Source of the DNA: Rugalucina vietnamica
Lineage: Eukaryota; Mollusca; Bivalvia; Lucinida; Lucinidae
Assembly: GCA_964017185.1 (NCBI GenBank)
Contig: OZ024877.1
Coordinates: forward strand, 2,458,006 to 2,522,005
Length of the DNA: 64,000 bases
Direction of reading: 5' to 3'
The position numbers were made by a program, and so were the translations under genes. Within the stretch, counting starts at the first letter, position 1; each line of letters starts with the position of its first letter. This document shows positions 1 through 64,000 of the stretch, in pieces. A model generated the notes under the pieces. That model had not been told where the DNA came from and made no database searches. It saw only the letters and a list, made by a program, of their open reading frames with translations.

Positions 1-187
1 AAAAAAAATCTTGCAAAAAAAACAAAACACATGATAAATGACATTAATTTTGAGTGAATTGAGGTTTAACATCCCAGTCAGCAATATTCATTCATGTCAG
101 GACGGAAAATGACATTAATGTATATTTATATCTTAGATTCCATGTGAATACATCTGCAATTTAAACTAAAATTATTTTATTTTTTAG

Positions 188-426
188 TGTACCAATGGTC
201 ACTTGATGTGCTGTGGATGCTTCAACCATTTACTTGCCGATGCCAGATTGAAGGATGAAACAGCGACCTGCCCGAACTGTCGCTGTGAAATCAGCAAGAA
301 TTCGTGTACCAGGAACCTTGCTGTTGAAAAGACAGTGTCAGAGCTGCCATCTCAGTGTCAGTTCTGCTCTGTCTTCTTGGCGCGGAATCTCATCGACCGC
401 CACCAGAGGGAGCTATGTCAAGAGAG
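188..426 (+). CDS. ZFTRAF1: ZFTRAF1 (CYHR1) internal exon: RING-like and TRAF-type zinc finger
   Basis: This exon encodes about 79 codons of a cysteine- and histidine-rich protein. It reads [12 protein letters not shown], then [18 protein letters not shown] and [13 protein letters not shown], which matches the RING-like zinc finger and start of the TRAF-type finger of animal ZFTRAF1 (formerly CYHR1). The acceptor is a T-rich tract ending TTTTTAG at 187 and the donor is AG|GTGAG at 426/427, leaving phase 2. The next exon at 6105 restores an arginine codon and continues the same domain. Exons upstream lie outside the window. Metal-binding Cys and His residues are intact. The family is probably a cytoplasmic or perinuclear adaptor-like protein; its exact biochemical role is not something the sequence shows. 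The match is recalled from family knowledge, not from a search. Confidence 0.9.
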
Positions 427-1219
427 GTGAGACAAACGCTTCCCGGTAAGCGATGTAATCTGTAGTCGTTAAGATCGTGTTTTGTATTTGTCCCTACTTT
501 TTTGGATGCTCAGTAAGGTTGCATTCATGTGTGTTGGGGGTCCATTTTTTTTTAAAACACACCTGGAGGCAAGCCAAGCTGATACCGTATCCACCATGTT
601 TGATGTATGCGATGTTTTCATCTCTTTGTTATAACAGCGCAGGTTATGGGACAAACTACAGAGAAAACAACGCATCCTTTATCAACGATTGCACAACTAC
701 GGGTGGTTAGCCAGTTTGGTTGCCCTAGCGACTGAACACTTGGTTACGAGATGGAGACAGAGAATCTGGAACACACAGAATAAACAATCTATTTTACCCC
801 TGGCAAGTATCTTCTGTTTTTAAGCGGTAAATGTAGCATGCTTCTGTCTAATGCATTTTTTAAGATCTTGGTTGGCCAATTAACTTCTCTGATATATATT
901 TTTTTAAACAACATTTGCAAAATAACTATTTTATTAAGCGTTGATTGGGTACCTGCTGTACATACTTTGCTTTATTTGCTTTGATGAAACTTGGTCTAAT
1001 CTAAAAAGAAACTTTTGCATATTACCTAGGCTTTCAAGAGTACGCACAAGATTGGCTTTCAATTTTCCAAGTAAAGTCTTCAAATAAGCTCTTGGTCAGG
1101 AAAACGGGTAAGGTGTGTGTATTTGATAGCTTCAAAACATTCCAATATCACTTCTTTCGAAATACTACATGTAGCTGTTTGACAATGATGCAAAAGAGCA
1201 AACAAATTTTATGAAGAAA
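427..1219. other. ZFTRAF1 intron, no feature seen
   Basis: Start of the 5.7-kb intron. It is AT-rich and I see no conserved coding exon or obvious repeat in this part. Confidence 0.5.
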
Positions 1220-1455
1220 TGAGCCACCTCACGAGAAAACCAACAATCTGCATATGTGAAAACAAAGGCACAGATCAGCTTCGCAGTAACTGCGAAGCTG
1301 ATCATCGCCTTTGTTTTCGCTACACATATAGTACAATTCCTCTACTTTCTAAATCCAAACTTTCCAGCCTCTAGCCATCTTCTGTGCTTGTACAGGCTGG
1401 TTTGTGTCGGACCTGTTTGGAAACCACATCGTTGGTTTTTCCACGAGATGGCTCA
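1220..1455 (+). mobile_element. P1 palindromic miniature element, copy 1
   Basis: P1 elements start TGAGCC and end GGCTCA, with about 28-bp imperfect terminal inverted repeats (G/CC..G.GAGAAAACCAACAAT). At about one third of the length they carry a roughly 60-bp perfect or near-perfect palindrome of AAACAAAGGCGCAGATCAGC and its complement. No transposase is encoded, so this is a non-autonomous DNA element (MITE). This copy has the central loop GCAGTAACTGC and sits in the ZFTRAF1 intron. Confidence 0.85.
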
Positions 1456-2964
1456 AATAAAAAATACCCTATTTCAAATACCAACCCTGTCTGTTTTCCT
1501 GTTTGGTCTGGCTTGTTTCGAGAATGTATGTGATGAGAGAGTGAGTATTGTTAGATTTGCCACAGGCAAAAACAAGAAAATCATGCAAAAAGAAAAAAAA
1601 AAGCAATAACCTATTATGCTGTTCATGTTATGACTGACTATTTCTGAATATAAGTAGCAGGCATTTTTAGCAAAAGATTTTGATCAACTACCAAAATTAT
1701 AAGGTTTAAATTTATCATGGTTTCTTTGGTTTTGCAGTGGCAATGAAGATTATACAAGATGAATTTACCATATTTTACTAGATGCCCAATACTATTATTT
1801 GTTTGCCCTAAACTGTATAGTCAATTGCAACTTATTTTAAAACATTATAATGATGCATAACAGATAAAAATAAGCAGCAATTCTGGGTGTCTGCTTTATA
1901 CCCAGAAGAGCTTAGAACATAACTAGCATTGGTTTTTATTACACTCATTTATTATTAATTGGGCACTGTATGTGGATAAATACCCCCTGAACCCATTGGT
2001 CAGTGTCTAATTGGGGTACATGAATAATTATGTAGCGCATGTCACAAATTTCCCTGAGAATAGTTCAAGAAGAAAAAAGATGGCCACAAACGTCGATGGA
2101 GGAGAAAGCATCATTGCTAAACAAGTACCGCCTTGGAACAAAATTTTAAACAAGTAAAATGTGAATGTACAAATACATCTGAACTTCTTTATAGCACTAT
2201 TTTTTGGGTCTGCTTAAGTGTCTGTGTTTGATAGAGTGTTGTTATGAGATTGTATTGTATTTCCCTGGCTGACCTTAGCTGTTTGGTAGGATGTTGAACA
2301 CAATGGAAACAGGCTACCTGTGTGTCTTGTGCTTGTCATGGACCAGCTGATAAGCTGCATTTGAAAACAGTCATAACAAAATTGCTGTAAAGAGGTTGAA
2401 ATGTATGTACATAAGTTGTGTTGGTATGAGTGATGCCGAGTGACAGGGTTGTTCTAGGGACTTAGTTTGGCTCTTTTAGGCATAGGATTTTTTTTTTCTG
2501 ATCTCTGCCTCTTCGGTCCTGCAATTTTTTTCTGTTTGTAAATACTGTAAATCACTTATGAGTTTTATCATATTTACTCATTTGTAACAAAATTAAACTT
2601 TGGTCCAAAGCTTACGAAAAGAAAAAAAAAATCTTTTCATGTTTTGACAATTACCAAAGTTTGACATTGAATGGTCAAGAAGTCCAATGGCCAATATATT
2701 CTTTTTCAGATATTTTTCAGATGTTAATGAAAATTTTTATGATGTAAAATAAACTATTAAATAGGATGCTATATTTTTTATGATCTTTTATAATATATAT
2801 TCATATGAAACTGTAAGTGTAACTTAGGACTAAAACTTTATACATGTACTTATAACGGCTTGTGTATCTTATTATAATTTAGACAGGATAGGTTAAATAA
2901 AATTTAAGAATTTTTAAACAGCATTTGTGTTGTATCATATAAAAAGAGGCATTTTAGGACCATC
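1456..2964. other. Intron sequence, no gene or clear repeat
   Basis: AT-rich intronic DNA of ZFTRAF1. I see only short homopolymer runs here. Confidence 0.5.
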
Positions 2965-4285
2965 CAAATAATTTAATTTACAAAGGTTCATGTATTAGTT
3001 ATATCTCTTGAACACTAAGTTAATCATGTAGAGCTTATGTAATTTAAGGTTCCTGTATAAGATATCTCATATATTAAGTTAATAATGTAGAGATTATTTA
3101 ATTTAAGGTTCAGGTATTAGATATCTCAAACACTAAGTTAATAATGTAGAGCTTACTTAATTTAAGGTTAATGTATTAGATATCTCAAACACTTACTTTA
3201 GTTCATATCATAACATACAGCTCTTTTAATGTTCATGTATTTGGATAATCAAATGCTGAGTTAATAATGTAGAGCTTATTTAATTTAAGATTCATATATT
3301 ACATATCTAAATTACTTAGTTCATAATATAGAGCTTATTGAATTTAAGATTTATATATTAGATAAATATATACCTCATAGTTACACTCAGTTAGTAAAAT
3401 TGAGCTTATTTAGATATCAACAATAGTAGTAGCTTATGTAATATAGGTTCATGTATTAGATATCTCAACGATAAGTTAACATTGAGTTTATTACTTATTT
3501 AATTTAAGGCTCATACAATGAGTATTTCAAAAACAAGTTAGTAATGTTGATCTAATTTAATGTAAGATTCATGTATTAGATATCTCAAACATTAAGTTAA
3601 TAATGTTAAGCTCCTTTAATTTAAGGTCAAATTAATAATGTTGAGCTAATTTAATGTAAGGTTCATGTATTAAGATCTATATCCCAAACATAAAGTTAAT
3701 AATGTTGAGCTAATTTAATGTAAGGTCATATATTAGATATATCAAGCATAAAGTTAATAATGTTGAGCTAATTTATTGTAAGGTTCATGTATAAGATATC
3801 TCAAGCATAAAGTTAATAATGTTGAGCTAATTTAATATAAGGTTCGTGTATTAGATATCTCAAGCATAAAGTTAATAATGTTCGGCTAATTTAATGTAAG
3901 GTTCATGTATTAGATGTCTAAATCATTCAGTTAATAATGTGGAGCTCATTTAATGTCCATTTAATAATGTTGAGCTAATTTAATGTGAGGTAATGTTGAG
4001 CTCATTTAATGTCCAGTTAATAATGTTGAGCTAATTTAATGTAAGGTAATGTTGAGCTCATTTAATGTCCAGTTAATGATGTTGAGCTAATTTAATGTAA
4101 GGTTCATGTATAAGATATCTCAAACATTTTTTAATAAGTTAATAATGTTGAGCTCATTTAATGTCCAGTTACTTAGTAATGTTGAGCTAATTTAATGTAA
4201 GGTTCATGTATTAGATATCTCAAACATTAAGTGAAAAATGCTGAGCTCATTTAATTTACACTAAGTTAATAACGTAGAGACATTA
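2965..4285 (+). repeat. AT-rich minisatellite, about 59-bp unit
   Basis: About twenty degenerate head-to-tail units of roughly 59 bp, each built from GGTTCATGTATTAGATATCT, CAAACATTAAGTTAATAATG and TTGAGCTAATTTAATGTAA. Around 3950-4190 the period is disturbed: a shorter piece (TAATGTTGAGCTCATTTAATG plus a GTCCAG linker) is itself repeated. The array lies wholly inside the ZFTRAF1 intron. Confidence 0.85.
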
Positions 4286-4952
4286 CTTTGATCATATGGA
4301 ATAGGTTATGTGATACAAGAGTATCTGCAAGTCATTTTAAGATACCTATTAAAGATAATTATATCAATTTTACAAAACCAAAATTTCATCTAAATTCAAC
4401 AAGTGATTTACAGTATCAGATGTATAATACTGTTTTCTTCTTTCCATAGGGTATAAAGATGAGATGAGATATAGCGGACTTTGGTGGAATATTCGGTTGG
4501 TTAACTTGTTGGGGATTAGGGATTGGGAATAATTTCATTTTCAGCCCCTTTGCCTTTGAAATGGCATTACTTGAGAAGGGATCTTAATCAGTGTTTTGTT
4601 CCAGTTTTTAAAAACAACACCATTCTTTTGTAGGTACCTTACATCACCTTATTTGTGGAATAAATGGCTAGGACAGTAAAATAGAGATCTTTTATTCAAG
4701 GAACAAGAAAAGATTCCAAAGTAAAAATTATCTGTTTATTTTATCATTTGGAAAAGGTGCATTTATTTTGAAATATGTCTGTACTGCAAAAGCTCTCAGT
4801 GTTCTGACAATGCATACATAAAGGCCATGAATTTTTTTTTTATTTTCAGAACAGCACTCCTCGTAAGTACCAATATCCACAAAATAGTCTTTTGCATGAT
4901 AATTGAGCTGTGAAAGAAAATTTATCAGAGATTTGCTTTCTGTTCAACATTG

Positions 4953-5213
4953 CATTACGAAAACACGCCCATGCAATATACAGAAAATGTTTTGGTTGTA
5001 AAAATGAAAAAAATTCACTGGAAAATATTTGATATTTTTCTTATTTTTGCTCAAAACATAGATTGTGGGTACACGTTAGAACCGCCTCGCCGAGGCGGTT
5101 TTAACGAGTACCCACAATCTATGTTTTGGAGCAAAAATAAGAAAAAAATAGGTATACCCCTGCGTACCCCAGTTTTTCTATATATACATTTCACAGACAT
5201 GTTTTCCTGATGG
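4953..5213 (+). mobile_element. P2 hairpin element, copy 1
   Basis: P2 elements begin CATTACGAAAACTTGCCCAT and end GGACATGTTTTCCTGATGG. These form imperfect inverted ends of about 24 bp. The middle is a long hairpin built on GCTCAAAACATAGATTGTGG, GTACNCGTTAGAACCGCCTC and their complements. No protein is encoded, so it is a non-autonomous DNA element. In this copy the hairpin is complete, with arms of about 55 bp. Confidence 0.8.
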
Positions 5214-6104
5214 ATTGTACAACAACAGAATGTGGCTAAAGCCTTAAAATTTCAACCAATCATGATCACTATATCCAATTTTTAGTCCTTTGTCCTCTAA
5301 GATGGTTTGACTTGTCCATTTTAAAAATCGCTGCAATCTGAATGATTCTGCGGATCAGCAGTATCCATTTCAAGTTTCTCTCTGTCATCCAATAACACTT
5401 CATCCCATTTCATTTTTCATTTGCTCGCAAGTATGCAAGTACATGTTTATCTCTATGCCTTGGCTGCAATATCCATGCCCCAACCTGCTATATCACCCTG
5501 CAGGAGCTTAGCACAGCATCTAAATGAAATCCTGTAGTCCAAGTTTTGAGAGAAGGAAGTCTGCAGCTTGGAATCTGAGCTTACATCATTCTTCAACATG
5601 ACATTACAGATCCTTAAACTAATGCAGCATTTGGAATATTGAGGGCTTTTTCAGTACATACTCAAAACTAATCTCAAACAGTTGCAATCATTTTGAGGTA
5701 AGTATACTACATTAAAGACATAGTAAAAGTTAAAAGTACACATTGTATTTTTGAATGAAAAAGTTCCCATTCTTAAGAGTTTTGTAGTATGAATTTTAAG
5801 GTCAAAGTTTTGAATGCAGGTAAGTTACTGAAAGACACATGTGTAGCCTGATATTTGCTGTATACTTGTAGAAACTTGTCAGTAAGTTAATGTAAAGCTT
5901 ACTTAATACTTAACAATGTGAGATACAATCCAAAATGCAAGCACCTGAAAAATGAACATAAGGGTTGCCAAAGAAAATGATTGCAACTGTCTTAAAATGT
6001 AAATAGAAATGAAAATAAAAATCAGCCACTGATCCCACAAAGCAGGTGGTGTTTTAGATTCCCGCCCTTCAACATTGAAACACGAATCCCTGTTATCTAT
6101 TCAG
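5214..6104. other. End of ZFTRAF1 intron, no feature seen
   Basis: Unique-looking AT-rich sequence up to the acceptor TTCAG at 6104. Confidence 0.5.
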
Positions 6105-6316
6105 GCCATCTATGTGCAAGTACACAAGGATAGGCTGTCCCTGGCGTGGCCCCTACCATGAGCTGAAGGGACACGAGGAGACGTGCGTACACCCCCAGAA
6201 ATCGGGGCTGGAGATCATGCAATCTCTCGATAAGATTGATGATGAACAGGCGGAGCGACAGAAAGTCTATAAAGATGTGTTTAGTCTACTGTCATTTGAG
6301 AAAGTTACTTTCAATG
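6105..6316 (+). CDS. ZFTRAF1: ZFTRAF1 (CYHR1) exon: TRAF-type zinc finger, second half
   Basis: Exon of 212 nt entering in phase 2 and leaving in phase 1. It reads PSMCKYTRIGCPWRGPYHEL, then KGHEETCVHP, and ends FSLLSFEKVTFN. CKY..IGC.W.G....L..HE..C is the second TRAF-type zinc-binding unit. The acceptor is CTATTCAG at 6104 and the donor AATG|GTAGGT at 6316/6317. Joined to the next exon it gives FEKVTFND-LQMKPYRTDDF with the same spacing as I recall for vertebrate ZFTRAF1, which fixes both splice sites. Confidence 0.9.
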
Positions 6317-6641
6317 GTAGGTTCGTGAGGAGTGTAAAATAAATGTAAAGCACATGCTTGTTTCTAAATATCTTATTTGCTCAAAACTCCTAGTTTGGTG
6401 ATGAACAACTACTCATGTAGGAAAGTAACATATTTAAAGGAAACATTTAACATTGATCACCCTCTGAAATTATGTTCAGAAAAAAAATAACAAATTTCTT
6501 TATGCTGAAAAAAAACATGAATACTTATTTTTTACACGAATATTGCAAACTTTAAAGAGTGTGTTAACTTTGCCTCAAATTATTTATTTGTAAAGACAAA
6601 CATGTACAAAATGAGAAATAGTCAAAAATGCTGTTTTGATA

Positions 6642-6874
6642 TGAGCCGCTGCATGGGAAAACCGACAAAGTGCTTGGGCGAAAACAAAGGCGCAGATCAG
6701 CTTCGCGGTAACCGCGAAGCTGATCAGCGCCTTTGTTTTCGCTACATGGATAGTACAATCCCTTTTCTACTTAAATACAAAATTTCAAGCCTCTGACCAT
6801 CTTCTGTGACTGTACAGCCCGGTTTCAGACCTGGTCGGGAACCCAAAGTGTTGGTTTTCTCATGCACAGGCTCA
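6642..6874 (+). mobile_element. P1 copy 2, ends 13 bp before a splice acceptor
   Basis: Complete P1 element with loop GCGGTAACCGC. Its 3' end GGCTCA stops at 6874 and the ZFTRAF1 acceptor CAG is at 6885-6887. The polypyrimidine and branch region used by the last exon must therefore lie mostly inside element sequence. Confidence 0.88.
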
Positions 6875-6887
6875 TATACTGTTTCAG

Positions 6888-7282
6888 ATCTACAGATGAA
6901 GCCGTACAGGACTGATGATTTCATCACAAAGCTATTCTATGAGACAAGTCGTTTCTCGGCGCTGAACCACTCCTGGGTGATCAAGGCGAAGATCTGTCAC
7001 GACCAGAAAGACCCGGCCCACTCCTCCTCCCGGTCGCTGATGTACCAGGTTGTCCTGAAGAGCAAGTTCCAACAGCCATTCACCATACACTTCCTGGCAT
7101 TGAAGGGGCCATATGGGGAAATGAGGGTCAACCCGGCTATTTATAAGCATGAGTTCACTGCCGAGAGCTTGGAATCTAAATATGTTGACTTGCCGATTAT
7201 TGACTCTGTGGAGTGCAACAAGCTGCTCGCTTCAAAAACAATCAACTTGAGATTGATAATGTTTCAAGTTCCTTCCTCGTAA
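6888..7282 (+). CDS. ZFTRAF1: ZFTRAF1 (CYHR1) terminal coding exon
   Basis: Exon of 395 nt entering in phase 1 (GA-T codon) and ending at TAA 7280-7282. It begins LQMKPYRTDDFITKLFYETS, continues through LKSKFQQPFTIHFLALKGPY and VDLPIIDSVECNKLLASKTI, and ends NLRLIMFQVPSS. This is the conserved C-terminal beta-rich domain of ZFTRAF1, complete to the natural end. A splice at the later AG (6895) would drop DLQ and break the spacing, so 6888 is preferred. No frameshift is seen. Confidence 0.9.
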
Positions 7283-7508
7283 ATTTTGATCTCAATCTTT
7301 TAGGGGTGCAGCTTAGGGGATTCTAATGGTCATTGTTTCTGTGATTTTTCTTTTCCATTGTAGTTGCTATAGTTGCCTTAGTGTCGCTTTGGGTCCTGAC
7401 AAATATTCTAGACAAACTTTCAAAATAATGTTAACCATTAACAAAAAGCTAAAATATTCACCACATTGTTCATTGTGTCACATAAAGCATCAGCAGTGTA
7501 AAGGAAGA

Positions 7509-7514
7509 AATAAA
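7509..7514 (+). terminator. Candidate polyadenylation signal of ZFTRAF1
   Basis: AATAAA lies 227 bp after the ZFTRAF1 stop codon, and a repeat (P3) begins about 70 bp later. It is the first canonical hexamer downstream, so it is the likely 3' end. Confidence 0.5.
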
Positions 7515-7585
7515 AGTGACCACTAAAAACTGACTGTTGCACCCCTTGCTGTAAATCGGGTTTCTACTCTTGTTAGTGGTTTATT

Positions 7586-8623
7586 AGCTCACCTGAGCCA
7601 TTAGGCTCACTCACCTGAGCGGTTAGGCTCACAAGGTGAGCTTATAGTATACCCATGCTCTGTCGTCCGTCATTGTAGTTAATGTCCACACTTTTAAAAT
7701 GTTTTCCCCTCTAAAACCACTGTGCCAATCAAAGCCAAATTTCATGTGGAGCTTCCTTATGAAGGGGGAATGAAGGTTTGTATAAAATGGTCCAGGTCAC
7801 ATGACTAAGATGGCCACCATGGCTATAAATAGCAAAAACCTTTAAAAATCTTTTTCTCCAGAACTAGAAGGTATATGATTTTGAAACTTGGCAAGAAGCT
7901 TCAGGCAATGGAGCTCTACAAAATTTAAATAAATTATGACCCTGGGATGACCTTGGCCTATTTTATGGCAAGGTCAACTTAGTTCGCCTATGCATTTGAA
8001 TGGGGAAAATTAGTAAAATAAAGGGAAACTTATTGTGAATATGCAAATAGACAGGAGATTTATGTTTATAAAAAAAATGTCCTTAGGGGGTTGTCTCCCC
8101 CTTCCCCATGTCCATACATGTATATATGACCATAATATTCAAACATCTTCTTCTGTGAAACTGCTTGACCAATCAAAGCCAAACTTTATGTGGAGCATCG
8201 TTTGAAAGAGGGAAGGAAAGATTATATAAATGATCGGGGTCACATGACCAAGATGGCAACCATGGCTATAAATAGTAAAAAACATTTGAAAAATCTTCTT
8301 CTTCTGAACCAGAAGGTCTATGATTTTGAAACTTGGCATGAAGCATCAGGGAATGGACCTCTACAAAGTGTATATGAATCATGACCCTGGGATGTTCTTG
8401 ACCTATTTTACGGCAAGGCCAACTTAGGTCGCCTATGCATTTGAATGGGGAAAAAGTGGGAAAATGTCATTTAATGACGAGAAACTTGCGGGGAATGAGT
8501 AAATGAACAGAAGATTTATGTTTATGAAAAAAATTAACCCCAGGGGGGGGTGGTTGTCTGCCATGTTTATTGGTATATATCCCAGATCTCAGGTCAGCGT
8601 TTACAGGACCATTGATCCTCTGG
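7586..8623 (+). mobile_element. P3 tandem-core element (pearl/DINE-like), copy 1
   Basis: It starts AGCTCACCTGAGC with a small hairpin, then has a short CGTCCGTC seed. Two units of about 440 bp follow, each opening with a TGAAAC-rich block and CCAATCAAAGCCAAA. The end is CTCAGGTCAGCG, which is the inverted start, followed by the hairpin AGGACCATTGATCCT and CTCTGG. No protein is encoded. The layout matches non-autonomous Helentron-associated or pearl elements of bivalves (inference). Confidence 0.75.
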
Positions 8624-10036
8624 TTTAAATTCATTTATATGTGTAAGACAAATCTACATTCAGGTTTAATCATTTCACCATGAAAACTATGCGATGTATG
8701 TTTATTAGATTTCTGGATATGTTTTAATGGATAGCCAAGAGCATTTTAAAATTAAAACTATCCTCAAATATCCATTCACAAGTTGGAAACATGATTTGCT
8801 GCTTAGTGGCATTCATGAGCCATGTCATAAAAATCTGTTCTGATTTTGAATGTACAAAATTGAACCTTAATTTGTCTGAAGCATTCTGATGGCAATATTA
8901 GAATTGGAATTGCCAGTATGTCAAAATTATCCCAGTCCTTGTAATTTATTTGACATTGTCTAATGTAGCAAAATGTTTTGCTGCAAAACAAATGAGATCA
9001 AAAAGAGATTAAACGACTGATTACTAAAATTGCAAAAATTACAACTGTGCAAAACAGTTGATGTCCATTTCATCCAAAATAATGTAAGTTAAAAAATGTA
9101 AGCAACAAATTGCCAAAATGCCTTGTTTAATCTAAGTTTTTCAACTGATTTTGTATGACATGGGTCATTTGTATGTAAATAAACTTGTAAATAGATTTGT
9201 AAATAAGAACGCTTTGCTACAAGTTATACTCATCTATACATATATGATCTGGGTTCAGAAATGAGTGTACAGGCTTGTGCCAAAAGTCAGTGTCCATAAC
9301 ATTTCATTTATATAGTCTTTATGGGAATTTTAATTTTAATCATTCTAAACTTTGAACAAACATCCAACTACTGAAACTCAGCATTGCCAATGTAAGAGGA
9401 CTAAAAGTCACCAAACTTGTAAAATTTTACCCATGAAAACATGGGAAAATTGTTATTAATGTTACTCAGCATTGTACATTTTGAAATCTCTCATTTCACA
9501 GAACAGGCATGATGTAAGGGATGTCAGTGAAACATTATTACATAAAGTGTATATCTCTTTTGTTCATTAATGATGCTTAACAAGTATATCTGATTGTGCC
9601 AAAGCTAAACAACTTCTGTTGCAAGTCTGTACATACCATTTATTGTGTGAAGGCATTACAACAATACAAACAGTTTTGTTATGATGATTTCCCTGTTATT
9701 TTTGTTACTGTCTGTAACAGATTTTAAAATGTACATTTTTGCATTGTTATTCCAAATTGCTGACATCATCAAATGTTGAATATCAAATTTTGAAGAGAAA
9801 ATGTCTCGGTTTTTATTGATAACTCTAAAATTTTAATTTTGCTTTTAAGCTGTAATCTAAAATATTTAGTTTTTGGTTTGAAAGATTTAATCCCAAAGAT
9901 GATCATTTTCACATTAAAAGAGAATTATTTGACAAAGCAGCTATAATTTTGAAAGCATAATGACTGCAACCCGGTTATAATATAAAAACAATGTATATTA
10001 TGCCATTTCATGTATTACAATGAGTAGTTTCATTAT
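8624..10036. other. Intergenic, nothing recognised
   Basis: AT-rich DNA with no conserved reading frame and no clear repeat. Confidence 0.5.
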
Positions 10037-11501
10037 GTCTCCCCCCGACAGGGTCGGGAGACATATTGTTTTTCCCCGTGCGTCTGTCCATCCGTCTGTC
10101 TGTCTGTCTGTCCGTCACAAATCGTGTCCGCTCTATAACTTGAAAACCGTTAAAGATTTTTCAATGAAACTTGGTACACTTGTAAACCACGATGAGACGA
10201 TGTGTCATGCACAAGAACCATAACTCTAGCTTTAGTATTTTTGGAGTTATTTCCTTTTGATTATTTTCGATACAATTTCGTGTCCGCTGTATAACTTGAA
10301 AACCTTTAAAGATTTTTCAATGAAACTTGGTACACTTGTAGACCACGGCGAGACAATGTGTCATGAACAAAAACCATAACTCTAGCTTGAGTATTTTGGA
10401 GTTATTTCCCTTTGATTATTTTCGGTACAATTTCGTGTCCGCTGTATAACTTGAAAACCGTTAATGATTTTTCAATGAAACTTGGTACACTTGTAGACCA
10501 CGACGAGACGATGTGTCATGCACAAGAACCATAACTCTGGCTTGAGTATTTTTGGAGTTATTTCCCTTTGATTATTTTCGATACAATTTCGTGTCCGCTG
10601 TATAAGTTGAAAACCGTTTAAGATTTTTCAATAAAACTTGGTACACTTATTGAGCATGATCAGACGATGTGTCATGCACAAGAAACATAACTCTGGCTTG
10701 AGTATTTTATGAGTTATTTCCCTTTGATTATTTTCGATACAATTTCGTGTCCGCTTTATAACTCGAAAATCGTAAGAGTTATTTCAATGAAACTTGGTAC
10801 ACTTATAAAGCACGATGAGATTACGTGTCGTGCCAAAGAACCATAACTCTTGCTTGCATATCTTTGGAGTAATTTCCCTTTGATTATTTTCCATACAATT
10901 TCGTGTCCACCCTATAACTTGAAAAACGTAAGAGACATTTCAGTGAAACTTGGTACACTTATAAAGCATGATGAGACGATGTGTCATGCACAAGAATTAT
11001 AGCTCTTGCTTTCATATCTTTGGAGTTATTTCCCTTTGATTATTTTTCCATACAATTTCATGTCCACTCTATAATTTGAAAACCATAAGAAATATTTCAA
11101 TGAAACTTGGTACACTTATAAAGCACGATGAGATGATGTGTCATGCTAAAGAACCATAACTCTTGCTTGCATATCTTTGGAGTTATTTCCCTTTGATTAT
11201 TTTTCATTCAATTTCTTGTCTGCTCTATAACTCAAAAACCATTAGAGATTTTTCAATGAAACATGGAACACTTATAAAGCATGATGCACAAGAATCATTA
11301 CTCTTGCTTTCATATCTTTGGAATTATTTCCCTTTGATTATTTTCCAAACACTTTCGTGCCCCCTCTATAACTTGAAAACCGTAAGAGATATTTCAATGA
11401 AACTTGGTACACTTATAAAACAGAATGACAGGATATGTGATGCACAAGAGCTATAACTCTTGCTTGCATATTTTGGACATGCACGTAGAAAGGGGGGAGA
11501 C
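10037..11501 (+). mobile_element. P4 tandem-core element, nine units of about 155 bp
   Basis: It opens GTCTCCCCCCGACAGGGTCG as a hairpin and closes GGGGGGAGAC, the inverted start. Right after the opening is a (TCTG/TCCG)n seed at about 10082-10115. Nine units of about 155 bp follow, each with GTGTCCGCTNTATAACTTGA and CAATGAAACTTGGTACACTT. Units near the left are most alike; units near the right are more diverged. Confidence 0.85.
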
Positions 11502-12883
11502 ATCAGTTTTCACATAGAAAACAAATTCTAGTTTAAGTTGATATTATCCATTATTACTAGTCATGTAAACTTTTATGACAGGACACTGTATTGTTATGAC
11601 CAGAATAAATTGTTAAGATATTGAATCAGGATCAGGGATGATGAAAGTATTTCTAGGCTTTCCGTAATTATACTATACTCCTTGCAATGTTTATTGTCGT
11701 GTCGAAGGTGACTTTTGGTTCCTCTTTCCATTAATTCAACAGGCAAATGGAACAATGCAGGTCACATTGAGGCATCATGTAAACACTGTGGGTATTATAT
11801 ATGTTGCTGAACAACTTGCTTCATAAAAACACATTGGGCTAAGTGTTGTTATAAAAACTAAGCCTGAAGAAACTTGAATTTACCACCATCAGTTATTGTA
11901 AGGTTGGAAAGGTTTGCAAGAACTGAATTTTCGCTAACAGTTTTGTGAATTCGTCTCCTGAATTTAAAGTTCTTGCTAATAAAGAGTAACTATAAACTTT
12001 AGAGACTGCATTAGCATATTCACTTGGAAATTTAATATAGAACTTTGCTAATAATTTGGAAAATCACAAAATAAAAGTCACACGAAAATTTCCAAACTAA
12101 CAGTATTTGTATTTTATACAGTGTCCTTAAAGCCGTAAGTGTGTCTCTATTAAACATGATGAGCTTATTTTAGCTCATCCTCTTCATTTGTTAGATGGGC
12201 ATTGAATTTCTCTCCGTTTATTCTTGGATGATCATCTGAATTGTTCAGTGTTGAGCCTTTTTTGTATGGATATACAGTGTAGTAGACCATTATGAAAGCT
12301 GCAGTCTGAGGATAAGGAAAACCTTAAAAAATGTTAACATTTTCTGTGATGTTAATGTGTAAATATTTGGAAAGTATGCTTGTATGATTGCTTTCTTATT
12401 TGTATGGAAAAAGGTTTTAATTTCTTATAAATACCCTTAAAATTGTATATTGTTTCTCATACTAAAGATTTTATTCTAACAAACAGTCAAATTTATTAAT
12501 AGTTGACAGCAAAGCATGTGTAAATTTATTTTCCACTGTTGACTGATAGCAATGAATGTCCCTTCAAAGAAAATCTGCTTCTTTTACATGTAGACATAAA
12601 GTGCAGGTCGATTTTTAGCCATCTATTGTTGTGGTTCAGTGCTCCTTGTGTCAGATATCACTATAGCTCCTATTTGAAAGGCTACACAACTTTGTTGGAA
12701 CTTCTTATTGCTTTAGTGTTTAAATATGAAACTTGATGACTTGGTTTGATTTTTATGGTGTTGCCTAGCATAGTAATCAGCTAGTGGATAGATGCATGTG
12801 TTTTGGAGTCATGTTGATTTATTGTCTTTTAACAGTTGGTTGATAGCTGCTTGGAAACATTCTTGAAAAATATCTTTTGGAAG
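11502..12883. other. Intergenic, nothing recognised
   Basis: AT-rich DNA. Short reading frames here show no family resemblance or coding bias that I can see. Confidence 0.5.
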
Positions 12884-13150
12884 GTACAAGTAGGCAATGA
12901 TTAGGAAAAGGCACAATCAGAAAGAAATTCCCGCTCCAAAAACCGAGGTGGGAAAAACTAAATTGACATTTAGGTACTAATACTTAGAAAACATATTGTA
13001 AGCCGAGTGAGCAGCTATTTCCCAATAGGCAGCCACTAAGTTACGCGAACTTAATTAACACTATGAAAACGCACATAAGGCCCAAACATCACAAAAACCT
13101 GACTATAAAACACAAAATAAATAGAACCACAATAGAAGTATCGCCTTGGA
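12884..13150 (-). repeat. Q interspersed repeat, copy 1
   Basis: In reverse complement it reads AAGTTCGCGTAACTTAGTGG, CTGCCTATTGGGAAATAGCT, GCTCACTCGGCTTAC, then later GGAGNGGGAATTTCTTTCTG and CCTAATCATTGCCTACTTG. The same block recurs at five other places in the window. No tRNA-like promoter or clear inverted ends were identified, so the class is unknown. Confidence 0.7.
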
Positions 13151-13974
13151 ATGATCAGTAATATCAAACTACTGAAATGTTAGTTGACAGCTTCTGATTT
13201 TGCACCTTCTTACATAAATTACTTTTTGGCATTGGTTGGACAAATTTAAGCAAGAGATAAATGTGTAGATATTTTTTCGTTGCTTACTTTTACCTTAGAA
13301 TTACAAAATACGAACTTGTTGATTTATACTTTATCTCACTGAATTAACAGAGCTTTGGTTGCAAAAACAAGCTAAATCATCACAGGTTATACTTCAACTT
13401 TGATGCCATATTAACTAAATTTATAATGTTAAGATTATTAGGAGTTCTACAATCAGGGTAAGAGCAAATATCATGATCAATCAAATAATCATGGAAGCAC
13501 TGTATTGTGTACAAAACTATAGGTACATTGTGGTGCAAATACATGTAATTACCTGTTTATACCCAGTCAACACTGCATGCCAGTCATGTGACTTAACAGG
13601 AATGCTGGGGAGAAATATGATTGGATTATAAGTGTTGATCCTACAAATCAGAAACCTAAATTGAGGTTTATTTGATGAAGGTGAGCTCTTCCTTTATGTC
13701 TTCGGGGTTTGCCTAGGGACTAGAGGGGGACAGTAATGCACCTTCCAAAATGAATTTAAGGAGCACCAATAATATTCAAGTACCTTAGTTGAAGTGCTTT
13801 TCATTATTTTGATAAAATGTGTTGATGCTGATCATTCTATCTATTGAGAACATGTTATTACCCTAAAACTAAATGGCAGTTGACTAAGGCTTTTTTGTGA
13901 TAAATGTTATATTTTTAGTTTTGACTGTAATAAATATACTTGTCCGTTAGATAATATAACAAGATAATACCTAG
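13151..13974. other. Intergenic, nothing recognised
   Basis: AT-rich DNA with no supported feature. Confidence 0.5.
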
Positions 13975-14062
13975 TCTTTTATGAGATGATGTGCCATGCC
14001 CGAGAATCAAACTTGATTATTAAACGATACACATCTGACTGAGCTATCAGGCTCCAAACACA
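13975..14062 (-). repeat. tRNA-derived SINE head (fragment)
   Basis: On the - strand it shows an A-box-like TGATAGCTCAGTCAG and, about 35 nt on, a B-box-like GTTTGATTCTCGGGC. The fold is not a proper tRNA, so this is a SINE remnant rather than a tRNA gene. Confidence 0.45.
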
Positions 14063-14508
14063 TTCATTATAATGATGAGGGTTCAGTACCCGATATTGCG
14101 CAAAATGGACCACCAAACTACCTCCATTTGAACGTTTTCACTGCTTCCAAAGGAAAGACATTAGTATGTATTATAAAAATGCTACTAAAGAAACCTTATG
14201 GCATAAAGGACATTTGCAGTCCTTTTGCAGACAACAGTTAAGACCTCTTTTTGCCATGAGAAAATTATTGTTCTGCATCGATACTCTATTGACGGACATC
14301 TTGTGTTGCTTCAGTTACACAGAAATCTATTGTCAAAACACTTCTTATTTTGCTGCCATTGCACACAAATATTATCACTTTTTAACTTAAATTATACACA
14401 TTTTAAGATATATCTTGACTCCCCACTTGTATAAAAGCATTATTGGAGGTGTCACTATTGGTGTATGTGGTCTTGCTTAGATGAGGTAACTCAGAACCTA
14501 TGGAAATA

Positions 14509-14770
14509 GGTAAAAGTAAGCAATGATCAGAAAATGGTGCAATCAGAAAGAAATTCCCACTCCAAAAACCAAGATGGGAAAAAAACTAAATTGACAATCA
14601 GGTACTAACTCGGAGAACATATCATAAGCCAAGGGAGCAGCAATTAACCAAAATGTGGGCACAAAGTTACATATTTAATTTATGAAAATGTACATAAGAT
14701 GCAACCAGTACATAAAATTGACACCAAAACATTGAACAATTAGAACCACAACAGTACTAATAAAATACGT
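14509..14770 (-). repeat. Q interspersed repeat, copy 2
   Basis: Same order of blocks as copy 1 at 12884, including the extra tail TTAGAACCACAA(C/T)AGTA. The two copies are 1.4 kb apart in the same orientation and clearly diverged. Confidence 0.7.
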
Positions 14771-16489
14771 AACTCTTGCGTCATGCATGTTTGCATATTT
14801 TTCACTAACTGTTCCGTAATTCGTAGCTTTATATGCATGTACACCCGACCACAACAGGACCACAACGTTACCTAAGATGGGACAAAATCAGAACTTCAGT
14901 CTGGACTTATAAATGAATACAGTCGTATGACTTTTCCTGCAAGTTCACTTATCAATATCCTAAAAACTTTGAAAAGGCTGGGTCTATAGCAATATTGACT
15001 GTTTTCAATTCTCGGAACATTGTTTGCAACTGGTTTGGAATTCCAATCTTTGACTTCCTTTCAAAGTGAGTTTTGCAAATATTTGATAGCAGTCATTCTT
15101 GAGATTACCTTTGGCTTACGAATTCATGTTCTGTTTCTTTTCTGTTTGCATTTCTACCTGATGATAACAAGCCTCACTATAATGCAGTTTTCTGTGTCCT
15201 TTTCCTGATCATTGCCTACTTGTACATTTTCATTATACTCTATTATAGAGTATTATCGTTATAAGATAGATTCACTAATAACATAGTTTGTTTCTATGGA
15301 CCTCTATGATATCTTTATAACGAGGTTGACCTGCACTAGTTTTCTTTTATCACATTTAATGACATTTTCTGACTGTTTGTTATTACAAAACTTGTTTACA
15401 AAAGATAATAAATCCAGTGTTTTAGATGTAGAATTGTTTAATTTGTTGATAGAAACTTAATGTCCATGGTATAAAGCGAGGTATAAAATTTTAGCATTAT
15501 TAACATTTTAGCAAAATCCAAAACAAACATCAAGAAGATTTTTTTTTTCTTCAAACAATTTAATGATGGATGAATGGTATTCTTGTGTGGAAATGCATCT
15601 TCGAACATGTACATAGTAGAATTTTGAAACAGATTTTTAGTTTACTAAGAAGCAAGCAGAAATTGTGCTACTAGTATCTCATGTGGTAGAGTGTATATAG
15701 AGGGTCTCTTATGAAATGAGATAAATTTTGTTCCTCTTTCCTCACTTTTTAACACATTGTTGCTACTTAAAAGTAGGCTCTCTGAGGTGTTCTTAATGAG
15801 TATCCAATACTTCTGTATGTGGAAAATGAAGAAAAAAGAAATTTCCTAGAAAGTAGTCAAAATTTCAATTTTTGAAAAAAATGGTATTCAAAGGTTTTTC
15901 ATAGAAAATGGATAAAAAAAAATTCATGGAAAAATGACAATTTTTGTATTTCTTCAAAACAGACAAAATTTCAATTGATAAACTTTGATTTTGAAGGTAT
16001 TTCATAGAAAATGGTCAAAATTTTGTATTTCATGATAAAATGTAAAAAAAAAATGTATTTCTTGAAAAAGTCTAAATTGGGCACAAACTTTATGGATAAT
16101 AAACAAAATTTCTTTCTATTATCATGGGATGCCCTCCTTTATTACTCTATTAATTAAAGTTTTATTTACAATTTTATTTATATAAGTCTAGAAATAATCC
16201 ATGTAAATTTTATGTATGTAGTGTGTTTTATTGTCATTTTCCTTAACAATTTTAATGTACAGGTATTTAAACCCATCTTGTTATTGCTGTATATAGATAT
16301 TTGTCTTCATATTTTAACATTTTAACTTGATTTTACTGAACAAATGATTAATAATTGCTAGCATGGCTCCTACTTTTGGGACAAATTGTTAATGAATACC
16401 ACTTAGCCAGCTCATGCCAGATTGATTTGAATTACATAAAGCTCTGGGTCTTATGATTTAGACCAGATACCAGTACCAAACAAGAAACG
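14771..16489. other. Intergenic with low-complexity stretch
   Basis: No gene seen. 15195-15228 carries a short Q fragment (TTTTCCTGATCATTGCCTAC). 15840-16080 is a degenerate array of TTTCATAGAAAATGG-like and TTTTGTATTTC-like pieces. Confidence 0.5.
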
Positions 16490-16727
16490 TGAGCCACCAC
16501 ATGGGAAAACCAGCAATCTGCATATGCAAAAACAAAGGCACAGATCAGCTTCGCAGTAACCGCGAAGCTGATGAGCGCCTTTGTTTTTGATACACGGATA
16601 GTACACTTCCTAGCTTCTTCCTAAATCCGAAATTTCAAGCTTCTAGTCTGCTTCTGTGACCGTACAGCCTGATTTGTGTCGGACCTGTTCTGAAACCATG
16701 TTGTTGGTTTTCCCACAAGACGGCTCA
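16490..16727 (+). mobile_element. P1 copy 3
   Basis: Complete element with TGAGCC and GGCTCA ends. The palindrome is slightly decayed: left arm GCAGTAA, right arm CCGCGAAGCTGATGAG. Confidence 0.85.
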
Positions 16728-17278
16728 TGTATGGACAATGATGAATATCCAAGGCCCAGATTTGCCAAAACAAATACATGTATTTAAGACATAATTATTG
16801 TTTCTATACTGTGGCTTTCATATTATGTTGGATATGATTCAAATTCCTACATCAAAATCTTCTAAATGAGACTGTACCCTGGTTCATCATATTGTGATAG
16901 CTGCAGTACTCATTTGCCTGTGAATGTCTAAAGAAGCAAGAGCAAGAATGGAGCCCTTGTTGCATGAGCTGACTTATTAAAGGTTACATATTTTCTCACA
17001 AAGACAATTTCATGTTACTTTGTATGATGAACATAATTTGCTTGTTTCATCTTTTTTTCATTGAATCCCTTCATAATTTGTATCCACATGTATTTATGTA
17101 TCCATTTATTGTTAAGGATTGGCTGTGTTATTGATTGTTAACAAACTGCTTTAGAAGGGCAAAACCTACAATAGCATACACAGAGTAATGAGGCAGATCA
17201 ACCTACATGGAAACGATATTAAAATATACATGTATGCTAGTGTTTTTAGGTCTAAAATATATATATAATTTGAGTGAA
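16728..17278. other. Intergenic, nothing recognised
   Basis: Spacer between two P1 copies in the same orientation. Confidence 0.5.
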
Positions 17279-17514
17279 TGAGCCGCCTCGTGGGAAAACC
17301 AACAATCTGCATAGGTGAAAACAAAGGCGCAGATCAGCTTTGCGGTAAATGCAAAGCTGATGAGCACCTTTGTTTTCGCTACTCGGATAGTACAATTCCT
17401 CCTCTACTTAACTTCAAAATTTCAAGATTCTAGCCCTTTTCTGAGACTGTACTGCTCAATTTGTGTCGGACCTGTTCGGAAACCACATTGTTGGTTTTCC
17501 CACAAGGCTGCTCA
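17279..17514 (+). mobile_element. P1 copy 4
   Basis: Complete element. The palindrome centre TTTGCGGTAAATGCAAAG keeps pairing in the outer arms but has lost the GGTNACC centre. Confidence 0.85.
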
Positions 17515-18987
17515 AATATTGAATTATAATATGGATTCCTTAAAATTTTAGAAAGTTCCTCCAACTCAGACAAGACAGACTCAGCCCAGCTACTTTGGAT
17601 TTGACTTGGAACACCTTGTTTGACTGGTTTTGGAAACTGCATCGCCACCACATGCATGTAGTTACTAAGTTAGTGTAGACGTCTTTTTCTATTTGGAGAA
17701 CATAATGTTTTTGTAGGTTTTGCTTTTCTCAAGCACAAATGTTTCATCATCCATTGCATGGAAGATTTTTGTATGATTTGTACTGTTTGGCAGGGCCCAA
17801 TTACTTTTTCCGTAATGTAGTAGAGTAACTTTCTGGTATCTGAATATTTCATGAATTTCAAATTTAAACCATATGGAAATTTAAGCCAATTTTCAGAGCT
17901 CATTCATAATTATCATGGTTGTCTCTCATGAATTTCAAATGTTACAACAAGAAAAATCAAAATATTGAGTCCCATCTTATATATGTTACACTGTAATTGA
18001 AAATTGTTCAAGACATTGGCTACTTCAGTAATCTGCTTGTCTGTAGTAGCTATTTGGATCTTCTCTTGGGTTGTTTTAACATAAACTGGCCTTTTGCATT
18101 TGTTAAGTCTGTTATTGTCTTGGATTGTCTTGATCAGATTTTAAACTATTTGCTTGATGCTTAAAAGTGCTAAATTAATCAATTATTCTATCATCTTGTG
18201 AGGAGTAATGTAAACAATGATATTTTGCTGACGTTGGTAAAGTCTTTCATAGATAATCTTTACAATTGCAGTTTGTTTGTTTTTTGTTGTTTTTTTTCTA
18301 TAATTATGTCTGAATTTGAATTTTAACAAACCTTGGCAAATGTAGTTTGCATGATTCTGGAAATAAACATTGGGTGTGGTTTATTTTGGCAAACAGTAGC
18401 AAATGAAGTTTGGTTGGTTTTGAATACAAATATTTGCACATGTTGTTTGGCTGATTTTTGCAAACAAAATGTTGCAAATGAACATTGGCTGATTCTTAGA
18501 AGTTTGGCTGATTTCAGGAAAAAATCATCTGATTTTATCTTATGCACTTTGATGGCTTCACAGGCTCAAGAAATTAATGTGTATTTCAAGCAAACATTTT
18601 CCTAACCAGATTATCTGACATGAAAATCAAAGGTTTAAATATAAATTGTAATTGAATTCCATTAAAATATTCTAATGTACATTATCGGAGCATGATACAT
18701 ACAGTTTTGTATTGAAACACATTCATTTTGAAATAACGAAAATAAATTGCAATGTAAATGGGTAAAATTAAATGCCATAACTTTTGTCATATTTTGAAAT
18801 GACACGCATTCATTTGTTAATTTATCACAGATTTCTAATATATTCTTCTTGGAACATCGTTAATAAATGTATATAAACCTAACAACATGATTTTATTTTT
18901 TTTAACACCCTGATCTATTGCAGACCGAGCAATGTCATGACAAAGTGCATATACATGCTGGCCAGTGGCCCACTGGTCTAGATTATA
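17515..18987. other. Intergenic; diverged GCAAA/TTTGGC repeats
   Basis: No gene. At 18320-18520 there are irregular repeats of TGGCAAAC, GCAAATGNAGTTTG and TTGGCTGATT, about 55 bp apart and strongly diverged. Confidence 0.45.
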
Positions 18988-19220
18988 TGAGCCGCCGCAT
19001 GTGCAAACCAACAATCTGCATAGGCGAAAACAAAGGGGCAGATCAGCTTCGCAGTAACTGCGAAGCTGATCAGCGCCTTTGTTTTCGCTACATGGATAGT
19101 ACAATTCCTCTCCTTTCTAAATCCAAAATTTCCAGCCTCTAACCATCTGTGACTGTACAGGATGGTTTATGTCAGACCTGGTTAGAACCCAAATTGTTGG
19201 TTTTCTCACGCACAGGCTCA
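18988..19220 (+). mobile_element. P1 copy 5
   Basis: Complete element with loop GCAGTAACTGC on both arms and end CACGCACAGGCTCA. The palindrome is perfect over at least 25 bp per arm. Confidence 0.88.
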
Positions 19221-19829
19221 ATTATGAAATAATTTAAGGCATCTCCTTTCTGATCAGGAGGTAAAAATGGACTGCCACATGACAAAACCTGCATTTGTCT
19301 TGTGCAAAAATGTGCAGCTGGTCAGTGCCACTGTTTTTGCTTGACTGAATTCCATACATGTGATGAGTTTGAAAGAGGAATCAGGGAGATTTTTCTTCCT
19401 TTTTAAGGAGATTTTTGAAAAAATGTAAAGGATATAAAGGAAAAACCCTGATTCATTTCAGGGAGATTTTGAATTTTTGTTAAAAAAGTGGTATATTTTA
19501 CAAAAAAAATGTACCCTTTTTGCAGCTCATTTCCTGGAGTCTCCCTGATGATGAGGGAGGTATCACATGACCAGTCTCCATGCACATGACACCATACAAA
19601 GTATGAATAGAAGGCACATAGATTGTACATTTAAATTAAAATTCCAACCTAGACACCAGATGGGTAAGAAAGTACAGCACAAAACATCCCAAAAATGTTA
19701 CAAAACATATGAAGAAAAAAAAACAGATGACTAGCTCTTTCCCAACAAGGTAGGCATCTTGCTGGCATCAACCAATACAAAGATGAAAAATTTATTCAGT
19801 TCTTTAATAACTCATTGTGTCAGACCTGG
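19221..19829. other. Intergenic; weak P1-like relic
   Basis: 19268-19345 resembles a very old P1 piece (ACCTGCATTTGTC..GTGCAGCTGGTCAGTGCC). 19380-19560 is AG-rich low-complexity sequence with repeated GGGAGATTTT. No gene seen. Confidence 0.4.
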
Positions 19830-20061
19830 CCCCGAGGTTCTTAACTTTTTTCAAGCTCAGCTCAGCTGAGCATTAAATTTCAACTAATAAATGTTAAAAT
19901 AGTCAAAATTAGTGGAAAATTCAGATTCACATCTCAAAAACTATTAATTTATCCTGGTCATAAATGTTAAAATGCCAATTGTTGGCATTTTAACATTTAT
20001 GAGCAGGATAAATTTTAGTCTCCGCTAACTGAGCATGAAAAAGCTTTTATAACCTCTGGGG
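19830..20061 (+). mobile_element. P7 double-hairpin element, copy 1
   Basis: Starts CCCCGAGGTTCTTAACTTTT, then CAAGCTCAGCTCAGCTGAGC, and ends TGAGCATGAAAAAGCTTTTA, TAACCTCTGGGG. The ends are inverted repeats of about 40 bp. Inside is a second hairpin, AAATGTTAAAATGCCAA and complement, at 19961-20003. Non-coding. A better-preserved copy is at 43737. Confidence 0.8.
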
Positions 20062-20074
20062 ATCATGTCAGAAA

Positions 20075-20310
20075 TGAGCCGCCTCATGGGAAAACCAACA
20101 ATTTGCATAGGCGAAAACAAAGGCGCAGATCAGCTTCGCGGTAACCGCGAAGCTGATCAGCGCCTTTGTTTTCGCTACTCGAATAGTACAATTCCTCCTC
20201 TACTTAACTCCAAAATTTCAAGCTTCTAGCCTGCTTCTGTAGCTGTACATGTGGGTTTGTGTCAGACCTGTTGGGGAACCACATTGGTGGTTTTCCCACG
20301 AGGTGGCTCA
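20075..20310 (+). mobile_element. P1 copy 6
   Basis: Complete, well-preserved copy only 13 bp after P7. The palindrome GCGAAAACAAAGGCGCAGAT runs through loop GCGGTAACCGC with full pairing. Confidence 0.9.
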
Positions 20311-20487
20311 AATGTTGGTTCCTTTTCTTTCTTCTGAAATGCATACAGACTACAGCAAAGTAAAAGGCAATGACAAAATAATCGGACAACCAATCCTCGA
20401 AATGAAGTTGAAAATATCCTTTTAATCATTAACAGACAAGTGGAAAAGAAGGAACGACAGTAGACAATGTTTCATAACCAAATTTAC

Positions 20488-20519
<32 letters not shown>

Positions 20520-20904
20520 GGAATCAATGTGCCTGAATTTGAAATCAAAGTTTCGGTCCTTGCCTGGTTACCATTATGGAGCTTATTATCAAAATTAAAG
20601 TCCTAGTTTATTACATTCAATCTTGCACTATAATTTAATGCTTCATACCATTTTGCAGAATATTGGTTGCTTCTCTCATATGGCACTTGAAATGTTTAAG
20701 ACACTAATGGGCTAAACAACCACATGACACTGTCCCTCTCGATCCATGGCACTCGTACTTCACAGTTCTATCGCCATACTGTTTGAGTTAGCTTTTTTAA
20801 AATCAATGTTAAAATTTGGAAACATTGACACACAGCGACACCTTATGAGCCTATGTCTTCCAGTGAACAACCCCACTCAATGAGCAAATTTGTTAAAAAT
20901 TGTT
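20311..20904. other. Intergenic with A-run
   Basis: Contains an uninterrupted A-run of nearly 30 bases at about 20489-20516, on the 3' side of TMEM276. Otherwise nothing recognised. Confidence 0.5.
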
Positions 20905-20910
20905 TTTATT
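20905..20910 (-). terminator. Candidate polyadenylation signal of TMEM276-like gene
   Basis: AATAAA on the - strand, 100 bp after the stop codon of the gene at 21010. Confidence 0.45.
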
Positions 20911-21009
20911 TATCATCTATAACATTAACTGGCAAAATAATCATCCCTCAGATGTCACAAAATTACGATGCTTAATCAACACAGTCACAAATTTACCCAT
21001 AATATTTGG

Positions 21010-21573
21010 TTAAAGAGACTTCAGGAATAACAGATTTCCTGCTACTAAAGCATAATGTAGAATATCCACTCTTAGAAATCCCATTAGCTCTCCCTCCGAG
21101 CCTATTATAGCACCTGCCAGAATGTAAACCAATGCTGTTAAAACACCAGTCATGTTACTGTTCGTTAGACACACAATAAGAATTGTTAAAATCGCCAATC
21201 CACTACAAGCTTGCGTTGTAAGTTGCCGACTTTCGGTGGTCTGGAATCCTGCAGTTAACAACACAATCACTGAGAAAGCCAGAACAACATTACCCATTGT
21301 AAATGAACCATATTTTTGGCAGAACTCGTAAGAAATCAGTGACATCCCGACAGCAGCAGCTAGCCATGAGAGAAACTTGTGGGTCTTGAAGACACTGGTT
21401 CCCTCTGGTCTTTCCATAGCAAACCTGATCACGCCGACGCTGGCGGCCAGGCCCTGTATCAGCAATCCTGCCGCAGCATGCTGGAACCTGGTGTTGTACC
21501 AAATATTAGCAACGTAAAATACAGAAATAGCAAGGGCAAAGTCCGACAATGATGTACTAAGCTGCCGTGCCAT
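21010..21573 (-). CDS. TMEM276: TMEM276-like seven-helix membrane protein
   Basis: Complete 187-residue protein in one exon. About seven hydrophobic segments are visible, near residues 11-27, 32-50, 67-84, 92-110, 120-137, 140-158 and 170-187. There is no signal-peptide cleavage motif, so it is likely a multi-pass membrane protein. The order of segments and pieces such as AAAGLLIQGLAAS and LSWLAAAVGMSLISYEF resemble what I recall of vertebrate TMEM276. In mammals TMEM276 is the immediate neighbour of ZFTRAF1; here the nearest gene is also ZFTRAF1, 14 kb away and tail-to-tail, which supports the call. The start was chosen at 21573 because TTTCATTTCAG, a good 3' splice site, ends 19 bp upstream (exon start 21592). 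The function of the family is not established to my knowledge. Without the neighbour evidence it would simply be an unknown membrane protein. Confidence 0.65.
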   Translation of the reverse strand: MARQLSTSLSDFALAISVFYVANIWYNTRFQHAAAGLLIQGLAASVGVIRFAMERPEGTSVFKTHKFLSWLAAAVGMSLISYEFCQKYGSFTMGNVVLAFSVIVLLTAGFQTTESRQLTTQACSGLAILTILIVCLTNSNMTGVLTALVYILAGAIIGSEGELMGFLRVDILHYALVAGNLLFLKSL

Positions 21574-21591
21574 GATAGATGATGGAATGCT

Positions 21592-21595
21592 TCTG
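21592..21595 (-). other. 3' splice site before TMEM276-like start codon
   Basis: On the - strand the sequence CTTTTCATTTCAG is followed by AAGCATTCC and then the ATG. This implies at least one upstream non-coding exon. Confidence 0.5.
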
Positions 21596-22132
21596 AAATG
21601 AAAAGTTTAAAAAGTAAGAATCAATTTTAAATAATAGGCTTAAATTGAAATTGTTGTCCTTTCATCGCTTGTGAACCAGTGTCTATTTTGGGTTATCGGA
21701 GGTAAATCCGCTAATACCTGTCATCGAGCACTCACGAGCATGACGAGTGCTCATTCTTTCTTACTGAATGAATCTACTATCGGCTAAAACACAATCAGGG
21801 TGGACATTATGGGTTCACGTTTGTCAAAAAATGAATTTTTAGTGTGGCATATTTAGATGGCATTTTTGCAATCCGAGACATCTTGTAGGTGCGAAATTGC
21901 AGAAATTTTCATTTTCTTTTCAGGCTTTCAAAAATTTCACCATACCTATGCCTTTAGGGCCTACGGGCCTAAATATTTGAAAATACAACATGCATTTTGG
22001 CTAATGCAATTTATCTTATATTGGTATTTTTTACTTTTAGGACACTTTTTGGTGTTAGATAACAGATTTCATCTGAAAAATCTGTCAAAATTTTTAACAT
22101 ATAGACAATTATGAAAATGTGTCGTGCCGGGG

Positions 22133-22447
22133 TGTCGTGTCCATAGCCCTATTTTGTCACAAGTATTAAGATATAATATTCATATCTCCTGTTACATTTA
22201 TGACTTTTAATGATGTTCTCGTTTGTTTAAAACCCAAACAAAATGAGATAAGCTTAAAATGGTCATTTTGGCTACAGACAGCATAGTTACCGTGATATCT
22301 GATCGAACCATTCAGCTAGCCACAAAATGTTTCTTATAAAATGTTTAATGGCTGGACCCGCAACTGAAAGTGAAGGTCATGTCTATATTAAGCGCTGTTA
22401 ACATACTTAAATAGGGGCTTGAAAATAGGGGGCTACGGGCACGACAT
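22133..22447. mobile_element. Possible small inverted-repeat element nested inside the 2.9-kb element
   Basis: TGTCGTGTCCATAGCCCTAT at the left and its imperfect complement ATAGGGGGCTACGGGCACGACA at the right enclose about 315 bp. This may be an inner element or an old subterminal repeat. Confidence 0.35.
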
Positions 22448-23121
22448 TTTACATGATTTTACAAAATTGTATGTAGCAGATTCCACAATCACTTTATATT
22501 CAATGAGGGCCACACTCTGCATGCCAATATCGATATTTGATCAACGCCGGAGTGAGATAGCCAACTCCGAGGATAACGCCTACGCCTGAGGAAAATAAAG
22601 AGTTTCTTCTTAAAAAAATGTCAAAATAAATTGGAAAACACACTGTTGACTCAATTTCGCTAATTCTGTATCATCCCATGACAATGAGTATGTTGTTCAA
22701 AGCAATTTTAGGCGCAAAGATATTCGTATACTTGATAAATTTATAAAAGATGTACGTTATTAAAACAACCTAATATAAACAGCTACACGTGTGTGTCTGT
22801 ACGAAGATAGTGGTTAAAATTGTGCATATGGAAGAAACAATCTATATCTGGCATTAATAGAACCAAAGCACGGTTGTATTTGGTATATTTTGAACATTTT
22901 CAAGCATTTAATCAACAGACCCTCTTTAGTGAGGAAATGAGGGTAACGTTAACGCCGGAGTAAGATACGACTGCAGCCGGAGGAAATGTTAGAGAAGAGT
23001 CAAGACCAACTACGATGTCCGATTTTGTTCTCAAGATTTGATGGTCTTTTTACCAAGAAATCATATTTACTTTCACCCTATGATGGTCTGTAATGCCTGT
23101 AATCTCCTACAAGATGCTTAC

Positions 23122-23200
23122 CTTGTGGCGTGGGATTGCGCGCGCACGTTTCTTTTACACATAGAATTGAGGACATCTTGCTACACTTATTGTCTCAAAT
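23122..23200 (-). other. Possible non-coding first exon of TMEM276-like gene
   Basis: The - strand shows GCCACAAG|GTAAGC, a consensus donor, at 23122/23121, preceded by GC-rich sequence (GCGCGCGCAATCCCACGCC). With the acceptor at 21592 this gives a 1.5-kb 5' intron. The upstream limit of the exon is a guess. It lies in the unique centre of the 2.9-kb inverted structure. Confidence 0.3.
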
Positions 23201-24675
23201 TCGTAGTTTATCCTTAGTAACGTTACAAATATTTCTGTACACGAAGATACAACCGAGCAATAATTGAAACAAAATCATGGCTTGCTTAATTCGCAACAGA
23301 TATGCAATGCAACATGCACTAAAAGAGCACAGATCTATTTTCTTTTGCAGGCATATAGATTGTACAGTTTCACTCGGTCGAGTCATATTGATTCAGAAAA
23401 CCGTTTGTTACAATGCATAACTTAAATGTTCATGTCATGCTTTTTAAATACGAATAGTAATCATTTTATTAAAAAACGGTAAAAAGCGGTAAATGAGAAG
23501 AAAATGCATCACGGGAAGTTTCCATAACCGTGCACTTGCGTGCACGTATGTATCATTGTACAGGTAAAGCTGCCAAATACTGTTGCCACCACTCTATCGA
23601 GTAAAAGTCGAGTAAAAATAGTTTTGTTTTGAATCAGTATTCTGTGCAAACGTTATCATCCTCAGGCGTTGGTCAGGTCAATATGTAACCTTACTCCGGC
23701 GTTGGCGATCCCATTATTTTTTCCACAAGGGGTCTTTGATGGCGAATAATGTCTAAATGCTTCATCAGAAATGAGTTTTAAGTAAAACAGTTTGCACAGC
23801 GAGTATAAGTTATAAATTATAGCGTGAATAGAAAATGAAAAGTTTAGACTTTAAAGGATTGTTGACTTCTAAATTAATCTTGACAGTCAAAACCACAAAA
23901 TCGTGCATGTTTTCTTGCATTTTATATGTTCTAGTCAAAGTATTGTAACATTATGTAAATTTTATTTGGAAGCAAGACCATCTTACAACATTAACCTATA
24001 ATTACAAATACATTATCCCCTTGCTTTTTAAAATAGTTCATAGTTTTGCTGACAGCCCTTCACACACTGCTCCTCAGGCGTTGGCTATTGCCTCGGAGTT
24101 AGCTATTTCACTCCGGCGTTGGTCGAATATCGATAATTGGCATGCAGAGTGTGAGGGCTTTTCCATCAAAATTCAAAAAGTATCTTTTATAGGCTTAATA
24201 TGGCATTTGTGATTTAAAATTTTGCAGTTGATTAAGTTTGGAAGCCCCTGATTTGGGGATATTAAAAAAGCCAAAATTTATAACAAAGGGCTACTTTTAA
24301 GAAAAGCTCTTGGGAATTTATGCAAAGGCATGTACCAATGTATTAATCACCTCAGATAAGAGTTAGGGTATTCCTTTTGAAATTCTGACATAAACTTATT
24401 GGCTAAAGATGAAATTATAATAGCTGGTGTTTTGTAAAATAACAGAAATTTTGAAGTGAAACTTTATAACACTCAAAAATGGCCAAATTTTAGCCTTTTG
24501 ACTAGGTAGTAAACCGTTCCGTTACTAATAACCCAAACATATTATATATCACTAGAAAGCTTGTGAAGTTTCATATTAAGCTATGACAAAAACATCATTC
24601 TAGGAGTGCACCACGGCAAAATACTGGCGTATAACATGTATTTTGTGAAATGTCCACCCTGATTGTGTTTTAGCC

Positions 24676-25084
24676 GTATAGATTTGAACCTTTTTTAATT
24701 CATAACGCTTTTTCAATAACTCCACTTTTTCTAAATTATATTTTTTTCCTCTCTTCTACAATTTAGGAAATAAGGACATTTTTGGCTGCACTTTTGGCTT
24801 TTTCATCTTACTTTTTTCATTCAGCTGACAGTTCCAACAGTTTAAATTAAGAAACAGTGTACTTTTTTTTTCTCAACCATTTTTCAAATTTCATCTAAAG
24901 GTATGAACCCCATAATATTTCTGACAAATTATGATTTTAAAAGCGTCTTGAATAATTAAATCATAGCGATAATGACCAAGTCGTACTCGACCAAATGAGC
25001 AGAAAGGCGGGAAAGGACCAGTTCCAATATTAATTTTTGAGTAGCTTGCCGACCGGATCAATCGCCGGGATAATATCATCAGCA
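24676..25084. other. Intergenic, nothing recognised
   Basis: No gene or repeat could be supported here. Confidence 0.45.
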
Positions 25085-25104
25085 CGACAGCAGTAAAGTG
25101 ACTG

Positions 25105-25310
25105 ATGGTACCCACCATGAGCACCCGACTACCCAGTCGTCCTTGCTCCAACTTGGGTCACCCATCCAGCCACTAACCAAGCTCAACGTTGCTTAACTTG
25201 CAACAATATCCAGACACACTACGCGTCGCTGTAAAAGCTAGCTCATACAGCAAGGCTGTATATGTGTCTGATATACCTGTGGCACCCCAGCCACTACACT
25301 ACTCCCTCCT
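25105..25310 (-). repeat. 5S rRNA-derived repeat, copy A
   Basis: The - strand carries AAGTTAAGCAACGTTGAGC, then GGTTAGTGGCTGGATGGGTG and ACC. These match the A box, intermediate element and C box of the animal 5S rRNA internal promoter in order and spacing. The 5' part of 5S is only weakly recognisable, so it is not a functional 5S gene. It is best read as a 5S-derived SINE (SINE3-like) or 5S pseudogene. Confidence 0.7.
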
Positions 25311-25380
25311 TTTTTCCTTAAGGAGCGGAGCATATCCTCGCATGAGCTCGTCAAGTACCTCGTCGCCAGTAAAATGACTG

Positions 25381-25586
25381 ATGGTACCCACCATGAGTTC
25401 CCGACTACCCAGTCGTCCATGCTCCAACTTGGGTCACCCATCCAGCCACTAACCAAGCTCAACATTGCTTAACTTGCAACAATATCCAGACACACTACGC
25501 GTCGCTGTAAAAGCTAGCTCATACAGCAAGACTGTATATGTGTCTGATATACCTGTGGCACCCCAGCCACTACAGCAGTACTCCAA
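25381..25586 (-). repeat. 5S rRNA-derived repeat, copy B
   Basis: Direct duplicate of copy A with a 276-bp period and only scattered differences (AACATTGAGC for AACGTTGAGC, for example). It carries the same A-box and C-box blocks, and the shared sequence extends well beyond the 5S-like part. Confidence 0.7.
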
Positions 25587-26076
25587 GTTCGCATTCATTT
25601 TTTCTTCATCGGATATTGTCAGTATGAATGCAAAGACGTCACAATTCAGCCAGATAACATAAACATAAATATAAAAAGAAAATGACCAATGAAAACGTAA
25701 AATAAAAATGTGAATGCTAATAATTGAATTGTGAAGTCTCATTTATGGGACTACTACAGCAGTTACCTTCTGTTCACAGCTGTAATTCCACAGCTGTAGA
25801 TCCTGTATCAGTTATTAAAAAGCGATAATTTCAAGAAATGAACTTCGTGGAACGGATATCATCCGATTAAGCTGCAATAATTGCAAAATGACTGATAATT
25901 CCGTAAAATTATGATACTGATAAAACTGAAAGTAGACAATGAATGGATTACTTGTTTAATATTATCGGTGTTTCGGTCGTTTAGTCGTGGGGTAAGAAAT
26001 AAAAGCCGGAATCTATACCGGATACCGGGTATCTTCTTAACAAAGCTCTTTGTGAATCTGGGGTTAGTAACTTGAA

Positions 26077-26132
26077 CTTCCTGGTGAAATAATGTCGTTT
26101 GGCGTGTCACCGGTAAACTATTCTGATTCTGA
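26077..26132 (+). repeat. RT2-family 3' tail fragment
   Basis: CCTGGTGAAATAATGTCGTT, TGGCGTGTCACCGGTAAACT then ATTCTGATTCTGAT. It matches the 3' end of the RT2 LINE at 26527-26600 (opposite strand) and has the short ATTCTG tail repeat. Confidence 0.55.
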
Positions 26133-26282
26133 TGGCATCGTATGTTTGCCTACTTACGACATTACGATTGTCTTAAGATGACCACCTGAAAATTTACGCC
26201 ATTGCAATTGAGTTATTCTAAGCTATCATAACTTTTTGCAATGAAAAGTGTCACTTCGTAAGATAAGACGATGCTAAGGTGG

Positions 26283-26432
26283 GCTTAAGTTCGGGTAACT
26301 GAGTGGCCGCCTATTGGGGAATAGCTGCTCACTCGGCTTACGGTAATGTTATCTTGGTATAGGTTTGTGGAGTGGGAATTTCTCTCTGATTGTGCCATTT
26401 CCTGATCATTGCCTACTTTTACCTTTTGAGTT
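26283..26432 (+). repeat. Q interspersed repeat, copy 3
   Basis: AAGTTCGGGTAACTGAGTGG through CCTGATCATTGCCTACTTTT. It is a shorter internal form than copies 1 and 2. Confidence 0.7.
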
Positions 26433-26526
26433 GACCTTAAAGTTACGATGCTGTCAAGTTGTTGCTTGAACAGAGCCCGCCGATCTTGTGAAAGTAATTT
26501 CTTCTCACTAATTTTACACTCTTTTA

Positions 26527-26830
26527 TAAGATTCACTCTGAATCTGAATAGTTTACTGGTGACACGCCAAAGTACATTATTTCACCAGGGGGTTCGGATG
26601 GGGGAGAAATTAGTCCCTTGAACGCACGAGTGAAGCGAACTTGGACACACAGTCATCAGACATTCCAGCAGAGGAGATAAGTGAATCAGGGAGGTCATTC
26701 CAGTCCCTGATAGTCTGTGGAAAGAAACTACTTTTGTACGCTTCTTTGCTAGCTGAAGGTATCTGAAAAGCCAAAGAGTGTTGATTTCTACAACGCCTAT
26801 TCTTTGGGATAAGGTCATCTGTGGGTATTC
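26527..26830 (-). mobile_element. RT2 LINE, 3' end of the reading frame and 3' UTR
   Basis: On the - strand the C-terminal reverse-transcriptase tail reads IPTDDLIPKNRRCRNQHSLA, then FQIPSASKEAYKSSFFPQTI, DWNDLPDSLI and SDDCVSKFASLVRSRD. It then stops and ends in a short UTR with CACCAGTAAACTATTCAGAT. It is continuous with 27194-27403 and 30533-31640 once two insertions are removed. Confidence 0.75.
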
Positions 26831-27183
26831 CATTCTCGCGAGATCTGACGAGACCTCATCTAGATCTCTCGCATTTGACGCTTTGAATTATGGGATATAG
26901 CCAAAATCGGCTAATCTCGTGTTCATGAGATCAGACGATACCTTATCTAAAACCTTATCTAAATTATTTTTTTTTCTCCAAAACTTATACATTTATATTT
27001 ATCTTGGTAACATAATACACATCGAAAGAGAATCTTACAAAATACCTTCAAATCCTGATTATAAAATGAATGTCTGGTACTCCAATTATGGCGGAAAATA
27101 TGGCCGCAATGGCGGTCAATCCCAGAAGCCAAGCGTCAACTGCGACAGGTCAGTGCTTACAGCGCTACCTGGCGGCGACAATG
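26831..27183. mobile_element. 353-bp insertion with 10-bp target duplication
   Basis: GTGGGTATTC at 26821-26830 is repeated at 27184-27193, and the RT2 reading frame is continuous once the insert and one copy are removed. The ends are weakly inverted: CATTCTCGC left, GGCGACAATG right. A 10-bp duplication is closest to Mutator-like elements. No protein is encoded. Confidence 0.6.
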
Positions 27184-27193
27184 GTGGGTATTC

Positions 27194-27403
27194 TGGCTTT
27201 ACCCTTCAGACCTTTGTATAGCAATATAAGTCTACTATCCTTCCTCCTTTTCTGAAGAGATTCCCATTTCAGTTGACCTAAAATGCCAGTCATGCTCCCA
27301 GTTTCAAAAACATAATTTCCCGTCACAAACCTTGCCGCACGATTTTGGACCTTTTCCAGTTCTTCCTGGAGGCCATGAGTGTGAGGGTCCCAAACTGAGC
27401 TTC
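27194..27403 (-). mobile_element. RT2 LINE, middle-to-late RT fragment
   Basis: The - strand frame gives NGSSVWDPHTHGLQEELEKV, QNRAARFVTGNYVFETGSMT and LQKRRKDSRLILLYKGLKGK. This is the segment after the RT palm in LINEs. It joins 30533 across the RT1 insertion and 26830 across the 353-bp insert. Confidence 0.75.
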
Positions 27404-27410
27404 CATTTTC
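27404..27410. repeat. Target-site duplication, left of RT1
   Basis: CATTTTC here equals CATTTTC at 30526-30532. The pair brackets the RT1 LINE inserted into RT2. Confidence 0.75.
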
Positions 27411-30400
27411 TTACCTTACCGATTTCTTACCGACGTAGACACCAATGTAAGTCATCTGACTTCTTCAGGCGCATTTTGATGTGTATTCCATGTAAGTCCG
27501 GTAGTTTGGCCGGGCTCATAGCACGGAGCAGTGAATTTGTATGGGTGTCTGCTCCAATGTTTGTTCAATCTGCTCTTGAAAGTGTTCAGGGAGGGTGCCA
27601 TGACAACGTCCTCAGGGAGCTGATTCCATATGTTTACAACACGGTTGCTGAAGCTGTTTGCTCTAACATTTAACCTTGATCTTTCCTTAAACAACTTTTT
27701 TGGGTGACCCCGTGTACGGTTATAGGTTATCACTGAGAAAAGTTTGTTCTTGTCAACTTTATCAATGTCATTTAATATCTTATAGACTTGTATAATGTCT
27801 GCACGCTGTCTTCTGTATTCTAATGTTGGTAAACCTAACTTCCTAAGCCTTTCTGGGTATGACAAGTTTTTACATGCTCTAACTAATTTAGTTGCACGAC
27901 GTTGAACGTTTTCAATAGATATTCTGTCTTTCTTATACAATGGGGACCAGATCACTGTGGCGTACTCCAAATGCGGGCGCACAAGTGATTTGTATAAAGA
28001 CATAAACATCTCTGTATCTAAATATGTGAATGTTCTAAAGATAATGCCTAAATTTCTATTGGCTAAGTTGACTTTTGCCGATATGTGGTCTCTGAAGGTT
28101 AACTTGCTGTCAATACTTACACCTAAATCTTTTTCATTTGCGACCTTTTCTATGGCCTGTGGACCACTTTCTGTCTGCATGGTATAAGTGTATCCTGTAT
28201 CTTGCGGCCCGACATGTAGCTGATGACATTTTTTAATGTTGAATAACATTTCCCAGTCTATCGACCAAGTACCTGCGTTGTTGACACTACGTTGTAGGAG
28301 TTGCACATCGTTTAAGCTTGATATTACACTATACAGCTTAGCGTCATCAGCGAACAGTTTCAGTAGCACCTCAATTACGTCAGGAAAGTCATTTATAAAC
28401 ACCAGGAATAGCACCGGCCCCAGGACGCTGCCTTGGGGGATACCGCTAGTAACATCTCTCCATTCTGATTTTGAACCATTTATAGTAACTCTTTGTTGCC
28501 TATTGCTTAAAAATTCTTTAATCCACTGATAAGTATTACCTCTTATTCCATATGCATATAACTTCTTCAATAACCGCTGGTGCGGAACCTTGTCAAAGGC
28601 TTTTTGGAAGTCGAGGTAAATTACATCGACTCCCATGCCAGTGTCCAAGGCCTGGGTGATATCCTCTATATATTCCAACAGTTGTGTGGTACAAGATTTG
28701 CCAGCTATGAATCCGTGTTGACACTCAGTAAATAAATTGTTGGTAGTCATATGTTGGACAATTTCATCCCTTATTATGCGTTCCATAATCTTGCCCGGAA
28801 CGGAGGTAAGACTGATGGGTCGATAATTTTCTGGAAGTTTTTTGTCTCCTTTCTTGAAAATAGCTGTTACGTTTGCTTTTTTCCAACAGTCTGGTAATTT
28901 GGATTCTTGAAAGGATTTGTTGAATAAAATACATAGAGGCTTTTTCAGCTGATCTTTCGTTTGTTTTAAGAAGTGTGAGTGTATTTTGTCAGGTCCCTGA
29001 GATTTTGAGGGTTTTAAGTTACTGATGATTTCTTCAACTTTTTTCTCTGTGATTACTATTTGATCTAGCTCATGATTAAAGTTTCTATCATTAAAATCTG
29101 GTATTGTATTGGTGTTTTCATTGGAGAATACACTGGAAAAATATTCATTTAAGGTGTTAGCGGTTTCCTGGTCACTTGAAGTTAAAGTTCCATCTGAACT
29201 TAAGAGCCGAGACACTGATTTTATGGTTTTTGAATTCTTGCTGACATAGTTCCAGAACAATTTATTGTCAGTTTTTATCCTTGCGGCCAGATCTTTTTCG
29301 TAAGCGTATTTTGCGCTACGCAATTCAAGGGTTACGGCATTTCTAGCAATTTTATACTGGTTAAAATTGACAGGTGATTTACAGTACTTGTATTTAAGCC
29401 ATTTCCTATGTTTATTCTTGATAGCATCCAAACAGGACTGTGTGACAACTGGTCCAGCTTTCTCACGTTTCTGACGAGGTTTACTCTCCGGTATGAATTT
29501 CTCTAGTAGATCGATGTATTGCTCTGTAAACCATAACCAGGAGCTCGACAAATCTAGACCTTCCATCTCACCTTCCCAATTTGTTTGCTCAAGTTGGCTT
29601 ATTATACTCTGGTAATCTCCCTTGAAAAAATTGTATCTAGAATGCGTATTATTCTTTGAAGTGTTTGGGGTGTAACAATTGAATTTAAAAGATAAAACTA
29701 AATGGTCACTTCTACCTACACTGGGGTTGTACTGAATGTCAGATACCATTCCTTCTTCGTTTGAAAAGATAAGGTCGAGGATTGATGGTTCATTGTTTGC
29801 TCGATAGCGTGTTGGTTCTAACACATGCTGAAACATGAAGGAGTCCCTAATACTTTCAATGAACAAGGTGGAGTTTTGCTGCTCATTAGATGAAGTAGAC
29901 ATATCTGACCAATTTATGTCTCTGAAGTTAAAATCACCCATTATCAATTTATGTGAATATCTCATGTCTTTTACCTTGCCGAAAAGCTGAAAAAGTTCCA
30001 GGCAGTTTTCATTAGAGCAGTTTGGACTTTTGTAAATACATCCTATTAACAATGAATCACTGTTTTGTAATTTGATAGAACACCAGACTGATTCTTGAAA
30101 GTCTGTTTCCATAACTACTTTATCTGCACAAATTTCGGTTCGTACGAAGATTCCAACCCCTCTTCCTTGATTTGTAGGACCGATAAAAGTGTCATATCCT
30201 TGGAACTGGTAATAAGTATCCAAGTTCTCAAACAAACTATGTTTAGGATAAATTTCATTTAATGCAAAAATATCAATACTAGTGCTGCTCAGCAGCTGTT
30301 CCAGTTCTAGTTTCTTACTCTGTGTAAGGCAGTCAACATTTGAATATAAAACTGAAAGATTTTCTATACAGTTATGATGTAAAAGTTTACTATTTACACT

Positions 30401-30525
30401 AAAATTTTCTCCTGAATTTACAGAGTTAAAATTAAAATTCCTTTCCTACCCGAGATTTGGTTGACCTGGTTGGGACCAGGTTAGCTGATACTCTTCTGTT
30501 TGTGTGCCACCTAAAACAGTAATGT
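27411..30525 (-). mobile_element. RT1: CR1/jockey-like LINE, intact reading frame
   Basis: 3,115-bp non-LTR retrotransposon bounded by 7-bp target duplications and inserted in RT2. The 3' end carries short repeats (GGTAAGAAATCGGTAAGGTAA-like) rather than poly(A), as in CR1/L2 LINEs. No ORF1 is present, so it is either naturally short or 5'-truncated. The 5' 75 bp has a TAG in frame with the main reading frame. Confidence 0.8.
27452..30235 (-). CDS. RT1 endonuclease-reverse transcriptase
   Basis: 927 residues from the first ATG, without a stop. The frame is open about 70 codons further upstream, where the true endonuclease N-terminus (LSVLYSNVDCLTQSKKLELE) lies, so the real start is upstream and not an obvious ATG. 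The apurinic endonuclease part shows MGDFNFRDINW near residue 98 and GRSDHLVLSF near residue 173. The RT palm shows YLDFQKAFDKVPH, GIPQGSVLGPVLF and the catalytic box FADDAKLYS. The tail has VRANSFSNRVVNIWNQLPED. Key endonuclease and RT catalytic residues are present, so the copy could be recently active. CR1 versus jockey clade is not decided. Confidence 0.85.
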   Translation of the reverse strand: MFENLDTYYQFQGYDTFIGPTNQGRGVGIFVRTEICADKVVMETDFQESVWCSIKLQNSDSLLIGCIYKSPNCSNENCLELFQLFGKVKDMRYSHKLIMGDFNFRDINWSDMSTSSNEQQNSTLFIESIRDSFMFQHVLEPTRYRANNEPSILDLIFSNEEGMVSDIQYNPSVGRSDHLVLSFKFNCYTPNTSKNNTHSRYNFFKGDYQSIISQLEQTNWEGEMEGLDLSSSWLWFTEQYIDLLEKFIPESKPRQKREKAGPVVTQSCLDAIKNKHRKWLKYKYCKSPVNFNQYKIARNAVTLELRSAKYAYEKDLAARIKTDNKLFWNYVSKNSKTIKSVSRLLSSDGTLTSSDQETANTLNEYFSSVFSNENTNTIPDFNDRNFNHELDQIVITEKKVEEIISNLKPSKSQGPDKIHSHFLKQTKDQLKKPLCILFNKSFQESKLPDCWKKANVTAIFKKGDKKLPENYRPISLTSVPGKIMERIIRDEIVQHMTTNNLFTECQHGFIAGKSCTTQLLEYIEDITQALDTGMGVDVIYLDFQKAFDKVPHQRLLKKLYAYGIRGNTYQWIKEFLSNRQQRVTINGSKSEWRDVTSGIPQGSVLGPVLFLVFINDFPDVIEVLLKLFADDAKLYSVISSLNDVQLLQRSVNNAGTWSIDWEMLFNIKKCHQLHVGPQDTGYTYTMQTESGPQAIEKVANEKDLGVSIDSKLTFRDHISAKVNLANRNLGIIFRTFTYLDTEMFMSLYKSLVRPHLEYATVIWSPLYKKDRISIENVQRRATKLVRACKNLSYPERLRKLGLPTLEYRRQRADIIQVYKILNDIDKVDKNKLFSVITYNRTRGHPKKLFKERSRLNVRANSFSNRVVNIWNQLPEDVVMAPSLNTFKSRLNKHWSRHPYKFTAPCYEPGQTTGLTWNTHQNAPEEVR

Positions 30526-30532
30526 CATTTTC
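30526..30532. repeat. Target-site duplication, right of RT1
   Basis: CATTTTC, the partner of 27404-27410. Confidence 0.75.
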
Positions 30533-31636
30533 CAAGACCGGTCGCACCAGTCCTTTATAAGCTGCTTCTTTCACATCTGGGGGACAAGAATACAAATTTC
30601 TCCTCAAGAATCCGAGAGTTCTGTTAGCCTTTGTACAAACATTGGAAATATGAGTATTCCATTTCAAATCATTTGTGATAGTTACACCCAGGTATTTTAT
30701 GCTTTCAACGTTTTCCAGTACAGTGCCCTCAAGGGTGTAGTTAGCCTGTATCTTACTAGACCGTTAATTTGTCAGCTGCATCATGTTGCATTTGACGGGT
30801 TGAAATCTCATTCCCCATTTCCTAGCCCAACTGCCTAAACGATCAATGTCTCTCTGAAGTTTCAATGTATCCTCTTCATTCTTGATTTCACGATAGCAAA
30901 CACAATCATCAGCAAAGAGTCTTATTTCAGACTCAATGTCTGCTGAGATGTCATTTATATACAAGGAAAACAGCAGGGGGGCCGAGAACGGTGCCCTGAG
31001 GGACACCCGACACAACTGGAGCCCAATCCGATTTAATACCATTAACCACTACCCTTTGTTGTCTGAAACAAAGGAAAACATTTATCCAATTCAGTGTTGT
31101 TCCACCTATTCCATAGCTAAACAATTTGCTTTTAACGAGTTCATGGGGAGGAGTATCGAAAGCCTTTTCAAAATCGAGTATAAAAGTGTCGACCTGGCCT
31201 TTTTTGTCTAAGATTTTGGCCCAGTCATTTATCACTGTAGTCAACTGAGTTTCACAGCTATGCCATTTCCTAAATGCGTGTTGCCTGTCCGACAAGAGTT
31301 CATGTTCATCAAGATGGGCCATAATATTTGAGCATACAATATGTTCAAGAAGCTTACAAGGAATGCATGTCAAAGAAACAGGGCAGTAATTGCGGGCAAG
31401 TGACCTGTCGCCCTTCTTAAACAGGGGGCAAATATTAGCAAGAGACCATTCTTTAGAAAAAAAACTTTCATATTTTATTTAGGAATTTCACCTGTATCAA
31501 TTGACTGCTGGAAGAGATGGGCGAATACCGGCCCTAATTCCATAGCCAGTTCCTTTAGGACTCTGGGATGAAGCTCATCAGGCCCTAAGGCTTTAGACGG
31601 GTTTAGACCTTTGAGAAGTTTGGTCACCCCGGTACA
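30533..31636 (-). pseudogene. RT2 LINE reverse transcriptase, broken N-terminal part
   Basis: Reverse-transcriptase palm on the - strand in several frames. It runs LKGLNPSKALGPDELHPRVL, ELLSDRQHAFRKWHSCETQL, FILDFEKAFD, VVSGVPQGTVLGP, then after a frameshift near 30960 LFADDCVCYREI, and after another GFLRRNLYSCPPDVKEAAYK. A stop and an A-run frameshift also interrupt 31460-31485. The endonuclease part is missing because the element is cut at 31636 by another LINE piece. Inactive. Confidence 0.75.
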
Positions 31637-31995
31637 GTGTCTCTTGATACAGATAGATATCTGACCCCAACAACCAACTTAAGACGCACCAGGGCATCTC
31701 ATAATTCACAATACACAAGATATATGACCTATAGTGATGTTCAGAAGAATTCTTTTTTCCCTTGGACTATCCCTTTATGGAATTGTCTTCCCTCTTCAGT
31801 GGTCTCATCAAAGACTGCTGAAGAATCCAAGGCTCTTATTTAGATTAGGGGTTCAGATGTATACGTTTTAGTATGCCTCTGTCTAGCTTCTTGTAAATAG
31901 TTTTAATGGCCCATCCCGAATGTTCTACCCATCTTGCTTTATTTGAAATTTAGCACTCACCCCACACCTGAGATAGTATATGAAGATAGATAAAT
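31637..31995 (+). pseudogene. RT3 LINE 3' end (5'-truncated)
   Basis: The + strand gives DTDRYLTPTTNLRRTRASHN, then SQYTRYMTYSDVQKNSFFPW, TIPLWNCLPSSVVSS and stop at about 31843. This is a LINE ORF2 C-terminus, followed by a 3' UTR that ends in AGATAG repeats. It is a dead 5'-truncated copy of a third LINE family, head-to-head with RT2. Confidence 0.65.
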
Positions 31996-32049
31996 TGTGG
32001 CATTGCTAGGAGTATAAATCAAGGCTATCAAAAAGATATAGGCATCCTC

Positions 32050-32620
32050 GACTTTGCGAAAGCCTCACAAATGAGGCTTTCAGTGAAGAGGGACTAAAAC
32101 GGTATTCAGGGCTAAAGAACTTCTTACGTCGTCGGAAATATATACCCAGGTGGGTATCGATGGCGAAGTTTCGATCCAACAGAGGCAGACGACTGTGTTG
32201 TATACCTTCAAATTGACTCTCCCCAAGACCATGTCATACTACAGGAAGACTTTAAAAAACTATGGCTCACTTTACTTGGCCTGTAATGATAGAAAAGCAT
32301 TTTCACTTCCTCTGACCAAAGTCGATATACACTTTGGTCATGTCAGAATGTATGCGATGCCTTATCCTATCTTCTGGATAATATTTATATTACATTTACA
32401 GACAATTTGTTGGAATCACGATGGGTACCAATTGCACCCCTCTCGTAGTTGATCTATTTTTATACTGCTACGAAAGAGATTTCATGGATTCTCTTAACCA
32501 TGACAATCAAGCTGATGTTATCGAGGCCTTTAATTCGACTTCTAGGTACCTCGGTGACCTTTTGAACAGTGACAATCCTTATTTTGAAGGCATGGTCAAA
32601 CAAATTTATCCCCCTGAACT
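32050..32620 (+). pseudogene. Penelope-like reverse transcriptase, left part
   Basis: Readable pieces are QTTVLYTFKLTLPKTMSYYR (out of frame), then VGITMGTNCTPLVVDLFLYC, YERDFMDSLNHDNQADVIEA, STSRYLGDLLNSDN and MVKQIYPPEL. The GI.MGTNCAPLVADLF type box is found in a Penelope-like/unclassified RT group common in molluscs and cnidarians. The catalytic Y-L-D-D is Y-L-G-D here, and there are frameshifts upstream. It is cut at 32620 by the RTE-like LINE and resumes at 36817. Confidence 0.6.
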
Positions 32621-32655
32621 GATAGTTCGTCTCTCACTAATGAGAAAGACCATCA

Positions 32656-35505
32656 TTATTTCTTGAATAGTGCTGATGTGTGTTGGTGAGTTCTTTGATG
32701 GCTGACTAGGCCAATTCTGGCTCTAAACTGTCGGTTGCAAGTAGAGCAAGTCAATGTCCTAGAGTCTGCTGGTGGCACATTTGTTTTGGCTTTGCGCTCT
32801 CTTCGCTTTCTTTCAGCTTCACAGATTCTTTTCTTTTCATAGAGAGCTGCTCCTTTGTTGATGAGACCTCGCCACTTTGATCGCTCCTGTGCAGTCTGTT
32901 CCCAGGACCCCATTGGTATTTTGAAATCCTTCAGAGAGGCTTTGAGGGTGTCTTTGTAGCGTTTCTTCTGGCCACCTTGAGAGCGCTTTCCCTCCTGTAG
33001 TTCTCCATAGAAAACTTTCTTTGGAAGTCGCGCATCAGGCATTCTTATAACATGGCCAGTCCATCTTAGCTGTGCTAGCTTTAAGACTGTATGCATGCTT
33101 TGCATCCCTGCTTTCCTCAGGACCTCTGTGTCTGGAATCTTGTCCTGCCACTTGATTTTTAACAACTTTCTCAAACAGCTTAAGTGGAAATGGTTAAGTC
33201 TCTTTGCATGGCGTTGGTATACTGTCCAGGTCTCACATGCATACAAGAGGGTTGGCAGTACCACAGCCTTGTAGACTTTCAGCTTGGTGTCAAGCTTGAT
33301 TCCATTTCGCTCCCAGACATTTGCACGGAGTCTTCCGAATGCCACACTAGCTTTTGCAATTCTGGCAGTGATCTCATCATCAATATGCACTGCTCTGGAG
33401 AGAGTGCTTCCCAGGTAGGTGAACTTGTCAACAACTTTCAGTTTTTGCCCATTCACAGTGATGGTTGGTTCATTATATGGTTTTCCGGGGGCTGGTTGGT
33501 GTACAACCTCTGTCTTTTTTGTGCTGATTGTGAGATCATAGTTATCACATGACTGTGAGACTTGATCCATGGCTCTTTGCATTTTTGCCTCTGTGTTGGC
33601 ATTCTTATCCATATCATCTGCATAGAGGAGCTCATCTAGCACATCAGTCTGGACCTTAGTTTTGGCTTGCAACCTTCTGAGGTTGAATATGTTGCCATCA
33701 AAACGGTACCTGATTGGAAAACCAGTGTCACTGTCCTGAAAAGCATCCATAAGCATGGCAGAAAACATCATGCTGAACAGTGCTGGTGCCAGAACACAGC
33801 CTTGTTTGACCCCATTTGTTACTTCAAATGGTTCAGAGAACTCTCCATCATTCTGCACACGTGCCTGCATGCCATCATGAAACTGCCGCACCATAGCTAT
33901 GAATCTGGGTGGACAGCCAAACTTGGCCATGATTTTCCAGAGTCCATCACGACTAACAGTGTCAAAAGCTTTGGTGAGGTCAACAAACGTCATGTATAGA
34001 TCTACATTCTGTTCTTGGCATTTCTCCTGAAGCTGTCTTGCTGTGAAGATCATGTCTATTGTCCCTCTGTCTTTTCTGAATCCACATTGACTTTCTGGGA
34101 TAAGTCCCGTCTGATCAAGATGAGCATTCAGACGATTCAACAGAATTTTTGCAAGTATCTTCCCAGCAATTGATAGGAGGGAGATGCCTCTGTGATTGTC
34201 ACAGACTTGAGGATTTCCTTTCCGCTTGTATAGGTGGATTATGGATGCATCCTTAAATTCTTGTGGGATAGCCTCCTTCCTCCACATACAGTGAAACAAC
34301 TCTGTCAGTTTCTCTGCCATGGGTAGCCCCCCAGCCTTGTAAACTTCGGCAGGAATTGCATCTGCACCTGGGGCTTTGCCAAATGATAGTTGTTGAACTG
34401 CTTTTCTTGTTTCCGTAACGGTAGGAAATTCATCTAACAGAACATTGCACTCTATCTGTGGAAGTCTGTCGATTGCATCCTGATTGATGCTTGATGGTCG
34501 ATTAAGCACACTATTGAAGTGTTCCGCCCACCTTTCCAAGATAGCCTCTTTATCTGTGAGAAGAGTGTTTCCATCTGCACTGAGCAATGTGGTGGCTCCA
34601 GAACTCTTTGGACCATAAATGGTTTTCAGTGCATCATGAAATTTCTTCATGTCCTTTCTATCCGCAAAAGACTGAATTTCTTCTGTTTTCTTCCTCAGCC
34701 AGGAATCTTGCATGTCCCTAAGCTTGGTCTGGACTGTCTTACAAATGTTGCTGTAGGCTGCTTTCTTGGATACTGAGCTAGTATCATCTTGATGTGCCTT
34801 GAGCAAACGGTGCTTTTCTTCAAGAAGCCTCTGAATTTCATCATCATTCTCATCAAACCAGTCTTGATGTTTGCGAGATGGATGGCCTAAGGTGCTTGCA
34901 GCTGAAGAAAGAACTGTTTTATGGAAAACTGTCCAGTTTTCTTCGGGGTCCTCTGAACTGAGATTCATTGCATCAAGTTGGTTGCAAATGTCTGTTAAGA
35001 AATTTTGTCTCATGCTGTCTTTATTCAGCTTTGAGACATCCAGTCTCTTAGGAGCTTTCTTGCCTTGAGGTCGCCTCGCAGGCTGTATTCTTAGGTTGAG
35101 TTTGCTGACAACCAGTCTATGATCTGTCCAGCAGTCTGCACCACACATAGTCTTTGTCACTTTAACATCCTGCCTGTCTGTTCTCCGCACTATGACATAG
35201 TCTATGAGATGCCAGTGTTTGGAACGGGGATGCATCCAGGATGTTTTGTTCCTATTAGGTAGACGGAAGACTGTGTTGGTGATTAGAAGATCATGTTCAG
35301 CACACTTCCTGAGAAGCAAGAGACCATTGCTGTTACACTTTCCAACCCCTTCTGGACCTATAACTCCTTCCCAGGTCTGGTGGTCTGTACCCACTCTGGC
35401 ATTAAAGTCGCCAAGAAGGATAAGCTTGTCTGTGCGGGGTGTTGCAGAAATAACATTGTCTAGGTCATCATAGAACTTGTCCTTGACCTCATCTGGATTG
35501 GTCAT
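32656..35505 (-). CDS. RTE-like endonuclease-RT with C-terminal zinc finger, copy 1
   Basis: 949 residues from the first ATG. It shows LLGDFNARVGTD, HLIDYVIVRRTD and DCWTDHRLVVS of the endonuclease; TFVDLTKAFDTVSRDG, GVKQGCVLAPALFS and LLYADDMDKN of the RT; and LRKLLKIKWQDKIPDTEVL after the palm. The C-terminus has a C2H2 zinc finger, CSTC-x12-HQRTH. The true N-terminus is upstream and is disconnected by a 2-bp deletion at 35560, so this copy is frameshifted. It differs from copy 2 by 11 residues over the shared 949. Confidence 0.85.
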   Translation of the reverse strand: MTNPDEVKDKFYDDLDNVISATPRTDKLILLGDFNARVGTDHQTWEGVIGPEGVGKCNSNGLLLLRKCAEHDLLITNTVFRLPNRNKTSWMHPRSKHWHLIDYVIVRRTDRQDVKVTKTMCGADCWTDHRLVVSKLNLRIQPARRPQGKKAPKRLDVSKLNKDSMRQNFLTDICNQLDAMNLSSEDPEENWTVFHKTVLSSAASTLGHPSRKHQDWFDENDDEIQRLLEEKHRLLKAHQDDTSSVSKKAAYSNICKTVQTKLRDMQDSWLRKKTEEIQSFADRKDMKKFHDALKTIYGPKSSGATTLLSADGNTLLTDKEAILERWAEHFNSVLNRPSSINQDAIDRLPQIECNVLLDEFPTVTETRKAVQQLSFGKAPGADAIPAEVYKAGGLPMAEKLTELFHCMWRKEAIPQEFKDASIIHLYKRKGNPQVCDNHRGISLLSIAGKILAKILLNRLNAHLDQTGLIPESQCGFRKDRGTIDMIFTARQLQEKCQEQNVDLYMTFVDLTKAFDTVSRDGLWKIMAKFGCPPRFIAMVRQFHDGMQARVQNDGEFSEPFEVTNGVKQGCVLAPALFSMMFSAMLMDAFQDSDTGFPIRYRFDGNIFNLRRLQAKTKVQTDVLDELLYADDMDKNANTEAKMQRAMDQVSQSCDNYDLTISTKKTEVVHQPAPGKPYNEPTITVNGQKLKVVDKFTYLGSTLSRAVHIDDEITARIAKASVAFGRLRANVWERNGIKLDTKLKVYKAVVLPTLLYACETWTVYQRHAKRLNHFHLSCLRKLLKIKWQDKIPDTEVLRKAGMQSMHTVLKLAQLRWTGHVIRMPDARLPKKVFYGELQEGKRSQGGQKKRYKDTLKASLKDFKIPMGSWEQTAQERSKWRGLINKGAALYEKKRICEAERKRRERKAKTNVPPADSRTLTCSTCNRQFRARIGLVSHQRTHQHTSALFKK

Positions 35506-35539
35506 TGTGGGTGCATAAGCACTGACAATAGTTGCATGT

Positions 35540-35929
35540 TTATTGCCTGACAGAGGAAGTCAATGTCATTAGACGGTCATTAATGCCTTTTGGCAATCCT
35601 GACAGCTTACCAACAAGTTCTGTTTTGATGGCAAAGCCAACTCCTGCTTCACGCCTCTCTTCACTTTTGCGTCCACTCCAGAAGAAGGTGTATCCAGCAC
35701 CAACTTCTTTGATCTCCCCAACATCTGCGAACCGAGTCTCACTCAATGCAGCTATCTGTATATCATACCTCCCAAGTTCTCTGCCCACAAGGGCCGTTCT
35801 ACGCTGTGGTCTACCTGACCCAGCACTATCCATTAAAGTGCGCACATTCCATGCGCCAATCCGTAAGGGGATTACTCTAGCTTTTTTCTTTGTATTTCGA
35901 CCGCTTAAGGGGATCCCCGCTGATCGCGG
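35540..35929 (-). pseudogene. RTE-like LINE copy 1, N-terminal endonuclease in shifted frame
   Basis: The - strand frame carries LRIGAWNVRTLMDSAG, ALSETRFADVGEI and GVGFAIKTELVGKLSGLPKG, the start of the endonuclease domain. Relative to copy 2 two bases are missing (GAAGTCAATG for GAAGTCTCAATG), which shifts the frame before the main part. The frame is open back to a TAA at about 35930. Confidence 0.8.
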
Positions 35930-36535
35930 TTAACCAGCCAGGGGGTTTGAAGCAGGCAATTGTTTAGGGCACCTTTTCTAGCCCCTTCCCCATGCTACGG
36001 GGGTGAGCAGTGCGGTCCTAAATAGGTCTGCTCAGTCACTCAGCCGACTGCCGAATTCTGCTTACTGCTTCTCCTCACAGAAAACGACCATTAGAACTGA
36101 GCCGCCTGTGTGCAGGTCTGCAACTACAGCTCCCAGTGTGTCCTACACCTGCTGCTTCGCCACTCGCCCATCGCCACAGGACTTTGTAGGTATGTGGGTG
36201 CAAGTGTGATGAAATTGTTGTGTATGCAAGTGCTTGTGTGTTGAGAAATAAGATGACATGCGCTATGAAATTGGATTATAGTGAGGAAGAGGTGCGCAAC
36301 GTCAACCTCACTCTCTAGTCCTCGCCCAGCTGCGCCCAGAGGCAAGACACAGGTCAAGACGTCTGGAGTTGGGTTTGGATGCAGTGGATGACCGTAACAT
36401 CTTTAGTGCCTTGTCACGCTCTGCATGTTCCACAACATGTTGCTGTATCGCTTTCTGAACCGTTGAATCAGATGATTTCTTCCGCTCCATCTACCGAAAC
36501 AGTCTTTGCATATCTGGACTAGGCATATCCAGACA
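35930..36535 (-). other. RTE-like LINE copy 1, 5' leader
   Basis: No recognisable protein domain. A 60-codon frame at 36308-36490 (MERKKSSDSTVQKAIQQHVV..) is charged and helix-like but too short to call an ORF1. Confidence 0.45.
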
Positions 36536-36770
36536 CACAGGTTTGATTTTGGAGTTTCCTTCTCCTAGATGAATTGCTGGCCACAGCTGAAGAGCTCCAT
36601 CTACCCTTTCTTAGGTTTTGTTTAGAGACCTGTAAACTCCTAGGAGGGCTGTCAACCAAGACTAATGAGTTCCCCCTGCCCAGCTAGATTTTGTGTAGAG
36701 AACTAGCTTAACTCCTAGATGAGTTGCCTTCCAAGGCTAACGAGCCCCATCTGCACCGCATGACAACAGG
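36536..36770 (-). repeat. Degenerate 75-bp tandem units at LINE 5' end
   Basis: Three diverged units, each with GATTTTG or GTTTTGT, AACTCCTAG(A/G), then ACGAG- or ATGAG- and CCC(C/A)TCTGC-like pieces. Their position at the LINE 5' end recalls the promoter monomers of some LINEs. Confidence 0.45.
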
Positions 36771-36816
36771 TAGTACTGATTACATGTTACAGTAGCAGTT
36801 AAACTGACCTGACCTA

Positions 36817-37335
36817 AACTACAGTTGAGTAAATCAAACAACTTCTAAAATTTATGATAAACGTGATGACTTTGATTTTGATATAGTAAACTTTCCGTTT
36901 TTGGATGCTGACGTTCCTCGCCGTGCTTCTTATGGCGTATTCGTACATTTCACAACTTATTAGGTTTGCTAGAGTCTGCAATCATGTTGCAGACTTCAAT
37001 GCATGAAATAAAATGTTTAACAACCAAACTTCTTCAGCAGGGCTATAGGTATCATAAACTTCGAAAAACCTTTTCTAAATCTTATCGCAGACACTATGAA
37101 CTGATTTCAAAATTTAATGTTGGGCTAAAGACCCTTTTACGTGAGGGCCTTTCGGAACCAGAATTTTATGGTGACTTGGTTTACAAATTTAAGAAACTTA
37201 TTGGAAGAAATGATTTTTCTTTTTAATTCAGAAAAATCATTACGCGTTACAGACGTATAGGATATAACTTAAATGTTATGCGACAGCTGCATGCTTAGTT
37301 TTTAACCCAATCACGGTTGATAACTATGCTGCCTT
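36817..37335 (+). pseudogene. Penelope-like reverse transcriptase, right part
   Basis: Continues from 32620. Frames give KRDDFDFDIVNFPFLDADVP, RRASYGVFVHF, then MLQTSMHEIKCLTTKLLQQG, YRYHKLRKTFSKSYRRHYEL, FNVGLKTLLREGLSEPEFYG and DLVYKFKKLIGRND. After a further stop come FRKIITRYRRIGYNLNVMRQ and NCTPMGRASDSMMAPT. The frame changes at least twice and has internal stops, so it is dead. Confidence 0.6.
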
Positions 37336-37784
37336 CTTTAATTGCACGCCGATGGGTCGGGCGTCAGACTCTATGATGGCCCCGACATAAATCTATTCAT
37401 TTTAGTTGGTTGGGGCCGGAGCTTCTTGTCTGTTGCTTGGCCCACCGGGATTTTCTTTTGCCCCGGAGTTAGTAAGTTATTGGGCGCCCAGGGATCTCCA
37501 TCGTCGGGCAGCTTACTCATTCTGTGAGTCCTCGTTTTTGATTCATCATGGAATTTATCATGATTTATTTGTTTGTTCATGATGATTCATTGACTAGTTA
37601 GAGATTCACTACGAGGACCGAACAACTAACTAGCCGTGTAAAATCGATTTAAACCCGCCAGTAACTTTGTGTTACTGATCGTTCAAAGTCGATACTTCTG
37701 TGGTGGTTCTTTTTGTTTTATGTCTTGGTGTTTAAAATATTTTTGTGTTGTTGGCGCCTTATGTATGTTTGCAAATTTTTAGTT
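37336..37784. other. 3' flank of Penelope-like element
   Basis: GC-richer stretch with GGGGCCGGAGC and GGGCGCCCAGG. It may be the 3' UTR of the Penelope-like element. No gene seen. Confidence 0.35.
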
Positions 37785-37966
37785 AAGTTAAGGTAACTGT
37801 GTGGCAACCTATTGGGAAAATAGCTGCTCATTCGGCTTACGAAATGTTTTCATGGTATAAGTACCTGATTGTTAGTTTGGTTTTTTCCCACCTTGGTTTT
37901 TGGAGTGGGAGTCTTTTTCTGATTGCGCATTTTCCTGATCTTTGCCTACTTGTACTTTTTCATGTG
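37785..37966 (+). repeat. Q interspersed repeat, copy 4
   Basis: AAGTTAAGGTAACTGTGTGG through CCTGATCTTTGCCTACTTGT. Confidence 0.7.
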
Positions 37967-38164
37967 CTGTTTTTGGCATCCATTTTATTTTACTTGAAAC
38001 AATATATGCAAGTACCAGTGAAAAATTAAAAAAAAATGCATATGCACTTACCTTACAAAAATATTCAATCAGCATTTTGTTTTGTGCATAAAATTCTCAA
38101 CAAAATTAAATTTTGAGATTTTTTATCAAAGTAGCAGACTACATGAAACGTATTTCAATTTCAT

Positions 38165-38345
38165 ATTTTTTTTTCTCGCTCGAACAGCTCGCTCGTTCAA
38201 TGATCTCATCCAAGTAATAAATATGTGCTCTTTCTAAAGTTCTTAAATCCCAAAGTTTCATAAAATTTGCCAGTTTTACTTTATAAGATTGCCTCTAAAA
38301 CGGCCTTTAGATGCATGCACCCCAGGTCGTAGACCCAGAAATAGT
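38165..38345. repeat. CTCGCTCG-type repeat unit, left part
   Basis: TTTTTCTCGCTCGAACAGCT with CGCTCG recurs at 38536 (TTTTTTCTCGCTCGCAACGC) and 38706 (TTTTCTCGCTCGCATGGC). It is followed each time by similar AAATTC/GTGCTCTTT.. sequence. This is a tandem-like repeat with spacing of about 170-370 bp. Confidence 0.5.
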
Positions 38346-38513
38346 TGTTTTTAATCTGATTTTAATTTCATTTTACTCTATCATCTTTTATCCATCTTAC
38401 TGAATGCGTTTAACCTGTCTCTTCATTAATTTTCAGCCTACATTCTTTTCGACAGCGCATCTGCCTAGAATGTCCGTGAGGGCGTATGGCATTATACGAA
38501 GATAGATAGATGA
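38346..38513 (+). repeat. RT3-type LINE 3' UTR fragment
   Basis: TGCCTAGAATGTCCGTGAGG, GCGTATGGCATTATACGAAG then ATAGATAGATG. The tail repeat is of the same type as the LINE end near 31985. The piece lies inside the CTCGCTCG repeat array. Confidence 0.45.
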
Positions 38514-39204
38514 AAAATACACCATTTTCGCAATTTTTTCTCGCTCGCAACGCTCGCTCTTTCAAAGAAATTCATGCAGACAGAGCTGTGTTCTTTATAG
38601 ACAAATTAATTCCATATTTTAAGTGAAAATTAGAAGGTGTTATTTTGTAAAATTCTCTCTAGAAATGCACCTGAAAGCATGCAAACTGTTTCCATAATTG
38701 CAAAATTTTCTCGCTCGCATGGCTCGCGAAGAAAATAATCGATCTTGGGTGCTCCCCCGTTGACAGACCCTCTGGGAAGCCGTGACAAACAGCGTGGTGG
38801 TGCACCAACTAGAGTTGATAAGGTGCGAAAAGGTGCGAAAAATACCGAGTAGCCAGGTCGCGAAAGGACTAAGTGCGCACGAACCAGGTCGCGAAACATC
38901 CAGGCACCAAAGAAAACGTCTACCATAAAACAAGTGTGTCCCTATGTTGTGATAAATTTGGCAGCATAATAGCATTGAGAAAAAAGGATTTTTGATTCCA
39001 TGATTACTTGTGAAAATTGGTGAGTTTCTTCAACTTAACTGTAGATTAATGAACGTTTATGTATGATTTTGTAAGTCGACCAAGTTGCTATGTCCGACAT
39101 TTGTTGTTTAAGTAAGGGTGGGGCAGCCAACATTTTATTTGACAAGTACAAGCTTTTTTAAAGAGGTGTTATTGCTGACTTTTTCCACTAGATTGATCTG
39201 ATTG
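38514..39204. other. CTCGCTCG-type units and unassigned sequence
   Basis: Two more CTCGCTCG units (38536, 38706), then about 450 bp with small internal repeats (AGGTCGCGAAA twice, GGTGCGAAAA twice). No gene. Confidence 0.45.
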
Positions 39205-39209
39205 ATCTT
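39205..39209. repeat. 5-bp target duplication, left
   Basis: ATCTT, repeated at 40672-40676 directly outside the element with CACAGTG ends. Confidence 0.75.
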
Positions 39210-39500
39210 CACAGTGTATATCCGAACGTATGCAGAACAGACGGTTACGGAAGGGACAGACGTTTACAGGAGCACGCGCTTTTTCACGCCAAAAATGTTT
39301 TTCCGTTCTTTTAAAGTGACTTATGCAAATATTGAGACCAAACTAGAGCAGATGTGTTGCATACATACCCGTCTAGTTGTCTGTGCTCAAGAGCACAATG
39401 ATTTTTCAGGGGGTTCGCCATAACTGCCCAAGACGTGTGAAAAATGGCATATTTTGTATTTTTTTTGACTGTGTGTCGAGATTGCTTGCAAAATAGCCAT

Positions 39501-39700
39501 TGTCAACCTTTTGGATTTAGTCCGTATGTAGTTAAATATGTCATGAACCACCAGACATTAAATATTTTATATGTTTTCCAGTAAAAATAGCAAAGATTTG
39601 TGTCAACCTTTTGGATTTAGTCCGTATGTAGTTAAATATGTCATGAACCACCAGACATTAAATATTTTATATGTTTTCCAGTAAAAATAGCAAAGATTTG
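39501..39700 (+). repeat. Perfect 100-bp tandem duplication
   Basis: 39501-39600 and 39601-39700 are identical base for base (both begin TGTCAACCTTTTGGATTTAG and end GCAAAGATTTG). It is either very recent or an assembly artefact. Confidence 0.9.
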
Positions 39701-39984
39701 TTTTTTTGTCTGAAGCGTATGGTAATTTCATGGTTACGGGGCGGTACAGTAGTTTGTTACGGAGCGGAACAGACGAAATGACGCATTTCCATACGAAACG
39801 GAACAGACGTAGCGAGCTTTAGAATACGTATAGAAACAGCACGAATGCCAGCCTTCCATATAGACCTCCGGTTAAAACAGACATGAGTCTTATTATCGGA
39901 CCTTTTCAGACTTTTCAGTCTATTATTTTAGAATTTATTGTTAGATATGCACTATTAGTGATACTATATAAATTTAAAGGAGAA

Positions 39985-40126
39985 GAAAAGCCGTGATTGC
40001 CTCGTGATGCTGAGCACCAAGGAAGCCATTGGTACCATTTTAACGCATTTGATATGGCGCGGCCTGGGCGAACCCACGACATCTCGCCCCCGAAGCGGGC
40101 GCTTTTACCACTGAGCTATTGGGACC
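39985..40126 (-). repeat. tRNA-derived SINE inside the CACAGTG element
   Basis: On the - strand it starts GGTCCCAATAGCTCAGTGG (A box), then GTGGGTTCGCCC (B box), then a body with GGTACCAATGGCTTCCTTGG. The acceptor stem does not close, so it is a SINE and not a tRNA gene. Confidence 0.65.
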
Positions 40127-40671
40127 TCTCCCCCTCTCTCTCTGATCTGCTGTTTGCCCCCAAACAACTTTTTGTTTTCACAACATAGTCGATGCTATTC
40201 TGATACATGTACGATGCTGATCCAGGTCACCAGGTGTATTCCATCTGGTCACGTTTGAGTGCTACAATACAGAAGGTTGCCGCAAAGTGTTATATTTGAC
40301 ATCACAGTGTTGTTCATGTAGTATTCATGGCCGTCTGTGACCGCTCCGTATGCTGATTCGTCTGTTTTTTTCGTAGGCTACGTCTGTTCCGCCCCGTAAC
40401 ATAAACGAATCTGTAGACTGTTCCGCTCCGTAATGTTTTTGTTGCTAAGCAACAAAATTCTGCTTAAACTACAAGGCTTCTATGCCGGAAATTATGGTGT
40501 TTTGGAAGATAGTAGATGGACATGCACGGCCGAAATAATAATACATTCGAAGCGTACAGTTTTGGATGAAAAACTGTACAAAACATTTTTGGCTCGAAAA
40601 AGCGCGTGCTCCTGTAAACGTCTGTCCGTTCCGTAACCGTCTGTTCTGCATACACTCGGATATACACTGTG

Positions 40672-40676
40672 ATCTT
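40672..40676. repeat. 5-bp target duplication, right
   Basis: ATCTT, the partner of 39205-39209. Confidence 0.75.
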
Positions 40677-40747
40677 GTACACAAGAAACAAATTAAGACC
40701 AGGCAGAATGACATGTATGTTTGGCTGTCGCCTTCTAAAGTCGGCGG

Positions 40748-40905
40748 GTTCTGAATCTGTATGGTTTACTGGTGATACGCCAAATTGACAATACTTCACC
40801 AGGGGGGGTTGTGCCAGTAGGAAAATTAGTCCAGGTGCTGCCTCTCACAGGAGATGCGAACTTGGACACACAGTCATCAGACAACACACAGTCATTAGAC
40901 AACAC
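40748..40905 (-). pseudogene. RT2-family LINE 3' fragment
   Basis: The - strand carries SDDCVSKFASPVRG followed by the same 3' UTR blocks as at 26527 (TTCACCAGGG, GGTGATACGCC on +) and an ATTCAG-type end. It is a 5'-truncated LINE insertion. Next to it are three ACACACAGTCA repeats at 40868-40915. Confidence 0.6.
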
Positions 40906-40947
40906 ACAGTCACAGGCACAGCTTAGCAATACAAGGGTATGGTTTTT

Positions 40948-41675
40948 GTCCCCCGCCTTTTCAAAGAAAAGCGGAGGGACATAGTTTTTGGCTTTCCGTC
41001 ATTCTGTCCGTCTGTCCTTCCGTCCTTCCGTCCCCTATAGGAGTATGTACCTTGTGGGCTCAACTCCTCCTACAGCTTTATTCCGATTCTTTTGAAACTT
41101 TACAGATGTCATGACCATGCTTTGAAGATATGCATGTGGTTTGGATATAATCTTCAGATTAATTTTTCACACTTTTTTCGCAATTTGAACTTAGTCATTT
41201 TTCGTTTTTTTTTTGACAATGAAAGTGAATGGACAGTGGGTACCTCGTGGGCGCAACTCCTCCTACAGTTTTATTCAGATTCTTTTGAAACTTTACAGAT
41301 GTCTTGACCATGCTTTGAAGATATGCATGTGATTTGGATATAATCCTCAGATTAATTTTTCACACTATTTTTGCAATTTGAACTTAGTCATTTCTCTGGG
41401 TTTTTTGACAATGAAAGTTAATGGACAGTGGGTACCTTGTGTGCGCAACTCCTCCTACAGTTTTATTCAGATTCTCTTGAAACTTTACAGATGTCTTGAC
41501 CATCCTTTGAAGATATGCATGTGGTTTGGATATGATCCTCTGATAAATTTTTATTACTTTTTCACAATTTGAACTTTAATCGTTTTTCGGGTGTTTACAC
41601 TGAGAAAGTGAATTGGTTCTGATATATGTTATTGTCAGATTATATTTAAGTAACTAAACAATCAAGGCGGGGGAC
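40948..41675 (+). mobile_element. P5 tandem-core element, three units of about 192 bp
   Basis: Opens GTCCCCCGCCTTTTC..GCGGAGGGAC as a hairpin, followed by a (TCCG/TTCCGTC)n seed at 41000-41032. Three units follow, each with CAACTCCTCCTACAG and GAAACTTTACAGATGTC. It closes GGCGGGGGAC. Confidence 0.8.
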
Positions 41676-42029
41676 ATAAATTCTCTGAATTTGCTTGTTT
41701 GACGTGGAAGAAAATAGTGGAACATTTGTGAAATGTATTGTTGTTAAGTAACGTGGAGTTAGGTGAGTGGGCATGGACACCATTGTGATGCTTCCTGTTT
41801 ACAGGAAATTGTTTGGGACTGAATTCTAAATTTAGCATTCAGTAAGGCAAAAAACACTGAGTTATTCACCTCGTACAAATGACAGATGACATCATTCCAA
41901 CCGGATCATTTGATCTTGTTGTAATGACATCATGATGCAGTCTTAGCGAATGATAGACTCAAATTTTTTTGCTGGACAGAAAAAAAAATTGCCGGACAGA
42001 AAAAAAATGTTGTTTATATTCCTTGCGAA

Positions 42030-42064
42030 GTATTGTTCATTTTGGCGTGCCACCAGTAAACTAT
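42030..42064 (+). repeat. RT2-family 3' tail, tiny fragment
   Basis: TTTTGGCGTGCCACCAGTAA followed by ACTATTCAG. Confidence 0.4.
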
Positions 42065-42782
42065 TCAGTGTCAAAGCTGTATGGCAGTAAAAAGAGAAAG
42101 ATGGTGCTCTAGAATCTAGATTTAATAGCTAAATATGACATCAAAGGAAATTAAGATGTACTTGCAAATGTCTTTTTGAATTCAGGTTCCAGACAACAGG
42201 CTGAAAATAGTTCCACCTGATTTGTGTAATAGCATTTTGATGATAGTCTAACCATTGCAATATATGGCTTCTTCCTGATGACAATGCCATATTTACATGA
42301 CCACAAAAACTTGTTAACTATGTACATGATCTTTGCAATATTTCTATTTTCTTAATTATTTTACTATTTTTATTTCATTTTCTAATTAAACTCATTTACT
42401 TATTTAATGACTCTGTGACACATATATGAAAAGTAAGAATAGAGGGATCAGGAATCGATGCAATTAAATTTATTTAAAGTCCCAACATAGACACCAGCTG
42501 GGAAAGAAAATACATAAAACACAACAAAACATTTTTCCGACAACACACTCGAAGAGCAGTATTCAAATTTATATCAAATCTCAGGACCAATGGTCCTCTG
42601 ATTTTTCCAATCTATGCTTCAGTGAATTTTAGAGAGTAATTTGCAAGGACTCTTGCCTTTCTTGGTTTACTATGTAACTCAGGCCATTGGAGGTGGCCAT
42701 TTTACCAATAAAGCCCTAGCTGTCATGTGACATCCTAAAATGGCAGTCACGTGACAAACAGGAGACCATTTCACATACCTGT

Positions 42783-42819
<37 letters not shown>

Positions 42820-43349
42820 AGATTTGAGCTTAGTGTGCATGATCCAGTAAGAACTAAAATCCTCATTCAATTCTGCACCTTTACCAGTAGTAATGATATC
42901 CGAGTGACAACTGACAAACCAGGTTTCCACAAAATCCGGTTAAAGTTGCGAGTGGAGTTTTGAGGAACTCCAGCTATTGTATCTGTTCATTTCCGTCCCG
43001 ATTTCAGGGACATTGCACCACGTAGGAATACCCGAAATGAGAGTGGTAGTTCTGTGGTAAATCTAGGGTTCCCCTTGAATTGAAAGACATGCAGTTTGTT
43101 GTAAAACACGTTTTCCTGTGAGCTGGGCAAGCTGTAATGGTTGACTACCCCTCCAAAATGACATGTCATGACCAGCAAGAGAAGGGTTAAACTTAATTAA
43201 TAGTAGATTGGGTCAGTCTCTGAATAACCTATCAAGTAATGTCTGAAAAAGCTCATATGGGATTGTAAAGTACTTGATTTCTAATATATAAAGGTGTAAG
43301 ACAGAGCTCTGCTGATAAAAATAAAATTTATTGAAACAACCTTTTTATT
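42065..43349. other. Intergenic; P3 end relic and A-run
   Basis: 42572-42605 resembles the P3 3' hairpin (CTCAGGACCAATGGTCCTCTG) without the rest of the element. An A-run of about 30 bases lies at 42787-42816. No gene seen. Confidence 0.45.
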
Positions 43350-43588
43350 AGGCCTAAATGATTTATATGTGTGGTTCCGGTTTCCCTACCTACCCTAATT
43401 TTTCACCCTACACTAAACATTAGAATGGTCTTTGGAGAGATAAACAACTAAAAATAGCCATATTTTCCGATTTTGAGGCCGTTTTCTGTGTTAAATGTTT
43501 TGACTAAATTAAATAATACTCCCTACCTACCTAACCTAATTTTTGGGGGCATGAAAGATGAACCACACATATATTTCATTTAGGCCTT
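43350..43588. mobile_element. P9 inverted-repeat miniature element
   Basis: Ends AGGCCTAAATGATTTATATG + TGTGGTTC and its near-perfect complement, about 28 bp. The interior has CTACCTACCCTAATTTTT twice. No coding capacity, hence MITE-like. Confidence 0.7.
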
Positions 43589-43736
43589 ACAGTTGACATT
43601 TTGGGAATAGATGTTTTGGCACAGTAGACATTATGGGAATAGACATTTTGGGAGTAGACATTTTGGGATTTATAGCACTACCCTGATAAATTCATAGATT
43701 TGTGCAGATCAATAATCAATATACAGTCTGTTCTGG
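43589..43736. repeat. Short ACATTTTGGGA repeats
   Basis: Four to five tandem units of about 18-25 bp, each AGACATTTTGGGA(A/G)TAG-like, at 43595-43670. Confidence 0.55.
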
Positions 43737-43974
43737 CCCCGAGGTTATAAAACTTTTTTCAAGCTCAGCTCAGCTGAGCATGAAATTTCAACTGCTCATA
43801 AATGTTGAAATAATCAAAATTAGTGGAAAATTCAGGTTCAAAACTCAAAAACTAGTAATTTATCCTGCACATAAATGTTAAAATGCCAACGATTGTTGGC
43901 ATTTTAACATTTATGAGCAGGATAAATTTTAGACTCAGCTGAGCTGAGCATGAAAAAAGTTTTATAACCTCGGG
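43737..43974 (+). mobile_element. P7 double-hairpin element, copy 2
   Basis: Better-preserved P7. The ends CCCCGAGGTTATAAAACTTT and AAGTTTTATAACCTCGGG pair almost perfectly, followed inward by AGCTCAGCTCAGCTGAGC on both sides. The inner hairpin ATAAATGTTAAAATGCCAA is at 43873-43917. Confidence 0.85.
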
Positions 43975-44030
43975 ACCTGGACATTTCTTTAAAGTTTGCA
44001 TTTCTCATAAAAAGGTTCATTTCATGTTGC

Positions 44031-44248
44031 CATCAGGGAAACATGTCCGTGAAATGTGTACCCCTTTAAACCTCACTTTTATATAGCAAAAATGGGGTGT
44101 GCAGGGGTATACCTATTTTTCTTATTTTTGCTCCAAAGCATAGATGTTTTGAGCAAAAATAAGAAAATATCAAAAATTTTCTGCTGAAATTATTCGTTTT
44201 TTAGAACTTTAAAAATCTCTGTTTATTGCATGGGCAAGTTTTCGTACT
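44031..44248 (-). mobile_element. P2 copy 2, central hairpin lost
   Basis: Reverse orientation. Both P2 ends are present (CATCAGGGAAACATGTCCGT left, GGGCAAGTTTTCGTA right). The middle goes directly from CATAGATG to TTTTGAGC, so the arms and loop of the hairpin are deleted. Confidence 0.75.
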
Positions 44249-44689
44249 GCTATTTCAGTTGTAGTTCAAACAGAAACCTTTATTGATTGGATGAGTTTCA
44301 GCACTGAATCAGTGACCCCCATCTATTCTGTATTGATATATTGATCTTTGTAGAAAGAACTGGAGGTAAATTGTATAAGCTCAGACTCATAAGTCATCAA
44401 ATGTTTTATGGACCTTAATTTGTGTTGCACTATGAGATCCCTGTTTCTTCAGCATGCAGATACACAAGTGCAAATCAGTTTTTACTACAGCATTGCTGTT
44501 CATAATTGCTTTTTTTTTCAATACAGTCATGCATTTCTTTCAGAATAAACAAAAACAGGCGGCCTTCAGGCCTGTAATCAGTTACTTTGTAATAATAGCA
44601 TGTCTTGTGTCAGACTTAGGCAGAGACAGATTTTATTAGGATGTGTCTGAATAGTGTTACCTGAATCACTTTAATAGAACATTATGTCT
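44249..44689. other. Intergenic, nothing recognised
   Basis: No gene or repeat supported. Confidence 0.45.
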
Positions 44690-44880
44690 GGTAAAGATTC
44701 CGATCAGGTCTGACACAAACCAGGCTGTACAGCCACAGAAGCAGGCTAGAAGTTTGAAATTTTGGATTTAAGAAGAAGAGGGATTGTACTATCTGCGTAG
44801 CAAAAACAAAGCCACTTATCAGCTTTGTGGGTATCGCGCAGAACAGCTTCGCATATGCAAATTGTTGGTTTTCTGATGTC
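44690..44880 (-). mobile_element. P1 copy 7 (decayed, ends missing)
   Basis: Retains GATCAGGTCTGACACAAACC, GATTGTACTATCTGCGTAGC and AAATTGTTGGTTTTCTGATG, but not the TGAGCC ends. The palindrome is scrambled. Confidence 0.65.
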
Positions 44881-44989
44881 ATTTATATGTAAATGGCTAG
44901 GCCTAGTTGAGACTGATTTGCATAATGACATCAATATGATATGGTTAATAGTTTTGCGCACATATGACAAAAGCATAAGTTCCTTAATA

Positions 44990-45168
44990 GGAGAGCTGGT
45001 TGCCTAGTGGTAGAGCATTGGACTCTGAATCGACAGGTCCTCGGTTTTAACCTGTTTGACTGAGTTGTGTCTTCCAGCAAAAGACATTTACTCCCCAGTA
45101 CCCAGGATATGAAGACTGTCCCAGCATGGCTGAAAACTGTTGACTGGGGTGTTAAACCAAAGAACAAA
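44990..45168 (+). repeat. tRNA-derived SINE
   Basis: The head GGTTGCCTAGTGGTAGAGCA is followed by GGTCCTCGGTTTTAACC as B box. The body ends CTGTTGACTGGGGTGTTAAA, CCAAAGAACAAAA. This tail form (tgttgac.gg.gttaaac) is common in mollusc SINEs. Confidence 0.65.
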
Positions 45169-45391
45169 AGTGTATGCATCTTTTAAGTTATAATTTAAGT
45201 TTTTGAAAGTTGGTTAGTGTGAACATTGCAGGCTCCGCACTTTTCCTGGTTGAACAGTTTGATCGGATTCCTCGCATTTGAAAATGGCTCTATATATTCA
45301 GTCTTACAAAAAGCACCTTGCCCAAAACCAACAGTCTCAGGTTGTTGTGGTTGACATTGTTTTCTCAGCATGTCATTAGTATCAGTCAGGT

Positions 45392-45668
45392 CATTACGAA
45401 AACTTGCCCATGCAATATACACAGATTTTTTAGCTTTAAAAATTGAAACTTTTCAGCTGAAAATTCTTGATATTTTTCTTATTTTTGCTCAAAACATAGA
45501 TTGTGGGTACACGTTAGAACCGCCTCGCCGAGGCGGTTCTAACGAGTACCCACAATCTATGTTTTGGATACGCCTGCATACCCCAGTTTTGCTATATATA
45601 ACGCTCACCTGCTATATAAAAGTGGGGTTTAAGGGGGTATGCATTTCACGGACATGTTTTCCTGATGG
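45392..45668 (+). mobile_element. P2 copy 3
   Basis: Complete, with CATTACGAAAACTTGCCCAT at the left and CATGTTTTCCTGATGG at the right. The hairpin CGTTAGAACCGCCTCGCCGA + GGCGGTTCTAACG is perfect, but the outer arm on the right stops earlier than in copy 1. Confidence 0.82.
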
Positions 45669-45679
45669 TTCCCCCACAG

Positions 45680-45893
45680 TTTGCTAACCTTTCCATATGT
45701 TATGGAAGTTATAATGGCAGCACCTTAGCAAAATTACACAACTATCTGGTTGACATTGTTTTCTCAGCATGTCAGACCTGTAGTAATACAGTATTGATGG
45801 AGAATGCCATTAACTTGACTGCCTTTGATCTCACTAATAACACTGGAGAGTTTATAGCTTCACAATATTTTTATCCTGATCAGTGTGACAGCT
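45680..45893 (+). other. Exon-like open stretch of unknown gene
   Basis: After a possible acceptor CCCCCACAG at 45679 the frame is open for about 70 codons. It reads FANLSICYGSYNGSTLAKLH, NYLVDIVFSACQTCSNTVLM, AINLTAFDLTNNTGEFIASQ and YFYPDQCDS, then TGA. It has five cysteines and several N-x-S/T sites, which fits an extracellular domain. No family is recognised. A 27-bp piece of it (45748-45774) is repeated at 45349-45375. It could be a real exon, a pseudo-exon or chance. Confidence 0.3.
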
Positions 45894-45986
45894 GAGTAAT
45901 ACAGTTGAATGTCTTTTTTTTTCTTGTGCCTTTTTGCTGGTGGGATGTCTCTGTGAATAAGACCAGCCGACATGTATGCCACCCAA

Positions 45987-46160
45987 CATCAGGGAAACAT
46001 GTCCATGAAAGTGTACCCCTTTAAACCCTACTCTGGGGTTTGCAGGGGTATACATGTACCTATTTTTCTTATTTTTGCTCCAAAACATAGATTGTGGGTA
46101 CTTGCTCCAAAACATAGATTGTGGGTACTCGTTAGAACTTGCATGGGCAAGTTTTTGTAC
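45987..46160 (-). mobile_element. P2 copy 4, rearranged hairpin
   Basis: Reverse orientation. The block GCTCCAAAACATAGATTGTG is present twice in tandem and the opposite hairpin arm is missing, so this copy can no longer fold into the long hairpin. Confidence 0.7.
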
Positions 46161-46334
46161 TATGCCAGCTAAGTATTGGCAGAAAAAAAAGAAATTTTCT
46201 GCCTTTTTATAGTCACTTTAAAGCAATACATTGTAGCTGCATGTACTCCAAATATTACTGTTTTAAATTTGAAAGAGAATAAAATGTAATGGTCAAAGGT
46301 CATTAACATTTTATCAGTTTTGAATCATCATAAA

Positions 46335-46544
46335 TGAGTCGCATCATGAGAAAACCGGATTTTTGCCTATGCGAAAACAAAGATGCAGATCAGCTTCTCA
46401 GTAACTCATTACTGCGAAGCTGATCAGAGCCTTTGTTAGTACAATTCCTCTTCTACTTAACTCCAAAATTTCAAGTGTCTAGCTTTCTTCTATGACTGTA
46501 TAGGTCGGAAACCGAGAAGACCGGTTTTCTCGTGACAAGGCTCA
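46335..46544 (+). mobile_element. P1 copy 8 (subfamily B ends)
   Basis: Ends TGAGTCGCATCATGAGAAAA, CCGG and CCGGTTTTCTCGTGACAAGG. The loop carries an extra insertion (CAGTAACTCATTACTG) and the following block CCTTTGTTAGTACAATTCC has lost about 20 bp. Confidence 0.78.
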
Positions 46545-47164
46545 AATGGCCTGTAAAGCTTAAACAAGCAGTTCACACTACTAAGATAATAGTTTTTTCT
46601 ATGAATGGCTATTCTAAAATATATATTCAATCATTCAGAGCCCGCTTAAAATTGACAACGGTGCTAGTGAGTAGTGATAGGAAGAAACAACATTGAATTT
46701 CATTGAAAACTCTGACCTCTTGTCTCAGGATCAGTTAAGTAGCAGCCCCTACAGTGACCCTAGTTTTTACTCTAAATGTATTTATGACTCTAAATGTATT
46801 TATGTAACTTTATTTTGAAGAATTATAATATTATGATCATATGATTTCACTAGCACATGGTGCCATTATAAACTATAACATGCTGAAAGTTCTCAGAAAT
46901 TGTGGCACTAGGCTTAATTTCAATTGTATTCCAGCTAAATAATTAGCAGAGAGCTTCATCACAGTATTAAAAGCAGTAGGAACATTTTTCCCATTCCAAA
47001 TTGTTTTGTTTTGCAACTCATTGATGGATAGTTGACATACATTTGCTCTATAGAGCATAAAAATCATTTGGATAATTGATTGGACGAAGAGTAAATGATA
47101 AGGAGATACAGTAGAAATGAAAATGCATGCAAAAATGTGGAAATACATGGTATATGTCTTTATT
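46545..47164. other. Intergenic, nothing recognised
   Basis: Only a short local duplication (CTCTAAATGTATTTATG twice near 46772-46805). Confidence 0.45.
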
Positions 47165-48620
47165 AGCTCACCTGAGCCGAAGGCTCACAGGTGAGCTTAT
47201 AGTATACCCATGCTCCGGCGTCCGACCGTCGTCCGTCCGTCCGTCGGTCGTCCGTCGTCCACAACTTCAAACATCTTCTCCTCTGAAACCGCTTGGCCAA
47301 TCAAAGCCAAACTTCATGTTGAGCATCCTTAGGAAGGGGGAACGAAAGTTTATATAAATGGTCCAGGTCACATGACCAAGATGGCCGCCATGGCTATGAA
47401 TAGCAAAAACCTTTAAAAAAATTCCACGAAACTTGGTATGTAGCATCGGGGATGTAGGCCCATCATAATTTATATAAATCGTGACCCTAGGATGACCTTG
47501 ACCTATTTTACGGCAAGGTCAATTTAGGTCTCCAATGCATTTGAATGGGAAAAAAATGGTAAAATGCTATTTAATGGGTAAAACTTACTGGGAATAGAAG
47601 ATTAATGTTAATGGAAAATTTTAGCCCCTTGGGGGTTGTCTGTCCCTGCCCCGGGGCTATATACATGTATATTTCCATAATAATGAAACATCTTCTCCCC
47701 TGAAACCGCTTGGCCAATCAAAGCCAAACGTCATATATATGGAGCATCCTTGGGAAGGGGGAAAGAAAGTTTATATAAATGGTCAAGGTCACATGACCAA
47801 GATGGCTGCCATGGCTATAAATAGAAAAAACCTTTAAAAATCCTCTTCTCCAAAACCAGAAGGCCAATGATTTTGAAACTTGGTGTGAAGCATCAGTGAC
47901 TGGAGCTCTACAAAGTTTATATAAATCATGACCCTGGGATGACCTTGACCTATTTTACGGCAAGGTCAACATTGGTCGCTCATGCATTTGAATGGGGAAA
48001 AGTGTTTAAATGTCATTTGTAGGGAAAATCTTGCAGGAAATGGGCAAATGGACTTAAGACTGATGATTCTGAACAAATTTGGACCCCAGGGGTCTGTCCG
48101 ACCCCACCCAGGGGCAATATACATGTATATTACAGTGATATTCAAAGATCTTCTTCTCTGAAACTGCTTGGCCAATCAAAGCCAAACTTTATGAGTAGCA
48201 TTGTTAGGAAGTGGGAATGAAAGTGTATATAAAATGGTCAAGGTCACATGACCAAGATGGCCGCCATGGCTACAAATACCAAAAACCTCCAAAATTCCTC
48301 TTCTTTAGAACCAGAGGGCCTATGATTTTGAAACTTGGCATGAAGCATCAGGCAATAGAGCTCTACAAAGTTTGTATAAATCATGACCCTGACCTTTTTT
48401 TACGGCAAGGTCAACTTATGGGGAAAATTGTTACAATGTCATTTCAAGGGCAAAACTTGCAGTAAAGAATCTTTATGATTTAAAAAAGAAATTGACTCCA
48501 GAGGTTGCTCTGAACCTGTCCTGGGGTTATATACATGTATATTACCATTCTAGTCAAACAAGTTTATTGATATACATCTCAGGTCTCAGGTGAGCGTTTA
48601 CAGGACCATTGGTCCTCTGG
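47165..48620 (+). mobile_element. P3 tandem-core element, copy 2 (three units)
   Basis: AGCTCACCTGAGCCGAAGGC hairpin, then a (TCCG/TCGG)n seed at 47219-47262. Three units of about 430-450 bp follow, each opening with TCTGAAACCGCTTGGCCAAT. It closes CTCAGGTGAGCG, then the hairpin AGGACCATTGGTCCT and CTCTGG. One unit more than copy 1 at 7586. Confidence 0.85.
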
Positions 48621-48659
48621 GCTTTAAGTTTAAACCAGCTGGGACAGTAACTAGACTGT

Positions 48660-48930
48660 ATTACATAAACTTGCCCATGCAATAAACAGAGATTTTTTAA
48701 GCTTTAAAAATTTTCAGCTGAAAAATTTTGATATTCTTTCTTATTTTTGCTCAAAACATAGATTGTGGGTACACGTTGGAACCACCTCGCAGAGGCGGTT
48801 CTAATGAGTACCCACAATCTGTGTTTTGGAACAAATTAAGAAAAATAGGTATACCACTACATACCCCAGTTTAACTATATAAAAGTGTGGTATAAGGGGG
48901 TATATATCACACAGACATGTTATCCTGATG
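48660..48930 (+). mobile_element. P2 copy 5
   Basis: Complete, with a left end that has drifted (TTACATAAACTTGCCC). The hairpin is present but with mismatches (GGAACCACCTCGCAGAGGCG). Confidence 0.75.
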
Positions 48931-49056
48931 GTATAGTTACATGCCTGAAATTTCATAATTTAAATAGAATGAAGAGAAACTTTGCTGTTTGCATGTGTAC
49001 ACAAACAGCTGATATACAGCTTTACTTGTTTTTATACCTCTTTGAAAAATGATATT

Positions 49057-50206
49057 TATACCCCCGGCATTTATGCCGACGGGTATATAGCTTTCGCTTT
49101 TCCGTTCGTCCGTTCGTCCGTTCGTATGTTAGTTAGTTAGTTCGTTTCTTCGTTCGTAATTCCGGAACGTTCGTGGAATTTACGTCAAAGTTTTGGTTAA
49201 AGTTTCTCTAGAGGTGTTTATCTCATGAACCAATGGTCAGAAACCATTCATATTTGGACCATAGGTACCCTATAGGGTTTGCTTTGTTTCCATGAGTTCG
49301 GACCCCAGGGCCCATCCCCAGGGGTAGGGCTGGAGGTCAAAATCTAGGTCACCTTTAAAATATGCTGTTTACAATTTTAATGTTTCTTCTATAAGTCCAT
49401 ATCTTAACAAACAATCATAGGGATGTATTCTTATTTAGTTCATAGATACCCTATAGGGTTTGCTTTCATACTCCATGCTCGGTACCATCTCCAGGGGGTG
49501 GGGCTAGAGGTCAAAATCTAGGACTTATTTATAATATGATAAATATCATAATAAATATTTTCTGTAAGTCTGTTTTCTTGACATCCACAAAGTTTTATCA
49601 GAAAGCATTCATACTTAGACCATAGGTACCATGTAAGGTTCAGACACTAGGGTCCATGTGCGGGGGGTGGGGCTAGAGGTCAAAATCTAGAACTTCTTTA
49701 AAAAAATGTATTTCTTTACTTTTCTTTACCACCATGTTCAGAAATGATTTGTACTTGCACCAAAGGTACACTGTAAGGTTTGCCTTGTTCCTAATGACAT
49801 TAAACTCTAGGGTCCGTGCCCTGAGGGTGGGGCTAGAGGTCAAAATATAGGACACCTTTTTTTTTTTTTTTTTTTTTTCATATTATTGAAGAATGACATT
49901 CTACTTTACATCTAGGACCGAGGACCTGACCCTCAATGTCCGCGATCAAGTCCTAGATTGAGTATACAAGTCAGCTCTGTATACTGCTCTAAAATAGATC
50001 TGTCATTCTACTACAACCCCCCCCCCCCCTCTCCATGGTTTTAGACAGTGTTTTTTGCAAATACAAATTTATAAGATTTACTTGTTGAGGGCGCTCTCTT
50101 TCATCAGGAATTGAGGTTTAATGTGTGACTTTCAGTGAGCATGTCTGGATTGGTGGCGGTGGGCTGAGGGGTGGGGGCGTTGGAGGGAGCTACCAGCCGG
50201 GGGTAT
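49057..50206 (+). mobile_element. P6 tandem-core element, four units of about 165 bp
   Basis: Opens TATACCCCCGGCATTTATGC + CGACGGGTATA as a hairpin, followed by a (TTCG/TCCG)n seed at 49090-49160. Four units follow, each containing GGGGCTAGAGGTCAAAATCT and ACCATAGGTACC. It closes CCGGGGGTATA. A T-run lies at 49857-49878. Confidence 0.8.
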
Positions 50207-50343
50207 ACGTGCCTCTCAAGGCACTTTTTCTAGTTGAATATTATGTTTATGTTTATAATATCTTTGAGTATCAAGTTTCAGGTACCCATCCTTTCATCAC
50301 ATTGATGTAGACTGTCATTAGAGTTTATGACCATTCCCAATTT

Positions 50344-50550
50344 ATGCACCAGTCATTTGTAACCTCGATCCCCGCCAGGCCCGAGTAATAGCGGGGACTT
50401 TAACCTTTGGTCCAGCAAATCCCTGCTAAAAGCTCCACCCTGCAGGGACTGCTCTTTGATAAAACCACTGCTGTTTTCCCCCGCAGCCTGCTATCTTTTC
50501 ATTTCACGGCCCTTTTTGCCTTTTTGCGTGGTTACAAATGACTAGTGCAT
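50344..50550. mobile_element. P8 inverted-repeat element, copy 1
   Basis: Ends ATGCACCAGTCATTTGTAAC and the complement GTTACAAATGACTAGTGCAT, with one mismatch over 20 bp. The interior is GC-rich with CCCCGC and GCGGGG blocks. Confidence 0.75.
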
Positions 50551-51043
50551 TAGTCTCAAACCAGACTGCAAAACTGCAGAAGATGGTTAGATGCATGGTT
50601 ATCAGGTGTGGATCTGTGTATCTGTTTACATATTGGAAAAAATCTGGAACTCCGTCTGGAAACTAAGGCATAGAAGAGTAGAGTGAGGGCCTTGGATTAA
50701 TAGCAGTTCAATTTTACTGAATTAACCCATATTTGACGTATGGATTCCCATCATTATCATTTAGGCGAGTCCACTTTCATTTTTAGGGGTGTCAGGTGTG
50801 ATTTTTAAATGTTATTCAATTTTTCGATGAAAATTTTCTAAGCAAACAGAATAGCCCAAGAAGGGACGCCACGTTCTGCGGCGTCCCGTCTGGGGCTATT
50901 CTGTTTGCCTATGTCCTATAAAAGGGACGCCAGGCGTAAATGAATTAATGAAGGTGGTATAAGCATAGAAATATGTTGCATAGTAATTTGTATCAAGTTT
51001 GAATAAATAGCTGTTTAATCAACCGTTTTGCCTGAGGTTGATT
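50551..51043. other. Intergenic with a GGGACGCC hairpin
   Basis: 50845-50915 holds AACAGAATAGCCC, AAGAAGGGACGCCACG and their complement around TTCTGCGG, a perfect-looking hairpin. No gene. Confidence 0.45.
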
Positions 51044-51280
51044 TGAGCCGCGACGCAAGAAAACCGGTCTTCGGGGTTTCCGACCAGGTCCGACACAAAC
51101 CGGCCTGTGCAGCTACAGAAGCAGACTAGAAGCTTGAATTTTCGGATTTAGAAAGAAGAGGAAATGTACTATCCGTGTAGTAAAAACAAAGGCGCTGATC
51201 AGCTTCGCAGTTACTGCGAAGCTGATCTGCGCCTTTGTTTTCGCATAGGCAAAAATCCGGTTTTCTCATGACACGGCTCA
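51044..51280 (-). mobile_element. P1 copy 9 (subfamily B)
   Basis: Ends TGAGCCGCGACGCAAGAAAA, CCGG and its partner CCGGTTTTCTCATGACACGG. The palindrome is perfect with loop GCAGTTACTGC. Confidence 0.88.
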
Positions 51281-51425
51281 TATTATATAGTACAATCTGT
51301 TCATTTGTTGTTTGACTTAATGTTGTGAACTTGGCATACATTATGTCAGAAGTTAACAAAAGTTGTGTTGATATCGCCGGAAGTACTGTTCATAGAGTTT
51401 GACAGAGAAAGTTACTGACATTCTT

Positions 51426-51661
51426 TGAGCCGCGACGCGAGAAAACCGGTCTTCGGGGTTTCCGACCAGGTCCGACATAAACCGGTCTGTGCAGTCTCAG
51501 AAAATGGTTAGAAGCGTGAAATTTAGGAATTAGGAAGAAGAGAAATTGTACTATCCGAGTGGCGAAAACAAAGGCGCTGATCAGCTTCGCAGTTACTGCG
51601 AAGCTGATCTGCGCCTTTGTTTTCGCATAGGCGAAATTCCGGTTTTCTCACGATGCGGCTC
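51426..51661 (-). mobile_element. P1 copy 10 (subfamily B)
   Basis: Nearly the same as copy 9, 146 bp further on in the same orientation. Ends TGAGCCGCGACGCGAGAAAA and TTTTCTCACGATGCGGCTC. Confidence 0.88.
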
Positions 51662-52071
51662 CTTTAAAGCAGGAATTTAAGAGCATACAAATCTGTTCTG
51701 GATTATATGAAGGAGAAGTCTAGTCAGTGTATTGACTAATTCACATGCATTCTGCTTTTTTTTTTGTATGATAATGGGTCCCTTGTGGAAATTAATGGGA
51801 CTGTCGGAATCCCAAGTCCAAGGTCTTTGATCTGCTTAAGGAGGATTGCTAATTTCAGACCTCAAGTCTTATGGATGAGGGTTTAACTAGTTTAAGCCAA
51901 GGTTTTGTCTCTGTAAGCTGTTGAGTAGGGTATAAAATAATTCAACCAGCTTATTCTTAACCCTTTTTATATATTAAGCAAATTTTGAACTCCAGATAAT
52001 CATTTTTGTTCATATTTCCAGGAAACAATGTGACTAGCACTAACAGTTTCATGACATGAAGTAACATTTGA

Positions 52072-52108
52072 GACAGAAAGCAGACAGACAGACAAGCAGA
52101 CAGACAAG
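52072..52108 (+). repeat. (GACA)n microsatellite in PIEZO 5' UTR
   Basis: Short, interrupted run of CAGACAGACAGACAAG directly before the PIEZO ATG. Its length may vary between individuals and alter the leader. Confidence 0.7.
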
Positions 52109-52184
52109 ATGGCTACCAGCAGGGTGGTTAGACTGGTCTGCTGTCTTCTCTTCAGACTTCTGTTGCCAGCAGCACTCTTCATAG
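52109..52184 (+). CDS. PIEZO: PIEZO mechanosensitive channel, first coding exon
   Basis: ATG at 52109 in good context (AAGATGG). It encodes MATSRVVRLVCCLLFRLLLP + AALFI, then donor ATAG|GTAAGA at 52184/52185 (phase 1). The start matches the conserved PIEZO N-terminus, a short tail then a hydrophobic helix with a LFRLLLP core. PIEZO proteins are very large trimeric cation channels that open when the membrane is stretched. Only the first helices are encoded in the window. A likely acceptor ATTTCCAG at 52020 suggests the exon starts at 52021 and that the promoter lies further upstream. Confidence 0.85.
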
Positions 52185-52504
52185 GTAAGATTGGTCCCAA
52201 ACTGTTCACGGGTTGCTGATAAAGTGTTTTATACAGCCCATTCTCATTGTAGCTCATTGTGATTATTAAGGTACTGCTGCTAAACATTGACTTGATTCAG
52301 TTGTGAGAAAGTTCAGTTGTGAGAAAGGTCCATGTACAAGGCAAACATTGAAACTTTTCTGCAAAAAAACAATACAAATTGACTAAACAGCATTTTCAAG
52401 ACCTTTTCTTCTGGAATGTCTATTAAGAGAACAAGTTAAGCACTTTGCAAGAAATAAGAATTCTCCAAACTCGGTCACATTTTTTTCTGTTAGCATAACA
52501 TATA
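52185..52504. other. PIEZO intron 1, first part
   Basis: No feature seen before the P1-derived block. Confidence 0.5.
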
Positions 52505-52724
52505 AAAACAACAATTTGCAAAGGCCAAAACAAAGGCGCAGATCAGCTTCGCAGTAACTGCGAAGCTGATCAGTGTCTTTGTTTTTGCTACAGGGATAGT
52601 GCAATTCCTCTACTTTCTAAATCCAAAATTTCCAGCCTCTATCCATCTTCTGTGACTGTACAGCCCAGTTTGTGTCAGACCTGGTCGGAACCCCAAATTG
52701 TTGTTTTTCTCATGCACAGATTCA
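52505..52724 (+). mobile_element. P1 copy 11, ends 25 bp before a splice acceptor
   Basis: The left end is decayed but the rest is complete, with loop GCAGTAACTGC. It ends CATGCACAGATTCA at 52724; PIEZO exon 2 begins at 52750. Confidence 0.82.
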
Positions 52725-52749
52725 TAATATATTTGTTGTCTCCTTGCAG

Positions 52750-52845
52750 CTGCGGTAGTACGCTACAATGCCCTGTCATTCCTGTATGGTGTCTTCTTAC
52801 TGATCTGCCCACTGTTAAGGACACCCAACCCCACCAGTATCAGAG
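52750..52845 (+). CDS. PIEZO: PIEZO second coding exon
   Basis: 96 nt, phase 1 to phase 1. Acceptor CTCCTTGCAG at 52749 and donor AGAG|GTGAGT at 52845/52846. It encodes AAVVRYNALSFLYGVFLLIC then PLLRTPNPTSIR. R(Y/F)N.LS..Y...L...P is the conserved second-helix motif of PIEZO1/2 in the family as I recall it. Confidence 0.88.
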
Positions 52846-53732
52846 GTGAGTAACATGTATATGTTTGTTTGTGATTCTTTATGTCCCAATCAACAATTTC
52901 TTAGTCATCTTTAGACTGAGCACCTGCTTCCATGTACCAGTAATATGGTCCTTGTTTCTCAAGGACTAATGTAAGAATAGATAAATAGAAGAACTAAAGA
53001 TTAAATTTAGAATTCCAGTAGTGTTCAAAGCCAGGAGCTCTCGATTCAAAGTCCTACACTCAGTAACACTCCACCACTAGGCCTACATGCTACCCTAGCA
53101 TGTATAAGTGAAAATATATATGTATGAAAGGTAGAATAAAGATAGTTATATCATTTTTGTTGCAGAAAGGAAGTTTAATTTGATATCAATAATATCATGT
53201 TTATGATCCAATGCAATAAAATGAGCCATATTAAACCTGTCATGACAAAAGCTCTCATATGAACACACTTCATTTAGTTGAAAAAGCTACTTAAACAGCA
53301 GTGAAATCAATTTTAAATACTTGGGGCAAGTTACTATAGTATAATTATGGGCAATGAGGCACAAAGTTGCTGAACAGCATTCACATATGAGCAGGCCAAT
53401 CTACTCTGTGGATGTTCTGCTATTTTCTAATGGTGAGCCATATACATTTCATATTAAATGTCCTTGAAAAATGAAAATTTTGTGCACATACATGCTCATA
53501 TGTTGCATATCATTTCTCCAATTTCGACTTTGTGATGTAGACCAGACTTTGATATAGATGAGAAGGCATATCAAATAACACATGTGCATTGGGATGAAAA
53601 TTTAATAGTTTATTAAAAATATTAAAATTGTGTGGCATTTGTAATATAGAGTATGTGACAAAAGTAATTCTGAAGCAAACATATGTAAATTTGGTTTTGG
53701 ACATAAATGACTTCATGCTTGATTTTATGAAA
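52846..53732. other. PIEZO intron 2, first part
   Basis: Mostly unique AT-rich DNA. 53030-53100 on the - strand resembles a SINE head (GGCCTAGTGGTGGAGTGTTA), too diverged to call firmly. Confidence 0.4.
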
Positions 53733-53968
53733 TGAGCCTCCTCGTGGGAAACCTAACAATGTGGTTTTCGAACAGGTCTGACACAAACCGGCCTGTGCAG
53801 ACACAGGCCGAGGCTAGAAGCTTGAAATTTTGGAGTTAAGTAGAGGAGGAATTGTACTATCCAAGTAGCGAAAACAAAGGCGCTGATCAGCTTCGCGGTT
53901 ACCGCGAAGCTGATCTGTGCCTTTGGTTTCGCATATGCAGATTGTTGGTTTTGTCATGAGGAGGCTCA
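53733..53968 (-). mobile_element. P1 copy 12
   Basis: Complete, with ends TGAGCCTCCTCGTGGGAAA and TTGTCATGAGGAGGCTCA. Loop GCGGTTACCGC is fully paired. Confidence 0.86.
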
Positions 53969-54500
53969 AATAAAGTATAGAGTTGGGAAAAACACACAAA
54001 TCATTATTCAGCTTTTCTGGGGATTGGCTCGGGGATCTGAATCACACATAGCCTTTCAGTCTGTTTGTTTGAGTTGTGGTTATGCACCCCAGTCAACAAC
54101 TATGGTCATATTGGGATGTTGCCTCCATTTTATGGAACTTGTACCCAAAATCCGGACGTCATGACACCCAAGACTTATATGTATGGATGATTTCACTTGA
54201 ACCACTTTTCCTGGGCAGACTCGGACCTGAGCAGTTAACCAGTGATCAGATGGACAGTCAGTAGCATAGAAGCTTTGCCTGGAGGCACAAGCAATCCATC
54301 TATTTCTTTAGGCCCCAATGTGTGCAGTCTGTGTCTGGTTGCATGCATAGAACAGTTTTTCTGAAGGCAGGATCTTGAAACAGCTAAATGGATTAGGTAC
54401 AATACCTTGATCAATTTCATGTCCACTCCATAAATATGCAACTGGTCCTAAGTTTGAACCCTAGTATGGGGCACACTAAGCTTCAGCTGTTTCAAGAATA

Positions 54501-54968
54501 ATGCATTAGTCATTTGTATCCACGGCCTTCAAGGGCCGGGGAATAGTGGGGCGTTTAACCTTTCAGTTTTTAAAGCCCCGCTAAAAGCCCGGCACTGCGG
54601 GTTCAGATTTGTGGTAAAATCCCTGCTAAAAGCTCCGGCTCCCCAGCTGGCAGTAATGTGGAACAACAGCTGGGAGTTGCTCGAATGAAAAATAAGAGAG
54701 GAACTTGAATTTCTGCACATATGTACAGGTGCATTTGCAAGATATCAAAATAAGGGCCATAAAAGTAATTAAATTATTCAAAGTACAATTAATATAGGTC
54801 TACATGTAATTCAAATTGATATGACCATATATTGGCAAACAATTAAAACCCCGGCACATGCGCGGCACTGCCGGGACTCATCAGAGGTTAAATCCTGGCA
54901 CTTTAGCCCCGCTGTGTCCTCACTATCCCTGGCCCTAGGGGAGCCGGGTATACAAATGACTCGTGCAT
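54501..54968. mobile_element. P8 inverted-repeat element, copy 2 (longer)
   Basis: Ends ATGCATTAGTCATTTGTATC and GTATACAAATGACTCGTGCAT. The interior repeats AAAAGCCCGGCACTGCGGG and CCCCGGCACATGCGCGGCAC, so it is more than twice the length of copy 1. Confidence 0.7.
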
Positions 54969-55099
54969 AAGAATCTATGGAAAGAATATTAGACACCTAA
55001 TCCTGGTAAACAGCTTCCTAGGAACTGTGAAGTATACTATAGTCTAACTGGCTGTCCGCATGGACATAAAGCAGAAAAGAAGAAAAGGGTGATGGGATA

Positions 55100-55262
55100 T
55101 GGGGACTAAGTGGCCACCTGTTGGGAAATAGCTGCTCACTTGGCTTATGATATGTTCTCTTTGTATAATTATCCGATTGTATATTTAGATATTTTCCACC
55201 TCGGTCTTTGGAGTGAGATTTTTTTTTCTGATTTGCTGATCATTGCTTACTTTTACCATTTC
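55100..55262 (+). repeat. Q interspersed repeat, copy 5, beside a splice acceptor
   Basis: GGGACTAAGTGGCCACCTGT through TGATCATTGCTTACTTTTACC. It stops about 36 bp before PIEZO exon 3. Confidence 0.7.
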
Positions 55263-55297
55263 AGTTTGCCATATACAATTTTATACCAATTTTTCAG

Positions 55298-55429
55298 GTG
55301 GCACAGGCATCTACCTTCGTATAGTATGGATATTTGGTTTTCTAGCAGTCCTAGCCCATGCAGTGTTCCACATTACTCTAACAGCCATAGCAAAGGATGG
55401 AGCGCCCTATGGGTCTATGTTCCCTAACT
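55298..55429 (+). CDS. PIEZO: PIEZO third coding exon
   Basis: 132 nt, phase 1 to phase 1. Acceptor CAATTTTTCAG at 55297 and donor AACT|GTAAGT at 55429/55430. It encodes GTGIYLRIVWIFGFLAVLAH, AVFHITLTAIAKDGAPYGSM and FPN. TG.YL.....F....L.H..FHITL is the conserved third-helix region of PIEZO. The three exons together give 101 codons of a protein that is normally over 2,000 residues. The next exon was not found before 64000. Confidence 0.88.
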
Positions 55430-55574
55430 GTAAGTAGTATTTGATAAAGCTCAGAAGAAAATCAACTCATAACACATGGCATTTATTTTAGGTCATATAG
55501 AGCATAGCCAGTTACAGTATACTCTAAATTACCATGAAAATAGTGTTGAGGTTTCCTGGAACTCTGGCTTGATA

Positions 55575-55816
55575 TAAGCCACGATGTGAGAAAACTGGTC
55601 TTCGGAGTTCCAACCAGGTTTAACACAAACCGGCCTGTACAGTCTTAGAAGATGGCTAGAAGCTTGAAATTTAGGATATACATGTAAATAGAAAAGGGAT
55701 TGTACTATCTGAGTAGCGAAAACAAAGACGCTGAACAGCTTCGCAGTTACTGCGAAGGTGATCTGCTTCTTTGTTTTCGCATAGGCAAAAATCTGGTTTT
55801 CTCATGACGCGGCTCA
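55575..55816 (-). mobile_element. P1 copy 13 (subfamily B)
   Basis: The left end has drifted (TAAGCCACGATGTGAGAAAA); the right end CTCATGACGCGGCTCA is intact. One arm is mismatched (GCGAAGGTGATC). Confidence 0.82.
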
Positions 55817-55931
55817 ATTTATAAATATGCAATTTTAGGCCACTGAACTTTTAAAAGGCAACTTTCAAAACTATCTTATCATCTGCATAATCAATTAACA
55901 TGGTATAAGCATTTTACCATAAGTACTGATA

Positions 55932-56167
55932 TGAGCCGCCTCCTGGGAAAACCAACAATCTGCATAGGCGAAAACAAAGGCGCAGATCAGCTTCGCAGTA
56001 ACTGCAAAGCTGATCAGCGCCTTTGTTTTCGTTACACGGATAGTACCATCTCTCTTCTTCTTAAATCCGAAATTTCAAGCTTCTAGCCTGCTCCTGTGAC
56101 TGTACAGCCGGATTTGTGTCTGACCTGGTCGGAACCCAAACTGTTGGTTTTCTCACGAACAGGCTCA
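55932..56167 (+). mobile_element. P1 copy 14
   Basis: Complete. The right arm of the loop is GCAAAGC against GCTTCGC on the left, a single unpaired change. Confidence 0.87.
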
Positions 56168-56356
56168 TAAGTACTGATATATTCTGGTTCTTAAAAGTAC
56201 AGAGGAACTGCTTAATTTGCATGAGCATCTAAATCTTGTTGAAGCACATGAAAATGACACATACTACAGCATATGGCTTTATGCATACATTTTTGGAGAG
56301 GGGGCAGGAAATGACATTAGCGAAAACACAAATGAATACTTAGGTTTATAGTAATA

Positions 56357-56593
56357 TGAGCTTTCGCATGAGAAAACCAACAGTCTGGGTTTCCGACCAG
56401 GGCCGACAAAAACAAGACTGTACAGCCATAGAAGCAGGCCAGAAGCTTGAAATTTCAGGTTTAAGAAAGAAGAGGGATTACTATCTGTGTAGCGAAAACA
56501 AATGCACTGATCAGCTGTGCAATTACTGCACAGCGGATCTGCGCCTTTATTTTTTGCCTATTCGCTTTGTTGGCTTTTCCATGCGGCAGCTTA
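56357..56593 (-). mobile_element. P1 copy 15 (diverged)
   Basis: The palindrome has changed to GATCAGCTGTGCAATTACTG + CACAGC, keeping the inner arms paired although the sequence differs from other copies. Confidence 0.78.
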
Positions 56594-56637
56594 TATATCA
56601 AGAGCTATTGAAAGTGTTATGTTGGCCTTGTAACAAA

Positions 56638-56873
56638 TGAGCTGCCTCATGAGAAAACCAACAATCTGCATATGCGACAACAAAGACGCAGATTAGCTTC
56701 GCTGTTACCGCCGAGCTGATCAGCGCCTTTGTTTTCGCTACTCAGATAGTACAATTCCTCTTCTACTTAAATCTGAAATTTCAAGCCTCTAGCCATCCTC
56801 TATGACTGTACAGCCTGATTTGTGTCGGACCTGTTTGAAAACCACATTGTTGGTTTTCTCACGATACGGCTCA
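56638..56873 (+). mobile_element. P1 copy 16
   Basis: Both ends intact. The loop TTCGCTGTTACCGCCGAGC no longer pairs cleanly. Confidence 0.84.
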
Positions 56874-56903
56874 AATTGTACTGCAGCTGTTGCGCTTAGA
56901 ATA

Positions 56904-57136
56904 TGAGCCTGTGCGTGTGAAAACCAACAATTTGGGTTTCGACCAGGTCTGACACAAACCGGGCTGTACAGTCACAGAAGATGGCTAAAGACTGGAAATT
57001 GATTTAGAAAGTAGAGGAACTGTACTATCCGAGTAGCGAAAACAAAGGCGCTGATCAGCTTCGCAGTTACTGCGAAGCTGATCTGCGCCTTTGTTTTCGC
57101 ATATGCAGATTGTTGGTTTTCTCATGAGGCGGCTCA
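56904..57136 (-). mobile_element. P1 copy 17 (mixed ends)
   Basis: The left end TGAGCCTGTGCGTGTGAAAA differs from the right end TTTTCTCATGAGGCGGCTCA, so the two ends come from different variants. Loop GCAGTTACTGC is fully paired. Confidence 0.84.
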
Positions 57137-57202
57137 TATGTTAATACAGCATGGAAAATAGGACCATTGGAAAAAACAGCAACACGTAACAGGCTGACCA
57201 TA

Positions 57203-57350
57203 TGGCTTGGTAGCTCAGTAGGTAGTGTGCTCACAAAGATAGCAAGAGTTCCTCTTGGGTTTGAGACCCATTGGGGCCATATTCTTTTTCTGCCCCTGTT
57301 CATTTGGTGGCTTGGTGAGGGCCATACAGCAGCAGAGACATTGTCTGATT
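57203..57350 (+). repeat. tRNA-derived SINE
   Basis: A box TTGGTAGCTCAGTAGG, B box GGGTTTGAGACCC at proper spacing. The tail reads CTTTTTCTGCCCCTGTTC. Confidence 0.6.
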
Positions 57351-57398
57351 GGTTCCGACATGGTTCTTAGCAGATTTTGGGACAAATTTTATTCGGGG

Positions 57399-57637
57399 GC
57401 GGCCGCCATGGCCGAGCGGTTAAGAGCGTTGTTTCTTAACCACTCGATCATCTCACCGCTGTGTCTTCGATCCCCGCTCTGGCCACGTGAGACAAGCCAA
57501 GTTCTGCTTGCTGGTGTGTCAGGTGGTTTTTCTCGGGGGTTCTCCCGTTTTCGCCCCACCTACTGATTGAACCGCCCCATATGAGCTGAAATAATCTTGA
57601 AAGGGACGTAAAACTGAATCCAAAAAAAAAAAAAAAA
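57399..57637 (+). repeat. tRNA(Leu/Ser)-type SINE, intact with target duplication
   Basis: The head GCCATGGCCGAGCGGTTAAG (A box) and TCTTCGATCCCCGCT (B box) are followed by a body ending GAAAGGGACGTAAAACTGAA and an A tail of about 16. TTATTCGGGG flanks it on both sides (57389-57398 and 57638-57647). Confidence 0.82.
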
Positions 57638-57647
57638 TTATTCGGGG

Positions 57648-58095
57648 AAAATAAACATGCTGACCATCAGCTCAGTTTACATTCCACCAATATTCAGAGA
57701 TTTTATGTAAAGAACAGTTCATGTGTTGGTTTTGTAAAGGGTTGGCTCAGATCGACATTAAGATTTTCATAATAAATCAGCATTCCTGTGCATCATATCT
57801 ATCTTGCAGTCATATGCACTAGGTTATGATACAATATTGTGGGTGTACTATAGTGTATAATTTATGAAGGATGAATTATAGCATTTTGATTTGGGGAAAC
57901 ATTGATAAAAGTTAAATTACACATTTCTGCCATCACTGTAAGAAATAAAAGATTTATTCATAGAGATCCAAAGCTCATGCACACTCTTCCTTCAGTATAG
58001 AATGAAATTATTTGTACCTGTAATAAAAAAAAATGATAAGTTATTTACGTGAAAATGCAAAACATGCATGGCAGCACATACAGCATGCAGTTATA
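57648..58095. other. Probable PIEZO intron, nothing recognised
   Basis: AT-rich DNA without a supported exon. Confidence 0.4.
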
Positions 58096-58331
58096 TGAGC
58101 CGCCACGTGGGAAAACCAACAATGTGCATATGCGAAAACAAAGACGCAGATCAGCTTCGCGGTAACCGCGAAGCTGATCAGCGCCTTTGTTTTCGCTATT
58201 CGGATAGTACCATTCCTCTTCTACTTAAATCTGAAATTTCAAGCTTCTAGCTCTTTTCTGTGACTGTACAGGTCAGTTTGTGTCAGACCTGTTCGGAAAC
58301 CACATTGTTGGTTTTCCCACGAGGCGGCTCA
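58096..58331 (+). mobile_element. P1 copy 18
   Basis: Complete and well preserved. Loop GCGGTAACCGC pairs fully, and the ends TGAGCCGCCACGTGGGAAAA and TTTTCCCACGAGGCGGCTCA differ by two bases. Confidence 0.9.
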
Positions 58332-58637
58332 TATTGCACAAACTGTTGTGAGAAAACCATATTGATGAATGCATCAGACAACTGTTTGACACTCGTAATA
58401 TTTCAGCTTTTAGCAAGGTTGGCAAGAAATCTGACATTTTTAGAATCACAAGTTTTCAAACCAATGAAGCAGTCTGATCAATAAATGTTAAATCTCCCAT
58501 GTGTACCTAATCCTATCAAAGCATTATCCTGTGGTAAAGGGAAAATAGCTTAGAAAACTGGGGTACTAGTCGTACATGCTGTCGTGCGTCAGCACAGGAT
58601 CTCTGCTTAAAGTTTGGTTCTGCTCAGAATGCATGAA

Positions 58638-58803
58638 GAAGCCTCCGTCACACACTGGTTATGTCACTCGCCTTGTAAACCAGGGGTCCCAGGCTGGATC
58701 CCGGCTTCTCCAGTGTATCAGACAAGACTATAAACCAAGGCCCCGTCTCCATATGACCTTAGCTGTTGGTGGGATGTTTAACCCGAAATCAACCAACCAA
58801 AAT
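58638..58803 (+). repeat. tRNA-related SINE with 13-bp target duplication
   Basis: CAGAATGCATGAA flanks it at 58625-58637 and 58804-58816. The body carries CAGGCTGGATCCCGGCTTCT and the mollusc SINE tail TAGCTGTTGGTGGGATGTTT, AACCCGAAATCAACCAACCA. Confidence 0.82.
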
Positions 58804-58917
58804 CAGAATGCATGAAATAATGTTGGCAGGTCCTGGGTTAATGCAGTGGAAAGCAGACATATTATTCAATATGTCTCATAATAAAATACAGTCCATGAAA
58901 ATTACATCACCATCAGC

Positions 58918-59130
58918 CCCATGCACAAGAAAACTGGCCTTTTGGTTTCCCACAAGTCTTTGAAGTCACAGATTGGGAAGAAGGCTTCGGATTTAACAAG
59001 AAGTGGGACTGGACTATCCATGTGGCAAAAAACAAAGGCCTGATCAGGTGTGCAGTTACTGCACAGCTGATCTGTGTCTTTGTTTTAGCACAGTTATGTA
59101 GAAAGCAGGTTTTACCATGATGCAACTCAA
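58918..59130 (-). mobile_element. P1 copy 19 (decayed)
   Basis: The outer ends are eroded. The palindrome reads TGATCAGGTGTGCAGTTACT + GCACAGCTGATC, partly compensated in both arms. Confidence 0.7.
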
Positions 59131-59155
59131 TATCATTATGAATCACTGCAATAAG

Positions 59156-59391
59156 TGAGCCGCCCCATGGGAAAACCAACAATCTGCATATGCGAAAACA
59201 AAGACGCAGATCAGCTTCGCGGTAACCGCGAAGCTGATCAGCGCCTTTGTTTTCGCTACACGGACAGTACACTTCCTCTTCTCCCTAAATCTGAAATTTC
59301 AAGCTGCTAGCTCTTTTCTGTGACTGTACAGTCTGATTTGTGTCAGACCTGTTCGGAAACCACATTGTTAGTTTTCCCACGAGGCGGCTCA
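59156..59391 (+). mobile_element. P1 copy 20
   Basis: Complete; similar to copy 18. Ends TGAGCCGCCCCATGGGAAAA and TTTTCCCACGAGGCGGCTCA; loop GCGGTAACCGC. Confidence 0.9.
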
Positions 59392-59978
59392 AGTATTTTG
59401 CATAGACAGCAAGTTTTGAGAAAATATGTTGTCCGTCACATAATATCAATATCGTTAAAACATTCAAGTTGTATAGACTGAGTAAATTCAATAGAGATGA
59501 AATATGTGAAAAAAAAATCTAAATCTTTTGTATTGAAAGGGTTGAAAAGATTCATTGCAAAATCATTTCCTCCTTTAAAAGGCTCAAAAGTGCATTCATC
59601 TTGTTTGTTGACTGAAGAGTTTTGATATGAGCTAGACCAGATAACTCGCATATTTGGCTGCAATTGAAAGATAATTTTAGTCAAGTCTATATAGAAATAT
59701 AGCTTGTATGTAAAATATGAAAAATTGTTTTTTTAGCGTGTGCTTATAACCAGGAAAAATATTTAATTTTGCTGAAAAAAATTGTCAGATTTATCCTTTG
59801 ATTTTCTCCAAATAAGAAGTTATCAGGTCCTCTGAGTAATACAATTTCAAAGGGACATCATGGGATGCAATCACTTGAATGACACAATATCATATGATGC
59901 AGAAATTGATTGAACCTTGTAATGTGAAAGTATGCCTTTTCAGAATAGAGTAAAAGTACAACTTAGCACACTCATATG
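59392..59978. other. Intergenic or intronic, nothing recognised
   Basis: No feature supported. Confidence 0.4.
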
Positions 59979-60018
59979 AGCATGGTGTCCTAGTGATAGG
60001 GCTTGGGGATCTGAATAC
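59979..60018 (+). repeat. tRNA-derived SINE, left part (interrupted)
   Basis: GCATGGTGTCCTAGTGATAG + GGCTTGG is an A-box-type head. The SINE resumes at 60284 after a P2 insertion. Confidence 0.6.
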
Positions 60019-60283
60019 CATCAGGAAAACATGTCCGTGTAATGAATACCCCCTTAAACCCCACTTTTACATAGTAAAACTGGGGTATGCAGGGGTATAC
60101 CTATTTTTCTTATTTTTGATCCAAAACATAGATTGTGGGTACTCGTTAGAACCGCCTCAGCGAGGCGGTTCTAATGTGTACCCACAATCTATGTTTTGAG
60201 CAAAAGAAAATTTTCTGCTGAAAATTTTCAATTTTTACAACTTGAGAAAATTCTATATATTACATGGGCGTGTTTTCGTAATG
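60019..60283 (-). mobile_element. P2 copy 6, inserted in a SINE
   Basis: Complete in reverse orientation: CATCAGGAAAACATGTCCGT at left and GGGCGTGTTTTCGTAATG at right. The hairpin GTTAGAACCGCCTCAGCGAG + GCGGTTCTAA is intact. Confidence 0.82.
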
Positions 60284-60432
60284 AGAGGTCCTGGGTTCCA
60301 ACCCCCACTGGTGCCAGTTTGTGTCCTTGAGCAAGACATCTCCCCAGCTAATGCATAGGCAGCAGTGGCTCTGTCTGGGTCCCAGTACGGCTGAAAAATT
60401 GTTGACACAGGCATTAAACCACACTAATCAGA
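60284..60432 (+). repeat. tRNA-derived SINE, right part
   Basis: GAGGTCCTGGGTTCCAACCC gives the B box, and the body ends GAAAAATTGTTGACACAGGC + ATTAAACC, the same tail type as the SINE at 44990. Confidence 0.6.
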
Positions 60433-60917
60433 CAAATTTATATTTTCATACTGTTTCTAAAACGTCTTGGCACACAAGATATGATTTGATAATTTGTGGA
60501 GAGGGTATGTGATTTGACATAGCTTCTGTAGGATACATTGTACAACTTGAGCTGTTGTACAAGAATAGCAGGGAGTGCCAGAGGAAGTTAAATCTCCCTT
60601 TAAAATGAATAACTAAAATACAAGTAAACAAAGGTAGAACAACAAAGTCTCTCTTTTTCAAATGAGATAATAAATCATGAGAGTTTGTTATAGTAAAGCA
60701 AACAACAGAAAAAGCAACCCAATGCTACATTAGCCTGCATATGAGCTGTGATGAAAAAAAAAGAAAAAAAAACTTTTGTCCAGGCCTGACAGAAGATGGC
60801 TATACTACTATAATACTACTCCAATAAAGTAAGAATTACACCTAAATCACCACCAGCTTAATTGCTAAAAAGCAGTTACAGTCTTACATTGAAATAATGG
60901 CTGACTTGGCAAATGAT
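60433..60917. other. Unassigned sequence, P1 relic
   Basis: 60735-60800 (GAGCTGTGATGAAAAAAAAA.., CCAGGCCTGACAGAAGATGG) looks like an old P1 piece. No gene. Confidence 0.4.
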
Positions 60918-63900
60918 GATAGTTCGTCTCTCACTAATGAGAAAGACCATCATTATTTCTTGAATAGTGCTGATGTGTGTTGGTGAGTTCTTTGATGGCT
61001 GACTAGGCCAATTCTGGCTCTAAACTGTCGGTTGCAAGTAGAGCAAGTCAATGTCATAGAGTCTGATGGTGGCACATTTGTTTTGGCTTTGCGCTCTCTT
61101 CGCTTTCTTTCAGCTTCACAGATTCTCTTCTTTTCATAAAGAGCTGCTCCTTTGTTGATGAGACCTCGCCACTTTGATCGCTCCTGTGCAGTCTGTTCCC
61201 AGGACCCCATTGGTATTTCGAAATCCTTCAGAGAGGCTTTGAGGGTGTCTTTGTAGCGTTTCTTCTGGCCACCTTGAGAGCGCTTTCCCTCCTGTAGTTC
61301 TCCATAGAAAACTTTCTTTGGAAGTCGCGCATCAGGCATTCTTATAACATGGCCAGTCCATCTTAGCTGTGCTAGCTTTAAGACTGTATGCATGCTTTGC
61401 ATCCCTGCTTTCGTCAGGACCTCTGTGTCTGGAATCTTGTCCTGCCACTTGATTTTTAACAACTTTCTCAAACAGCTTAAGTGGAAATGGTTAAGTCTCT
61501 TTGCATGGCGTTGGTATACTGTCCAGGTCTCACATGCATACAAGAGGGTTGGCAGTACCACAGCCTTGTAGACTTTCAGCTTGGTGTCAAGCTTGATTCC
61601 ATTTCGCTCCCAGACATTTGCACGGAGTCTTCCGAATGCCACACTAGCCTTTGCAATTCTGGCAGTGATCTCATCATCAATATGCACTGCTCTGGAGAGA
61701 GTGCTTCCCAGGTAGGTGAACTTGTCAACAACTTTCAGTTTTTGCCCATTCACAGTGATGGTTGGTTCATTATATGGCTTTCCGGGCGCTGGCTGGTGTA
61801 CAACCTCTGTCTTTTTTGTGCTGATTGTGAGATCATAGTTATCACATGACTGTGAGACTTGATCCATGGCTCTTTGCATTTTTGCCTCTGTGCTGGCATT
61901 CTTATCCATATCATCTGCATAGAGGAGCTCATCTAGCACATCAGTCTGGACCTTAGTTTTGGCTTGCAACCTTCTGAGGTTGAATATGTTGCCATCAAAA
62001 CGGTACCTGATTGGAAAACCAGTGTCACTGTCCTGAAAAGCATCCATAAGCATGGCAGAAAACATCATGCTGAACAGTGTTGGTGCCAGAACACAGCCTT
62101 GTTTGACCCCATTTGTTACTTCAAATGGTTCAGAGAACTCTCCATCATTTTGCACACGTGCCTGCATGCCATCATGAAACTGCCGCACCATTGCTATGAA
62201 TCTGGGTGGACAGCCAAACTTGGCCATGATTTTCCAGAGTCCATCACGACTAACAGTGTCAAAAGCTTTGGTGAGGTCAACAAACGTCATGTATAGATCT
62301 ACATTCTGTTCTTGGCATTTCTCCTGAAGCTGTCTTGCTGTGAAGATCATGTCTATTGTCCCTCTGTCTTTTCTGAATCCACATTGACTTTCTGGGATAA
62401 GTCCCGTCTGATCAAGATGAACATTCAGACGATTCAACAGAATTTTTGCAAGTATCTTCCCAGCAATTGATAGGAGGGAGATGCCTCTGTGATTGTCACA
62501 GACTTGAGGATTTCCTTTCCGCTTGTATAGGTGGATTATGGATGCATCCTTAAATTCTTGTGGGATAGCCTCCTTTCTCCACATACAGTGAAACAACTCT
62601 GTCAGTTTCTCTGCCATAGGTAGCCCCCCAGCCTTGTAAACTTCGGCAGGAATTGCATCTGCACCTGGGGCTTTGCCAGATGATAGTTGTTGAACTGCTT
62701 TTCTTGTTTCCGTAACGGTAGGAAATTCATCTAACAGAACATTGCACTCTATCTGTGGAAGTCTGTCGATTGCATCCTCATTGATGCTTGATGGTCGATT
62801 AAGCACACTATTGAAGTGTTCTGCCCACCTTTCCAAGATAGCTTCTTTATCTGTGAGAAGAGTGTTACCATCTGCACTGAGCAATGTGGTGGCTCCAGAA
62901 CTCTTTGGACCATAAATGGTTTTCAGTGCATCATGAAATTTCTTCATGTCCTTTCTATCCGCAAAAGACTGAATTTCTTCTGTTTTCTTCCTCAGCCAGG
63001 AATCTTGCATGTCCCTAAGCTTGGTCTGGACTGTCTTACAAATGTTGCTGTAGGCTGCTTTCTTTGATACTGAGCTAGTATCATCTTGATGTGCCTTGTG
63101 CAATCGGTGCTTTTCTTCAAGAAGCCTCTGAATTTCGTCATCATTCTCATCAAACCAGTCTTGATGTTTGCGAGATGGATGGCCTAAGGTGCTTGCAGCT
63201 GAAGAAAGAACTGTTTTATGGAAAACTGTCCAGTTTTCTTCGGGGTCCTCTGAACTGAGATTCATTGCATCCAGTTGGTTGCAAATGTCTGTTAAGAAAT
63301 CTTGTCTCATGCTGTCTTTATTCAGTTTTGAGACATCCAGTCTCTTAGGAGCTTTCTTGCCTTGAGGTCGCCTCGCAGGCTGTATTCTTAGGTTGAGTTT
63401 GCTGACAACCAGTCTATGATCTGTCCAGCAGTCTGCACCACACATAGTCTTTGTCACTTTAACATCCTGCCTGTCTGTTCTCCGCACTATGACATAGTCT
63501 ATGAGATGCCAGTGTTTGGAACGGGGATGCATCCAGGATGTTTTGTTCCTATTAGGTAGACGGAAGACTGTGTTGGTGATTAGAAGGTCATGTTCAGCAC
63601 ACTTCCTGAGAAGCAAGAGACCATTGCTGTTGCACTTTCCAACCCCTTCTGGACCTATAACTCCTTCCCAGGTCTGGTGGTCTGTACCCACTCTGGCATT
63701 AAAGTCGCCAAGAAGGATAAGCTTGTCTGTGCGGGGTGTTGCAGAAATAACATTGTCTAGGTCATCATAGAACTTGTCCTTGACCTCATCTGGATTGGTC
63801 ATTGTGGGTGCATAAGCACTGACAATAGTTGCATGTTTATTGCCTGACAGAGGAAGTCTCAATGTCATTAGACGGTCATTAATGCCTTTTGGCAATCCTG

Positions 63901-64000
63901 ACAGCTTACCAACAAGTTCTGTTTTGATGGCAAAGCCAACTCCTGCTTCACGCCTCTCTTCACTTTTGCGTCCACTCCAGAAGAAGGTGTATCCAGCACC
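60918..64000 (-). mobile_element. RTE-like LINE, copy 2 (runs off the window)
   Basis: Same family and orientation as copy 1 at 32621. The 3' terminus GATAGTTCGTCTCTCACTAA is the same and is preceded here by AAATGAT, giving an ATGATGAT repeat. The 5' end lies beyond 64000. Confidence 0.85.
60953..64000 (-). CDS. RTE-like endonuclease-RT with C-terminal zinc finger, copy 2 (partial)
   Basis: Open from the stop at 60953 to the window edge; the frame continues past the 980-residue stretch that starts with an ATG at 63895. It has the same motifs as copy 1 (GDFNARVGTD, TDHRLVVS, FVDLTKAFDTV, LLYADDM, CSTC-x12-HQRTH). It does not carry the 2-bp deletion of copy 1 (GAAGTCTCAATG here), so the endonuclease and RT are in one frame. 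It may be intact and active if the missing N-terminus is whole. RTE/BovB-like assignment is by general motif resemblance. Confidence 0.85.
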   Translation of the reverse strand, partial: GAGYTFFWSGRKSEERREAGVGFAIKTELVGKLSGLPKGINDRLMTLRLPLSGNKHATIVSAYAPTMTNPDEVKDKFYDDLDNVISATPRTDKLILLGDFNARVGTDHQTWEGVIGPEGVGKCNSNGLLLLRKCAEHDLLITNTVFRLPNRNKTSWMHPRSKHWHLIDYVIVRRTDRQDVKVTKTMCGADCWTDHRLVVSKLNLRIQPARRPQGKKAPKRLDVSKLNKDSMRQDFLTDICNQLDAMNLSSEDPEENWTVFHKTVLSSAASTLGHPSRKHQDWFDENDDEIQRLLEEKHRLHKAHQDDTSSVSKKAAYSNICKTVQTKLRDMQDSWLRKKTEEIQSFADRKDMKKFHDALKTIYGPKSSGATTLLSADGNTLLTDKEAILERWAEHFNSVLNRPSSINEDAIDRLPQIECNVLLDEFPTVTETRKAVQQLSSGKAPGADAIPAEVYKAGGLPMAEKLTELFHCMWRKEAIPQEFKDASIIHLYKRKGNPQVCDNHRGISLLSIAGKILAKILLNRLNVHLDQTGLIPESQCGFRKDRGTIDMIFTARQLQEKCQEQNVDLYMTFVDLTKAFDTVSRDGLWKIMAKFGCPPRFIAMVRQFHDGMQARVQNDGEFSEPFEVTNGVKQGCVLAPTLFSMMFSAMLMDAFQDSDTGFPIRYRFDGNIFNLRRLQAKTKVQTDVLDELLYADDMDKNASTEAKMQRAMDQVSQSCDNYDLTISTKKTEVVHQPAPGKPYNEPTITVNGQKLKVVDKFTYLGSTLSRAVHIDDEITARIAKASVAFGRLRANVWERNGIKLDTKLKVYKAVVLPTLLYACETWTVYQRHAKRLNHFHLSCLRKLLKIKWQDKIPDTEVLTKAGMQSMHTVLKLAQLRWTGHVIRMPDARLPKKVFYGELQEGKRSQGGQKKRYKDTLKASLKDFEIPMGSWEQTAQERSKWRGLINKGAALYEKKRICEAERKRRERKAKTNVPPSDSMTLTCSTCNRQFRARIGLVSHQRTHQHTSALFKK

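Follow-up and report, generated by a model that had tools for sequence, protein, structure and literature searches.

Within the 64,000-nt stretch of Rugalucina vietnamica DNA analysed here (the window) lies a 1462-bp mobile element that belongs to a young set of copies with CACAGTG ends and 5-bp target-site duplications. These ends and duplications can be read directly, as can the varied internal deletions that distinguish the copies and the start of a coding gene that some of them have kept. Taken together, they make it probable that the element derives by internal deletion from a cut-and-paste DNA transposon, standing to its parent as Ds stands to Ac and linked to a gene of the C2H2/YqaJ kind, and that its V(D)J-like heptamer arose by convergence.

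Inverted ends, a duplication of fixed length, dispersed multiple copies and the lack of a transposase of its own place the element among the non-autonomous cut-and-paste DNA transposons. The CACAGTG ends, the inverted repeats of about 92 bp and the flanking ATCTT duplications that the initial annotation had described are all present (Table 1). In the window copy the inverted repeats match over 93 nt at 95% identity, or over 92 nt at 94.6% by BLAST. That this copy encodes no transposase, as had been stated, agrees with its short open frames and with its deleted form relative to the family consensus. Rfam at gathering scores gave no match in window positions 39100–40800. By eye, a stretch on the minus strand at 40040–40130 resembles a tRNA-derived (SINE-like) head; three sister copies were scanned with ARAGORN and contained no tRNA. 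No paralogous site lacking the window insertion was found.

Table 1 Features of the element in the window
Feature	Position in the window	Strand	Remark
Non-autonomous element, 1462 bp	39210..40671	.	Ends and duplication read directly; about 310 sister copies
Left target-site duplication ATCTT	39205..39209	.	5-bp length as in 37 of 45 insertions
Right target-site duplication ATCTT	40672..40676	.	Read directly
Left terminal inverted repeat, 92 bp, 5' CACAGTG	39210..39301	+	In the consensus identical to the right end
Right terminal inverted repeat, 92 bp, CACTGTG at end	40580..40671	-	In the consensus identical to the left end
Perfect 100-bp tandem duplication, absent from the family consensus	39501..39700	+	
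Subterminal motif, 3 substitutions	39733..39752	+	
Subterminal motif GTTACGGAGCGGAACAGACG, exact	39756..39775	+	
Subterminal motif, 4 substitutions	39790..39809	+	
Internal-deletion junction, consensus position 531 joined to 1323, 3-nt overlap	39837..39839	.	Same in L058
Subterminal motif, exact	40381..40400	-	
Subterminal motif, 3 substitutions	40415..40434	-	

Inward of the inverted repeats the two arms carry a 20-bp motif in mirrored orientation. Allowing up to five substitutions in 20, the motif was found three times on the plus and twice on the minus strand of the window copy and four and two times in the consensus, against 0.01 times on average (maximum 1) in 200 shuffled sequences. The mirrored repeats noticed by the initial annotation are thus real, whereas its count of four per arm is too high for this copy. 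Degraded pieces of the motif can also be seen by eye within the inverted repeats. The subterminal motifs are probably bound by the mobilising enzyme.

The window has other repeats as well. A sequence of about 236 nt with a palindromic core near AACAAAGGCGCAGATCAGCTTCGC occurs at least 10 times in both orientations between positions 1220 and 59391. Two long open frames on the minus strand, at 27455–30445 and 32659–35559, have endonuclease and reverse transcriptase domains of the non-LTR type.

The first 41 nt of the end, with up to three mismatches, were searched for in the assembly (1.09 Gb, 47 contigs). This gave 308 forward and 316 reverse matches, and none of the reversed pattern that served as control; 624 matches against zero are far from chance, and the two counts put the family at about 310 copies. 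Viral contigs gave no match to the end pattern. Forty stretches spanning 38 copies were taken by place, all on contigs 1 and 2, and further loci came from the other searches. In the window and the loci obtained, 45 distinct insertions with both ends less than 4.5 kb apart were inspected for duplications, and 37 had an exact duplication of 5 bp. Three had 6 bp (L055, L073, L088), one had 4 bp (L044), and in two the duplication was degraded (L056, L071); the remaining two rows are the inner junction of one tandem dimer, viewed from each side. The two largest copies, of 15.2 and 12.0 kb, are additional to these 45 and are flanked by the 5-bp duplications AAGTC and ATATA. Sister copies with the same ends and 5-bp duplications, which the initial annotation had proposed to look for, thus exist in number, and its description of the element as mobile, non-autonomous and duplicating 5 bp is borne out by them. 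The duplicated targets are rich in A+T (78%, against 63% in the flanks). Within the 37 exact duplications 41 of 185 bases are G or C, and two duplications contain at least three of them. Directly outside the duplication C is the most frequent base (35 of 74 sides).

A consensus of 2157 bp was built from 33 copies, the window copy and L047–L078. Its ends are identical to each other across 92 nt, and the copies diverge from it by 0.34–1.40% (window copy, 1.36%). This very low divergence suggests recent activity. The 33 copies include 22 internal deletions, which fall into about 17 junctions, some common to two or three copies; other copies show little net loss. All 35 loci examined, mostly one-ended and on contig 1, match the family consensus. 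The family is young, ordinary-looking and non-autonomous, and its heptamer, though striking, is probably a coincidence.

The 15.2-kb (L039 and L040) and 12.0-kb (L041 and L042) copies were considered as autonomous parents and rejected, since each is the 2.2-kb element interrupted by a nested insert, with 4 bp overlapping where the insert entered. In the nested insert of L039/L040, which is of the LTR type, one frame is gag-like with a zinc knuckle and another is like a Baculo_F envelope. L043–L046 were also set aside; by eye they hold nested or rearranged repeats. A search for variant ends, which share CACAGTGTATATCCG and differ in the next base, gave three matches: one is L079, a copy of the family, and the other two are the ends of a single 166-bp relative (L080/L081). 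This relative (L080, 1501–1666) has diverged ends and an ACAAT duplication and was found once. With it as query 615 candidates were obtained, of which 40 were scored; beyond the relative itself, the main rows are 79–81% identical and cover its inner part.

One locus on contig 14 (L091/L092, 25040105–25040140) is a tandem dimer. Its units are 99.6% identical and joined flush, end to end, and one TTAAT duplication surrounds the pair. No second junction of this kind was found in the genome at up to three mismatches. Recombination involving a circle that had been excised and closed by flush joining of its ends may have produced the dimer, or the dimer may, as a single case, be an assembly artefact. 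The flush junction is consistent with cleavage precisely at CACAGTG.

Two copies, L047 and L048, carry about 540 bp of extra sequence beyond consensus position 701. The extra stretch opens with a C2H2-like finger, which is broken in L048 and whose spacing, C-2-C-12-H-4-H, is by eye that of a classical C2H2 finger. The coding start is present in L047, L048, L083–L085, L087 and L088, with lesions specific to each copy. A DNA search with it yielded 67 candidates. Forty of these were scored, and the first 12 (L082–L093) were read; they take in every row in which at most the last 30 nt of the coding start are uncovered. At all 12 loci the coding stretch meets right-arm sequence within about 150 nt. 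L085 extends furthest into the gene; with its furthest stretch as query, the only matches were L085 itself and 37 nt of the L084 copy. A complete parent copy, with the whole gene between CACAGTG ends, was not present among the loci of this assembly that these searches reached. For the gene-start fragments all Pfam hits were below the cut-off; zinc-finger models were among them, as was a model of a putative plant transposon protein (PF20167, E = 0.17). No RAG1 or hAT model was listed.

Searched as protein against the genome, the gene start gave 41 rows from 102 scored candidates. Beyond family copies these include two pieces on contig 9 (64% and 42%) and a match on contig 7 (31% over 84 aa) within an open frame of 1669 aa. 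Several further loci carry similar N-termini, and at some of them the open frame has a length of about 280–1669 aa. The diverged copy L095 matches the gene start with 64.8% identity over 91 aa and with 36.6% over 82 aa; its match to the protein of L094 is 53.6% over 151 aa. Compared directly, L085 and L094 are 32.9% identical over 73 aa and, beyond a frame break, 68% over 19 aa. A protein search of viral contigs gave two stretches that fit a pattern, neither of which was confirmed.

L094 has an intact open frame of 1569 aa from its ATG, in which a nuclease domain of the YqaJ type scores 33.6 bits (cut-off 22). The score of a TNP-like RNase H model, 13.2 bits, lies below the cut-off of 24.6 (E = 0.12) and is a hint only. 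Pfam found no RAG1, hAT or CMCT-clade model in L094, and a PDB sequence search at E values up to 10 gave no match. Proteins of this kind are widespread in cnidarians, molluscs and fish, and to our knowledge they are uncharacterised in these animals. The N-terminus of L094 is homologous to the coding scraps of the family. In contrast to the family copies, L094 has no convincing matching ends in the 2.2 kb on each side, where the one CAC..GTG pair that is flanked by a 5-bp duplication fits at 9 of 14 positions; the tie of the protein to CACAGTG ends therefore rests on the partial copies.

We propose that an enzyme supplied in trans would recognise the inverted ends of 92 bp and, probably, the 20-bp motifs that lie mirrored in the subterminal regions. 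After cutting exactly outside CACAGTG, it would insert the ends into A+T-rich DNA with a stagger of 5 bp, which would produce the 5-bp duplication. The mobilising system would include a gene whose product has a C2H2-like finger followed by a conserved core and a nuclease of the YqaJ type, like that of L094, and the parent presumably carried that gene whole. The RAG-like heptamer would be a convergent trait, aided by the fact that CA..TG ends occur in several superfamilies of DNA transposons. The closest known parallel is provided by the internal-deletion derivatives of Ac/Ds (PMC3260210), which have in common with the present family the conserved ends, the subterminal repeats, the variable deletions and the need for an enzyme acting in trans. 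The present family differs from Ac/Ds in its 5-bp duplication, in its 92-bp inverted ends and in a gene start to which no hAT model could be assigned. The Ac/Ds duplication is 8 bp long.

The initial annotation had taken CAC..TG ends and a 5-bp duplication as the hallmark of Transib and RAG-like transposons and had suggested that such an enzyme, encoded elsewhere in this genome, recognises the ends. The exact RSS heptamer, the ends starting with CAC in both the window copy and the consensus, the 5-bp duplications (37 of 45 exact) and the one flush, signal-joint-like junction are in its favour. However, CA..TG ends with duplications of 2–5 bp are common to several superfamilies, including the CMCT clade to which Transib belongs, and hAT5 elements also duplicate 5 bp (PMC12730594); the two features are therefore unspecific. 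The CMCT clade and the family have CA..TG ends in common, and the duplications of both fall within 2–5 bp, but the parent-related protein L094 has no Pfam model of this clade. The molluscan and nemertean RAG-like transposons (PMC7204232) resemble the family in their CAC start, their 5-bp duplications and the existence of non-autonomous copies. Beyond CAC, the family end CACAGTGTATATCCGAG fits the protostome RAG-like consensus given there, CACTWMCAAACKTYKBB with a conserved AAA at positions 8–10, poorly: by eye 8 of 17 positions agree, degenerate ones counted, and none at positions 4–8. The A+T-rich target and the gene start are further differences from these elements. RAG targets are 5 bp long and GC-rich (PMC11844651), whereas at least three G/C were found in two of 37 duplications here. 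By eye, a nonamer is missing at both 12 and 23 bp, neither the coding scraps nor L094 have a RAG1 model in Pfam, and a mollusc survey counts one Transib element (PMC10294476). Mobilisation by a RAG-like or Transib enzyme is thus unsupported, given the C2H2/YqaJ-related gene start, the poor fit of the terminus and the A+T-rich targets; we regard it as improbable, and the link of the heptamer to immune-system recombination is probably a coincidence or a convergence.

That a hAT-type enzyme of the group with 5-bp duplications (hAT5) moves the family is less probable still. Such an enzyme would account for the duplication found in 37 of 45 insertions, and subterminal repeats are usual in hAT elements. 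However, inverted ends of 92 bp are long for hAT, the gene start has the classical C2H2 spacing rather than a BED-type finger, and Pfam returned no hAT model for the fragments or for L094. The 5-bp hAT5 families are placed in a lineage with animal hAT families (PMC12730594). The coding scraps could also be a captured gene fragment, with a true enzyme that has nothing to do with it; no complete parent copy turned up in the assembly searches and the flanks of L094 are without matching ends, both of which speak for this reading. We nevertheless consider capture about as improbable as a RAG-like enzyme, because the scraps form a nested deletion series of one longer gene start, as expected for derivatives of a coding parent, and because similar N-termini stand at several other places, some of them in open frames of about 280–1669 aa. 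Derivation from a parent with the C2H2/YqaJ gene is the explanation that we prefer.

It is tempting to go one step further and to speculate about a transposon superfamily whose protein would combine a C2H2-like finger with a YqaJ-type nuclease and perhaps a divergent transposase core of the RNase H-like kind. Such a superfamily would have arrived by convergence at the exact V(D)J heptamer and the 5-bp stagger, and could leave flush, signal-joint-like junctions between its ends. We hold this to be rather unlikely. If it is true, RAG-like ends and the geometry of the cut arose more than once. The family cautions against inferring RAG from RSS-like ends together with a 5-bp duplication. If the YqaJ-linked protein is the enzyme, the family would represent a transposon lineage in which RAG-like ends are served by unrelated machinery, and such a lineage would help to separate the inherited from the convergent features of V(D)J recombination.
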